Assembly: GCA_903952205.1 (NCBI GenBank)
Contig: CAJBEZ010000070.1
Span: 1-47,796 of the forward strand
DNA length: 47,796 nucleotides
Direction of reading: 5' to 3'
DNA from: an uncultured Desulfomonile sp.
GTDB taxonomy: Bacteria; Desulfobacterota; Desulfomonilia; Desulfomonilales; Desulfomonilaceae
Position numbers and translations under genes: made by a program. The notes below the pieces were generated by a model. The model made no database searches and was not told where the DNA came from. It saw nothing but the letters and a program-made list of their open reading frames with translations. This document shows, piece by piece, positions 1-47,796 of the stretch; the stretch's first letter is position 1; each line of letters begins with the position of its first letter.

Positions 1-30
1 GAGCCTTGCGACGAGAGATCCAAGGTTCGG

Positions 31-402
31 TCAGGAAACGTCTGAAATAATTTGCCTTATTGTCTCACTCAGGGCAGGTATCTTGTTTCTGCAGGTATAA
101 AAGACTGCATTGGGATCGATATCCGCATAATGGTGTGTCAAGATGTCCCTCATCCCTTTTGCTTTGCGCCAGTCAACCTCCGGATAGTCTGACAGAAGTG
201 AACCATCAGTTATCTTGTCGAGCTTCTTGATTGCCTCACCGATAACAATGAGCTGCATACAGACTGAATCCATCTTCTCTATACCTGACGGAGAGCCGGT
301 AAAATCAGATACCTCAGATATGGCTTCAAAACGGGACATTATGGTTAACGAAGCGTGCAGGATCTGACTCAGTATTTCAGTGACGAGTTCCTTGTCATAC
401 AT
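31..402 (-). CDS. hepT: HepT-like toxin (DUF86 / HEPN family)
   Basis: This is the HEPN-domain partner of a HepT/MntA toxin-antitoxin module; HepT proteins are RNases or toxic HEPN proteins neutralised by the nucleotidyltransferase MntA. The 123-residue protein is the usual length and carries the HEPN signature R-x4-H-x-Y at residues 85-92 (RDILTHHY). I start it at the ATG at 402, which has AAGGA upstream; the longer reading from 420 begins with TTG. The start codon overlaps the end of mntA by 8 bases, so translation is probably coupled. The gene sits in an accessory region with other decayed elements, consistent with horizontal movement. Family assignment is firm; toxicity is inferred from the family. 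Confidence 0.88.
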   Translation of the reverse strand: MYDKELVTEILSQILHASLTIMSRFEAISEVSDFTGSPSGIEKMDSVCMQLIVIGEAIKKLDKITDGSLLSDYPEVDWRKAKGMRDILTHHYADIDPNAVFYTCRNKIPALSETIRQIISDVS

Positions 403-685
403 ATACAGCTTCCTTATCAATCTGTTGCTTAAGAAAGTTGTTCATGTTTTCACGATATGATACTATATCTACAGTCTTATGAATCATTTCCTCTAAATCG
501 CGCTTTACACCAGCCATGTCGAATAGGTCGGGTTTTTCAAACACAATCACCACATCAACATCGCTATCTTGACTGTCTTCGCCGCGGGCAGTGGAGCCGA
601 ATATACCCAGCTTAACAATTCCATGTTGGTGGCGCCTTTGTTTCTTGTATTCTCTCAAAATGGATAAGACATCTTCTCTAGACAT
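395..685 (-). CDS. mntA: MntA-type minimal nucleotidyltransferase antitoxin
   Basis: The 96-residue protein belongs to the minimal nucleotidyltransferases. The diagnostic GS-x10-D-x-D motif is intact: G30-S31, then D42 and D44, inside GSTARGEDSQDSDVD. In characterised HepT/MntA systems this enzyme adds AMP to a tyrosine of HepT and so silences the toxin. The ATG at 685 follows AGGAAG at good spacing. It is the upstream gene of the pair and its TGA lies inside the start of hepT. The metal-binding aspartates are present, so the antitoxin is probably active. Confidence 0.88.
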   Translation of the reverse strand: MSREDVLSILREYKKQRRHQHGIVKLGIFGSTARGEDSQDSDVDVVIVFEKPDLFDMAGVKRDLEEMIHKTVDIVSYRENMNNFLKQQIDKEAVYV

Positions 686-693
686 GACGCTTC

Positions 694-780
694 CTACTCA
701 GTTCGGATCAGAAACACTTCACGTAATCTTAATTTTTCGCGCTCGTCAATTGTCACTTCAACAGATCGAACCATACCCAT
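694..780 (-). other. possible 28-codon ORF just upstream of mntA
   Basis: A 28-codon reading frame (ATG at 780, TAG at 696-694) ends 8 bases before mntA, with GGAG upstream of its start. The peptide is charged and has no recognisable domain. It could be a small third member or leader of the toxin-antitoxin operon, the tail of a lost gene, or chance. Its position between a plausible ribosome binding site and the mntA start is the only support. Confidence 0.22.
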
Positions 781-1110
781 GACTCCACATCTTAATGATC
801 ACACAGTTTTCTAGTATAGAGTGTGGCTGGCTAGTTGGCAATACAACAGAATTTATTATAATTAACCTCGTGCCAAATTTGTTTTTTGGGGCCAATGGAT
901 CAAGACTGAAGAATCACTTATCACCCAAGGGACAAAATGCAAGGAGTCGGCATCAATCAAAGGTCCCACTATATTTGTATCAAAATTCATGCGGAAAATA
1001 TTCAAAAAGTTATAATTCCCAAGGTGAAAGTGAATTGATCGACAAATACTCAAGACAGCTGTAAAAATCGAACATGCAGAGATTGTAGATTAGTCAGATC
1101 TGGAGGTCCA
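781..1110. other. intergenic stretch without a supported gene
   Basis: About 330 bases separate the toxin-antitoxin module from the PrsW-like gene. Open frames exist on both strands but have no ribosome binding site, no domain and poor codon character. It must hold the promoters of both flanking transcription units, but I see no convincing -35/-10 pair. Confidence 0.5.
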
Positions 1111-2037
1111 ATGAGCGAACTTGCATCAATTGACTGGCGTGGGGTATTGGTCCTGATTGGATTGGCATATGCCCCCGGAGCCTTTTGGTTGTGGTACTTC
1201 TACAGCAAAGATCTGGAACCTGAACCCCTGCATGTGATTCGTAACTGTTTCCTCGCCGGCATGGCTGCAATTATACCGGCGATCATCGTGGAGCAGTTTT
1301 TCAAGTCCGGCGGCACGGTATTCACTTCGGTTATCGTCGCTCCCGTTGTGGAAGAAAGTCTTAAGTTTGGCGCATGCTTTTGGGTGGCGTACAGAGGAAA
1401 AGATTTCGATGAACCTATGGATGGAATCATCTGCGCTGTTGCGGTAGCTCTTGGATTCGCCTCACTGGAGAACATTTTTTATCTTTACGAGGCATACCAG
1501 AAGGGCCTTGCGACCCTCCCCACGGTAACGATCCTTCGAGCTTTTTTCAGCGTGCCGGGCCATGCGCTTTTCAGCATTATGTGGGGATATGCCTTGGGAC
1601 GAGCCAAGTTTACAGACCATCACACGGGCAATAGGCTCATTGTTGAAGGACTCGGACTGGGCATAGCCACACACGCAGTATTCAACATGATAGCGTTCTT
1701 GGCGCCGTTCTGGGGTCTTGGCATGTTAATCTTCATCCCTGTCGTCTGGGGCCTAGCCCATCGTAAAATAGCTGAAGCCGTTGAATTGTCGCCTCACTCC
1801 GTCAAACCGAACTTCCGGGCCAGGCTTCGAACACTGGAGAAGAACGTAATCAGGGACGCTAATGCGGGGCGATGGTACGAAAATCGTTTTATAGTAGTCT
1901 TGCTACTCTTCTTCCTGTTTTTTCCAGTTGGTTTTTATGCGTTGTATAGAAACACAACATTTTCAAGGCCCGAAAAAGCGGCCTACATTGTCCTGTGGTT
2001 CTTGTGGATCGGGATTGGGTTGATAGGTATGAAATGA
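1111..2037 (+). CDS. PrsW-family intramembrane metalloprotease
   Basis: The 308-residue polytopic membrane protein matches the PrsW family (related to the CPBP/Rce1 proteases). Seen in the sequence are the EE-x2-K motif in VVEESLKFG near residue 85, a histidine motif in GHALFSIMWGYALG near residue 150, and a third conserved histidine in ATHAVFNM near residue 185, each next to a hydrophobic helix. In Bacillus subtilis PrsW makes the first cut in the anti-sigma factor RsiW; the substrate here is unknown and no RsiW homologue is adjacent. The ATG at 1111 follows GGAGG. Two hydrophobic segments at the C-terminus extend the usual core. It stands alone in the accessory region. Confidence 0.8.
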   Translation: MSELASIDWRGVLVLIGLAYAPGAFWLWYFYSKDLEPEPLHVIRNCFLAGMAAIIPAIIVEQFFKSGGTVFTSVIVAPVVEESLKFGACFWVAYRGKDFDEPMDGIICAVAVALGFASLENIFYLYEAYQKGLATLPTVTILRAFFSVPGHALFSIMWGYALGRAKFTDHHTGNRLIVEGLGLGIATHAVFNMIAFLAPFWGLGMLIFIPVVWGLAHRKIAEAVELSPHSVKPNFRARLRTLEKNVIRDANAGRWYENRFIVVLLLFFLFFPVGFYALYRNTTFSRPEKAAYIVLWFLWIGIGLIGMK

Positions 2038-2090
2038 AATCAATGATATACGTTTCCTAACATAATTTAGCTGGCTAACAAGGTTTTCCT

Positions 2091-2537
2091 ATTGAGACTG
2101 AGGGGGCTGAACCTGAGCGTTACTCGGGATTGTTGGATGAGAGTTCAAAGTCTCTGCCTATTTTCCAGCGGCTAGTAAGCCCACTTTTTGCAACACAGAA
2201 GGACAAGTTTTGGTCAGAGATTTGGAAGTTATCACATGATAAAGACAAGTTGAGCGACATAGGCGTCGCAGCAATATATGGAAATGTTGTTTACAACCAG
2301 CTCGTTCCAGGCAGGATTTACGTATTTAAAATTAGCCCCAACGGGAATCTATTCCCCGAAGAGATTCTAGATCCCTCACCACCACCGATACTGCAAGCGC
2401 CGCCGCCAGCGATACCGGCACTGCCTCCGCTGACAATCAAGCCATGGGGGGAAAGAATCTACGACAAAACCATTGAGGGGACAAAAACAGTAATTGAAAC
2501 AATATATTCCTTGGTCCCAGCCCCCACTGGCAAGTGA
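2091..2537 (+). pseudogene. proline-rich ORF, probably a truncated or decayed hypothetical gene
   Basis: An open frame runs from a TAA at 2076 to a TGA at 2535-2537 but has no ATG; possible starts are ATT at 2091 and TTG at 2130, neither with a clear ribosome binding site. The product (135-148 residues) has a plausible globular first half with several aromatic residues, then a proline-rich linker around residues 88-105, then a short tail. No family is recognised. The frame ends exactly where an IS200-type transposase fragment begins, in the same frame, so this may be the surviving 3' part of a gene damaged with the insertion. Confidence 0.35.
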
Positions 2538-2657
2538 AGCCAATTTAGATATCACGTTGTGTAGATTTTCAAGTACTGCAAAAAGGCACTGTATGGGGAA
2601 CTCAGAAAGCATCTGGGAAACATTGTGCGGGAATTAGTTGTGCGGAAAGAGAGCAGA
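2538..2657 (+). mobile_element. IS200/IS605 TnpA N-terminal fragment (decayed)
   Basis: Read in frame from 2538, this stretch gives RYHVV, then a TAG where the family has Trp, then KYCKKALYGELRKHLG and a KES-R ending. This is the characteristic N-terminal part of the IS200/IS605 single-strand transposase TnpA (family pattern: HVVW-x-PKYR-K-LYG-LR-LG). The in-frame TAG at 2562-2564 and loss of similarity after 2657 show it is dead: the HUH motif and catalytic Tyr regions are absent. It marks past transposition in this accessory segment. Confidence 0.6.
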
Positions 2658-2905
2658 GGATTTCCTTGTTGTCGCGTTGTTTTGATTGACTCAAGAGTCA
2701 TCATCGCCTATAATGTCCAAAACAAACGAGGGTATATTCAAGTGTTGAGAATATTGTTTTTGGTATCGATTATATCGATCCTGGCTGAAGCCTTGGCTTT
2801 GGCTTGAGGCTGCAAGTAGACCTCAAGTTTGAGGTTTAAGCGCCCGGTTTTAACATCAGTAATCCAGAGCATGCGCCTGTTTCTAGAACTCAGGCCCGCT
2901 ATACA
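2658..2905. other. non-coding remainder after the IS fragment
   Basis: No supported gene is visible. The stretch contains short, imperfect copies of GAAGCCTTGGCTT-like and CTCAAG/CTTGAG words, possibly remains of the IS end. The one open frame (2625-2807) is just the continuation of the broken transposase frame. Confidence 0.4.
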
Positions 2906-2934
2906 AGCTTCAGGCCGTTTCTGAAGCTATTTTT
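2906..2934 (+). terminator. intrinsic terminator
   Basis: A perfect 8-bp stem AGCTTCAG / CTGAAGCT (2906-2913 with 2921-2928), a 7-base loop GCCGTTT, then A and five T (2930-2934). The geometry is that of a rho-independent terminator on the plus strand. It closes the transcription unit holding the proline-rich ORF and IS fragment. Confidence 0.65.
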
Positions 2935-2981
2935 AGGACTCAAGATCAATCTTTCATAGCCGAATCTTAAAAAACCTTGCC

Positions 2982-3209
2982 CTAAGCCACGTTCTCAATA
3001 CTCGTGAACAAATCTGGCTGACGAATCTTGTCGTAAACTTTAACCATCTGACTGTAGTTATCACAATATTTTGATGAATTCTTACGGTTACTACACGGGC
3101 ACGTTTCCATGTCATGAACGCAAGTTGTCCCCGTGCATTTATTGAGTATCCTCCGCTCAGCATTAGTCAGACCGCTCAAATCAACATTTTGAGGTAGCCT
3201 TTTTGTCAT
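2982..3209 (-). CDS. small cysteine-rich hypothetical protein
   Basis: The 75-residue protein starts at the ATG at 3209, which has GGAG about 9 bases upstream; the in-frame ATG at 3224 lacks a binding site. Five cysteines lie at residues 25, 30, 37, 39 and 49 (spacing C-x4-C-x6-C-x-C-x9-C), with a His at 32, which could form a metal site. There is no signal peptide, so it is probably cytoplasmic. No family is recognised. The gene lies immediately downstream of a terminator-like hairpin and an AT-rich patch, suggesting its expression may be conditional. A chance ORF cannot be excluded. Confidence 0.45.
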   Translation of the reverse strand: MTKRLPQNVDLSGLTNAERRILNKCTGTTCVHDMETCPCSNRKNSSKYCDNYSQMVKVYDKIRQPDLFTSIENVA

Positions 3210-3224
3210 GTCTCCATACTCCAT

Positions 3225-3255
3225 AAAAAGTTTGACCCGTCTGGTAACGGGTCAA
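3225..3255 (-). terminator. terminator- or attenuator-like hairpin before the Cys-rich gene
   Basis: On the minus strand a perfect 9-bp stem TTGACCCGT / ACGGGTCAA (3232-3240 with 3247-3255), with a 6-base loop, is followed after two bases by five T (3229-3225). It reads as an intrinsic terminator only 16 bases before the start of the gene at 3209. It either ends a transcript from the decayed gene upstream or works as an attenuator. Confidence 0.55.
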
Positions 3256-3289
3256 GGAAGGATTAGGTTTGGTTTGTCGCTGGCAAGGA

Positions 3290-3425
3290 AACAACCATTT
3301 TATTGATATGTTGTCAAGTTATTTAATAAATAAAATGAGATAATAAGAGAATATAGTTTATTAATATTATTCAATTACCTAATTTAACTGAGTTAATCCT
3401 ATTATAATATATGATACGTCTTGGG
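3290..3425. other. AT-rich patch
   Basis: About 135 bases that are strikingly richer in A and T than their surroundings, with many TTATTAAT-like words. It lies between the hairpin at 3225-3255 and the remnants of a broken gene. A TTGACA word on the minus strand near 3312 could be a -35 element for the small Cys-rich gene, but no good -10 follows at 16-18 bases. It may be a promoter or a nucleoid-protein site in transferred DNA. Confidence 0.35.
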
Positions 3426-3960
3426 CAGGTCTTTCACATCATCCACTATCGTTGCGCGTTCAGGTCTTTGCCGCCTGACAAAAATTCGACCTCTCTATCT
3501 GAAAGTCTGTATTTCTGCTTACTGCTTTGAGGTTTATCAGGGATAGTCATTTCAATTAGCGCCGGAATAGCGCTTAAGGACATGACGTCTTCAGCATGGC
3601 CGTCTTTGGGACTACCAAAACCCGACTCAGTTTGTTTAGAATCTCTAGCTGTCTTAGGTAAAGTGGTCGGGGAGTAACCGGACTTTTGACCTGTCACTGA
3701 GCGTTCCGGTGGAAGAATTTCTCAAACACAAGAAGCTTTTCGTTGTTAAAAGGATACCGAGAAAGCCTCCCAGCCGTATCCAACTCTGCGACCGAGCAAA
3801 ATTCATACCAGAGGTCGCGGCATCAAACTTTCGATGATCAGTCAAGCCCAGTGTCGCGATTGAAAATCTTTCCAGCAACCGGCTCACGGAACGTATCTCC
3901 ATCGTTTTCAATAGCCCAGTCGCCTGATCGCCTCCTTAAGAATCTCAGACCTCAAACGTG
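3402..3960 (-). pseudogene. remnants of a frameshifted gene of unknown family
   Basis: Protein-like stretches appear on the minus strand in changing frames. GDWAIENDGDTFREPVAGK lies near 3915-3860. A segment containing AGRLSRYPFNNEKLLVFEKF lies near 3790-3725, separated from the first by two stops in the same frame. After a frame change comes LSDREVEFL near 3500-3475. A further +1 change leads to ATIVDDVKDLPKTYHIL, ending at TAA 3404-3402. No single intact frame joins them and no start is convincing. I do not recognise the family. The reading is interpretive. Confidence 0.3.
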
Positions 3961-3977
3961 TTGACGTTGCCTCTCAG

Positions 3978-4325
3978 TTAATTGCCTTTCACTACGACCA
4001 ACAACATCTTGAAACGAGTAGCAGCATGCAGGGAGTGTGGGACTTTGGCCGGCATGACGACAACCTCACCTGATTTCACGACAACTTCTTTACCATCGAT
4101 GGTAATCTGGGCTTCTCCGTCCAAAATCTGTACGAACGCATCACCTGCCGCTGTGTGAGCGCTCAGGCCTTCGCCCTGATCAAAAGCGAAAAGGGTAAAG
4201 CTCATGACACTGTTTTGCGCAAAGGTTCGGCTAACTACCTGACCTTCCTGGTAGTCCACCAGATCCAAAAGAACCTGCGGTTCCGAGAAGGTAACATTCT
4301 TGATAAAGGCCCCTTCTGTCATCAT
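3978..4325 (-). CDS. small cupin-domain protein
   Basis: The 115-residue protein is a single-domain cupin (PF07883 type). It shows a glycine-rich first motif region around LSAHTAAGDAFVQILDGEA and a second motif PAKVPHSLHA with the conserved Pro and His. The first motif has only one of the usual two histidines (SAHTA), so metal binding may be altered. The ATG at 4325 follows AGGAGGG at 5-6 bases; the longer open frame up to 4505 lacks a binding site. The gene is divergent from nifH, but nothing ties it to nitrogen fixation except position. Such small cupins act as sensors or as minor enzymes; the substrate is unknown. Confidence 0.75.
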   Translation of the reverse strand: MMTEGAFIKNVTFSEPQVLLDLVDYQEGQVVSRTFAQNSVMSFTLFAFDQGEGLSAHTAAGDAFVQILDGEAQITIDGKEVVVKSGEVVVMPAKVPHSLHAATRFKMLLVVVKGN

Positions 4326-4643
4326 TGTCCCTCCTGAACGGCTTCTTAAGAAGCATCTTGCCCGGGATCTCTCAGCCATAAACTCCCGGGACATCCCAAA
4401 ATCAAGGAATGATTTCGCACTCACTTGGCAAGCTAAGAAAAAGAATATCATGGTTGCCAGGAAGACTGCAACGAAGCCCATTTTCGAAGTTGGAGGTGTT
4501 AACAATAATGTAACATGACACTACAATTCTGAAGATACTGTACACCTTTCCGAATTCTCCGCTATTAATCAACGACGTTACCCCCATTTATATTATCCTT
4601 TCAAATCAAGATGTTGACAACAACAGAGTTCCTGCGCTGTTTG

Positions 4644-4660
4644 TTGGCACGGACATTGCC
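4644..4660 (+). promoter_or_regulatory. sigma-54 (RpoN) promoter of the nif operon
   Basis: TTGGCACGGACATTGCC matches the consensus YTGGCACGrnnnTTGCW at every position except the last. The invariant GG (4646-4647) and GC (4658-4659) are 10 bases apart, as sigma-54 requires. Transcription should start near 4671, about 30 bases before the nifH ATG. I scanned the 320 bases upstream for the NifA site TGT-N10-ACA and found none exact; a TGTTA-N9-TAACA inverted repeat at 4497-4515 is the nearest candidate for an activator or repressor site. The rest of the cupin-nifH spacer shows no gene. Confidence 0.88.
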
Positions 4661-4664
4661 TTAG

Positions 4665-5519
<855 letters not shown>

Positions 5520-5564
5520 GTCGAACATCCTTCCGAAATACGTATGAATAAAGAGGTAACGGAC

Positions 5565-5921
5565 ATGTTGATGATTAGATCCATAGTTAGACCCACAAAG
5601 GTGGACGACGTCCTGGCTGCTTTAATGGAAGCGGGTTTCCCGGCAGTGACAAAAATATCGGTTGTTGGTCGCGGGAAACAGCGAGGAATAAAGATCGGTG
5701 AAATCACCTATGATGAAATACCAAAAGAAATGCTCATTACCGTAATCCCGGACTCGGACAAGGATTTCGTTATCAAGACAGTCATTAAGGCTGCTCGAAC
5801 CGGCGATAAGGGCGCTTACGGCGACGGAAAGATTTTCGTGAGCCAGGTAGATGAAGTCTACACGATTAGTTCGGGCGTCAAGGAGTCAGCTTCTGGTGAA
5901 ATTGAAGAGGTAAAGATATGA
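5565..5921 (+). CDS. nifI1: NifI1, PII-like nitrogenase regulator
   Basis: NifI1 is one half of the PII-family pair that, in methanogens, switches nitrogenase off after ammonium addition by binding NifDK and senses 2-oxoglutarate and adenylates. The 118-residue protein begins MLMIRSIVRPTKVDDVLAAL, typical of PII proteins, and ends with the GDGKIFVSQVDEVYTI strand. I start it at 5565, with GAGGT upstream, rather than 5544, where nothing resembles a ribosome binding site. It lies between nifH and nifD as in archaea, clostridia and anaerobic Desulfobacterota. It overlaps nifI2 in ATGA. Confidence 0.95.
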   Translation: MLMIRSIVRPTKVDDVLAALMEAGFPAVTKISVVGRGKQRGIKIGEITYDEIPKEMLITVIPDSDKDFVIKTVIKAARTGDKGAYGDGKIFVSQVDEVYTISSGVKESASGEIEEVKI

Positions 5922-6298
5922 AAGCGATTATGGCCATCATCCGCATTAACATGATGAACAAAACCAAAAAGGCGCTTTCTGACGCTGGAATTCCATCAAT
6001 GACCGCAAAGGATGTCCTTGGTAGAGGCAAGGGCCTGGTAGATTACAGTTTACTCGAAGGCGCTGAAAAAGGTTACGAAGAAGCAATAGCTCAACTTGGG
6101 CACAGTCAACGCCTGATTCCCAAGCGGCTGCTGTTTGTGGTGGTCCCGGAGAAGCTAAAAAGTAAAGCGGTGACAACCATCATCACGGTTAACCAAACAG
6201 GCAAATCCGGGGACGGTAAAATATTCGTAATGCCAATCGGTGGTTCCTTTAGTGTTCGTACCGGCGAAGGCGGCGATAAAGTCCTCGATGAATTATGA
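5918..6298 (+). CDS. nifI2: NifI2, PII-like nitrogenase regulator
   Basis: The second PII-like protein of the pair (126 residues) begins MKAIMAIIRINMMNKTKKAL and carries the conserved GDGKIFVMPIGGSFSVRTGE C-terminal strand. NifI1 and NifI2 form a hetero-oligomer that inhibits dinitrogenase post-translationally when fixed nitrogen is plentiful. The longer T-loop region compared with NifI1 is normal for NifI2. The ATG overlaps the TGA of nifI1 by four bases, so the two are translationally coupled and made in equal amounts. Confidence 0.95.
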   Translation: MKAIMAIIRINMMNKTKKALSDAGIPSMTAKDVLGRGKGLVDYSLLEGAEKGYEEAIAQLGHSQRLIPKRLLFVVVPEKLKSKAVTTIITVNQTGKSGDGKIFVMPIGGSFSVRTGEGGDKVLDEL

Positions 6299-6323
6299 TT
6301 CCTGTCTCTCTTAGGAGAAAATA

Positions 6324-7976
6324 ATGAAAGCTTTGAATAAAAATTTACCGCTCGAAACCGAACAAATTGATCCGCAGAAAGTCAAGCAGGAACTGCTGAA
6401 AAAATATCCGACTAAAGTGGCTCGCAAACGAGCAAAGCAAATCATCGTCAACAAAGTCTCCGACGGACAGGAAATGCCCGAGATAGGGGCCAACACCAGG
6501 ACAATCCCAGGAATAATCACGCAGCGAGGTTGCACATACGCCGGGTGCAAAGGCGTCATCATGGGACCGACCCGGGACATAGTAAATATTACCCATGGTC
6601 CAATCGGCTGCGGCTTTTACAGTTGGCTGACACGTCGCAACCAGACCCGTGCGGATGGGCCGGAAGACGACAACTTCATGACGTACTGTTTTTCAACGGA
6701 CATGCAGGAAGAAAACATCGTCTTCGGTGGAGAAAAGAAGCTGCGTGCCGCCATCCAGGAGGCCTATGATATTTTCAAGCCCAAGGCCATCAGCATTTTT
6801 TCAACTTGCCCGGTAGGGCTAATTGGCGATGACGTGCACTCGGTGGCTCGGGAAATGAAGGAAAAGCTCGGGATTAATATTTTCGGGTTCAGTTGTGAGG
6901 GATACAAGGGCGTGAGCCAGTCGGCAGGCCATCACATCGCCAACAACGGAATTTTTAAAAACGTCGTTGGACTCAATGACAACGTAAAGGAAGGCAAATA
7001 CAAGATTAACCTACTCGGCGAGTACAACATTGGAGGAGACGGGTTTGAGATCGACCGTATCCTTAATGACTGCGAAATAACAGTAGTGTCTACTTTCAGC
7101 GGCAATTCCACCTATGACCAGTTTGCTAACGCCCATACAGCCGACTTGAACACAATTATGTGCCACCGTTCGATCAACTATGTCGCCGAGATGCTGGAGA
7201 CAAAGTTTGGTATCCCTTGGATCAAGATTAATTTCATCGGGGCGCAGGCCACTGCAAAATCGTTACGAAAGATCGCCAACTATTTCGAGAATGAGGAGCT
7301 TAAACAGCGAGTTGAAGAGGTCATCGCCCGTGAGATTACCGAAGTAATCAAAGTCCGTGATGAAGTCAGGGCCCGCTGCGAGGGAAAAGTGGCCATGCTT
7401 TTTGTTGGGGGGTCCCGCGCTCATCATTATCAGGAACTATTCAAAGAAATTGGCATGAAAACCATTTCCGCCGGATATGAGTTCGCTCACCGTGACGACT
7501 ACGAAGGTCGGGAGGTGCTGCCATCCATTAAGATTGACGCAGACAGCCGTAACATCGAAGAACTCGAAATCCACCCTGACCCTGAAAGATTCCGACCCCG
7601 CAAAACGGATGAACAATTGAAAAAGCTCCAGGATGAAGGTTTTCGTTTCAAGGACTATGACGGCATGATGCGAGAGATGTCTGATCGGAGCCTGGTGATT
7701 GACGACATAAGCCAGTACGAATCGGAACAACTAATTGAAATTTACAAACCAGCCATCTTTTGTGCAGGCATCAAGGAAAAATACGCCATACAAAAGAAAG
7801 GCATACCTATGAAACAGCTTCACAGCTACGATTCAGGAGGCCCATACGCCGGCTTCAGAGGGGCTATCAATTTTTATCAGGAGATTGACAGAATGGTGAA
7901 CAGCCAGGTGTGGAAACATATCAAGGCCCCCTGGCAGGAAAGCCCTGAACTTGCGGCGAAATACGCCTGCGATTGA
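6324..7976 (+). CDS. nifD: nitrogenase MoFe protein alpha chain NifD
   Basis: The 550-residue alpha subunit carries the FeMo cofactor. Recognisable are the P-cluster cysteine regions (RGCTYAGCKG and GPIGCGFYSW near residues 70-100, STCPVGLIGDD near 165), the SCEGYKGVSQSAGHH region with the active-site His, the cofactor cysteine in TIMCHRSINY, and the homocitrate-side His in QLHSYDSGGPYAGFRGA. The last two mark a Mo-type rather than Vnf or Anf enzyme. The protein has the roughly 50-residue insertion (around residues 390-450, rich in Asp, Glu, Arg and Pro) seen in clostridial and other anaerobe NifD. The start follows TTAGGAG. Confidence 0.98.
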   Translation: MKALNKNLPLETEQIDPQKVKQELLKKYPTKVARKRAKQIIVNKVSDGQEMPEIGANTRTIPGIITQRGCTYAGCKGVIMGPTRDIVNITHGPIGCGFYSWLTRRNQTRADGPEDDNFMTYCFSTDMQEENIVFGGEKKLRAAIQEAYDIFKPKAISIFSTCPVGLIGDDVHSVAREMKEKLGINIFGFSCEGYKGVSQSAGHHIANNGIFKNVVGLNDNVKEGKYKINLLGEYNIGGDGFEIDRILNDCEITVVSTFSGNSTYDQFANAHTADLNTIMCHRSINYVAEMLETKFGIPWIKINFIGAQATAKSLRKIANYFENEELKQRVEEVIAREITEVIKVRDEVRARCEGKVAMLFVGGSRAHHYQELFKEIGMKTISAGYEFAHRDDYEGREVLPSIKIDADSRNIEELEIHPDPERFRPRKTDEQLKKLQDEGFRFKDYDGMMREMSDRSLVIDDISQYESEQLIEIYKPAIFCAGIKEKYAIQKKGIPMKQLHSYDSGGPYAGFRGAINFYQEIDRMVNSQVWKHIKAPWQESPELAAKYACD

Positions 7977-7999
7977 GCCCCCAAGGAAGGAATAGAAAA

Positions 8000-9376
8000 A
8001 TGTTACTGCGACATACTTCAAAAGAAATTACTGAACGAAGCGCCTTAACTATCAACCCGGCCAAGACCTGCCAGCCCATCGGCGCGATGTACGCCGCTCT
8101 GGGTATTCACGGTTGCCTCCCGCACAGTCATGGTTCGCAGGGTTGCTGCGCATATCATCGAAGCGCTCTTACACGCCATTACAAAGAACCGGTGATGGCC
8201 GCCACAAGTTCCTTCACCGAAGGGGCTTCTGTCTTCGGCGGACAGGCGAACCTGGTGCAGGCGATAGATAACATTTTTACCATCTACGAGCCGGAGGTGA
8301 TCGCCGTCCACACTACGTGTCTATCTGAGACAATAGGCGATGACATTCCTCAGATCACACGCAAGGCTGAAGCGGACGGCAAAATCCCTAAAGGCAAATA
8401 CGTCATACATGTTAATACGCCGAGCTATGTCGGGACACATGTAACCGGATTTGCGAACATGACTAAAGCAATGGTGGATTATTTCTCTGAGTCCACTGGG
8501 CAAAAGATTGATCAGATCAACATTGTTCCAGGCTACGTAGAACCATCCGACATGGAGGAAGTTAAAAGATTAGCTGAAATGATGGGCGTACGTGTTGTGA
8601 TGTTTCCCGATACGTCCAAGGTGCTCAATCGGCCTCAAACTGGTAAGTACGAAATGTTTCCAGCGGGCGGCGTGACAGTGGAAGCCCTAAAGACCACAGG
8701 CGACAGTCTGGCCACCATAGGTCTGGGAACGCTGGCTTCAGGACCAGCCGCAAGAGCGCTTGACACTAAATGCGGCGTGCCGTGTGAAATACTCGATCTG
8801 CCAATCGGATTCAAGGCAACCGACCGGTTCGTGGACACACTGAGAAAAACTCTGGGAATAACTGTGCCGGAGAGCCTGAATGAGGAACGTGGTCAGTTAT
8901 TGGACATCGTTACCGACATGCATCAGTACTTCTACGGAAAAAAGGTTGCGCTGGCGGGCGACCCGGATCACCTGATCGCCCTTACTGAATTTCTTGTTTC
9001 GATAGACATGTGGCCGATCCACATCGTTACCGGCGCATCCGGCAAGAAATTCGAATCCCGTATTCGTCAAATCATGAAGGATTCTCCATACCCCATAAAT
9101 ATTAAGGCTCCGGGTGACCTGTTCCTGTTGCACCAATGGATCAAAAACGAACCGGTAGACCTGCTTATGGGAAACACCTACATGAAGTACATCGCTCGTG
9201 ATGAGGACATTCCGCTGGTCAGGATGGGCTTTCCTATTCTGGACCGAATCGGACACAGTTATTTTCCTACGGTTGGGTACCGCGGCGGCATGCGCCTGTT
9301 GGAGAAGATCCTAGACGCTATGCTTGATCGACAGGATCGCGACTCCCCTGAAGAGAGTTTTGAACTGGTGATGTAA
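8000..9376 (+). CDS. nifK: nitrogenase MoFe protein beta chain NifK
   Basis: The 458-residue beta subunit is short, like that of Clostridium pasteurianum, because it lacks the N-terminal extension of proteobacterial NifK; this matches the long NifD. The P-cluster ligands are seen in KTCQPIGAMYAALG, GSQGCCAYHRS and TTCLSETIGDD. The C-terminal GFPILDRIGHSYFPTVGYRG is the usual NifK ending. I use the ATG at 8000, preceded by AAGGAAGGA, instead of the TTG at 7973, which overlaps nifD. It forms the alpha2-beta2 tetramer with NifD. Confidence 0.97.
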   Translation: MLLRHTSKEITERSALTINPAKTCQPIGAMYAALGIHGCLPHSHGSQGCCAYHRSALTRHYKEPVMAATSSFTEGASVFGGQANLVQAIDNIFTIYEPEVIAVHTTCLSETIGDDIPQITRKAEADGKIPKGKYVIHVNTPSYVGTHVTGFANMTKAMVDYFSESTGQKIDQINIVPGYVEPSDMEEVKRLAEMMGVRVVMFPDTSKVLNRPQTGKYEMFPAGGVTVEALKTTGDSLATIGLGTLASGPAARALDTKCGVPCEILDLPIGFKATDRFVDTLRKTLGITVPESLNEERGQLLDIVTDMHQYFYGKKVALAGDPDHLIALTEFLVSIDMWPIHIVTGASGKKFESRIRQIMKDSPYPINIKAPGDLFLLHQWIKNEPVDLLMGNTYMKYIARDEDIPLVRMGFPILDRIGHSYFPTVGYRGGMRLLEKILDAMLDRQDRDSPEESFELVM

Positions 9377-9399
9377 AAGCGCACAAAAGGAGATTTTCG

Positions 9400-9702
9400 A
9401 TGAACAAACCCGATTATCATTTTTTCGTCTGCGCCAGTTTTAGAGGCACAGAAGCGAAAGGAAAGTGTATCAAAAAGGAATCCCTGAAGCTCATACCCTA
9501 CCTGGAAGAAGAGCTGGCCGATCGCGGCCTTAACGCAATGGTATCGAGCACGGGTTGTTTAAAACTTTGTGAGGAAGGACCGGTGATGGTGATCTATCCC
9601 CAGGGACAGTGGTACCGTGATGTCAATAGTGAGAAAGTGGTGGATGAGATCCTGGACGCATTAGAAGATGGTCGTGTTGCCGAGTCCCATCTCCTCGCCT
9701 GA
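9400..9702 (+). CDS. thioredoxin-like [2Fe-2S] ferredoxin in the nif operon
   Basis: The 100-residue protein has the thioredoxin-like [2Fe-2S] ferredoxin pattern: two cysteines in the first part (VCASF and GKCIKK, 11 residues between) and a C-x3-C pair in STGCLKLCEEGP. Relatives are the clostridial [2Fe-2S] ferredoxin and Azotobacter FeSI-type protein, which bind the MoFe protein. Its place between nifK and nifE suggests a role in electron supply to nitrogenase or to cofactor assembly. AAAGGAG precedes the ATG. The gap to nifK is 23 bases and to nifE 25 bases. Confidence 0.88.
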   Translation: MNKPDYHFFVCASFRGTEAKGKCIKKESLKLIPYLEEELADRGLNAMVSSTGCLKLCEEGPVMVIYPQGQWYRDVNSEKVVDEILDALEDGRVAESHLLA

Positions 9703-9727
9703 AATTATTACTTGGAAGGTCACGAAA

Positions 9728-11134
9728 ATGACTAATTCAATTTTTGCAGAGAGAAAAGATCAGGTCCATCGAAAAGGCGATGAGCCCTTTCAGATGTCCT
9801 GCGACAAAGACAGCCTGGCCGGGGCGGTAAGTCAGAGGGCCTGCGTATTCTGCGGCTCCAGGGTGGTCCTGTATCCGATAACAGACGCATTGCACCTTGT
9901 CCACGGCCCAATTGGTTGCGCAGCGTATACATGGGACATCCGGGGGGCTTTGTCCTCGGGGCCTGAGCTACACCGTCACAGCTACTCCACGGACTTACAG
10001 GAGAGCGACGTGATCTTTGGAGGCGAAGACAAACTATACCGGGCGCTCACTCAACTGATAGACAGGATTAACCCGGAAGCGGCCTTTGTTTACTCGACAT
10101 GCATAGTGGGGATCATTGGTGATGACCTCTCAGGTGTGTGCAAGAAAGTGGAACGGGAGAAGGGCATCCCTGTGATCCCAGTGGAATCCGAAGGTTTTAA
10201 GGGCAACAAGCGAGCAGGATACAACGCTGCATGCAGGGCCATGTTTCAACTCGTAGGAACAGGCGCTGTTGACGATGTAAGCCCGTTGAGCGTGAACATT
10301 CTAGGGGATTTTAATCTTGCAGGAGAGATATGGATTATTCGCGAATATTTGGAGCGAATGGGACTGCAAGTCGTCGCCAACATTACGGGTGACGGAAGAG
10401 TCGGGGACATCCGGCGAGCCCACGGCGCCTCATTAAATTTGGTCCAATGCTCGGGCTCAACGATAGATCTCGCCAAGATGATTCAGGACGAATACCAGAG
10501 ACCATTCTTGCGGGTTTCCTTTTTTGGTGTCGAAGACATGGCTGATTCACTCTATAAGGTCGCAGATTTTTTTAAGGACATGGACCCGCAAATCCTGGAG
10601 AGAACCAAGGCCCTTGTCAGGGATGAACTAAGTGAACTGTATCCGAAATTGAAGAAATACAGGAAAGCTCTGGAGGGGAAAAAAGCCGCAATTTACGTTG
10701 GGGGCGCTTTTAAGGCTTTTTCTCTAGTTAAAGCGTTCAGACTCTTGGGAATGACCGTAGAACTAGTCGGTTCCCAGACAGGCACTGAAGAAGACTACAG
10801 GGAACTCCATGAAATAACTGATCCTGGAACCATTATAGTGGATGATTCCAATCCACTTGAATTGTCTTCGTTTCTTGAAGAAAAGGATGTTGACATTTTC
10901 GTCGGTGGAGTAAAGGAGCGACCGATAGCATACAAACTGGGAGTAGGGTTCTGTGACCATAATCACGAACGTAAAGAGGCCCTGGAGGGCTTTGTGGGGA
11001 TGTTGAATTTTGCCAAAGAAGTTTATTCCACCGTCATGAGCCCCGTCTGGCGTTTTACCCCTCGAAAACAGGCGCTTTCGTCAAACCGATCTAAAATGGA
11101 TGTGCGCAATGAAAAAAAAGCGATTAAAAACTGA
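9728..11134 (+). CDS. nifE: nitrogenase cofactor scaffold NifE
   Basis: NifE forms with NifN the scaffold on which the NifB-derived iron-sulfur core matures into FeMo cofactor. The 468-residue protein is NifD-like with cysteine regions QRACVFCGSR, GPIGCAAYTWD and STCIVGIIGDD, and the cofactor-side Cys in NLVQCSGSTIDLA. The longer frame from 9668 overlaps the ferredoxin gene; I chose the ATG at 9728 because GGAAGGT lies 8 bases before it. The C-terminal tail, from about residue 440, is basic and poorly conserved. It overlaps the start of nifN. Confidence 0.95.
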   Translation: MTNSIFAERKDQVHRKGDEPFQMSCDKDSLAGAVSQRACVFCGSRVVLYPITDALHLVHGPIGCAAYTWDIRGALSSGPELHRHSYSTDLQESDVIFGGEDKLYRALTQLIDRINPEAAFVYSTCIVGIIGDDLSGVCKKVEREKGIPVIPVESEGFKGNKRAGYNAACRAMFQLVGTGAVDDVSPLSVNILGDFNLAGEIWIIREYLERMGLQVVANITGDGRVGDIRRAHGASLNLVQCSGSTIDLAKMIQDEYQRPFLRVSFFGVEDMADSLYKVADFFKDMDPQILERTKALVRDELSELYPKLKKYRKALEGKKAAIYVGGAFKAFSLVKAFRLLGMTVELVGSQTGTEEDYRELHEITDPGTIIVDDSNPLELSSFLEEKDVDIFVGGVKERPIAYKLGVGFCDHNHERKEALEGFVGMLNFAKEVYSTVMSPVWRFTPRKQALSSNRSKMDVRNEKKAIKN

Positions 11135-12497
11135 GAAAGAACCCTACGTAGCAACCACGGATAGTTGCAAGCTGTGTGCGCCTCTCGGGGCTTGCCTGGC
11201 GTTCAAGGGCGTGGAAGCGTCGGTTCCCTTCCTTCACGGATCACAAGGATGCGCAACGTACATGAGACGCTACGTTATCAGCCATTTTAGGGAGCCTGTA
11301 GATATCGCTTCATCGTCTTTGGGAGAGAAGCACGCAGTGTATGGAGGAGGGCCTAACCTGAAACTCGGACTCAAGAATGTGATGTCCAAGTATAATTGTG
11401 GTCTTATTGGAGTAGCGACTACGTGTTTGACCGAGACAATTGGGGATGACACTTCCAGGCTTGTAAAAGAGTTCCGGGAGGAATTCTCCGAAGTAACAGC
11501 AGGCCATGGAAATCCTACTATAGTCAATGTTTCTACACCAAGTTACGCAGGATCTCATATAGACGGTTTTCATTCGGCGGTCCGGGCGATCGTGGACCAA
11601 GTGGCTTCTAATGTTCAAGCCTTTGAGAATACTTTGAATCTGTTCCCTGGTTTTGTTTCTCCGGCGGACACTCGTTACTTAAAAGAAATTGTTCATGACT
11701 TTGGGCTTAATCCGGTCATATTGCCAGACATTTCCGAGACCCTTGACGCTCCGGCCGCGAGCGAATACGAGAAAATCCCGTCTGGCGGAACACCGATCGC
11801 AAGCATAAAGTCCATGGGATCAGCTTCATATTCCATAGAATTCGGTCGATGTTTAAGTGACGCAATGTCGGCTTCTAATGTGCTGGCGGATAGATTCAAT
11901 GTTCCTTCCAGGAAATTGGGGACACCTATCGGGCTTAGAGAAACTGATATTTTCATGAATACGCTGGAAGAGATTTCCTGCAGGAAGGTCCCCATTAAAT
12001 ATGAACGGGAAAGAGGTCGATTGATAGATTCTTACGTGGATGGCCACAAATATGTTTCCGGGAAAAGGGCCGTGATTTATGGCGACCCGGATACGGTCGT
12101 AGGCCTGGTGTCTTTTCTGACGGAAATCGGAATTATACCGGTCCTTTGCGCCACCGGCGCCAAAAACCAGTATTTTCAAACGGCAATTAAGGCTGTAACA
12201 GAGGACATTCTGGAAGAAACTCCTGTGACTCTAGATAATATTGATTTTTTTGATATTGAAGAAACAGCCGAGAAATTAGCTCCAGATGTGCTTCTAGGCT
12301 CCAGCAAGGGCTATAAACTCGCACGAAAATGGAACATACCTTTAGTGCGTTTGGGATTCCCCATTCACGACCGTTTTGGGGCCCAAAGAATTTGTCAACT
12401 AGGCTACAAAGGGACTCAAGACCTTTTTGATATAACAGTTAACGCATTGATACAGGCGACGCAGGACCGATCCCCAATTGGTTACACTTACATCTGA
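11100..12497 (+). CDS. nifN: nitrogenase cofactor scaffold NifN
   Basis: NifN is the NifK-like partner of NifE. The 465-residue protein has DSCKLCAPLGACLAFKG, HGSQGCATYMRRY and TTCLTETIGDD, in the positions of the NifK P-cluster motifs, and ends with the family motif GFPIHDRFGAQR. Two starts are possible: ATG 11100 and ATG 11109, the second with GGATG upstream; both lie inside the last codons of nifE, so translation is likely coupled. No NifX or NafY domain is fused. It completes the NifEN scaffold. Confidence 0.95.
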   Translation: MCAMKKKRLKTEKEPYVATTDSCKLCAPLGACLAFKGVEASVPFLHGSQGCATYMRRYVISHFREPVDIASSSLGEKHAVYGGGPNLKLGLKNVMSKYNCGLIGVATTCLTETIGDDTSRLVKEFREEFSEVTAGHGNPTIVNVSTPSYAGSHIDGFHSAVRAIVDQVASNVQAFENTLNLFPGFVSPADTRYLKEIVHDFGLNPVILPDISETLDAPAASEYEKIPSGGTPIASIKSMGSASYSIEFGRCLSDAMSASNVLADRFNVPSRKLGTPIGLRETDIFMNTLEEISCRKVPIKYERERGRLIDSYVDGHKYVSGKRAVIYGDPDTVVGLVSFLTEIGIIPVLCATGAKNQYFQTAIKAVTEDILEETPVTLDNIDFFDIEETAEKLAPDVLLGSSKGYKLARKWNIPLVRLGFPIHDRFGAQRICQLGYKGTQDLFDITVNALIQATQDRSPIGYTYI

Positions 12498-12538
12498 TCG
12501 GGTTTCAATTGCGCGCGGAGCGGAGAAAGGAGTTACCC

Positions 12539-13813
12539 ATGAACCAGCTAATTAACACAAAATTACATCCATGCTTCAATGTTGAGGCTAAACATACCTA
12601 CGCCAGGGTCCACTTGCCAATAGCGCCGGACTGTAACATTAAGTGCAATTACTGTAATCGAAAGAATGATTGCATCAATGAAAGTAGGCCTGGAGTATCC
12701 AGCGCAATCCTTACACCGCAACAGGCGGTTGATTATCTCGAGAAAATTGTGGCCGAGGTCCCCAACATAAGCGTTGTGGGCGTAGCAGGCCCAGGAGACC
12801 CGTTTGCAAAACCTGAACTGACGATCAAGACGCTGGATCTCGTGCGTGAAAAATTTCCGCATCTGCTACTGTGTCTCGCAAGTAACGGTTTGAATGTATT
12901 GCCTTATGTGCAGGAACTCAAACGACTGAATCTGTCACATATGAGCATCACAATAAACGCAGTGGACCCGGAGATCGGGGCAAAGATTTACAGTTGGATA
13001 AGGGACGGCAAAGTTATCTACAGACGCCGACAGGCCGCTGAAATTCTCCTGGATCGACAACTCGCAACCGTAATGGCGCTTAAGGAAGCGGGCATAATTG
13101 TAAAAATAAATACAGTTACGATTCCTGGCGTCAACGATCATCATGTGATCGAAGTTTCAAAGAAGATGGCTGAACTCGGAGTTGATATTCAGAATTGTAT
13201 GGTAATTTTTCCAAACCAGGGTACACCCTTTGAGAATATCGCCGAACCATCTTCGGAAGAAATAGGCGCTATACGCAAGGAAGCGGAAAAGCATCTTCCA
13301 CAGATGCGACATTGCACCCGTTGCAGGGCCGACGCTGTCGGACTCCTCGGAAAAGACATGAGCCCTGAAAGAACGAATGAACTTATGAGGCAAGCTACCA
13401 CAGCCGGCCCTTCGCTTGATGGACGGCCTTACGTAGCGGTAGCGTCTCTGGAAGGCATGCTGGTCAATCAACATCTTGGCGAAGCTTACAAATTCCAGAT
13501 TTGGGGGAAAGAAGATAACAACTTCTTTCTGTTCGAAGAAAGGGACGCTCCCGAGACTGGAGGTGGTATGGAGCGGTGGAATGAAATGGTTCGGATTTTC
13601 AAGGACTGTAGGGCAGTGCTCGTGAGTGGAATAGGAGAAACCCCCCGGAAAGTTCTCGAGGAAAGCGGCATTGTTCCTGTTGAAATGAATGGTTTTATAG
13701 CTGAAGGGTTGGAAACGATTTTTGAAGGGGGTAATATATCCAGACTTAAATCCAGACAATTGGGAAACAGGCAGGGATGCGGATGCTCTGGAAACGGCCT
13801 TGGATGCGGATGA
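12539..13813 (+). CDS. nifB: FeMo-cofactor core synthase NifB (radical SAM with NifX-like domain)
   Basis: NifB fuses two [4Fe-4S] clusters and inserts the central carbide from S-adenosylmethionine to give the 8Fe core. The 424-residue protein has the radical-SAM CxxxCxxC at Cys32, Cys36 and Cys39, followed by the GxGxP-like region VAGPGDPFAKPE. The C-terminal third (from about residue 295, RPYVAVASLEGM) is a NifX/dinitrogenase-cofactor binding domain. An unusual Cys/Gly-rich tail, GCGCSGNGLGCG, ends the protein. The ATG at 12539 follows AAAGGAG. It is the last gene of the operon; no terminator is visible in the 17 bases before the convergent gene. Confidence 0.96.
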   Translation: MNQLINTKLHPCFNVEAKHTYARVHLPIAPDCNIKCNYCNRKNDCINESRPGVSSAILTPQQAVDYLEKIVAEVPNISVVGVAGPGDPFAKPELTIKTLDLVREKFPHLLLCLASNGLNVLPYVQELKRLNLSHMSITINAVDPEIGAKIYSWIRDGKVIYRRRQAAEILLDRQLATVMALKEAGIIVKINTVTIPGVNDHHVIEVSKKMAELGVDIQNCMVIFPNQGTPFENIAEPSSEEIGAIRKEAEKHLPQMRHCTRCRADAVGLLGKDMSPERTNELMRQATTAGPSLDGRPYVAVASLEGMLVNQHLGEAYKFQIWGKEDNNFFLFEERDAPETGGGMERWNEMVRIFKDCRAVLVSGIGETPRKVLEESGIVPVEMNGFIAEGLETIFEGGNISRLKSRQLGNRQGCGCSGNGLGCG

Positions 13814-13830
13814 TCCAAATCTTCTTGAAT

Positions 13831-15021
13831 CTAAAAAATTTCTCCGGCAAAAAGGGCCGTTATGAAATCCGCTATCGGCATTACCGTGATGTTGTCAAAT
13901 TGATAAGTCCTTGATCCGCAATAAATTCCGATCAGGCGGTCTATTTTTAGTTCGGGACCACTAGTTATGGCTCTCAGAGGCTTTTCCCAGCTCCGGTCCC
14001 AACGTTCGGCCCTTTTTACCTCCACAGCGACCACATGAGGAGGATTGTCAAATTGCCTTCGTGCTGTTTCGATGATGAAGTCCACTTCCACCCCGGCTGG
14101 AGTCCGATAGAAAAACAGCGGCCGAAGCTTGCGACTAATCTCATTGTAGACCCGTAGTTCATGGTAGACCAGAGTTTCCAGGGCGGTTCCCTGCCAAACC
14201 CGATCAACGGGATCGCGAAGCCAACCCGCCGCTGCCCGTGCCACACCCGGATCAAACCAATAGAACTTGGGATGGGCGGCTTCACGAACTTTAAACCCAG
14301 GACGCCAAGCCGGCAGGAAATGCCCCAGCAGGGTATCAATAAGGATTGAGAAATAGGTATCCACCGTACTGCGGGACACCGCCGTTTCCCTTGCGATGTT
14401 TACCAAATTGACCTGCTGTCCATTGAATTGTCCAGCCAAGTTCAGAAATCGGACAAAGGGAGGGACCCTTCGGACCAATCCTTCTTCTCGGACCTCTTCC
14501 CTGAGATAGGTATTCAAATACGCTGAGAGGATCTCGGGGGCTTGATCCGGGTCTTCTTGGACAAACGGCAGCATCCCCCAACTCACTGACCTCATTAGAT
14601 CAAAATTCGTTCCCAACTCTTTGGCCGAAAATCCTTCCAAATTAACAGTCACTGCCCTCCCTGCCAACAAGTTCGCCCCACCTCGACGCAATTTTCTCGC
14701 CGATGATCCACATAGAGCAAACCGCCAACGTCGAGACTCCATTAGGCGGTGAACTTCATCGAGGAGTTCCGGCGCTTTCTGGATTTCATCCAGCAATATC
14801 CAGGTTCGTTCTGGCTTCTGGCCTATGATGGCCTCGAGTCTATGAGGATCCCTTGAAAGTTCCAGATACAGGGAAGCATCGAGCAGGTCCAAACTGACGG
14901 CTTCCGGAAGCGCATGCCGTAGCATAGTGCTCTTTCCGACACCACGGGGTCCAAACAGAAAAAAGGAGCGATTGGGGCAGGTTAGGAGACGGGGAACATA
15001 GTTAGTTCTCGGGATATTCAT
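13831..15021 (-). CDS. AAA+ ATPase with DUF4143 domain
   Basis: The 396-residue protein is one of the solitary prokaryotic AAA ATPases. The N-terminal half has Walker A GPRGVGKS (residues 24-31) and Walker B TWILLDEI, then the arginine-containing CGSSARKLRR sensor region. The C-terminal DUF4143 part has VDFIIE and VAVEVKRA, which resemble a restriction-endonuclease-like core (D...E-x-K). Function is unknown for the family; members are patchy in genomes, often repeated, and look mobile. It is convergent with nifB and has an inverted repeat just upstream of its start, so autoregulation is possible. Confidence 0.85.
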   Translation of the reverse strand: MNIPRTNYVPRLLTCPNRSFFLFGPRGVGKSTMLRHALPEAVSLDLLDASLYLELSRDPHRLEAIIGQKPERTWILLDEIQKAPELLDEVHRLMESRRWRFALCGSSARKLRRGGANLLAGRAVTVNLEGFSAKELGTNFDLMRSVSWGMLPFVQEDPDQAPEILSAYLNTYLREEVREEGLVRRVPPFVRFLNLAGQFNGQQVNLVNIARETAVSRSTVDTYFSILIDTLLGHFLPAWRPGFKVREAAHPKFYWFDPGVARAAAGWLRDPVDRVWQGTALETLVYHELRVYNEISRKLRPLFFYRTPAGVEVDFIIETARRQFDNPPHVVAVEVKRAERWDRSWEKPLRAITSGPELKIDRLIGIYCGSRTYQFDNITVMPIADFITALFAGEIF

Positions 15022-15039
15022 GCATTATTACTTCTATAA

Positions 15040-15064
15040 TGTAAATTACCATTGTAAATTTACA
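15040..15064. promoter_or_regulatory. palindromic operator-like site upstream of the DUF4143 ATPase
   Basis: A perfect 12-bp palindrome TGTAAATTTACA (15053-15064) is accompanied by a second half-copy TGTAAATT at 15040-15047, a 13-base step that places both on similar helix faces. The pair sits 19-43 bases before the ATPase start codon, where a repressor would block transcription. No regulator gene is adjacent, so the binding protein is unknown. Confidence 0.4.
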
Positions 15065-15193
15065 TCACCGGCATGATTTTGCAAGAACTTGTTTGCATTC
15101 GACTTTGTTTCAGCTCCTTCTTTCTTTGGTGGCAGCAGGACGCACGTCAATCGGTTTTTTGCTTTGAGGGATTGCCTTCATTGCGTTCGCCTC

Positions 15194-16816
15194 TCAGGGA
15201 GTGGACCGATGTTTGTCCAGAATTCTCACGGTAGCCTTTCCTTTTTTGGGATTGACTTCTATGAGCGTAACGTGTCCTGACTTTATTTTAACATTTGATA
15301 TAGCTCTATGGGAATCTGCTATTCCCTTGATCTTGGGCAAGACGACCGAGTATGAGCCGGGAACCAGAGCAATTTCCTCGTCGGGAGATACAGTTACAGT
15401 GGCCTTGTCATTGCGGATCTCGATTTTTTCGAACGTAAGGACTTTCAGTGCTTTTTTATATCTGGCCAGGGCAGCATCCAGTTGGGCAGGATTTTGAACT
15501 GTAAGGAATAGCCCTCCTGTCTTCTTCGCAAACATAGAGTAAACAGGGAGTCGCTTGGCAGGGATTCCCATTGCCAAAACATCCACACTGACTTTGGCCC
15601 CCGGGATCTGGCGACTTAACGCATGACGAATTTCCTTGGAAGGGCATTTAGATTGACCACATGTTATGAATAAAAGTCTGGGAACGTTATGACCAACTCC
15701 AACAAAGTCTTTTCTGATTGATTGGATAACTGCCCCGCAAGTATTTCCAGGCCTTCCCTCTCCGATTCCGTTGACTTTTTCCTTGAGTCCTTTAAATGGA
15801 TATTCTGTCCATTCAAAGACTGAATGCCCCATACAAGGGGTTTTATCCTTTGTGGAATTGCCTTTGCAGGAAAAATCTTTCATAGATATCTTTGAAGCAG
15901 GGCCAATCGTATCTAACACGCTTGCGATACTGTCTTTGGCGAGTTTAATTCTTGGTGGCGACCACTGCTTGGACTCTCGATTCATGGCTTCTGAGTTGTC
16001 CAAAAGTATCATAAGGGCCCACCGGGTAGGTACCCCAGAGTAGTTATGGATCTTTACGCGTATGGACCCCGGAAGTTGAAACTCCTCCGAAATGGCTGAC
16101 TTGTCGGTTTTTTCTCGCCCCGGTGGCGTAACATCACCACTGGTGTCATTAGTTACAGGGGTTTTGGCTTCATTCTTTTGTTTGACCGGTGGTTTCGCTG
16201 ACGGCCCGCTTGACGATTTTCCACCAGAAAATACTGAGTTGGTCTGCCCCGCCGGATTTGACTTAGTTTCACTAGCGAGATTTGATTCCTTTTGGTGTTT
16301 TTGTGGCTGAGAATCGACTCCCTCAACGGTCTCATCTGCGGAATCAGGCTTTCTCGAATCATGTGAAGAGGACGTTTGAGCGATTGGAGATAAATTCTCT
16401 TTCCCGGATATTTGGACCTTGGATGACGAAGCGGCTTGATCGATGTTTGTTTCGGCCTTGTCCGGGTCTTCGGATGATAAAGCAAGCCTATTTCGTGTCT
16501 CTGGCGCAATATCGGCGCCCGGCGCAGATGGGGCTACTACCGAAACCGCCGGCGCAGATGGGAATCCAGCCTTCGTGTCAACCGCAGTTTCCGGATGTCG
16601 AACTGCGTTACTCACCGGAAAAAGATTGACCGATACTTTTCTAATTGTAGAAATTACTTCATTTCTAAAGACTGCGACTACGGCTGCGGCAACTATCACC
16701 ACCGCTATCAAAAGGGTAAGAGATAGACGCGATAGCCCTGTTTGAGAATTTTCCGGACCGGTGGCGTTTTCGTTGGGGGCTTTTGAATCTTCTGAACGAT
16801 TGTCGGGCTCAACCAT
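15194..16816 (-). CDS. membrane-anchored von Willebrand factor A domain protein
   Basis: The 540-residue protein has a short cytoplasmic N-terminus, one transmembrane helix (about residues 31-50), a 200-residue low-complexity linker rich in Ser, Pro, Lys and Gln, and a vWA domain from about residue 262. The MIDAS metal motif D-x-S-x-S reads D273-N-S275-E-A277, so the third residue is Ala. Further vWA strands are seen in RLLFITCGQSKC and VSVDVLAMGIPA. A beta-rich tail follows. It probably projects outside the inner membrane and mediates protein contacts. AAGGAG lies 8 bases before the ATG, immediately after the end of rnpB, so it may be on the rnpB transcript. Confidence 0.78.
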   Translation of the reverse strand: MVEPDNRSEDSKAPNENATGPENSQTGLSRLSLTLLIAVVIVAAAVVAVFRNEVISTIRKVSVNLFPVSNAVRHPETAVDTKAGFPSAPAVSVVAPSAPGADIAPETRNRLALSSEDPDKAETNIDQAASSSKVQISGKENLSPIAQTSSSHDSRKPDSADETVEGVDSQPQKHQKESNLASETKSNPAGQTNSVFSGGKSSSGPSAKPPVKQKNEAKTPVTNDTSGDVTPPGREKTDKSAISEEFQLPGSIRVKIHNYSGVPTRWALMILLDNSEAMNRESKQWSPPRIKLAKDSIASVLDTIGPASKISMKDFSCKGNSTKDKTPCMGHSVFEWTEYPFKGLKEKVNGIGEGRPGNTCGAVIQSIRKDFVGVGHNVPRLLFITCGQSKCPSKEIRHALSRQIPGAKVSVDVLAMGIPAKRLPVYSMFAKKTGGLFLTVQNPAQLDAALARYKKALKVLTFEKIEIRNDKATVTVSPDEEIALVPGSYSVVLPKIKGIADSHRAISNVKIKSGHVTLIEVNPKKGKATVRILDKHRSTP

Positions 16817-16837
16817 TTCTCACTCCTTTAGAAGGTA

Positions 16838-17199
16838 GTCTGGGGCGGACATTAAGCCGAATTCTGTTTCCGGAAAACCGGACGACGATCATTCATCTAG
16901 GGTAACGGTTACCCGCTACCTCAAGCGACCAACCCGGAAGCATCGGACGGGCTATCCTCAATCGCTTCCCTATTTGGTCTTGCTCCGGATGGGGTTTGCC
17001 TGGCTTCCCGCGTTACCACGAGAACCGGTGAGCTCTTACCTCACCGTTTCACCCTTACCTTCTTTTCCGAAGGCGGTTTACTTTCTGTTGCGCTTTCCTC
17101 GGGGTCACCCCCACCGGGTGTTACCCGGCATCCTGCCCTACGGAGTTCGGACTTTCCTCCCGCGCTGTTTGCGCCGGCGATCGTCTTGCCGCCCCAGAC
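16838..17199 (-). ncRNA. rnpB: RNase P RNA, bacterial class A
   Basis: The minus strand shows the conserved core of RNase P RNA: GGGAGGAAAGTCCG at 17159-17146, a universal GGGCAGG region near 17134-17128, and the ACAGAATTCGGCTTA 3' segment near 16869-16855. The ends are set by a perfect 11-bp P1 helix, GTCTGGGGCGG at the 5' end (17199-17189) with CCGCCCCAGAC at the 3' end (16848-16838). The length of about 362 nt fits class A. It processes the 5' leader of tRNA precursors. Protein-like open frames inside it are shadows. Confidence 0.95.
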
Positions 17200-17206
17200 G
17201 ATTCGC

Positions 17207-17235
17207 GTTATATCGCGTAGGTTGTGAAAAAGCAA
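17207..17235 (-). promoter_or_regulatory. sigma-70 promoter of rnpB
   Basis: On the minus strand TTGCTT (17235-17230) and TATAAC (17212-17207) are separated by exactly 17 bases. Transcription would start about 7 bases further, near 17200, which is the first base of the P1 helix of RNase P RNA. The agreement with the structural 5' end supports both calls. Confidence 0.75.
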
Positions 17236-17325
17236 GCAGGTGTTTATTATTATAAAATGCTTGAAATACTTATGATTATAATTTATAATTAAATAGATTT
17301 GTTATATTTTTTGCGGAGCCCGCTA

Positions 17326-18846
17326 ATGATTCGTTTTTGCGCGATCGTTGTTTTATTTTTGTCACTGGTGAGTCAGTGGGCTTTCGGAAAGGTTTTCCTG
17401 GAGAAATCGGAAGTTTTTGTTGATTTACTGAAAAGTTCTAATTTTCGTGGGTCAGATTATGAACGACCCGCCAAGAATTTGCATTTCACCACGATTCAAG
17501 GTCAAAGAGTTGATTTGAGACAACTTCGGGGGAAATTAGTTATTCTGACGTTCTGGACCGTCGACGCGACTGACTGGCTTTCTGAAATGGAATCCCTGGA
17601 ACGATTGTTGTCAAAACATTCGAGTGGTGGTCTTGAAATCATCGCCCTGAATCTTGTTGATCCAGTTGAAAAGATCAAAGTTTTCCTAAAAAGCCGGCCC
17701 ACTAGTCTTTGTATAGCTTTTAACACCGATAAATCCTTCTCAGTAAGTCAAAGAAAATTCGCTGGAGATAGCGCCACGTATTTTGTCACCGATAAGAATG
17801 CCGTAGCCATTTACGAAATTCCGCAATTCCCTACGAGTTACCTAATCGACCGAGAGGGTTTACTTATAGGCTTCTTCTCAGGAAAGACCAACTGGAACTC
17901 AATAGACGTAAACAGATTTTGCGCATCTATGCTGGATTCTACTCGTCCACAAGTCGCTGGAGAAGGAGGGTATTTTGAATCTGACGCGCGTCAGGGCATA
18001 GGATTGGCTCCTGAGGCGGCTCCTGTTGTGGGAGGACCTACAAAAAGAGGCCCCGTTCAGACTCCGCTTGGTCCGCAAGCGCCAATACCTGATTCACTAG
18101 AGCCACCTGAAAAGGATATCCAGTCTTTGCCTTTTCAACCATCAGCGGAATTGCCGCCAAAAAATGTAAGTGGGCAAAAGAAGTCTACCCCCTCGAGGAA
18201 TGAAACCTTGGAAAATCCGCCGACCGCAGGCGGAGAAACCCCTGAAAACCTCTCAACTCAAAAGACACGCTCAAAGAAAAAGACAGGATCTGGAACAGGT
18301 TCGTCAAGAGATCCTCAAGCACAGAGGTATCAGCCTTCGAGGGGATCGAACACGACAGATCCTTCCATCTCCCATGTAGAGCGTCAAGCCCCACCAATCA
18401 CGGGTTCATCCCCGGCCGCAAAGAGGGACCGGGGTACATTCAAGCAGGAGGCTACGAAGAGTCACACGCCGCTTCCCGTGGCACGGCCTTACTATCCCTC
18501 ACAGACAGGGGCTTTACAGCAAGGAAGAGATGCGACAAGACAAGGGTTGAACAACCCTGCGGACAAAAGAAACAGTCTCGACGGACTGAATTCGGTTTAT
18601 TCTCAAGGTGGGCGATCTGAGCTACCGGCTGCCCAACCTTTGCAAAACCGAAACCTGATAGGCGGCTCAATTCTAGATTCTTTCAGTGATTCCCAGAAGA
18701 GGACTTCCGGAATTCAATCAACCGACGCTAAGGACAGTCAGTTTGAGAACCAGCCCACCACTATCTTTCAGCAAATAGGTCAGGATGTGTTGTCTTTGGG
18801 TGAGGGGATTCGTGGGTCATTTTCAAAACTTTTCGGTAATCGATAG
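17326..18846 (+). CDS. secreted thioredoxin-fold (TlpA-like) protein without CxxC, long disordered tail
   Basis: The 506-residue protein starts at the ATG at 17326 (GGAG upstream) with a signal peptide MIRFCAIVVLFLSLVSQWAFG. Residues 45-210 follow the TlpA/AhpC-TSA pattern: LRQLRGKLVILTFW at 65-77, then VDATDW where the redox CxxC should be, and FPTSYLIDREGLL with the cis-proline. Loss of both cysteines means it cannot be a disulfide oxidoreductase; a binding role is more likely. From about residue 220 to the end it is rich in Pro, Ser, Gln, Thr and Lys and probably disordered. It is divergent from rnpB and the vWA gene, which has a similar linker. Confidence 0.7.
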   Translation: MIRFCAIVVLFLSLVSQWAFGKVFLEKSEVFVDLLKSSNFRGSDYERPAKNLHFTTIQGQRVDLRQLRGKLVILTFWTVDATDWLSEMESLERLLSKHSSGGLEIIALNLVDPVEKIKVFLKSRPTSLCIAFNTDKSFSVSQRKFAGDSATYFVTDKNAVAIYEIPQFPTSYLIDREGLLIGFFSGKTNWNSIDVNRFCASMLDSTRPQVAGEGGYFESDARQGIGLAPEAAPVVGGPTKRGPVQTPLGPQAPIPDSLEPPEKDIQSLPFQPSAELPPKNVSGQKKSTPSRNETLENPPTAGGETPENLSTQKTRSKKKTGSGTGSSRDPQAQRYQPSRGSNTTDPSISHVERQAPPITGSSPAAKRDRGTFKQEATKSHTPLPVARPYYPSQTGALQQGRDATRQGLNNPADKRNSLDGLNSVYSQGGRSELPAAQPLQNRNLIGGSILDSFSDSQKRTSGIQSTDAKDSQFENQPTTIFQQIGQDVLSLGEGIRGSFSKLFGNR

Positions 18847-19074
18847 ATCATTTATCTGCTCTGCACGGTTCCCGGAACTGTTCTTCGGCACGATAAATCA
18901 GCTCTTTTCTCATTTCGACTCAATTCTGGCGTCTGATTTTCAAACTTCTTGAAATAACACCCCCCTTTTCATGTTGAGCAATTGTTGTTATTCTCGGTCC
19001 CGATCCTGTGTGGATCATTATTAATTGATCAGTTATAGAAACATGGTTTATTGGTTTTTAGCTTGGGACGAACC

Positions 19075-19890
19075 GTGGAATCAAATCCAAGAAACATTCT
19101 TGTAAGCTTATCGGCTATTGGTGTATTAATTGCTGTGACTGCCATAATTACGTCTTGCGCATCCAGGAACCCTCTGCTCCCGGAGTCTGATCTTCATTCT
19201 TTGTTACAAATGGTTGAGAAAAAGGCTTACGTCGTTGGACAGTTTCAAGCTGACTTCCACAAGGTAAGAACATCAGATCTCTTTCGGCATGAAACACATA
19301 TAACTGGACGACTGATTTTCCAGAAGCCGAGCCGATTCGAATTAAAATTGACTGGTGATGTAAACCTTGACATCTTTTCAGATGGAAGCTTTGTAGCGCT
19401 AGTTCACGATGGCCGGGATCTGGAATTTTTCAAGGCTCAAGGAGACAGGGACCTCTCCAAATTTGCCGACCCGATGATGCTCCTGGTCCATAGTCTCAGC
19501 AATGGCGACACATCAAGATTTGCCAATTTGACCGAAAAGAAACAGCATGACGCAACCGTTCTTGATATAGAACCGGGCGCTTTGAATGAGTTTGAGGCCG
19601 TCAAGAATGTCAAGGTCAAGTTTTCTGATGAAGGAACTATCCAGTTGATAGAAATTTTCTTTCAAAACGGCAATACCGAAAGGACCTATTTTGATAACTG
19701 GTCGCTTCTAACTCAAAACGACCCTAAAATAAAGAGAATGAATCAGTCTATCGAAAAAGTCTCAGAAATAGCTCTTTCCGGTCAGTCCGCAAGCATACTT
19801 CAGGTAAAACTACAAGAACTTTTGATGGCATCCACCATTGTTGATGTTGAAAGCAATAGGCCAAATCAGCAAGATTCCCCTCCAAAGTAG
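19075..19890 (+). CDS. LolA/LolB-like lipoprotein
   Basis: The product of about 271 residues has a hydrophobic N-terminal helix ending in a lipobox (IITSCAS), so it is probably a lipoprotein; Asn or Ser after the Cys gives no clear sorting rule here. The following region (FQADFHKVRTSD, HITGRLIFQKPSRFELKL, FSDGSFVALVHD) resembles the unclosed beta-barrel of LolA/LolB and DUF4292-type proteins that bind lipid chains. The start is uncertain: GTG 19075 has GGGA upstream, TTG 19051 and TTG 19063 are in frame, and the ATG at 19043 is out of frame. It stands alone on the plus strand. Confidence 0.6.
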   Translation: MESNPRNILVSLSAIGVLIAVTAIITSCASRNPLLPESDLHSLLQMVEKKAYVVGQFQADFHKVRTSDLFRHETHITGRLIFQKPSRFELKLTGDVNLDIFSDGSFVALVHDGRDLEFFKAQGDRDLSKFADPMMLLVHSLSNGDTSRFANLTEKKQHDATVLDIEPGALNEFEAVKNVKVKFSDEGTIQLIEIFFQNGNTERTYFDNWSLLTQNDPKIKRMNQSIEKVSEIALSGQSASILQVKLQELLMASTIVDVESNRPNQQDSPPK

Positions 19891-19919
19891 AATGTTACTT
19901 GTCCGCCAGTGAAATGTTG

Positions 19920-20114
19920 TCAGTCATCAATACGGGGTTTAGATCCTGGGGGTTTCAGATGTTTTTTAGTGACAAAGGCATAAGCGGTCAGAGGCGAAAC
20001 AATTATCAGCACCAGGACACACAGCGCCCCACTCATTATTACCAATGGAATCATGGCTACAAGGAACCATATAGTTCTAATCTTCGGCGCGTGTTCTTTC
20101 CATGTTCTGTACAT
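19920..20114 (-). CDS. small membrane protein, hypothetical
   Basis: The 64-residue product has a basic N-terminus (YRTWKEHAPKIR) followed by about 36 hydrophobic residues that can form two closely spaced transmembrane helices, and a basic C-terminus. It starts 14 bases behind the stop of the secreted-protein gene at 20129-20482, so the two are probably one operon. An in-frame GTG at 20120 is an alternative start. No family is recognised. Confidence 0.5.
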   Translation of the reverse strand: MYRTWKEHAPKIRTIWFLVAMIPLVIMSGALCVLVLIIVSPLTAYAFVTKKHLKPPGSKPRIDD

Positions 20115-20128
20115 AGACACCCAGGTCC

Positions 20129-20482
20129 CTATCTAACACTGTAAATATCGAGTGGAATGCGAAACCCGTTGTTGGTCTCAAGAATACCGGATATCTTTCC
20201 AGAAGAAACTACCTTACCTGTGAACCTGTGTCCCGAGTGGTGAGCAGCCTGAACATTGTCTCCACTAATTGTCCCATTGAAGTGCCAGGTGGTCTTGTGA
20301 CCAATGGGATCATAAAGGTACGCTACCCCGGAAATCTTCTGTCCATTTTGTTCAGCGACCGCTTTTACCTGATTCCCCATAAAGGCCGCTTGCCAGTTGC
20401 CCGCAATATTTGCGGCCAAAGCAATTTGCGAACAGCATCCTATTATCAACAGAAAAACAAAACATTTTGAAACCCTATTCAT
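20129..20482 (-). CDS. secreted hypothetical protein
   Basis: The 117-residue protein has a clear signal peptide (about residues 1-23, ending SQIALA before ANIAGNW) and a mature part of about 94 residues with repeated Gly-containing beta motifs (NGQKISGVAYL, NGTISGD, SSGKISGILE). The pattern suggests a small beta-barrel or beta-sandwich of the kind seen in ligand-binding periplasmic proteins. The ATG at 20482 follows GGAG. I do not recognise the family. It is followed closely by a small membrane protein gene on the same strand. Confidence 0.65.
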   Translation of the reverse strand: MNRVSKCFVFLLIIGCCSQIALAANIAGNWQAAFMGNQVKAVAEQNGQKISGVAYLYDPIGHKTTWHFNGTISGDNVQAAHHSGHRFTGKVVSSGKISGILETNNGFRIPLDIYSVR

Positions 20483-20541
20483 CGTCTCCGAACCTCTCTT
20501 CGAGCTTCTTTCATATATAAATCAATATCCACAACTACGGT

Positions 20542-20931
20542 CTAGGGTACGTCCAATCGTATTCTTCCGGTAAGAGTTTTTATCAACAGACGCGCATTCT
20601 TCCTCGCTATACTGCTGTTGCCGATGGCCAAAACGCCAACTGTCCCATCGACTAATTGAACTATGATTAGGTCCGGATTTAAAATTATTTTTTGGGCGCC
20701 CTTCTCGATTTCTAAGTCAGTATGGTTGGCAAATTCAACGCTGTCCCGATCATTTTCTTCCAAAGCGAAAAGCGCAATTTGAGCCAGCCCAAGCAGAAAA
20801 TGCCTGTCGGGTTGAGCCATATTCTCTTCATAGAAGACCCCTAATTGACCTTCTGGTTCCAGAACCAACACAATCTTCGGATTACTTTGAAATAAAGGAT
20901 TGATTGGAGAGGGCGTTATTTCGAGCTTCAT
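20542..20931 (-). CDS. hypothetical protein downstream of rlmB
   Basis: The 129-residue protein has no signal peptide or membrane helix and alternates beta strands (KIVLVLEPEGQLGVFYEE, LIIVQLVDGTVGVLAIG) with one helix (LGLAQIALFALEENDR). I do not recognise a family. It starts 12 bases after the rlmB stop and so belongs to the dksA-DUF4416-yicC-rpoZ-rlmB group by position. The gene is probably real because it fills the space with coding-like sequence and tight spacing. Confidence 0.6.
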   Translation of the reverse strand: MKLEITPSPINPLFQSNPKIVLVLEPEGQLGVFYEENMAQPDRHFLLGLAQIALFALEENDRDSVEFANHTDLEIEKGAQKIILNPDLIIVQLVDGTVGVLAIGNSSIARKNARLLIKTLTGRIRLDVP

Positions 20932-20943
20932 GTAGCCAATCGC

Positions 20944-21726
20944 TTATCGTGAACCACTGATGTCGGAACTTCCAAATGAAACCTGTCTAAAGGTTTCTGA
21001 GAAAAGAATGGTCGTAGCGTTTGAAACATTCAGCGAGGGCACATTTCCAATGATGGGGATCTTGATCATCATATCACAGTTCTCACGAACCAATCGCCTC
21101 ATACCCGATCCTTCAGCCCCCATCACAATGGTAATCTTTCCAGCAAGATCTACATCGAAATAGTTTGTCCCAGACTTTGCGTCCGTCCCATAAACCCAGC
21201 TTCCGATTTCCTTGAGATTTTCAATACTGCGATTCAAATTTACCACTCTGCAGACCCTGACATGGGCTGATGAACCTGCTGAGGCTTTTTCAACGGAAGC
21301 GGTAACAGACGCGGCCCTGTCTTTGGACAAGATGATCAAGTCTATTCCAAAGCAACAGGCGCTCCTAAGTATGTTCCCCAAATTGTTAGGATCCTGAATA
21401 TGGTCCAGAATGAGTACGGCAAATCTGTCTTTGTGCTTTAGAATTGATAGGTCCGATTCAAAATCACAATAAGTGAACGGGTCTACACGGGCGGCAATTC
21501 CCTGATTTCTTGGGTCCCTGGTCAAAGAATCCAGCGCAAGAGGGGACATGAATCTGATGTTCAGATTCAGAATCTCAAATTCTGACCTAAGACGTTTCTC
21601 GGATTCCGACCCTTTTACCAGGAAAACTTCGTGAATTTTTCTATGCCCCGCCCTTATGGTCTCGATTATCGGATGAACACCATAAATTAGCGACGGCGGG
21701 GTATCGGTTTTGTGTGTTTTGTTCAA
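20944..21726 (-). CDS. rlmB: 23S rRNA 2'-O-methyltransferase, TrmH/RlmB family
   Basis: The 260-residue SpoU-class (SPOUT fold) methyltransferase begins with the L30e-like substrate domain ([23 protein letters not shown]) and continues with the knotted catalytic domain: [20 protein letters not shown] (motif 1), [14 protein letters not shown] (motif 2) and [20 protein letters not shown] (motif 3), all intact. RlmB methylates the ribose of G2251 in 23S rRNA; a TrmH-like target cannot be ruled out. It begins with TTG at 21726, overlapping the rpoZ stop as TTGA, so translation is coupled to rpoZ. Confidence 0.88.
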
Positions 21727-21968
21727 TCGTTCTTCTGTTCCACTTTTACGTCGCTTTTAACCGCCGTCCCCTGAGAAGAAGGCTGAAAACCATTGACTTT
21801 GCCTGCGGCAATTTCTCTAAGAGACATAACGACTTCCCTATTATCACGAGTCCGCACCATGAGAGGGGCGCCTCTCTTTAATTCCTTGGTCCTCTTAGAA
21901 GCCAGAATTACCAGGGCAAACCTGTTCTCGACCCAATCCAAACAATCTTCTACAGTTACTCTAGCCAT
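21723..21968 (-). CDS. rpoZ: RNA polymerase omega subunit
   Basis: The 81-residue protein starts [20 protein letters not shown], the omega signature, and contains [29 protein letters not shown]. Omega aids assembly of the beta-prime subunit and forms one ppGpp binding site. The ATG at 21968 follows AAGGTG; the in-frame GTG at 21977 is less likely. The usual gmk gene between yicC and rpoZ is missing here: only 27 bases separate the two. Confidence 0.93.
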
Positions 21969-21995
21969 TATTTTCACCTTTTTCGTTGGAATCTA

Positions 21996-22886
21996 TTATT
22001 CTATGTTTTGAATCTGTTCTCTAATCTTTTCTACTTCTGATTTGATGTTGACAACATTCGCCGATATGTCGGTTGACGCTGACTTTGCTCCCAAAGTGTT
22101 AACCTCCCTGTGCAATTCCTGCAACAGAAAATCCAGCTTTCTGCCCAGTGGTGAACCTTGTTTTCCAAAAGCCAGGAACTGATCTACGTGGCTCCCTAGT
22201 CTGATGAGTTCCTCACTCACATCAGATCTCTCGGCAATAAGGGCCAATTCCTGCAACATTCTGTCGTCGTCAATTTCCAAACCACCAGTCATTTCACGAA
22301 CTTTTTTCTCGAGTCGCGTTCTTGCTTCAGATGCTGTCTGCTCGACAAGTGGATTTAATAGACGTATTGTTTCCCCGATTGAAACGAGACGAGCTTCAAT
22401 ATCTTCCCACAAAGCCAATCCCTCGGTCTTTCTCATTTCATCGAGCGCATCAAGAGCGGATCGCAAACTTCTTTCAACTAGAACCCATTCCTGTTCAAAA
22501 CCCCCGATGTTTTCTGACGTGGAAATTATTTCTTTCATGGTCAACATATCTGCGACAGATATTTCTCCCGCCAGAGAAAACCTGCTTTTTAGTTCGAGAA
22601 GACAATGATAATAACGTTCAGCAAGATCGCTGTCCACAGATAGCTCCATCAGGGCCCCTCTAGAACCTGATCGCGTTACGGTGATTTCGAATTTTCCTCG
22701 ACTGTTTTTCTCCGAAACTATTTTACGAATTTGAGGTTCGAAGCAATTATATGTTTTTGGAAGCCTAATAAACATATCCAAGAAACGATGGTTAACAGTC
22801 CTGATTTCAGTTACGACTTCAACATCGTCAGTGTGATAACTTCCTCGGCCAAATCCGGTCATACTCTTTATCAATTTTTCATTCAA
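21996..22886 (-). CDS. yicC: YicC family endoribonuclease
   Basis: The 296-residue protein starts with IKSMTGFGRGSYHTDDVEV and TEIRTVNHRFLDMFIRLP, the hallmark N-terminus, and ends with FLLQELHREVNTLGAKSASTDI, the hallmark DUF1732 C-terminus. YicC proteins are RNases; in Escherichia coli YicC affects turnover of the small RNA RyhB. Middle residues form long helices. The ATG at 22886 has GGAGAAG upstream and overlaps the end of the DUF4416 gene by four bases, showing co-translation. Confidence 0.92.
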   Translation of the reverse strand: MNEKLIKSMTGFGRGSYHTDDVEVVTEIRTVNHRFLDMFIRLPKTYNCFEPQIRKIVSEKNSRGKFEITVTRSGSRGALMELSVDSDLAERYYHCLLELKSRFSLAGEISVADMLTMKEIISTSENIGGFEQEWVLVERSLRSALDALDEMRKTEGLALWEDIEARLVSIGETIRLLNPLVEQTASEARTRLEKKVREMTGGLEIDDDRMLQELALIAERSDVSEELIRLGSHVDQFLAFGKQGSPLGRKLDFLLQELHREVNTLGAKSASTDISANVVNIKSEVEKIREQIQNIE

Positions 22887-23413
22887 CGCTGCTTCTCCAG
22901 CTTTTGTTTGTACGTTTCCCGGACCTTATTCAGTATTTCTATAATCTCAGAATCTGAGTAATCCGGATATGTCCATTCTAAAGATTGATAACTCGCTCGG
23001 CGAAAAACCAGTGTCAAATCTGCAAAGATTCCGTGGCTCAGATAAATCCTGTGAGCGTTATTCTTGCCCGTCGCCAGGACAAAATTTCCCAACGACATCA
23101 ATCCTGGATCCAGGTTAAACTGCCTTTGCCCTTCCCGGCTGAATTCTTCCTCAATGGAATTCGTTAATATCTTGAACTGGGCCAACCGTGACTGATCAAC
23201 GAGTCGGCTGAATGTAACAATCCACCGATTGATTCCGGAGCCCAACTCTATATCATAGTATTTGGTGAAATCGAATTTCAGTGGACCAATTACCTCTTCC
23301 AAATTGCCAAACGCAGATTTAAGATGATTGGCCAGACGCTGAACAGGACTTTCCTTGGAACTCAGTATACTGAGCACTAATTGGGCCGGATCCGGTTCTC
23401 TTGGCTGACTCAA
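22883..23413 (-). CDS. DUF4416 family protein
   Basis: The 176-residue protein has the DUF4416 layout: LVLSILSS near the N-terminus, DFTKYYDIELGSGINRWIVTF in the middle, and NLDPGLMSLGNFVLATGKN followed by HRIYLSHGIFADLTLVF. The family is known mainly from Desulfobacterota and other anaerobes, usually next to yicC. No function has been shown. It sits 46 bases behind the dksA-type gene and overlaps yicC (ATGA), so a role in RNA or stress metabolism can only be guessed from context. Confidence 0.85.
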   Translation of the reverse strand: MSQPREPDPAQLVLSILSSKESPVQRLANHLKSAFGNLEEVIGPLKFDFTKYYDIELGSGINRWIVTFSRLVDQSRLAQFKILTNSIEEEFSREGQRQFNLDPGLMSLGNFVLATGKNNAHRIYLSHGIFADLTLVFRRASYQSLEWTYPDYSDSEIIEILNKVRETYKQKLEKQR

Positions 23414-23459
23414 TTTATTAACCCTTCGATTTCCTAAAACAGTTTAACTTTGTGGCTCT

Positions 23460-23834
23460 CTATACTTTTCTTATTTTTTCTTCTTCCTCTTCAGATGTCT
23501 TGCATTCTATGCAATGCGTAGTGACTGGCCTAGCCTCAAGTCGCTTAAAATCTACTGGTTCGCCACAGACTTCGCAAAATCCAAAACTTTCATCTTCAAT
23601 TTTTCCCAAAGCCTTTTTTATCTTGTTGATCAGCTTTCTCTCACGGTCACGAATCCTGAGTTCAAAATTACGGTCGGATTCAAGGGATGCTCTATCAGTG
23701 GGATCTGGAAAAGCTGTTTTACCATCTGCTTCAGTCATATCGTCCACCGTGCGTTCCGCGCCACGTACCAATTCATCTAGCTGCCTTTGTAGAATTCCTC
23801 CAAAATATTCGAGGTCTTCCTTCTTCAATTTCAT
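23460..23834 (-). CDS. dksA: DksA/TraR family zinc-finger transcription factor
   Basis: The 124-residue protein has an N-terminal coiled coil, the DPTDRAS-x-E segment, an RERKLINKIKKALGKIEDESFG helix turn, and the C4 zinc finger (FCEVCGEPV, then THCIECK). DksA-type proteins bind the RNA polymerase secondary channel and work with ppGpp. The DxxDxA tip motif appears as DPTDRA. It is shorter than Escherichia coli DksA (151), like many in this phylum. It leads a group containing rpoZ, whose product forms part of a ppGpp site, and lies a few kilobases from rel. Confidence 0.88.
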   Translation of the reverse strand: MKLKKEDLEYFGGILQRQLDELVRGAERTVDDMTEADGKTAFPDPTDRASLESDRNFELRIRDRERKLINKIKKALGKIEDESFGFCEVCGEPVDFKRLEARPVTTHCIECKTSEEEEEKIRKV

Positions 23835-23917
23835 AACACCCTCCGTGGGCTCACCTCAGCTATTTTACTTGAGGTTAAGTATGCTCTATGCGTTTGTAAT
23901 CGCATTTATAGAATTGG

Positions 23918-23956
23918 AGACACCATTGTAGCCCCAGCATGAAAATCTTGGTGTCT
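23918..23956 (-). other. inverted repeat downstream of kdsD
   Basis: A perfect 8-bp stem AGACACCA / TGGTGTCT (23918-23925 with 23949-23956) with a 23-base loop lies 20 bases after the kdsD stop. No T-run follows on either strand, so it is not a classical terminator. It may protect the 3' end of the glmM-kdsD message or be chance. Confidence 0.3.
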
Positions 23957-23975
23957 GAACTCTTGCGCCGGTCTT

Positions 23976-24953
23976 TCAAGAAGCAAAGGGAACCCGGCCT
24001 TTCCCGAGCAAATCATGCAGATGAATTATGCCCAGCCATTTTCCATCTTGGTCAATAACCGAAAGCGCCGTGATCAATTTGCTTTCCATGATTTCCAGAG
24101 CTTCCGCTGCGGTCCTACTCGCTTTTATACTGAGCGGGTTTCTGGTCATAAGATTTTGCGCTTCCTCCTTGAACAAATCGGAACCATTTGCCAAGGCCCG
24201 TCTAAGATCCCCATCAGTTATAATACCCTGTAATGTGTCTCCGGAAATTACCATTGTCAATCCAAGGTTCTTACCATTAATTGATTCCACGATCTCAGAT
24301 ATCTTAGAGTTTGGAAAAACTCTCGGGACTGAAGCGCTTTCCAACATCATGTCACTGACTTTCAGCCTCAACCTTTCCCCTAGACTACCTGCCGGATGGC
24401 TTCTCAAGAAATCCTCTCTCTTGAAACCCCTTCGAACCATCAAGGCTACAGCGAGAGCGTCTCCCAAAGCCAAAGTTGCGGTGGTCGAGGCCGTGGGCGC
24501 CATATTTAGGGGACAGGCTTCTTTGTCTACCCTACAATCCAACGTCATTTCAGACATACGAGCCAATGTCGAAGACATATTTCCGGTCATTCCGACGATG
24601 CGCGTGCCCCATTTCCTGACGGTAGCGGCCAGGGATGTTATTTCGGTCGTCTCTCCACTGTTGGATATAGCAATCAAGGCGTCATCTCTGCCTACTATCC
24701 CAACATCTCCGTGCAAACCTTCTACTGGATGAACAAAAATGGCGGGAGAACCAGTACTGGTAAAGGTTGCGGCAATCTTCCTACCTATTATTCCTGATTT
24801 TCCAACTCCAGTAACGATAATGCGGCCTCTCAAAGAATACAGCAGGTCAACCACCAATTCGAAATTTGAATCAAGACTGGAACTCACCTTCCGGATACCT
24901 TGAATTTCAATTTCCAGAGCTTCCCTAGCAATGTCCAAGACAGGTCTAGTCAT
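23976..24953 (-). CDS. kdsD: D-arabinose 5-phosphate isomerase
   Basis: KdsD converts ribulose 5-phosphate to arabinose 5-phosphate, the first committed step to Kdo for lipopolysaccharide. The 325-residue protein has an N-terminal SIS domain (IIVTGVGKSGIIGRKIAATF, HGDVGIVGRDDALIAISNSG) and two C-terminal CBS domains (LMTRNPLSIKASRTAAEALEI is in the second). Length is that of the family. The ATG overlaps the glmM stop by 8 bases, so both envelope-sugar genes are co-expressed. Confidence 0.93.
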   Translation of the reverse strand: MTRPVLDIAREALEIEIQGIRKVSSSLDSNFELVVDLLYSLRGRIIVTGVGKSGIIGRKIAATFTSTGSPAIFVHPVEGLHGDVGIVGRDDALIAISNSGETTEITSLAATVRKWGTRIVGMTGNMSSTLARMSEMTLDCRVDKEACPLNMAPTASTTATLALGDALAVALMVRRGFKREDFLRSHPAGSLGERLRLKVSDMMLESASVPRVFPNSKISEIVESINGKNLGLTMVISGDTLQGIITDGDLRRALANGSDLFKEEAQNLMTRNPLSIKASRTAAEALEIMESKLITALSVIDQDGKWLGIIHLHDLLGKGRVPFAS

Positions 24954-26310
24954 GACAAATATTTCCTACAAGCGCGTCAGACACTTCTTCCACAACCTTC
25001 TGAACCAATTCCTGATTTTCCCCTTCAACCATGACCCGGCAAAGGGACTGCGTGCCGGAATAGCGAATCAGAATCCTTCCTGAATTTCCTAACCGTTTTT
25101 CACAATCCGCTATGACTTTCCTTACCGCAGGAACGTCATTAAAATTGACCCGGTCCTTTACTGGAATGTTGTGAAGGACCTGAGGGTATTTCTTTATCCA
25201 ACCTGTGAGGCTGGAGAGTGACTTAGATGTTCTTTTTATGATCGACGCTACTTGCAGAGCAGAGAGTATCCCGTCGCCTGTTGTAGAATAATCAAAAAAA
25301 ACAAGATGCCCCGACTGTTCACCCCCGAAGTTGTATCCATCTTTCAGCATTGCCTCAACAACATATCTGTCACCCACGGCAGTCCTGACAAGTCGTATAC
25401 CTTTCTGTTTCAGGGCTACTTCAAGTCCCAGGTTACTCATGACAGTGGCGACTAGAGTGCCATGTTTAAGTAATCCCCGTTCAAACAAGTCTAAAGAGAC
25501 CATGCCCATAATTTGATCTCCGTCGACTGTGTTACCATTTTCATCCGCAAAAATTGCCCGGTCTCCGTCTCCGTCCAGAGCCACTCCAAAATCGGCGCCG
25601 CTCTTCAGAATCTCCCTGGTCATTGCTTCCGGGTGTAGCGAGCCACAATTAAGATTAATATTTCTTCCGTCAGGAGAAATGAAAAGAGGTGTAACTTCAG
25701 CTCCCAATTCCTGAAATACTTGAGGGGCTACTTTGTGCCCAGCTCCGTTGGCGCAGTCCAGAACTATTTTCAGTCCCTTGAGGTTAAGGCCTTTAGGAAT
25801 GCTGGTCTTCAAGAAAACAGTGTACCGCCCTGCAGCGTCCTCCAGCCTGTGTGCCCGTCCCGTTTGGTGATCAATGGAATAATCAGAATCAAAACTTTCT
25901 GAAATTAAAAGACTTTCTATGTCCAACTCGCGTAGGTCATCAAATTTTAGCCCTCTGGCGTCAAAAAACTTGATCCCATTGTCTTCGAACGGATTGTGTG
26001 ACGCTGAAATAACAATACCTGCGCCGCACATGAGATCTGTCGTAAGAAATGCTACGGCAGGTGTCGGAATATCACCAGCAAGTAGAACATCCAATCCCAT
26101 GGAACAAACGCCCGCCGCCAGAGCCATTTCAAGCATAGAGCCTGAAATTCTGGTATCCTTTCCTATCAGAATCCTTTTCCTGTCTTCCCCGGATGTGTCC
26201 AGAATAATCTTGGCTAAGGCTTTCCCTAGTCTCAGCGTTGTCTCCGCTGTGATAGGCTCCGTGTTGGCAACGCCTCTAACACCATCAGTTCCAAAAAAAC
26301 GCTTACTCAT
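24946..26310 (-). CDS. glmM: phosphoglucosamine mutase
   Basis: GlmM isomerises glucosamine 6-phosphate to glucosamine 1-phosphate on the way to UDP-GlcNAc. The 454-residue protein begins FFGTDGVRGVAN, carries the phosphoserine loop VISASHNPFEDNG near residue 103, the Mg-binding DGDGDRAIF, the substrate motif GGEQSGHLVF, and the C-terminal phosphate loop RYSGTQSLCRVMVEG. All active-site motifs are intact. It forms an operon with kdsD and is divergent from der. Confidence 0.96.
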   Translation of the reverse strand: MSKRFFGTDGVRGVANTEPITAETTLRLGKALAKIILDTSGEDRKRILIGKDTRISGSMLEMALAAGVCSMGLDVLLAGDIPTPAVAFLTTDLMCGAGIVISASHNPFEDNGIKFFDARGLKFDDLRELDIESLLISESFDSDYSIDHQTGRAHRLEDAAGRYTVFLKTSIPKGLNLKGLKIVLDCANGAGHKVAPQVFQELGAEVTPLFISPDGRNINLNCGSLHPEAMTREILKSGADFGVALDGDGDRAIFADENGNTVDGDQIMGMVSLDLFERGLLKHGTLVATVMSNLGLEVALKQKGIRLVRTAVGDRYVVEAMLKDGYNFGGEQSGHLVFFDYSTTGDGILSALQVASIIKRTSKSLSSLTGWIKKYPQVLHNIPVKDRVNFNDVPAVRKVIADCEKRLGNSGRILIRYSGTQSLCRVMVEGENQELVQKVVEEVSDALVGNICHD

Positions 26311-26542
26311 AAGAAATGTTCACTTTCATAAATAACCTTTTGAGAAAGAAGGATAACGGGAGGAGGAAGCGCGCTTCTTGGGTAAAGTTAGAGAATGCGG
26401 GCTGATATTCGAAAATCCAGCATTTGTTTTATAGGAGACCAGAAAAATCATAACATTTGATTATAAGAAGAATCTTAATTTTTTTCAACATTTTAATATT
26501 GAACAGTATATATGACAATTCATGATATGATACAAAGCCTAT

Positions 26543-27907
26543 ATGACAAGAAAAACAAAAAAATTAGTGGCCCTGGTGGGTCGACCAAACGTAGGTAAAT
26601 CTACCATGTTCAATCGCCTGGCCGGTTCCAGAAAAGCGATTGTCCATGATACACCGGGACTGACTCGTGACCGCAATTACGCTGATGTAACAATAGACGG
26701 CAAGTCTTTCAAGATTGTGGATACGGGCGGTTTCGAGCCTCAGACCACCGACGAGGTTCTGGCTCAAATGAGAACCCAGACCATGGTGGCGGTAGAACAG
26801 GCGGACATTGTCGTTTTTATTGGCGATGGCAAGGCAGGTCTTACGCCTTCTGACCGTGAGATCGTTAGAAAGCTCCAGACAACAGATAAGAAACTTTTCT
26901 ACGTTGTCAACAAGATCGATTCAGAAAAATCTGAACCTAATTTGGTCGATTTTTTTGAACTCGGAGTGGAACCCATTTATTCCCTGAGCGCCACGACTAG
27001 ATATGGCCTAAATGAATTTCTCGACGATCTACTTTTGGAAATTGATTCCGACATTGCCGACCCTACTCAGGAACATGTTGTTGAGTTTACGATTCCACGA
27101 GTAGCAGTGGTGGGAAGACCAAATGTAGGCAAATCAACCCTCATCAACCTGCTTCTTGGAGAGGAGCGGTTGGTGGCCAATCCGACTCCGGGCACAACGC
27201 GAGATTCGATTGACACGGTTGTCAGGAGAAATGGTAAGGATTATGTCTTCATAGATACCGCGGGGATCAGGAGACGTTCAAAAATCGTTGAACAAGTTGA
27301 AACTTATAGTGTTCTTAAAGCATTTCGAAGCATTGACAGATCGGACGTCGCATTGGTCATGCTCGACGCGGAGGAACTTGTCACTGATCAGGACGCTCGA
27401 ATTGCAGGTTATGCCCACGAAAAAAACCGATGCGTCATAGTTGCGATCAACAAATGGGACATCATTCAAAAAGATTCCAAGACATTTGACACATGTATCG
27501 AGGAGGTGCGCAGGTGTCTTAAGTTCCTGGAATTTGCCCCCATAGTTTCAATCTCAGCCTTACAGGGAACTCGCTGCGTCAAGGTATTCGACCTTATCGA
27601 CGACCTTTTCGAGAAGTACCGGAAGCGGGTTTCAACCGGCAGGCTGAACAAGTTTCTTGAGACCGTCTTGGCAAAACACCCGCCAGGGATGAAACACCGA
27701 TTCAGAAAGAACAAAATTTATTACGCCACACAGGTACAGGTAGCTCCTCCGGTATTTTCTTTCTTCTGCAATTATCCTGAAGCAATACATTTTTCGTACA
27801 GGAGGTTTCTCGAAAATCGTCTTAGAGAATTTTTCGATTTTGGAGGATCTCCTTTGAAGCTGGTCTTTAAGAAACGCGTCGGGAAACTCCGTAACAGAGC
27901 AAATTGA
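26543..27907 (+). CDS. der: ribosome assembly GTPase Der (EngA)
   Basis: Der is an essential double GTPase acting in 50S assembly. The 454-residue protein has two complete G domains: VGRPNVGKST (residues 13-22), DTGGFE and NKID in the first, and VGRPNVGKST, DTAGIRRR and NKWD in the second, followed by the KH-like C-terminal domain. The ATG at 26543 is the family start but lacks any Shine-Dalgarno; TATGAT at 26524-26529 would place the transcription start within a few bases of the ATG, so the message may be almost leaderless. Confidence 0.95.
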   Translation: MTRKTKKLVALVGRPNVGKSTMFNRLAGSRKAIVHDTPGLTRDRNYADVTIDGKSFKIVDTGGFEPQTTDEVLAQMRTQTMVAVEQADIVVFIGDGKAGLTPSDREIVRKLQTTDKKLFYVVNKIDSEKSEPNLVDFFELGVEPIYSLSATTRYGLNEFLDDLLLEIDSDIADPTQEHVVEFTIPRVAVVGRPNVGKSTLINLLLGEERLVANPTPGTTRDSIDTVVRRNGKDYVFIDTAGIRRRSKIVEQVETYSVLKAFRSIDRSDVALVMLDAEELVTDQDARIAGYAHEKNRCVIVAINKWDIIQKDSKTFDTCIEEVRRCLKFLEFAPIVSISALQGTRCVKVFDLIDDLFEKYRKRVSTGRLNKFLETVLAKHPPGMKHRFRKNKIYYATQVQVAPPVFSFFCNYPEAIHFSYRRFLENRLREFFDFGGSPLKLVFKKRVGKLRNRAN

Positions 27908-27950
27908 TCAGGAGGTTGGCTCACTTAACAGGCCGTTGAAAACTCGGAAC

Positions 27951-30119
27951 ATGGATCACACAGAAAATAGAATCGTTCGTTTTGGCGAAATAATGGATAT
28001 GGTCAAATCCTACTATCCTGACGCCGATCTCGATCTAATTAGAGCTGCTTACGTCTATTCAGCAAGGGTACATCAGGGACAGACACGCATGTCAGGAGAA
28101 CCTTACCTGGTTCACCCCGTAGCGGTAGCCGCTATCCTTGCTCAAATGCGACTTGATGAAGCCTCTGTCGCCACCGGCCTACTGCACGACACCGTTGAAG
28201 ATACCCTGACCTCTCTCGAAGATGTCGAAAATTATTTTGGAACAGAGATAGCGACTCTCGTCGACGGTGTTACCAAAATAAGCAAGATCGCCTTCCAGTC
28301 CAAGGAAGAGCGTCAAGCCGAAAACTTCCGAAAAATGATCCTGGCAATGAGTAGGGACATTCGTGTCCTTTTGATTAAACTTTCAGACCGTCTTCACAAC
28401 ATGAGGACTCTCTCGCACATGCCCCGTGAATCTCAGGTTAGAATATCTCGGGAAACAATGGAAATTTATGCTCCTCTTGCGGCTCGCCTTGGGATTTACT
28501 GGATGAGAACAACCCTTGAGGAGCTCGCTTTCAGATATCTCGAACCTGACAGATACGAGTACATCCAGAAGCGTATTGCGGAAACGGTAGAGGAGAGGGA
28601 GGAATACGTTAACAAAGTACTCGGCATAATTGAAGAAAGGCTTGAGAAGGAAAACATTAAGGCCGACTTAAAGGGTAGGAATAAAGACATTTGCAGTATC
28701 CACCGAAAGATGCTGACTCAACGACTCGAATTTGATCAGCTTCATGATCTCACCGCATTCCGCATAATCCTTGATTCGGTAAGCGAATGCTATACAGTGC
28801 TGGGCCTAATACACGCCCTTTGGAGACCGGTCCCTGGTCGTTTTAAAGACTACTTGGCCATGCCCAAGAGTAACGGTTATCAATCGCTGCACACGACCGT
28901 TATCGGTCCGGAAGGGCACAGAATTGAAATTCAGATACGAACCCTGGAGATGGATCTTATAGCCGAGGAGGGAATAGCTGCTCACTGGTCCTACAAGGAA
29001 GGCAGGTCGGTTTCTGCGGAAGACGCCAGAGTTGTCAACTGGCTACGCCAAATGATGGAATGGCAGCAGGATTTGGATGACCCAAGAGAATTCCTGGAAA
29101 ATGTTAGGGTAGATCTATACCCTGATGAAGTCTATGTGTTTACCCCAAAAGGAGAAGTCAAGGAGTTTCCACGAGGATCTAGTCCACTCGATTTTGCCTA
29201 TTCTATACATACCGAGGTCGGAAATAGCTGCATCGGGGCCCGCGTAAATGGGAAAATGGTTTCGCTCAAATACGAGCTTTCGACTGGTGACACAATAGAA
29301 ATTATTACTTCAGCCCACCAAAAACCGAGCAAAGACTGGCTTAAGCACGTAAAAACAGGAAGGGCCAGGACAAAAATTCGACATTACCTAATGGCTCAGG
29401 AACGAGAGAAGGCACTGGAAATCGGACGGGAATCCGTAGAACGGGAACTTCGTCGGTGGAAAATTGATCTGAATCGCGCTGAAAAAGACGGTGAAATTCT
29501 CAAAATCTCTCAAGAGTTTAATTTTAAGACCGAAGCCGAACTCTATGTGACAATCGGACATGGACGACAGTCCCCCAAGGCAATTGTTACAAGACTGGTT
29601 CCAATAAGTGAGAGAGAAGAGCACAAAAGCCTGAATTTTGAGGAGAAGCTTAAAACACCTAAAGCTTTCAGAGGGAAAAGTGGAGTAAAAGTGCAGGGAC
29701 TTTCAGAGTTGCTCGTTAATTTCGCCAAGTGTTGCAATCCACTTCCGGGTGATTCAATTCAAGGTTTTATAACACGCGGCAGAGGAGTCACTATTCACAA
29801 ATCAGATTGCCCCAATCTTCCCGATGCGGATACCAAGAGAATCGTCGAAGCAAATTGGGACGATGAACAAGCTCTTGAACGGACGGTAAGGATCGCCTTG
29901 CTATCCGAGAATAAGCCAGGCATGCTTGCGGCTATAAGTGGGGTTTTCACTTCAAACGATTCCAACATTATTCAGGCGAGCGTTAATTCAGTCAACAAAA
30001 CCAACGCTCGAAGCGTATTTATGATAGGAGTCAAAAACGTTGAACATCTGACCCGAATCATCAATGCCTTAAAGAAGGTTAAGGGAGTTCAGCAGGTTGA
30101 CAGGCTAGGAACTGTCTGA
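27951..30119 (+). CDS. rel: bifunctional (p)ppGpp synthetase/hydrolase (RelA/SpoT family)
   Basis: The 722-residue protein (from ATG 27951) makes and degrades the alarmone (p)ppGpp. In order it has the HD hydrolase domain (GLLHDTVEDT), the synthetase domain (GRFKDYLAMPKSNGYQSLHT, with the R-x-K-D motif of bifunctional Rel/SpoT enzymes), a TGS domain (VYVFTPKGEVKEFPRGSS), a zinc-finger or CC domain (NFAKCCNPLPGDSI) and a C-terminal ACT domain. Both activities should be intact. The start could also be TTG 27936; AGGAGG at 27910 is too far from either. It follows der by 43 bases, likely the same transcript. Confidence 0.94.
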   Translation: MDHTENRIVRFGEIMDMVKSYYPDADLDLIRAAYVYSARVHQGQTRMSGEPYLVHPVAVAAILAQMRLDEASVATGLLHDTVEDTLTSLEDVENYFGTEIATLVDGVTKISKIAFQSKEERQAENFRKMILAMSRDIRVLLIKLSDRLHNMRTLSHMPRESQVRISRETMEIYAPLAARLGIYWMRTTLEELAFRYLEPDRYEYIQKRIAETVEEREEYVNKVLGIIEERLEKENIKADLKGRNKDICSIHRKMLTQRLEFDQLHDLTAFRIILDSVSECYTVLGLIHALWRPVPGRFKDYLAMPKSNGYQSLHTTVIGPEGHRIEIQIRTLEMDLIAEEGIAAHWSYKEGRSVSAEDARVVNWLRQMMEWQQDLDDPREFLENVRVDLYPDEVYVFTPKGEVKEFPRGSSPLDFAYSIHTEVGNSCIGARVNGKMVSLKYELSTGDTIEIITSAHQKPSKDWLKHVKTGRARTKIRHYLMAQEREKALEIGRESVERELRRWKIDLNRAEKDGEILKISQEFNFKTEAELYVTIGHGRQSPKAIVTRLVPISEREEHKSLNFEEKLKTPKAFRGKSGVKVQGLSELLVNFAKCCNPLPGDSIQGFITRGRGVTIHKSDCPNLPDADTKRIVEANWDDEQALERTVRIALLSENKPGMLAAISGVFTSNDSNIIQASVNSVNKTNARSVFMIGVKNVEHLTRIINALKKVKGVQQVDRLGTV

Positions 30120-30171
30120 TCAAAAAAATATCTATTTCCCCTCCGAAGCGCTTACACCACGGTCAGTTCCT

Positions 30172-30366
30172 TTAGGGAGCTTTTGATACCATGTTAGCGC
30201 GAATGCACCTCGTGCAGACTTTGGCCCTCCTGACTCTTCCGGATGCTTCAATGATTCTAAGTTTCTGCAGGTTCGGCAAAGATATTTTTTTGGTGCGGTT
30301 ATGAGCGTGGCTAACATTATATCCTCTTAGCGGACCCTTGCCACACACTTCGCAAATTCTTGACAT
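30172..30366 (-). CDS. rpmB: 50S ribosomal protein L28
   Basis: The 64-residue protein begins [27 protein letters not shown] and has a second CxxC (CTRCIRANM), so this is the zinc-binding form of L28. AGGAG stands 7 bases before the ATG. It is convergent with rel. The run of seven T on its minus strand at about 30128-30122 may be part of a weak terminator; no clear stem precedes it. Confidence 0.95.
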
Positions 30367-30405
30367 ATCATCTCTCCTATAAATTCGTTACAAATTTTGG
30401 ATCAA

Positions 30406-30828
30406 CTATTTCGAGACTTCAACGAAAGCCATTCGCAATTGGAAAAGAGTCTCATTAACAAGTTTCTTTTCCTCTTCTGTCAGGTTTCCTTTGGTCTTTT
30501 GTTCAAGTATTGCTATCAAATCAATGGTCTGTCGAGCTCCCTCGAGGTCCGGTTTCATTGGCTCGGCCATGTCCGAAGTACGAAATAGTCCAAGCTGAAA
30601 CAGCCCTGTTTGAGCCAGGCTCGCAATCAGGGTCGAAAAATCCATTGGAGGCCTTTTTACTGTGCGCTCCTCTGTTCGAGGTTCCTGGTGTGATGGTTCC
30701 CGATCTTTTTCAGCTTCCTCCGGTTTCTTGTGATCGTTTCCCTGTTCGGATTCTCCGTCCGCTGAAAAACGCCTTCTGTCTTTAACTTTAAAACCTTGTG
30801 TTTCTTCCTGTTCAAAATCCGACATCAT
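30406..30828 (-). CDS. DUF1844 family protein
   Basis: The 140-residue protein has a charged, low-complexity N-terminal half (Glu, Lys, Arg, Gln) and the DUF1844 domain at the C-terminus: MDFSTLIASLAQTGLFQLG, then ARQTIDLIAILEQKTKGNL and EEKKLVNETLFQLRMAFVEV. The helical domain is frequent in Desulfobacterota and acidobacteria; its function is unknown. It begins 67 bases after the DnaJ-type gene and is followed by rpmB. Confidence 0.85.
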   Translation of the reverse strand: MMSDFEQEETQGFKVKDRRRFSADGESEQGNDHKKPEEAEKDREPSHQEPRTEERTVKRPPMDFSTLIASLAQTGLFQLGLFRTSDMAEPMKPDLEGARQTIDLIAILEQKTKGNLTEEEKKLVNETLFQLRMAFVEVSK

Positions 30829-30895
30829 GCCAATCCTCTTTAGACTTCCAATTTGGGGAACTCACGTTTAAACAAAATATTATATGAAAAAGATT

Positions 30896-31843
30896 TTATA
30901 TTTTCAAGAAATTATTGCGAGGACGCAAAGGATTCAGCTTTTCAAATTCCTCGACAAGCCTAACGGAAACACTGTCGATCTTTTCCGGTAACACGAGATT
31001 CACTTTCGCAAGAAAATCTCCTCGATCCGGATCCTTAAGTGAGGGAAAACCTTTACCCCTGAAACGGAAAGAAGTCCCATTTTGAACTCCCGCTGGAATT
31101 CTTAACATTACATTTCCATCCGGCGCCGGTATTTCTATTCTAGCTCCCAAAAGAGCTTCACCAAGAGTAACTGGAACATCCAGAAAAATATCTTTCCCGT
31201 CTCGCCTGAAAAACTGATGTTTCTTAACACTCAGGTTTAAGAAGAGGTCCCCTGCCCTGCCTCCTCTAGTTGAAGGATGGCCTTGTCCGCCTACTCTTAT
31301 TCTAGAACCGCTGTCCACTCCAGCCGGGATATAGACCTCCAAGGTTTTATAAGGCGTGATCACTGATTTTTTGGCGCCATGGTAAGCTTCCGAGAAACGA
31401 ACCTCAATGATCTGCTCGAGGACTTGGGGCTTTGAATTCCCTGCGCTTGTTGAACGACCTCGTCGCCCGGTTCCGAACAATTCCGAAAATATGTCATCCG
31501 AAGCTGAATTCCCTCTCGCTCCAAAAAAATTCGCCGAATTATATTGTCTTCTGAATCGAGGATCAGCTCCGAAACCCGATGAATTACTGAAGAAATCCTC
31601 AAAACCGGCCTGTGAGTTCGGCCCGTGACCGAAACCAAACAAGTCGTATTGCCGTCGTCGCTCCTTATCACTTAGAATCTCATAGGCAAGAGAAATCTCC
31701 TTGAAACGAGATTCAGCGTTTGTATTGTTCTTGTTTAGGTCCGGGTGGTAACGTCTGGCGAGTCTACGATACGCTGATTTTATTTCCGTATCAGTAGCGC
31801 TACGCTGCACTCCCAAGGTCTTGTAAGGATCTGTATTCTCCAT
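30896..31843 (-). CDS. DnaJ-family co-chaperone without zinc domain (CbpA type)
   Basis: The 315-residue protein has an N-terminal J domain with HPD at residues 33-35, a Gly/Phe-rich linker (about 75-120), and the two C-terminal beta domains that bind substrate (VYIPAGVDSGSRIRVGGQGH; VMLRIPAGVQNGTSFRFRGKG). The CxxCxGxG zinc repeats of true DnaJ are absent, as in CbpA/DnaJB-type proteins. It activates DnaK ATPase through the HPD motif. The gene lies 42 bases after hsp20, so the two chaperones are likely co-transcribed. Confidence 0.9.
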   Translation of the reverse strand: MENTDPYKTLGVQRSATDTEIKSAYRRLARRYHPDLNKNNTNAESRFKEISLAYEILSDKERRRQYDLFGFGHGPNSQAGFEDFFSNSSGFGADPRFRRQYNSANFFGARGNSASDDIFSELFGTGRRGRSTSAGNSKPQVLEQIIEVRFSEAYHGAKKSVITPYKTLEVYIPAGVDSGSRIRVGGQGHPSTRGGRAGDLFLNLSVKKHQFFRRDGKDIFLDVPVTLGEALLGARIEIPAPDGNVMLRIPAGVQNGTSFRFRGKGFPSLKDPDRGDFLAKVNLVLPEKIDSVSVRLVEEFEKLNPLRPRNNFLKI

Positions 31844-31885
31844 TTGTTTTTAGGCCAAAACTCTCAGATAAAGATACACGTTAGA

Positions 31886-32326
31886 CTACCCTGTACACTC
31901 GATTCGAACACAATGGTCCGGATCATCTTGCGCCTTCGGAAGATACATATCCAAAAGTCCATCAACATATCTCGCCTTGGCTTTGTCAACATCTATAGAA
32001 CCAGGCATGTTAAGACTGCGCTCGAAATATCCCTCTACCCTTTCTATAGTTCGGTAGGCTGCTGAATTTATCTCCGACTGTTCCATTCTAGCGCCTGAGA
32101 TCACCAAGCGCCTTCCGATAAGTTCAATGTTGATATTTTCCTTGCCAACTCCGGGCAACTCGGCTCGGACAATGTATGCGTCGCTTGTTTCCAGAATATC
32201 TACGGCTGGAAACCAACAGGTCTTCCTTTTTGATGGAAGATCCTCGGGATGTAAACCGGCAAAACGACTTACCCGCTCCTGAAGATTCAACAAGTCTCTC
32301 AATGGGTCCCATCTAACAAGAGTCAT
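31886..32326 (-). CDS. Hsp20 / alpha-crystallin small heat shock protein
   Basis: The 146-residue protein starts MTLVRWDPLRDLLNLQERV, the usual N-terminus of bacterial Hsp20, followed by the alpha-crystallin domain with DAYIVRAELPGV, RLVISGAR and YFERSLNMPG, and the A-x-Y-x-x-G-L-L motif in ARYVDGLLDMYLP. It holds unfolding proteins in an ATP-independent way. The ATG at 32326 follows GGAG; the promoter at 32346-32374 rules out the longer open frame from 32374. Confidence 0.92.
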   Translation of the reverse strand: MTLVRWDPLRDLLNLQERVSRFAGLHPEDLPSKRKTCWFPAVDILETSDAYIVRAELPGVGKENINIELIGRRLVISGARMEQSEINSAAYRTIERVEGYFERSLNMPGSIDVDKAKARYVDGLLDMYLPKAQDDPDHCVRIECTG

Positions 32327-32345
32327 TATCAAGTCTCCGGCTAAA

Positions 32346-32374
32346 ACTATAACGTATTGATGTTGTTCAGTCAA
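32346..32374 (-). promoter_or_regulatory. sigma-70 promoter of hsp20-dnaJ
   Basis: TTGACT (32374-32369) and TATAGT (32351-32346) on the minus strand are separated by exactly 17 bases; each matches the consensus at five of six positions. Transcription would begin near 32339, 13 bases before the hsp20 start codon. I see no CIRCE or sigma-32-type element. Confidence 0.6.
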
Positions 32375-32475
32375 TTGACTCGAATGAAGAGTAAGTCGTT
32401 CTCTTCATATAGTCAAGAGCAAACCTGATCTATTCCTCTTGGAACCAAATATTACCTGATCAAGCCAAGTTGCGT

Positions 32476-33495
32476 TCATTGCCCGGATCCTGAAACATAA
32501 CCGGCTTCATGAAGCTTCCTCAACAGAATCTTTCCAGCGCCAGAGGGAACAGCTATTGAGTGCCTCAGAGTCTTCCCGTTGTTTTTTGCAGGGAAGACAC
32601 CGACGCCGATCTTGATCTTTGGGTTGAGTTCAAGGATCAGTTTAGCTGGGAAATTGACAAATTTCGCAATATCAGTAACTGAAAGGTCCTTGTTCAACTC
32701 GATTGCAGTTAGATTGTCGTACGTCAACGGAGGTGGATCAGGAACTCTCAGGCCGTAGAGAGATTTGTGCGTTCCAATTATCTTGAAAGCAGCCCATCTT
32801 GAAAGCATGTCTTCAAGTTGATCCGGCAACGGTATGTCCCAAACATTAACAGAACCCCACCTCTGGGTCAAATCCTTGACAGTCGGAACCGATAGGATGT
32901 AAGCGACTGAAGCCATCAACCAGCCATTTCCGACTTCAGCCTTGAGAGCCTTGATGCGAGAAGCGAAACACTTCGTTGCCAGATGAATATCGAGCCTGTC
33001 ATCCCGCCAAGCGTCATCATACATTTCTACGCCCTCGCTGGGACCGCATGGCTTATCCAGTGACCAAACGCCGACAGGAGAAGCGCGTAAATTCGATGGT
33101 CTGTTAACTCCCATGAGCACAGGTGATAGCCATGCGAAATCATTAGGAACCCCATCTTTGGAAAATATTTCTTCAAGTATCCATGAGTACTTGCGGTTTT
33201 CGCTCATCCACTCGGCAAGCACACTACGCGCGTCGAGCAACAAAAAATTGATCTGGAATTCAATGCGCGCTTTTACATCTGGTCTGGCAATTGGAATTTT
33301 CTCCCCCCCAAGCTCGAAACCATTGGCGAGTAATAATTCTGGTAGCTGATAATATGGGCATTCAACTTCGCTCGACTTTGTCTTGGTCACCTGAGTTGGA
33401 GCCGCTTTAGACTCGCAGGAAAACATCACTAGCAATAAAATTGCCAACAGCCGGGCTAAAGAACTTAAAGTTAAGCGATTATAGGGTATTATCAC
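32476..33495 (-). CDS. MltD-like protein, probable inactive lytic transglycosylase
   Basis: The 339-residue exported protein (N-terminal hydrophobic segment 10-26, ending at Cys27 in VMFSC, so possibly a lipoprotein) follows the pattern of membrane-bound lytic transglycosylase D. The stretch GVPNDFAWLSPVL at residues 115-127 lines up with the family's G-I-P-x-x-L-A-x-L-P-x-V-E, but Leu127 stands where the catalytic Glu should be. SPVGVWSL lines up with the SPAGA-x-G-LWQ segment, also altered. The C-terminal part resembles the MltD LysM-like linker (LSVTDIAKFVNFPAKLILELNP). It probably binds but does not cleave peptidoglycan. Confidence 0.65.
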   Translation of the reverse strand: MIIPYNRLTLSSLARLLAILLLVMFSCESKAAPTQVTKTKSSEVECPYYQLPELLLANGFELGGEKIPIARPDVKARIEFQINFLLLDARSVLAEWMSENRKYSWILEEIFSKDGVPNDFAWLSPVLMGVNRPSNLRASPVGVWSLDKPCGPSEGVEMYDDAWRDDRLDIHLATKCFASRIKALKAEVGNGWLMASVAYILSVPTVKDLTQRWGSVNVWDIPLPDQLEDMLSRWAAFKIIGTHKSLYGLRVPDPPPLTYDNLTAIELNKDLSVTDIAKFVNFPAKLILELNPKIKIGVGVFPAKNNGKTLRHSIAVPSGAGKILLRKLHEAGYVSGSGQ

Positions 33496-33563
33496 TCTTT
33501 TGTCTTCCTGGTTCTCGTAAAAACCGGCCCAGAATTTACCTGTTAGTCCAAAGATGATGAATC

Positions 33564-35282
33564 CTACGGTCCAAGTTTGCGCAGTTTTTCCTTAACGACA
33601 ACATTGTATGGGTTTATAGCCAGTGACCTTTGATAAGCCTCCCTGGCGTCCTTTAGCCTGCTCTTGGCTACCAGTGCGTCACCAAGATGTTCCGCAATTA
33701 TTGGGTCTGCCTTTACCTTCTGGTTTGCTTTTTCGAGATACTTGAGCGCTTCGTCAACCTTTCCTGCCTTGAAGAGAACCCACGCGAGCGAGTCCGTGAT
33801 GTAGCCGTCGTCGGGCTTGAGGTCCAAGGCTCGACGGACAAGCTTCTCAGCCCGGTCCATGTCCTGTCCCATGATAGCCATAGTGTATCCGACAAAATTC
33901 ATAGCGCTTGCGTCGTCTGGTTTTTCTTGAAGTATCTTCTCCATTGTAGAAAGACTCAGCGTTCGTCTTCCGCTTTTCTCATAGGCATTGCCAAGCGAAT
34001 ACATGAGCTTGATGTTGTCTGGAGATAGTTCAAGGGCCTTCTTGTATTCTTTTATGGATTCGTTGAACCTATAAAGTTCTTCCAGGATTGAGCCCTTGAT
34101 ATGATAAATTTCAGGATCTTTAGGTTCTTCCTCGATGGCTTCGTCAACGTATTTGAGCGCTTTGGTGAAATCTTTCAGATTCAAAAACATAAGGGTGAGC
34201 ACTATACGTGAATTCACGAAGGATGGCTGCCCTTTCTGAATCTGAATGAATTCCCTTTCAGCCTCTTCCGACTTACCTTGCTCTCTCAGCACCCTCCCCA
34301 GATGAAACCGAACCTGGTCCCACCCTGGTTTGCTCTGCAGAATTTTGTCAAAAAGATCTCTGGCTTTATCAAACTGCTTCTGTTCGGCGAGAAGGAGCGC
34401 CATCTTGATTTGTATTCCGAGATTTGACGGCGCCAATTTTGACAGTTCTTCCAGGGTTTGATACGACTCACCAAATTTCTTCTGGTTTGCCAGCACCTGC
34501 GCCAAATTCAACCTGGCGGCAAGGTTGAACGGATCAAGGCTCAACGCCTGCCTATATTCATCCTCGGACTTGGAATACTGCTTCTGAATGGCATAAATTC
34601 CACCTAACTCAACGTGGGCCTGAGCTGCGCTTTCACCTTTCCGTTCGAGCAGGTTTCTAAAAATTTCTATGGCTTTGTCATATTGCTCATCCTCGACAAA
34701 GACCTTTCCAAGATAGAAATATCCCTCTTTTTCGTCAGGAAATCGCTCTATCATCAGATTAAAGGTTTTCTCTGATTCCTTAAGCATCCTGTGCGACGCT
34801 TGCAATGACCCCAGAAATATGTAGAGATCCCTATCGTCCGGCTTGAGGTCCATAGCGCGCTGATAAGCCTCTATGGCTTTGTTGGAATCGCCCGTTACAG
34901 TGTAGATTTTGCCTAGTATGGTGTAGGCTTCCGAGGACTTGGGATTCAAAGTCACGGCATTCTTGGCCATCACAATGGCGTCCGCAATCTTTCGGTTCCT
35001 AGCCAGGATGGCTGCAATTCTCGTATGCAGGTAATCTGAACCAGGGTCAAGATCCAGTGCGCGTTTGAAATAATTCAACATGGTTTCACTGTCGCCTCCG
35101 GATTCCGACTCTTCCCCCAACAAGAAAAATAACCCAGGATCCTTGTCCATATCAGGCGAAATAACGGTTTTCTTGTTTCCGGTGTCGTCCGTTCCTACAA
35201 GAGCCAGACCCACTGAAAACCAGACAAGGAGAAGTAATCCGATCAGGCAAACATGCAAAGCAATGGAATTTGTTTTCGTCAT
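33564..35282 (-). CDS. tetratricopeptide repeat protein
   Basis: The 572-residue protein has an N-terminal hydrophobic segment (residues 8-28) that is a signal peptide or anchor, and then about fourteen TPR units to the end, with typical Ala8/Gly-Ala20/Pro32 spacing (for example AIEAYQRAMDLKPDDRDLYIFLG). It probably stands in the periplasm or on the membrane as a scaffold. AGAGGA precedes the ATG at 35282. It follows rpe by 45 bases and precedes the MltD-like gene by 68, so an envelope role fits. Confidence 0.85.
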   Translation of the reverse strand: MTKTNSIALHVCLIGLLLLVWFSVGLALVGTDDTGNKKTVISPDMDKDPGLFFLLGEESESGGDSETMLNYFKRALDLDPGSDYLHTRIAAILARNRKIADAIVMAKNAVTLNPKSSEAYTILGKIYTVTGDSNKAIEAYQRAMDLKPDDRDLYIFLGSLQASHRMLKESEKTFNLMIERFPDEKEGYFYLGKVFVEDEQYDKAIEIFRNLLERKGESAAQAHVELGGIYAIQKQYSKSEDEYRQALSLDPFNLAARLNLAQVLANQKKFGESYQTLEELSKLAPSNLGIQIKMALLLAEQKQFDKARDLFDKILQSKPGWDQVRFHLGRVLREQGKSEEAEREFIQIQKGQPSFVNSRIVLTLMFLNLKDFTKALKYVDEAIEEEPKDPEIYHIKGSILEELYRFNESIKEYKKALELSPDNIKLMYSLGNAYEKSGRRTLSLSTMEKILQEKPDDASAMNFVGYTMAIMGQDMDRAEKLVRRALDLKPDDGYITDSLAWVLFKAGKVDEALKYLEKANQKVKADPIIAEHLGDALVAKSRLKDAREAYQRSLAINPYNVVVKEKLRKLGP

Positions 35283-35327
35283 TTAATCCTCTGAAGCGGT
35301 CGGTATATCGATGTTAAACTCTATGGC

Positions 35328-35990
35328 TCAGCCTCTTCGTATAGCTTCTATCGCCTCTTTGTATGGGGGGCTTCCAAAAACGGCGCTACCGGCAACAAGC
35401 ACGTTTACTCCCGCCTCAGACAAATCAGACGCATTCTTCGGAGTCACCCCTCCGTCGACTTCAAGAAGAATGTCGTAACCCGACTCATCAATCATTTTTC
35501 TGACAGATTTTATCTTGGGAAACATAGTTCGAATAAACGACTGGCCGCCAAAGCCCGGGTTTACGGTCATGATCATTATAACGTCCAGTTCTGAAAGCAC
35601 GTTTTCTATCGAACATAAGCTGGTAGCCGGATTCAAAGCCACTCCGGCCTTCATGCCAAGATCTCGAATCCTGACCAGAGTTCTATGCAAATGTGCGGAG
35701 ACTTCTGGATGAATACTCAGAATGTTTGCCCCGGCCGAATGAAAATCCTCGACATACCTCTCCGGATGGTCAATCATTAAATGAACGTCCAACGGTACCT
35801 TTGCCGATCGTTTCACGGCTTCAACGACCAATGGCCCAATAGTAATGTTTGGAACAAAGTGACCATCCATAACATCTATATGCAGCCAATCAGCGCCCGC
35901 TTCCTGAACTGCGTGAATTTCTTCTCCCAATCTTGAGAAATCTGCAGATAGTAAGGACGGAGCAACAAGAACTTCAGACCTGCGAGTCAT
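35328..35990 (-). CDS. rpe: ribulose-phosphate 3-epimerase
   Basis: Rpe interconverts ribulose 5-phosphate and xylulose 5-phosphate in the pentose phosphate pathway. The 220-residue protein has the full set of TIM-barrel motifs: APSLLSADFSRLGEEI, WLHIDVMDGHFVPNITIGP, LDVHLMIDHPERYV, MTVNPGFGGQSF and LEVDGGVTPKNA, with the metal ligands in HIDVMDGH and DGG. The ATG follows GGAG. It lies 39 bases after amrS. Its substrate also feeds KdsD, encoded elsewhere in the window. Confidence 0.96.
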   Translation of the reverse strand: MTRRSEVLVAPSLLSADFSRLGEEIHAVQEAGADWLHIDVMDGHFVPNITIGPLVVEAVKRSAKVPLDVHLMIDHPERYVEDFHSAGANILSIHPEVSAHLHRTLVRIRDLGMKAGVALNPATSLCSIENVLSELDVIMIMTVNPGFGGQSFIRTMFPKIKSVRKMIDESGYDILLEVDGGVTPKNASDLSEAGVNVLVAGSAVFGSPPYKEAIEAIRRG

Positions 35991-36029
35991 GAGAAATCTC
36001 CAATCGTTGTTTCAGGGCTGGAGTACGTT

Positions 36030-37043
36030 TCATAGTCCAACGCCCTCTACAATATACCCACATTTTGGACAGCGGCCCTCTTTGATGACGTATTTCTGAA
36101 TTGTATATCCCACACGATCTATCAGCATGTAAGAACAGCCGGGACAATAGGTCTTTTCCCCAGGTTCCCAGGGTAAATTTCCTGTGTAAACATAATATAG
36201 CCCTTCATCAAGACCAACCTGCCTCACCTTTCTGAGTTCGGACGCTTCTGTAGGAGGTAGATCGAGCTCTTTGTAACGGGGGAAAAATCGACTTACATGC
36301 CAAGGTGTTTCACGCCCCAATTCCTTCTTGATATAATGAGCCATTTCCTTAATCTCATTTGGCTGATCATTCAGACCTGGAATTAGAAGAGTGGTCACCT
36401 CCAGCCAAACTCCCATCTTTTTTATGTATTGCAGGGAATCCAACACTCCTTTTAGACGAGCTTGGCAGTATTCCGTGTAAAACCTGTCGCCAAATGCTTT
36501 GAGATCCACGTTTGCTCCATCCAGCAAACCGCTAAGACCGTCAAGAGCGTCTTTACTCATGTATCCGTTCGTCACGAAGACGTTCAAAAGTCCCGCTTTC
36601 TTGGCAAGAATCATTGTGTCAAGCGCCAACTCGTAATAAATGGTGGGTTCCGTATAGGTGTACGCGATGCTTTTACATCCGCTTTCAAGAGCCATCGACA
36701 CCAGTTCTTGAGGAGTAAAGTTCGTCCCTGAGATTTCTCCAGTTTCATGAGGCGCCTGCGAGATTGTGTAGTTCTGACAAAATGTGCACCGGAAATTGCA
36801 CCCCACTGTTGCTATAGAAAAAGATTTGGTTCCCGGCGCAAAATGAAATAGTGGTTTTTTCTCTATGGGATCTACGTTCGTTGAAACCAATTTGTCATGA
36901 ACCAGGCTGAAGAGTGTTCCTTCCCGATTTTCTCGAACTCCGCAAAATCCTCTTTCACCATTCTCGATGTTGCAAAAATGTCTACATAGTTTGCATCGAA
37001 CCGTACTGGAGCCGATTTTTTCATACAACGCAGCTTCTTTCAT
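36030..37043 (-). CDS. amrS: AmmeMemoRadiSam-type radical SAM enzyme
   Basis: The 337-residue protein carries the radical-SAM triad at Cys82, Cys86 and Cys89 (GCNFRCTFC), preceded by a four-cysteine N-terminal region (CKLCRHFC, GFCGV) and ended by a C-terminal zinc-like pair (CPGCSY, CPKCGY). It is annotated across genomes as AmrS, homologous to pyruvate-formate-lyase activating enzymes. The usual partners AmmeMemo (MEMO1/AMMECR1 fusions) are not in this window. Its reaction is unknown. It overlaps mpl by four bases (ATGA). Confidence 0.88.
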   Translation of the reverse strand: MKEAALYEKIGSSTVRCKLCRHFCNIENGERGFCGVRENREGTLFSLVHDKLVSTNVDPIEKKPLFHFAPGTKSFSIATVGCNFRCTFCQNYTISQAPHETGEISGTNFTPQELVSMALESGCKSIAYTYTEPTIYYELALDTMILAKKAGLLNVFVTNGYMSKDALDGLSGLLDGANVDLKAFGDRFYTEYCQARLKGVLDSLQYIKKMGVWLEVTTLLIPGLNDQPNEIKEMAHYIKKELGRETPWHVSRFFPRYKELDLPPTEASELRKVRQVGLDEGLYYVYTGNLPWEPGEKTYCPGCSYMLIDRVGYTIQKYVIKEGRCPKCGYIVEGVGL

Positions 37044-38485
37044 CGTTCATGATCCTCCCATCTAGCGCACAGTCGGGCAATCAGGTTTTCAAAGCTCCCA
37101 TTCGACATCACAATTACCACGTCATCATGCTGAAGTTCGACAGCCAGAAAATCGATGATGGCTTTCGCGTCTGGAAAAGCTTGGGCGACCTTTCCCTTTT
37201 TTACAAGCTCTTCCGCAAGTTTGAAAGAACTGAAAAGGTCCCCTTGAGGGGCCTTCCACCGGTCTGGAGGCTCTCGTAAAGCTATTAGGTCGGCCTGAAG
37301 AAAAGACTCAATATATGTGTCCTGAAATATTGATCGTCGACTCGTATTTGTTCGAGGCTCGAAAACAGCCACCAACCTTCTACCAGGGAACCTTAGGCGG
37401 AATCCCGCCAGAGTTTCACGAACCTCTGACGGATGGTGAGCAAAGTCGTCGATCAGCGTAACGTTTGCATTTATACACGATGTTTGTTGCCGCCGTGTCA
37501 CCCCTCTGAACGATCTCAGGGAATCAAAGGCATCTCGAGGTTCAACTCCCACCTTGGAAACAGCCGCAATAGAAACCAAAGCGTTTAACAAATTGTGACG
37601 ACCAATGACCGGTAAAGTTCCTGTTATAAAAGTCTCCTGATCTTTTCTGAAATCCGCATGCATACCTGACCCGGTGTCTTTTATATCGGAGAGGTTCCAG
37701 AAAGATTCAGGCCCTAATCCATAGGTTTCCGCTCTAAAGTTGTTGGATTGGAGGATGTCACAAACTACCGGGTCATCACTACACGCAAGGATTGAACCAT
37801 GATCTGGAACTAGCCTGAGGAATTTTTCAAACTGTGTCCGGATTTCCAAAATGTTGTGGTAGATGTCGCAGTGGTCAAACTCGCATGATGTGACAATTCC
37901 AACAAATGGCCTGTAATGCAGACATTTGGGTTGTTTGTCAAAATAGGCTGAGTCGTATTCATCCCCCTCAATTACGAATAGTTCCCCTTTGCCGAGGCGA
38001 GAACTGACGTTGAAATTCAACGGCAATCCGCCAATCAGAAAGCTTGGATCCCTGCCCTGATCATACAATATCCAGGAAACCATGGAGCTAATGGTGGTCT
38101 TTCCATGGGACCCCGTAACCACGAGAGAAAGCTTGTCTCGAAGAAAATATTTTTCAATCGCCTCCGGCATAGACACGAAAGGGATTTGAAGATCTTCGAT
38201 CGCCCTGGCTTCAGGATTGTCTTTCTTTATGACGTTTCCCACAACCACAAGGTCTGGGCGAGGCGAAAGATTCTCTGGACCGTAACCCTCTGAAACCTGT
38301 ATTCCTATTCGCTCCAGATAGTCGCTCATTGGAGGATAAACAGCTTGATCCGAACCTGTTACATTTCTCCCGCTCGAAAGAAAAAGACCAGCCACTCCGG
38401 CCATGCCCACGCCGCAGGCGCCTACCAGATGGACCGAACGAGGATCCTCCGGCAAACCAGCGTTAATTAGAGCAGGCTTTCTCAA
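37040..38485 (-). CDS. mpl: UDP-N-acetylmuramate:tripeptide ligase Mpl (Mur ligase family)
   Basis: Mpl joins recycled L-Ala-gamma-D-Glu-meso-DAP to UDP-MurNAc. The protein has the Mur ligase layout: Rossmann motif VHLVGACGVGMAGVAGLF, ATP loop VTGSHGKTTISSM, IEGDEYDSAYFDK and HRP-like FVGIVTSCEFDHCDIY, then DDFAHHPSEV and VFEPRTNTSRR in the last domain. The GDEYDSA segment fits Mpl better than MurC. No ATG precedes the Rossmann motif. I choose TTG 38485, which has AAAGGA at 6 bases (481 residues); the frame stays open to a TTG at 38563 inside the upstream gene. Confidence 0.88.
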   Translation of the reverse strand: MRKPALINAGLPEDPRSVHLVGACGVGMAGVAGLFLSSGRNVTGSDQAVYPPMSDYLERIGIQVSEGYGPENLSPRPDLVVVGNVIKKDNPEARAIEDLQIPFVSMPEAIEKYFLRDKLSLVVTGSHGKTTISSMVSWILYDQGRDPSFLIGGLPLNFNVSSRLGKGELFVIEGDEYDSAYFDKQPKCLHYRPFVGIVTSCEFDHCDIYHNILEIRTQFEKFLRLVPDHGSILACSDDPVVCDILQSNNFRAETYGLGPESFWNLSDIKDTGSGMHADFRKDQETFITGTLPVIGRHNLLNALVSIAAVSKVGVEPRDAFDSLRSFRGVTRRQQTSCINANVTLIDDFAHHPSEVRETLAGFRLRFPGRRLVAVFEPRTNTSRRSIFQDTYIESFLQADLIALREPPDRWKAPQGDLFSSFKLAEELVKKGKVAQAFPDAKAIIDFLAVELQHDDVVIVMSNGSFENLIARLCARWEDHER

Positions 38486-38552
38486 GTGAAGTCCTTTCTT
38501 CAGACTGTGACGATGACCATCACGCCGAGGCGGCTCAGCGAATACCTCAGCA

Positions 38553-38738
38553 TCAATCCTCAACTGGACTGTAATAGCATCGCTTGGGTGAAATCACCAG
38601 CCCCTTCTTTTTGAGACTATCTATAATCTTTGAAACCTCTTTGGAGTCCATATTAGCAACTTTGGCTAAGTCGCCAGGCCTTACGGGTTTACCCTCACCC
38701 TTCATCGCGTCCAAAACTGTTTTCTCTTTTTCGTCCAT
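38553..38738 (-). CDS. small winged-helix DNA-binding protein
   Basis: From the ATG at 38738, which has AGGAG at 8 bases, a 61-residue protein is read: MDEKEKTVLDAMKGEGKPV, then a helix-turn-helix (GDLAKVANMDSKEVSKIIDSL), then a short wing (KKGLVISPKRCYYSP). It is a stand-alone MarR/ArsR-like winged helix. The long open frame upstream (to 38891) has no binding site. It may regulate the mpl-amrS-rpe group, whose first gene lies close downstream. The ligand is unknown. Confidence 0.7.
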   Translation of the reverse strand: MDEKEKTVLDAMKGEGKPVRPGDLAKVANMDSKEVSKIIDSLKKKGLVISPKRCYYSPVED

Positions 38739-38911
38739 TGAACTAACTCCTGTGGCACGTGAATCAATTAATGCTTGAACCGCATCGTTATACAGAAAAT
38801 TAACAAAGATGTTGATATAAGTCATCCCGTTTTCGATAGATCGTTGCACAGGAACCTCACCTCTGATAATAATTTTACATCCATGACGCAAATGCGATGA
38901 GGAGACGGGAT

Positions 38912-39478
38912 ATGGGCGAAGACTACAGGAAATTGCTGAAAACCAAAGATGGTATTTCAGTTCTCTTGCGACCTCTTCAGGTTTCCGACGAGGAGCCCCT
39001 CAGGAAGTTTCTGGCTCGCATTCCGGATCAGGAAAGATGGTTTCTCAGGGAGGACTCATCTGAAACAAACGCAACTACGGAATGGATTCGTAATCTCGAC
39101 TACAGTAAGGTTTTCCCTTTGGTTGCGGTTAAGGTTGATGATGGAGACATAATTGCCAACATCCAGATGCACAGACCTCTGGCCGAGTGCCTCCGTCACA
39201 TTGCTCATATCAGGGTCATGGTCGACCCTGAATATCGGCGACAGGCGTTGGGGCCAAACCTCCTGCTCGCTGCAGTAAAACTGGCAATGGATATCGGTAT
39301 AGAAAAATTGGCGGCTGAATTCGTGGCGGATATCCATGAATCAGCCATCAAAGCGGCGTTGAAACTTGACTTCTTTGAGCAGGCCAGGCTCAAAGATTAT
39401 GTAAAAGGAAGAGATGGCAAATATTACGACTTGATAATAATGGTAAAAACACTGCAGGCGGATTGGGATAATCTATAA
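38912..39478 (+). CDS. GNAT family N-acetyltransferase
   Basis: The 188-residue protein (ATG 38912, GAGGAGACGGG upstream) has the GNAT fold: strand-helix VLLRPLQVSDEEPLRKFL, AHIRVMVDPEYRRQALG as motif A with the acetyl-CoA pyrophosphate loop (RRQALG in place of the usual R/Q-x-x-G-x-G/A), and AAEFVADIHESAIKAALKLDF as motif B. The substrate is unknown; the family acetylates small amines, protein N-termini or lysines. It is divergent from the winged-helix gene. Confidence 0.83.
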   Translation: MGEDYRKLLKTKDGISVLLRPLQVSDEEPLRKFLARIPDQERWFLREDSSETNATTEWIRNLDYSKVFPLVAVKVDDGDIIANIQMHRPLAECLRHIAHIRVMVDPEYRRQALGPNLLLAAVKLAMDIGIEKLAAEFVADIHESAIKAALKLDFFEQARLKDYVKGRDGKYYDLIIMVKTLQADWDNL

Positions 39479-39564
39479 AGATTCATCTAAGGTTAGTAGG
39501 TCATTTTGAGAGTCGGATCATTGAATATTGCTTGTTTACTAATATTGGATTACGCCGGTAAATT

Positions 39565-40053
39565 ATGAAACCTAGTAATACCATCGATCAAAGATCTGGA
39601 AGTTCAGCTCATTGGGACATGAACAAACTGCTGGAGGCCGCACAAACAGTCAGAGAAAATGCGTCAGTTCCTCTGAGTCGTTTTCGGGTCGGGGCGTCAG
39701 TACTTGTAAAAGGCGGCGAAATATTTGAAGGCTGTAACACGGAATGCCTGATACCTGTTCTAGGAGTTTGCGCAGAAAGAAACGCCATCAATCATGCGCT
39801 AATTCATGGGCGCAATGATTTCCTCGCCGTGGCTGTGGTGTCAGATCTTTATGCGCCTCTTCTGCCGTGCGGAACATGCTTGCAATACATGCAGGAATTT
39901 GCCCGCCAACAGTCTAGAGATATACTCATAATTGCTGAAGGCAGGTCTGGGGAAAGACTGATCACAAGCCTGGACGAGTTGTTCAAGGGTGGATTTCCTC
40001 CAGACACCTCAGCGCGCGAGATTCAGGAATCATTCCGGTGGTCTCTGGACTAA
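39565..40053 (+). CDS. cdd: cytidine deaminase
   Basis: The enzyme deaminates cytidine and deoxycytidine to uridine forms. It has the zinc-site motifs CAERNAINHA (the His of C-H-A-E replaced by Cys, as in the tetrameric C-A-E type) and PCGTCLQYMQEF (PCxxC). The core begins at LLEAAQTVRENASVPLSRFRVGA. From the ATG at 39565 the protein is 162 residues; from the internal ATG at 39619 it is 144 residues, closer to the family length, and GGGAC stands in front. I keep the longer form with reserve. Confidence 0.9.
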   Translation: MKPSNTIDQRSGSSAHWDMNKLLEAAQTVRENASVPLSRFRVGASVLVKGGEIFEGCNTECLIPVLGVCAERNAINHALIHGRNDFLAVAVVSDLYAPLLPCGTCLQYMQEFARQQSRDILIIAEGRSGERLITSLDELFKGGFPPDTSAREIQESFRWSLD

Positions 40054-40080
40054 TTTATCTTAATTTATCGATATGTTAAC

Positions 40081-40108
40081 TTGCCATAAATCTATTTTGA
40101 GCTATAAT
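40081..40108 (+). promoter_or_regulatory. sigma-70 promoter of the nrdJ unit
   Basis: TTGCCA (40081-40086) and a perfect TATAAT (40103-40108) are separated by 16 bases. Transcription would start near 40115, which leaves a leader of about 133 bases before nrdJ. I looked for the B12-box and other parts of a cobalamin riboswitch in this leader and did not find them; a NrdR box pair was not evident either. Confidence 0.6.
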
Positions 40109-40134
40109 CGAGCCGGCTCTTTGTAACTATAGTG

Positions 40135-40251
40135 ATGGCGCTCTGTTTAATGGATACTGCATCTTTGATGGCAAAGTTTTTTACGGTCAAACTGCTCGTA
40201 CAGTCAGCCGGGAAAGCCAAGAACTCGTTTATCATGACGATTATAAAATGA
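40135..40251 (+). CDS. possible 38-codon leader ORF overlapping the nrdJ start
   Basis: Between the promoter and nrdJ an ATG at 40135 opens a 38-codon frame that ends in TGA at 40249-40251, overlapping the nrdJ ATG as ATGA. The peptide is hydrophobic in the first half and Lys-rich in the second. Its own ribosome binding site is weak, but nrdJ has none visible, so coupling of nrdJ to this frame would explain how it is translated. A chance frame is possible. Confidence 0.35.
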   Translation: MALCLMDTASLMAKFFTVKLLVQSAGKAKNSFIMTIIK

Positions 40252-42995
40252 CTGATCAGCCAGATTCCACTGAAACCTCCAATACCGAAAGCTTGTTTAG
40301 CGTCGGAAATATGTCTTCACATGGGTTGGTCTTCGAACGATATTTCTCATTCCAAGATAAAGACCCTTTCGAGTTCGTTGACTGGAAGAAGAGATCCGCC
40401 CTCATTGGAAATGAAAAGGGACAGGTAATTTTTCAGCAGAATAATGTTGAAGCTCCTTCTTTCTGGTCTGACATGGCTGTAATGGTGGTGGCCTCGAAGT
40501 ATTTTCGAGGCCGTCAGGGTAGCCCCGAAAGGGAAAGCAGCGTTAGGGAACTGGTCTCTCGTGTTGCGGGAACAATAACAAGTTGGGGGGCGGACCAGGG
40601 ATATTTCGCCTCAGAAGAAGAGGCTAAGGTTTTCCGTGATGAATTGACGGTCATACTTGTAACTCAACGTGCAGCGTTTAATAGTCCCGTATGGTTTAAT
40701 GTGGGGATTGAGATTACCCCCCAGTGTTCGGCCTGTTTCATACTGGGAGTGGAAGATACGATGGAATCGATACTCCACTGGTATGCTCAGGAAGGTATTA
40801 TATTCAAAGGTGGGTCTGGATCCGGAGCGAACCTTTCGAATTTACGTTCCGGCAGGGAACCTCTCAAGAGCGGAGGCACGGCCTCCGGGCCAGTTTCTTT
40901 TATGAAGGCGGCGGACGCGTCGGCCGGTGTAATCAAGTCGGGTGGCAAGACTCGTCGAGCTGCGAAAATGGCGATACTTAACATAGACCATCCTGATGTA
41001 GTTCAATTTATAAGAGCAAAAGCAATCGAGGAAAAAAAGGTCCGAGCCCTTATAGATTGTGGTTTTGACGGGTCTTTTGAGGGTGAAGCCTATTCGACTG
41101 TGGCCTTCCAAAATTCCAATCACTCTGTGAGAGTAACAGATGAATTTATGGAGGCCGACGAGCGGAACGCTGATTGGAGCACAAGGTTTGTACTGTCAGG
41201 GGATGTGTGCGAAACCTTCAGAGCCAAGGACTTAATGAGGGAAATTGCGCTTGCTTCCCACCTGTGCGGTGATCCTGGATTGCAGTTTGATACCAGGATA
41301 AATGAGTACAACACGTGCCCCGAAACGGCTCGCATCTCGGGATCCAATCCCTGTTCGGAATATATGGGGGTTGACGATTCAGCCTGCAATCTGGCATCGA
41401 TAAAACTCACTTCGTTTTTAGACTCCTCGGGATCATTTGATACAGAAGCGTTCTGTCATACTATTGACGTTATGATCACCGCCCAGGACATCGTCATAGA
41501 TAGGTCATCCTATCCCTCGCCGGCTATAGCCCGTAACGCAAGAAACCTCAGAGCTCTCGGCCTTGGGTTTGCAGATTTAGGCGCTCTTGTAATGGGATTG
41601 GGATTTCCGTACGACTCTGATGGAGCGCGTGCATGGGCAGGCGCAATTGCAGCTCTTGTGACTGGTGAAGCCTACCTTCAGTCATCGAGGATTGCGGAAA
41701 TAAGAAGGCCTTTCAGGGAGTTCGAACGTAACCGGTTAGCAATGCTGAAAGTGCTGCAAAAACATAAAACTAGCCTTTCCCTAATAGACGAAAAACTAGC
41801 GCCCACGGAAGTCCTCGAAAGCGCTCGCCAAAAATGGGGCATGGTAACTGAAAAGTGCAAAAATATAGGCTTCTCAAACTCCCAGGTGACGGCAATAGCC
41901 CCCACTGGAACTGTGGCTTTTATGATGGATTGCGACACTACCGGCATCGAACCGGAATTGTCTCTTATCAAACGCAAGTCCCTTTCAGGAGGCGGTCATC
42001 TAACAATAGTTAACGGAATGACCCAAAAGGCGCTTAATCGGCTCGGATATGACCCGATGAAAGCACAGAATATTGTTGCAAAGATCCAGGAAACAGGATC
42101 AGCCGAAGGAATAGATGACCTAGCGCCCGAGGATTTACCCGTATTTGATTGCGCTTTCAGGCCCCCGAATGGGGAGAGGTGTATAGCTCCCGATGGGCAT
42201 CTCAAAATGATGGCGGCCGTCCAACCTTTCATTTCCGGAGCTATTTCCAAAACGGTCAATCTACCCAACGATTGCGCTGTTGAGGATATCGAACGGATCT
42301 TTCGGCTGTCCTGGAAGCTGGGCCTGAAATCCATTACCGTTTACAGGGATGGCTGTAAAACCGCTCAACCTTTGCAAGCGGTCAATTCATCGGAAAGCGA
42401 GACTCGGCCTCGTCCCGTGAGGCGGAGATTGCCGGTGGACTGCACGAGCGTCAGGCACAAATTTGAGATGGGGGGTCACGAAGGATATATTCATACTGGT
42501 TTTTATGATGATGGGAAAGTCGGCGAATTATTTATACGCATATCAAAAGAAGGCAGTACTATTTCCGGTCTCATGGACACCATCGCAACTTTGACCTCAA
42601 TTGCGTTACAATATGGCGTACCACTCGAAGATCTAGTAAACAAATTTAGCCACGTGAGATTTGAACCATCCGGCTTTACGAACAACCCGAAGGTTCCAAT
42701 AGCAAAATCCTTAACAGACTATATTTTTCGTTATCTTGGAACAAGTTTTTTAGATGAACAGAGCCAGGAGATCGCCGGATTGAGGCCGACCTTAAAGAAT
42801 CCGATTCTTGCCATAGAAGAGTCCATGGCGGAAAATCACAATCCTGAAACTCAAGATCGCGGAATCGGCTTTCCTAAATTTGCATTTAACGCGCAATCGG
42901 ACGCGCCCGCATGTCAGGATTGTGGTTCGATTATGGTCCGCAACGGTACCTGTTACAAATGCCTGAATTGCGGCTCAACATCAGGATGTTCATGA
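40248..42995 (+). CDS. nrdJ: adenosylcobalamin-dependent ribonucleotide reductase (class II)
   Basis: The 915-residue enzyme reduces ribonucleotides using a radical from adenosylcobalamin. Motifs seen in order: AFNSPVWFNVG, GSGSGANLSNLRS, SGGKTRRAAKMAILNIDHPDV, NSNHSVRVTDEF, SNPCSEYMGVDDSACNLASI (active-site N-x-C-x-E), and APTGTVAFMMDCDTTGIEPE. The C-terminus has the NrdJ TSCPD domain (GEL..RISKEGSTISGLMD) and a final CxxC...CxxC ribbon that may be the redox cysteines. A start at the ATG 40311 (MSSHGLVFERYF) is also possible, because the first 21 residues are not conserved. No oxygen is needed, fitting an anaerobe. Confidence 0.95.
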   Translation: MTDQPDSTETSNTESLFSVGNMSSHGLVFERYFSFQDKDPFEFVDWKKRSALIGNEKGQVIFQQNNVEAPSFWSDMAVMVVASKYFRGRQGSPERESSVRELVSRVAGTITSWGADQGYFASEEEAKVFRDELTVILVTQRAAFNSPVWFNVGIEITPQCSACFILGVEDTMESILHWYAQEGIIFKGGSGSGANLSNLRSGREPLKSGGTASGPVSFMKAADASAGVIKSGGKTRRAAKMAILNIDHPDVVQFIRAKAIEEKKVRALIDCGFDGSFEGEAYSTVAFQNSNHSVRVTDEFMEADERNADWSTRFVLSGDVCETFRAKDLMREIALASHLCGDPGLQFDTRINEYNTCPETARISGSNPCSEYMGVDDSACNLASIKLTSFLDSSGSFDTEAFCHTIDVMITAQDIVIDRSSYPSPAIARNARNLRALGLGFADLGALVMGLGFPYDSDGARAWAGAIAALVTGEAYLQSSRIAEIRRPFREFERNRLAMLKVLQKHKTSLSLIDEKLAPTEVLESARQKWGMVTEKCKNIGFSNSQVTAIAPTGTVAFMMDCDTTGIEPELSLIKRKSLSGGGHLTIVNGMTQKALNRLGYDPMKAQNIVAKIQETGSAEGIDDLAPEDLPVFDCAFRPPNGERCIAPDGHLKMMAAVQPFISGAISKTVNLPNDCAVEDIERIFRLSWKLGLKSITVYRDGCKTAQPLQAVNSSESETRPRPVRRRLPVDCTSVRHKFEMGGHEGYIHTGFYDDGKVGELFIRISKEGSTISGLMDTIATLTSIALQYGVPLEDLVNKFSHVRFEPSGFTNNPKVPIAKSLTDYIFRYLGTSFLDEQSQEIAGLRPTLKNPILAIEESMAENHNPETQDRGIGFPKFAFNAQSDAPACQDCGSIMVRNGTCYKCLNCGSTSGCS

Positions 42996-43173
42996 TAATG
43001 TCAAATGTATTGTACAATAAAGGTAAATCGTTTTTTGGCTAGGAGACCAACACCTGAGTTTAGCGCTTTCCAGAGAAACTGAATCAAGAGAATTTGCTAT
43101 GACCACAGGGAACGTTGCCCAGATAACGTTTTTGTCCTGCGGATTGCGGCAAAAGCTTTAGCCCCCCTTATGC
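42996..43173. other. spacer between nrdJ and the Cys-rich peptide gene
   Basis: The two genes are convergent. I see no gene here and no strong terminator; AACGTT occurs twice, 15 bases apart, near 43111-43132. The TTGTACAA palindrome at 43010-43017 lies just after nrdJ. Confidence 0.35.
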
Positions 43174-43380
43174 TCATTCGTCACACACGATGCAGTCAAC
43201 TACTGCCTCGCCACGCTGTCTCAAGCAGTCAGATCTAGTCGTCTTGATACATTGTGGCTTTTTCTTGACTCAGGAACACGATTTGATACAGCAGTCAACT
43301 TCGTCGTCCAGAGAAATGACATCTACTGGGACCGCTAATGTTGAAAGCATGATGAGCAGTGTCAATAAAGCCTTCTTCAT
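43174..43380 (-). CDS. secreted cysteine-rich peptide with one in-frame UGA (candidate selenoprotein)
   Basis: The gene starts at the ATG at 43380 (AGGAAGAGG about 13 bases upstream). It encodes a signal peptide, KKALLTLLIMLSTLAVP followed by VDVISLDDEVD, then CCIKSCS, then UGA at codon 37 (43272-43270), then in the same frame 31 more codons with four Cys, ending ...DCIVCDE and UGA at 43176-43174. Total 67 residues plus the UGA position, with seven Cys around it. The Cys-rich reading continuing in frame after the UGA suggests the codon is read through, as selenocysteine or otherwise; a nonsense mutation in a former Cys codon (TGT/TGC to TGA) is the alternative. I do not recognise the family. 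Confidence 0.55.
43210..43258 (-). promoter_or_regulatory. stem structure downstream of the in-frame UGA (possible SECIS-like element)
   Basis: On the minus strand, 14 bases after the UGA begins GCCAC (43258-43254), which pairs with GTGGC (43214-43210). Inside it TCAAG (43247-43243) pairs with CTTGA (43225-43221), extended by GT/AC on the outer side, leaving a 17-base loop. Bacterial SECIS elements lie in this place, but their apical loops are usually smaller, so the fit is only partial. Confidence 0.3.
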
Positions 43381-43421
43381 TATCACTTTAAAACCTCTTC
43401 CTAAATAAATTCTAAAAACCA

Positions 43422-43450
43422 ATTTTAGCATAGTCCTGGGGGAAAATTAA
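43422..43450 (-). promoter_or_regulatory. extended -10 promoter of the Cys-rich peptide
   Basis: On the minus strand TTAATT (43450-43445) and TAAAAT (43427-43422) are 17 bases apart, and TGC directly precedes the -10, giving an extended -10 element. Transcription would start near 43415, some 35 bases before the ATG. The -35 is weak. Confidence 0.42.
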
Positions 43451-43499
43451 TTGATACTGTTTTGAATCCCGAACGTTCTCATTTTTTTCCGTCCATTTG

Positions 43500-43529
43500 T
43501 TGACGAATCGGAGAGTTTGATGGTAGTAA
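43500..43529 (+). promoter_or_regulatory. promoter of the tRNA-Cys gene
   Basis: TTGACG (43500-43505) matches the -35 consensus at five of six bases; TAGTAA (43524-43529) follows after 18 bases as a weaker -10. Transcription would start near 43536, a few bases before the mature tRNA. Confidence 0.5.
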
Positions 43530-43544
43530 TGATTGTTTAAGAGA

Positions 43545-43619
43545 GGCGGCTTAGCCAAGTGGTAAGGCGACGGTCTGCAAAACCGTTATTCGGCGGTTCA
43601 AATCCGCCAGCCGCCTCCA
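43545..43619 (+). tRNA. tRNA-Cys (GCA)
   Basis: The 75-base sequence folds as a complete tRNA: acceptor stem GGCGGCT pairing with AGCCGCC, D arm around TAGCCAAGTGGTAAGGC, anticodon stem-loop ACGGTCTGCAAAACCGT with anticodon GCA, and T arm GGCGGTTCAAATCCGCC. The discriminator base is U, the identity base for tRNA-Cys, and CCA is encoded. It is next to, and on the opposite strand from, the Cys-rich peptide gene. Confidence 0.96.
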
Positions 43620-43682
43620 ATCTCAGGACAAGAAATTCACCTCTCTTCAACGTCATATCGTCTTCCCACGTATTTCTAAACG

Positions 43683-44435
43683 CTACCCTCTTATCTTGAT
43701 CTTTTCCAACTTGGCCCAAGTGTCTTCGGAGTACCAGATGTCTATCATTTCATCCCTATATTTATCGTCCTTTTGTCTCATCAATTCGGCCGTATCTGAT
43801 CTCAGCAGTTTCTTGATGCTTCTGAAAGCTTGACCATAACGGGAAACAAAACCAAGGGCTACGGCCATGGCATCCTGTTTCAAGGATTCTTCAGTTGAAA
43901 CCTGGTCTACAAGGCCCATGTCCTTCGCCTGTTCCGCGGAGTACATGTCACCCGTCATTGCGATTATTTCGGCCTTTCGTTCACCGACACAGTATCTAAG
44001 CATCTCGGCGCTCCCCGGAAACAGAGAGGACCCAAAAGTTATTTCGTTGAGACTCATCCTGGATTTACCCGTCACCATGACCCGAAAGTCGCATGCGGTG
44101 GCAAGCATGAAACCACCCGCTATGGTGTGGCCGTTGAGAGCCGCTATCACCGGCTTGGGAAATGAGAAAATGTAGGTGTACAGGTCAGCGAATTTTCCTA
44201 CAAAACGTCTAAAATCCTCTTTTGAATATTTCATAAACTCCGGAATATCCAATCCAAACGAGAAAAACTGTCCCTGCCCAGACAGCACAACAGCCCGGAC
44301 GTTGAGATCAGCGAGAAGATCTTCAAAATTGCCGCACAATTCTTCCGCAACAGGTTCACTTATTGCGTTTACTTTGCCTCTGGTTATAGTCAGTGTGGCC
44401 ACTGGGCCATCCAGTGATTTTTTCACAAAGTCCAT
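43683..44435 (-). CDS. enoyl-CoA hydratase/isomerase family protein
   Basis: The 250-residue protein has the crotonase fold. It shows the oxyanion-hole segment SGQGQFFSFGLDIPEFM and the second one NGHTIAGGFMLATACDFRVM, and the Glu-bearing SLNEITFGSSLFPGSAEM. The first catalytic Glu of hydratases (A-G-A-D-I-x-E) is less clear, so it may be an isomerase or another crotonase. The ATG at 44435 follows AAGGAGGA; the open frame to 44480 has no support. No fatty-acid oxidation genes are adjacent, so the substrate is unknown. Confidence 0.85.
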   Translation of the reverse strand: MDFVKKSLDGPVATLTITRGKVNAISEPVAEELCGNFEDLLADLNVRAVVLSGQGQFFSFGLDIPEFMKYSKEDFRRFVGKFADLYTYIFSFPKPVIAALNGHTIAGGFMLATACDFRVMVTGKSRMSLNEITFGSSLFPGSAEMLRYCVGERKAEIIAMTGDMYSAEQAKDMGLVDQVSTEESLKQDAMAVALGFVSRYGQAFRSIKKLLRSDTAELMRQKDDKYRDEMIDIWYSEDTWAKLEKIKIRG

Positions 44436-44629
44436 TTGATGGTCCTCCTTACATATTGAACCTAATATGAATAAAAACATCCGTCAACGCCACACAAAAA
44501 TTCAAGCGACTAATACCATTCCCCTCTTTCTCTCTTCAATGACATTCTTGTCAGGATAAGATTACCAACACTATTATGGCAGCGCAGAAAGGACTACAAA
44601 ACCGTACCGGCGTTGAGTTACGCAGATAG

Positions 44630-45406
44630 TTATAGTTCAATGGTAGGGCCAACCCTGCTCTGAGTAGCGCAAAAGATGGACCCTTTTTGAGCGGTGAAAG
44701 CTCTCAGACTTTCACGGGCGCACCCTTCCGCAAGTTCTTGAGTGTTGTTGGTTTCCGACATGTGAGCAAGAATCACCACCTTGAGATCGTCATTCACAAT
44801 GCTTTCAAGAAGCTCTGCGCTCTGTGCGTTGGAAAGGTGGCCCAATCTGCTTCTAACTCTTTGCTTTAGCTCCCACGGATATGGGCCATCCCGCAACATG
44901 ACTGGATCATGGTTACTCTCCAGAATTACGGCGTTCAGGCCTGTCAGTAAATTCCTTACCAAGCCGGTTACTATTCCAAGATCCGTGGCAATCCCCACTT
45001 TTGCATTGCCATTCGATATACGGAACCCCACCGGATCGGCGCAATCATGAGGCACAGAGAAAGGATGAATCTTAAATCCTGCAAACTCGAAAGCTCTGCC
45101 CGTATAAAACGTCTCCCTCTGATGCAATCTCCCGAGAGCATGTTGCGCCACTTTGAAGGTATTTTCGTTGATAAAAACCGGGAGCCTAAATTTCCTGGAC
45201 AGCACGCCAACACCCTTTATGTGGTCAGTGTGAGCGTGAGAAACCAGTATTCCCTTGAGGCAACTTGGATCTACTCCGACAGCGTTTAAACGTTCCGAAA
45301 TCTGTTTTCCGGAAAGTCCGGCGTCTATGAGAATAGACCTGTCACAGTTGCTTATCAGATATGAATTTCCGGAACTCCCACTTGCTAGAGGCGTGATTTT
45401 AATCAA
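44630..45406 (-). CDS. metallo-beta-lactamase fold hydrolase, WalJ/YycJ type
   Basis: The 258-residue protein shows the family start (ITPLASGSSGNSYLISN), the zinc motif SHAHTDHIKGVGVL, a distal metal aspartate in GIATDLGIVTGL, and the ESNHDPVML turn with LGHLSNAQSAELLE, typical of WalJ/YycJ. In Bacillus this enzyme is a 5'-3' exonuclease-type protein linked to WalK/WalR and DNA repair. No walRK genes are nearby. Length and motifs are normal. The start has little upstream support. Confidence 0.85.
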   Translation of the reverse strand: MIKITPLASGSSGNSYLISNCDRSILIDAGLSGKQISERLNAVGVDPSCLKGILVSHAHTDHIKGVGVLSRKFRLPVFINENTFKVAQHALGRLHQRETFYTGRAFEFAGFKIHPFSVPHDCADPVGFRISNGNAKVGIATDLGIVTGLVRNLLTGLNAVILESNHDPVMLRDGPYPWELKQRVRSRLGHLSNAQSAELLESIVNDDLKVVILAHMSETNNTQELAEGCARESLRAFTAQKGSIFCATQSRVGPTIEL

Positions 45407-45487
45407 CTACTCGATACCTCTTTTCGCTAAGCCTGTCCAAAATTTGAAGCGGAAAATACATTCAAGGCCTAATTGTGTCAAGAATTT

Positions 45488-46411
45488 TCAGAGAGGTGAA
45501 GCGCCATTCTTTTCAAACGCTGTGTGTTTGCGGGAACCAAAACGATAGGTGTAAACCTTTGTGAATTCGGCGCCAAAGAAAAACACCTGGGCGGAATAGT
45601 AAACCCATACCAGGAGTATTACGAGTGATCCCGCGGCGCCATAAAGGGAGCTTATCCGGGAAAGGTTGAGATACATGGAAATGAAAATTTTGCCGATTAG
45701 CAACAACAAAGAAGCCAGAATACTACCTGGCAAGATATCCCCCCAAGTAATTCTAGTCGCAGGGATGAACTTGTACGAGAAGGCAACCAGTAAGGGTATC
45801 ACCGCTAGCGATATCAGTGAGTTAATCTTAAACAAGTTGTTTGCGAAATGGGGGAACGCCTCTGCTATTATAGACTCCAGAGTAGAAAGAATGGTGCTGG
45901 TAGCCAGGGATATGAGTAGCAAAACCCCTATTCCAAGAACTATGAGGAACGAAATCAAACGCATCTCAATGTATCTTAATATGCTGGATCCCCTCTGGGA
46001 TGTTACGTTCCATATCGAGTTCAAACCACTCTGCAGTTCAGTGAATACTCCGGTCGCCACAAATATGGCGGCGATAACGCTCAATAGGGGAAAGCCGGAC
46101 CCTCCTATCTTGCCTCTCGCTGATTCGAGCAAAGAAAACACGTAGTTAGTATCACTAGGACTGACAAAATTGCTCAAGAACACGGTCAGTTCCAGGCGTG
46201 CCGCGGCCGCGTCAACCATGGTCTCCGCAACGGACAGCGCGATCAGGAGAATGGGTCCAATGGAGAATATCGTGTAAAAAGACAACGCTGCGGCCATTCG
46301 CATTGCGCCGTCGTAAATCCAGGCTTCTACCGTTTTTATGAGTAGGAACCACGCCTCGCGCAAAATACTCGCAGGAATCACCCATAGACTTGAAAGATCA
46401 ATATTTCTCAT
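45488..46411 (-). CDS. YihY/BrkB family inner-membrane protein
   Basis: The 307-residue integral membrane protein (from ATG 46411) has the UPF0761/YihY signature AAALSFYTIFSIGPILLIAL, a conserved polar segment GVFTELQSGLNSIWNVT, and several transmembrane helices ending in the LVILLVWVYYSAQVFFFGAEF motif typical of the C-terminal part. Members were once called ribonuclease BN by error; transport or lipid roles are suggested but not proven. GGAG lies very close to the chosen start. The longer frame (to 46534) overlaps the previous gene. Confidence 0.88.
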   Translation of the reverse strand: MRNIDLSSLWVIPASILREAWFLLIKTVEAWIYDGAMRMAAALSFYTIFSIGPILLIALSVAETMVDAAAARLELTVFLSNFVSPSDTNYVFSLLESARGKIGGSGFPLLSVIAAIFVATGVFTELQSGLNSIWNVTSQRGSSILRYIEMRLISFLIVLGIGVLLLISLATSTILSTLESIIAEAFPHFANNLFKINSLISLAVIPLLVAFSYKFIPATRITWGDILPGSILASLLLLIGKIFISMYLNLSRISSLYGAAGSLVILLVWVYYSAQVFFFGAEFTKVYTYRFGSRKHTAFEKNGASPL

Positions 46412-46461
46412 GTCTCCATTATTTAAATCAACAGGACGTGGACCCATTTCCAGGCACAGTC

Positions 46462-46968
46462 CTATTCCAGAAATTTGCCGACAAGGATTGCGGAAAATAT
46501 TATACAGACCAACCATGCCTGAATGACCGGCCAAATCTTTCTTTGAGACGAGAGAGCAATCTCTTTTACAGACTCGGAGATTTTCTCGGCAGGGATGCGC
46601 CCGCTAACATTCTCAACCAAGTCATTGAATTGCGCAATTGTATTTGTAATCAACGTGGGCCGATCATCATTTGATCCAATAATAAGAAAAACTTTAGAGC
46701 CTGAAACCACACCGTCAAGATTTGAAATATCCCGCCACTCCAGGCGCTTTGATCGAAGAAGTTTCCTAATTGTAATGCCTTTGGAGTCTACGATTATTTC
46801 TCTGACCAATATTTCGAGCGCCAGATACAGAAACGGCGCGAGAACTATCAAGAAAAGGAATGAATGACTTTTGACTATACTGAGTAAAACCAATAGCGCC
46901 CCTGATAAAGTCGCAAGGAGCACAGGTGGTTTAAGCCGAGTGTCAACCTTGTAGATTTTTTTTTCCAT
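46462..46968 (-). CDS. membrane protein with a PH-like (YcxB/bPH) domain
   Basis: The 168-residue protein starts at the ATG at 46968 (AAGGA 10 bases upstream). It has two hydrophobic segments close together (about residues 15-55), then a beta-rich stretch VDSKGITIRKLLRSKRLEWRDISNLDG that resembles bacterial PH domains in which the G-I-T-x-R...W.dI pattern recurs, and a C-terminal transmembrane helix. Function unknown. It precedes the YihY gene by 51 bases and is probably co-transcribed. Confidence 0.6.
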   Translation of the reverse strand: MEKKIYKVDTRLKPPVLLATLSGALLVLLSIVKSHSFLFLIVLAPFLYLALEILVREIIVDSKGITIRKLLRSKRLEWRDISNLDGVVSGSKVFLIIGSNDDRPTLITNTIAQFNDLVENVSGRIPAEKISESVKEIALSSQRKIWPVIQAWLVCIIFSAILVGKFLE

Positions 46969-47275
46969 TTCTTGGTTCCTTGCGCTGTTCAACTCTGAAG
47001 AACGAAAAATCGTTGCGTCAACGAATAGCAAAGTATCCTCGCTGTAATTTTTTGTCCATAGTTTAGCTCTCTTGGTGGAATTAGGTTCAAGTGAGGAACC
47101 AAAATTATCTCGTCAATTAAAGAAGGATGTGGCCAATTCTTTTTGGCCCAGAAAATACGAAACATATTGAATGGAGACAAAAAAATCTTCTCGTGCCACT
47201 AGACCTTGAAACAATTCTGAAAATAGTTTGTCTCAAAGTAGCAAGTGTGGTGTTAGGCGGCGCTTCAGTTTTGAA
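46969..47275. other. upstream region with no intact gene
   Basis: This stretch precedes the sigma-factor tail. A frame from 47127 contains IEWRQKNLLVPLDLE, which loosely resembles the linker between sigma regions 2 and 4, but it runs in another frame from the tail and has no region 2. It may be the eroded body of a sigma factor; the similarity is weak. Confidence 0.3.
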
Positions 47276-47347
47276 GGAACCACCAAATCCCGTCTGCATA
47301 GAGCGCGGATGGTTGTAAAAGAAAAACTTAAGAAGGTCCTTTCATGA
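47276..47347 (+). pseudogene. C-terminal remnant of an ECF sigma factor
   Basis: The last 23 codons before a TGA read GTTKSRLHRARMVVKEKLKKVLS (given here as the block GTTKSRLHRAR, then MVVKEKLKKVLS). This is the recognition helix end of sigma region 4.2 plus the usual basic tail; the family reads GTVKSRLHRAR. The TGA overlaps the anti-sigma ATG as ATGA, the classic sigma/anti-sigma coupling. Directly upstream the frame no longer resembles a sigma factor and is soon interrupted by a stop (TGA near 47210). The sigma gene therefore looks truncated or frameshifted. Confidence 0.5.
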
Positions 47348-47796
47348 TGGATTGTGAGCGGATTACCGAGTATTTTGGGTTAGTTTATGATGGAGAAGCT
47401 GATGCGCTGGTCGAAAAATTGGTTAAGGATCATCTCCGATCCTGCTCTGCGTGTCGGGAAGATTACAAGTGGTATGGAGCAACCATCCAGGGCATGGCGA
47501 ATCTGGAACAGATTGCTCCTCCCAATGACTTCCTGATCCAACTAAACGCCAGAATCGACAAAAACTCCTCACCTCTAAAATCAATCATATCCCAAATCAA
47601 AAATCTGCTGAACTCGATCCCAACCGCTCCGGTCCCGGTTGGAGCGGCGTCCCTTGCTTTTGTGACCATCATGGCAATCTACGTCTACAATTATACTCCG
47701 GTGGAAACAGCCAATCAGTCTCTACAGACGGCCGCGGTTTCCAAGAGTGCGCCCTCGGCCCCTCCCGTACAATCACAGATGGTGGCCTCAGCTCCA
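47344..47796 (+). CDS. zinc-type anti-sigma factor (zf-HC2), incomplete at the window edge
   Basis: At least 151 residues are seen; the gene continues past 47796. The N-terminus has the anti-sigma zinc motif with H30, C34 and C37 (HLRSCSAC) and the upstream acidic DGEAD turn found in zf-HC2 proteins. A single transmembrane helix lies at about residues 97-117 (VPVGAASLAFVTIMAIYVYN), followed by a Ser/Ala/Gln/Pro-rich periplasmic part. The start (ATG 47344 or 47347) follows AAGGT. It should hold an ECF sigma factor at the membrane, but the partner gene just upstream looks broken. Confidence 0.75.
   Translation, partial: MMDCERITEYFGLVYDGEADALVEKLVKDHLRSCSACREDYKWYGATIQGMANLEQIAPPNDFLIQLNARIDKNSSPLKSIISQIKNLLNSIPTAPVPVGAASLAFVTIMAIYVYNYTPVETANQSLQTAAVSKSAPSAPPVQSQMVASAP

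Follow-up and report, generated by a model that had tools for sequence, protein, structure and literature searches.

Described bacterial selenoproteins (PMC13188914) share with the gene reported here a conserved in-frame UGA, homologues with Cys in its place, the machinery for selenocysteine (Sec) insertion, a hairpin just downstream of the UGA, and a CxU-type motif. The present protein differs from them in being apparently exported, about 45 residues long when mature, and rich in Cys. Three named families, namely Dual CXXC motif small protein OS_HP3 (NF041197), CYCXC OS_HP4 (PF13798), and SaoC (NF040734), are likewise small or Cys-motif selenoproteins by name; their motifs are given as RxU, UxxC, and CU (PMC13188914), and the present protein matches no Pfam or NCBIfam model. 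The consensus for the bacterial Sec insertion element (bSECIS; PMC13188914, Fig. 2 legend) comprises a distance of 16-37 nt from the UGA to the apical loop, a minimum free energy of -7.5 kcal/mol or lower, and an apical loop of 3-9 nt with a G in its first two positions.

The window, that is, the whole stretch of 47,796 nt of Desulfomonile sp. DNA that was analyzed, contains a short minus-strand open reading frame (ORF) with a single in-frame UGA (Table 1). This ORF very likely (approximately 0.92) represents a genuine gene whose product is a small, exported selenoprotein with Sec at codon 37, from a family present in no library searched; the incorporation of selenium, the export, and the role of the product are inferred, and no selenium, protein, or expression data support them. 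The product reads MKKALLTLLIMLSTLAVPVDVISLDDEVDCCIKSCSUVKKKPQCIKTTRSDCLRQRGEAVVDCIVCDE (minus strand, 43380 to 43177, followed by UGA), starting with an ATG at 43380-43378. Codons 30, 31, and 35 upstream of the UGA and codons 44, 52, 63, and 66 downstream of it encode Cys, and 31 sense codons separate the codon-37 UGA from the terminal UGA. The coordinates, the UGA at codon 37, the Cys counts, the 31 downstream codons, and the second UGA had all been reported in an earlier note made from the sequence alone, and all of them held.

Table 1. Features of the candidate selenoprotein gene and of related loci.
Feature	Position	Strand	Basis
Candidate selenoprotein ORF, 68 residues, Sec at 37, terminal UGA included	43174..43380	-	Sequence and homologues
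In-frame UGA, codon 37, very likely read as selenocysteine	43270..43272	-	TGA in 12, TGC in 2 of 14 long-form genes
Terminal UGA stop codon	43174..43176	-	No conserved sequence past it
Cys35-Ser36-Sec37 (CxU) motif	43270..43278	-	CxU in 11, SGUC in 1 (G015), CxC in 2 of 14 long forms
Putative signal peptide, residues 1-23, cleavage after VIS inferred	43312..43380	-	Sequence reading; VxS in 7/7 genus genomes
SECIS-like 49-nt RNA hairpin, +15 to +63 from U of UGA	43210..43258	-	Covariation, folding, recoding
RBS-like AGGAAGAGG	43394..43402	-	Sequence; 13 nt before ATG
Extended -10-like element TGCTAAAAT	43422..43430	-	By eye; similar element in 5/8 aligned rows, window included
tRNA-Cys(GCA), divergent neighbor, outside the gene	43545..43619	+	Rfam match
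Pump-linked short forms	L010 (own genome G000:C28:50624-50818), L083, L086-L089, L091, L092, L145, L146, L154, L159		

The other sequence features named in the earlier note fared less evenly. Its signal peptide was agreed by eye only (MKK, a hydrophobic stretch, and V-x-S), with no predictor behind it; the cleavage site was placed by the -3/-1 rule. Its ribosome binding site corresponds to the RBS-like AGGAAGAGG, and a GTG at 43384-43386, two codons upstream of the ATG, offers an alternative start at a better spacing (7 nt) from that element. Its promoter held only in part: a sigma-70 scan returned no sites and did not recover the extended -10-like element, which was recognized by eye, in the form TGNTANAAT, in 5/8 aligned rows.

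Relatives were sought in 99 related genomes and then by a profile search of 18 genomes of the bacterial family, in which every first-look candidate was scored. The long form, as we call genes of this type, was found in 14 of the 18, comprising all seven genomes of the genus (that of the window included) and G009, G010, G012, G013, G014, G015, and G017. It was absent from G007, G008, G011, and G016, three of which are 81-83% complete, while G011 is listed as 100% complete. The codon aligned with codon 37 was TGA in 12 of the 14 long forms and TGC in the remaining two (G010 and G017, of one genus), where its context reads CCIRPC[ST]CLP; TAA or TAG occurred in none of the 14. In an alignment of 13 long-form rows (G004 left out), Cys30, Cys31, Cys44, Cys52, Gly57, Val60, Asp62, Cys63, and Cys66 were invariant, and a Cys either next to the Sec position or two residues before it was kept in 14/14 long forms. 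The G015 gene (L024/L063) carries SGUC instead of CxU, with the Cys partner moved from Sec-2 to Sec+1. Because the UGA is either kept or replaced by a Cys codon in the relatives, Sec is very probably inserted at codon 37.

The distribution of the long form is narrow. Its profile gave seven matches in 395 genomes of the phylum (at most 15 candidates scored per genome), five within the family and two weak ones outside it (G060, E 0.002; G252, E 0.006), and viral contigs yielded no relatives. When 12 long and five short forms (the latter being six-Cys paralogues described below) were placed in a protein tree, the short forms grouped together, as did the two Cys forms, whereas the long forms were unresolved; the direction of the change between Sec and Cys is therefore undetermined.

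The simplest rival reading is that the UGA is an ordinary stop, ending a secreted peptide of 36 residues with three Cys, and that the Cys-rich frame beyond it is a chance occurrence or a dead remnant. In its favor, UGA means stop in this code, and open frames past such stops are common in the window: 131 ORFs of at least 30 residues start with ATG and end with TGA, and in 29/131 the frame continues for 29 or more codons beyond the TGA. Four of these 29 have at least four Cys past the TGA, and one (presumably the candidate gene) also has at least three before it. Owing to these chance counts, the pattern in a single sequence is uncommon and not decisive, so the claim in the earlier note that the Cys enrichment is hard to explain by chance held only partly (1/131). 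Its further argument from an even number of eight thiol-type positions is weak (the short paralogues have six Cys).

The comparative data are decisive, and they make an ordinary stop highly improbable. The 29 codons past the UGA are constrained, with a pooled pN/pS of 0.181 across eight genomes (0.070 for the 11 codons ahead of it), and their variable columns are distributed as 12, 7, and 21 over the three codon positions. Beyond the terminal stop, in 60 nt read at a constant offset without realignment, these counts even out at 20, 20, and 19. The nearest relative (G005) is too similar to the window gene to be informative, with only two synonymous and three other changes (ratio 0.39). Furthermore, the post-UGA frame is open in 12/12 UGA genes, whereas both other forward frames contain stops in 11 of them and one of the two does in G009. 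The TGC codon in two relatives, the lack of TAA or TAG among the 14, and a CxxC end held in common with paralogues that have no UGA also speak against the ordinary stop.

The genome of the window also encodes the machinery for Sec insertion. The selA (595.2 bits), selB (398.6 bits), and selD (364.2 bits) genes each scored above the cut-off, the selD gene containing one in-frame TGA itself, and a tRNA-Sec (70.3 bits, cut-off 47) was typed as Sec with the anticodon UCA by ARAGORN; the search for tRNA-Sec was confined to this genome. Across the family genomes, selA and selB exceeded their cut-offs in 18/18 and selD in 16/18. In both Cys-form genomes, G010 and G017, a second selB-like gene also exceeded the cut-off for selB (G010:C1:3562952-3564838 and G017:C38:821-2707).

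These results strongly support the selenoprotein interpretation of the earlier note by homologues, constraint, and machinery. Two of the checks it had proposed, on the aligned codon in homologues (TGA in 12 or TGC in two, with conserved sequence on both sides) and on selA, selB, selD, and tRNA-Sec in the same genome, both came out in favor. The outcomes it had named as refuting were absent: no long form was followed by unrelated downstream sequence, the machinery was present, and the UGA was not a private mutation.

An RNA hairpin beginning 11 nt past the UGA covaries in the UGA genes and is missing from the Cys forms. It is built of a 5-bp closing stem, GCC[AG]C/G[UC]GG[CU], and a longer imperfect arm. 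In an alignment of 11 rows, 86.7% of the cells assigned to pairs could pair, as against 33.3-47.9% for slid versions of the structure; of 500 shuffles, none reached this paired fraction and three reached the covariation score. The number of pairs changed on both sides was reached by 21 of the 500 shuffles and the number of cells so changed by 12; the number of further pair types was a weak control, as 415/500 reached it. The closing pairs were, in order, GC 8/GU 2/AU 1 (columns 18-66, +15/+63), CG 10/UG 1, CG 11, GC 7/AU 4 (columns 21-63, +18/+60), and CG 10/other 1. Since two of the five join Pro/Gly positions that pair by necessity, the informative pairs are those between third positions, Lys3-Gly3 (+15/+63) and Pro3-Arg3 (+18/+60). 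Both can form in 12/12 UGA genes and in 0/2 Cys genes, provided that G009 and the Cys genes are shifted to allow for their extra codon; G009 itself has its minimum-energy fold in another register.

It may be objected that the +15 to +63 frame was chosen post hoc, from an alignment reaching to +75. RNAalifold found no structure to +45 (200/200 codon-column shuffles as low) and little to +60 (11-33/200, or 21-42/200 if begun at -15), whereas to +75 none of 200 shuffles was as low in all four row sets. Since the frame was found after looking, synonymous recoding and the contrast with the Cys genes are the fairer tests, and the alignments that suggested the hairpin included neither G009 nor the two Cys genes. 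For the 12 UGA genes, the minimum free energy of the 49 nt lay between -14.4 and -22.8 kcal/mol, and for the two Cys genes it was -4.5 and -4.1 kcal/mol. Among 1000 synonymous recodings per gene, 1 to 43 were as stable as the native sequence in the 12 UGA genes, as against 668 and 594 in the two Cys genes. The support is uneven in its details: the full closing stem alone arises in 141/1000 recodings of the window gene, only 7/15 named pairs and 4/5 closing pairs are formed in G009 and G013 (the former folding in a shifted register), and the dinucleotide-shuffle z values for six of the 14 sequences were -2.19, -2.83, -3.87, -3.02, -3.43, and -0.19, the last (L020) being not unusual.

The hairpin departs from the textbook bSECIS. 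When folding was limited to the stretch between the UGA and about +52, nothing convincing emerged (z +1.5 for the window gene, -2.8 at best, in L059), and a hand-written scan for bSECIS-like elements picked out candidates in 8/14 genes, with none in the window gene. The predicted fold of the window gene meets the consensus in spacing (30 nt) and energy (-14.6 kcal/mol) and fails it in the apical loop, which is 12 nt long, begins with AC, and lacks an early G; the predicted folds in G006 and G015 have short apical loops starting with G. The selD genes of the same family have a short inner hairpin whose distance from the UGA is similar, with some 11 nt of spacer (15 loci, by eye), and the hairpin of the present family is longer than this inner hairpin in the same genomes. 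A spacing of 11 nt is also that of E. coli fdhF. The identification of the hairpin as a SelB binding element is an inference, without binding data.

A second rival reading accepts that the UGA is read through and attributes this to near-cognate insertion of Trp or Cys, or to a suppressor tRNA with a UCA anticodon, either of which would give a standard residue. Suppressor-type tRNAs that read UGA occur in some bacteria, the hairpin departs from the bSECIS consensus, and the tRNA list of the genome is incomplete, with 150/232 candidates scored and tRNA-Ile(GAT) missing. However, 45 of the 46 tRNA hits were typed and tRNA-Sec alone had the anticodon UCA, the untyped hit being a 63-nt match on C34 that ARAGORN did not call. 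The Cys genes of the same family also lack the hairpin, as expected if it serves Sec insertion. Readthrough to a standard residue is thus very improbable.

Under the preferred reading of a selenoprotein with Sec at codon 37, translation would start at 43380, or at the GTG at 43386, and the hairpin would recruit SelB with Sec-tRNA(Sec) to the UGA, where Sec would be inserted. The second UGA would terminate translation, and the signal peptide would direct the export of the product. The mature product is predicted to be a mini-protein of approximately 45 residues, whose six-Cys core (CC, C, C, CxxC) is also that of the shorter paralogues and whose inserted loop bears the CxU redox pair. A variant compatible with this reading is a gene with two products, in which translation would be divided between a 36-residue product, made by termination, and a 68-residue one, made by Sec insertion, and this division would serve to sense the selenium or redox state. 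Termination does compete with Sec insertion in bacteria, where recoding reaches 30-40% in vivo (PMC4513850), and the truncated form would keep the signal peptide and CC-x3-C. On the other hand, two relatives with a plain Cys codon make the long form only, and there are no data on a function of the short product; a dual-product gene is unlikely.

As far as the searched catalogues and libraries show, the selenoprotein family is likely to be new, with an atypical SECIS and an unusual type of protein. The earlier note had likewise known of no matching family. The window protein matched no family in Pfam or NCBIfam at E ≤ 1 and none in PHROGs, and had no sequence match in the PDB at E ≤ 1. No entry in Table 1 of PMC13188914 (May 2026; 119 selenoprotein families or subfamilies) was recognized as being of this kind. 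Literature searches brought up no mention of the family, although a survey of selenoproteins in groundwater metagenome-assembled genomes (Deng et al., 2026, cited in PMC13188914) was not covered and might contain it. The AlphaFold model, examined for a thioredoxin-like fold among others, was modest (pLDDT 76.2, pTM 0.49) and gave no Foldseek match at E ≤ 0.001. A fold match to ADAM17, a single row at Z 2.2 among 24 re-aligned chains, was rejected as not meaningful.

The long-form gene is flanked by a pair of genes for a metallo-beta-lactamase-fold protein and an enoyl-CoA hydratase, both assigned by Pfam, and on the other side by what we take, from reading its sequence, to be an adenosylcobalamin-type ribonucleotide reductase. 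Within the reach of the contigs, both the genus and G012 show this arrangement. Of the five further genera with the long form, three were compared (L061-L063), and these have no neighbor in common with the genus or G012; G010 and G017, which belong to one genus, have an upstream protein in common, by eye. The long-form gene probably stands alone, with no partner conserved across genera.

The short six-Cys paralogues have a similar signal-peptide pattern and a CC...C...C...GxVVxxCxxC core and lack both the CxU/CxC insertion and the UGA. Long and short forms matched in profile-profile comparison (probability 99.0, E 6.4e-18), and the long form meets the pattern of the short-paralogue superfamily by eye (CC-C-C-CxxC core, G-x-VV, and export signal). 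The short forms L010 and L027 reached no Pfam or NCBIfam cut-off, and the short-form profile gave eight matches in the 395 phylum genomes, five in the family and three weak ones inside long ORFs elsewhere. There were 20 distinct short-form loci after L158, L073, and L085 had been dropped for failing the motif and L082 had been set aside as a repeat of L026. In 12 of the 20, the gene follows one for an RND pump in the same orientation (11 family genomes, including that of the window; Table 1). Three pump fragments were scanned, and each scored highest in NCBIfam with TIGR00914 (CusA/CzcA heavy-metal efflux), below the full-length cut-off because the fragments are partial. The whole pump in the genome of the window matched ACR_tran at 1048 bits and is preceded by a CusB/HlyD-type adaptor. 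None of the long forms examined lies behind a CusA/CzcA pump.

The position of many short paralogues behind CusA/CzcA pumps suggests, as the most likely role, periplasmic thiol/selenol redox chemistry or the binding of soft metals or metalloids, an inference that rests on the neighbors of distant paralogues. In the periplasm the scaffold would handle thiols or soft metals, and the long form would add a selenol pair. The selenoprotein reading is also compatible with a mini-protein that reduces peroxides or acts as a thiol-disulfide oxidoreductase instead of binding metal. CxU or CxC is kept in 13/14 long forms, the exception, G015, having an adjacent Cys (UC), and most uncharacterized selenoproteins are probably redox proteins (PMC13188914, section 7). 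However, the short paralogues accompany metal pumps in 12/20 loci and no known redox family matched in sequence, and we lean slightly against a purely redox role. A bolder reading, which remains no more than a possibility, is that a Sec-bearing loop was added to a soft-metal-binding six-Cys scaffold, which the paralogues link to heavy-metal efflux pumps, and that the product serves as a periplasmic selenol trap or redox partner; its extended hairpin would represent a distinct SECIS class, read by the same SelB alongside the short canonical one, with the second UGA as the true stop.

With this gene, the known selenoproteins gain a family that is unusual in being very small, apparently exported, and rich in Cys. 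Annotation pipelines may be expected to struggle with such genes, because the ORF has only 36 codons to the UGA and the hairpin is off the consensus in its apical loop. The Cys relatives without the hairpin provide a natural contrast for studying hairpin function. As a recoded UGA and a terminating UGA lie 31 codons apart in one short ORF, the gene is also a compact test case for discrimination by SelB and for the use of Sec outside the cytoplasm.

At the window locus, Rfam reported the tRNA and a sub-threshold match on its antisense strand. This tRNA-Cys(GCA) lies approximately 165 nt upstream of the Cys-rich gene on the opposite strand, and a translated trace of it was also seen beside the relative in L056; its position next to a Cys-rich gene is probably a coincidence.
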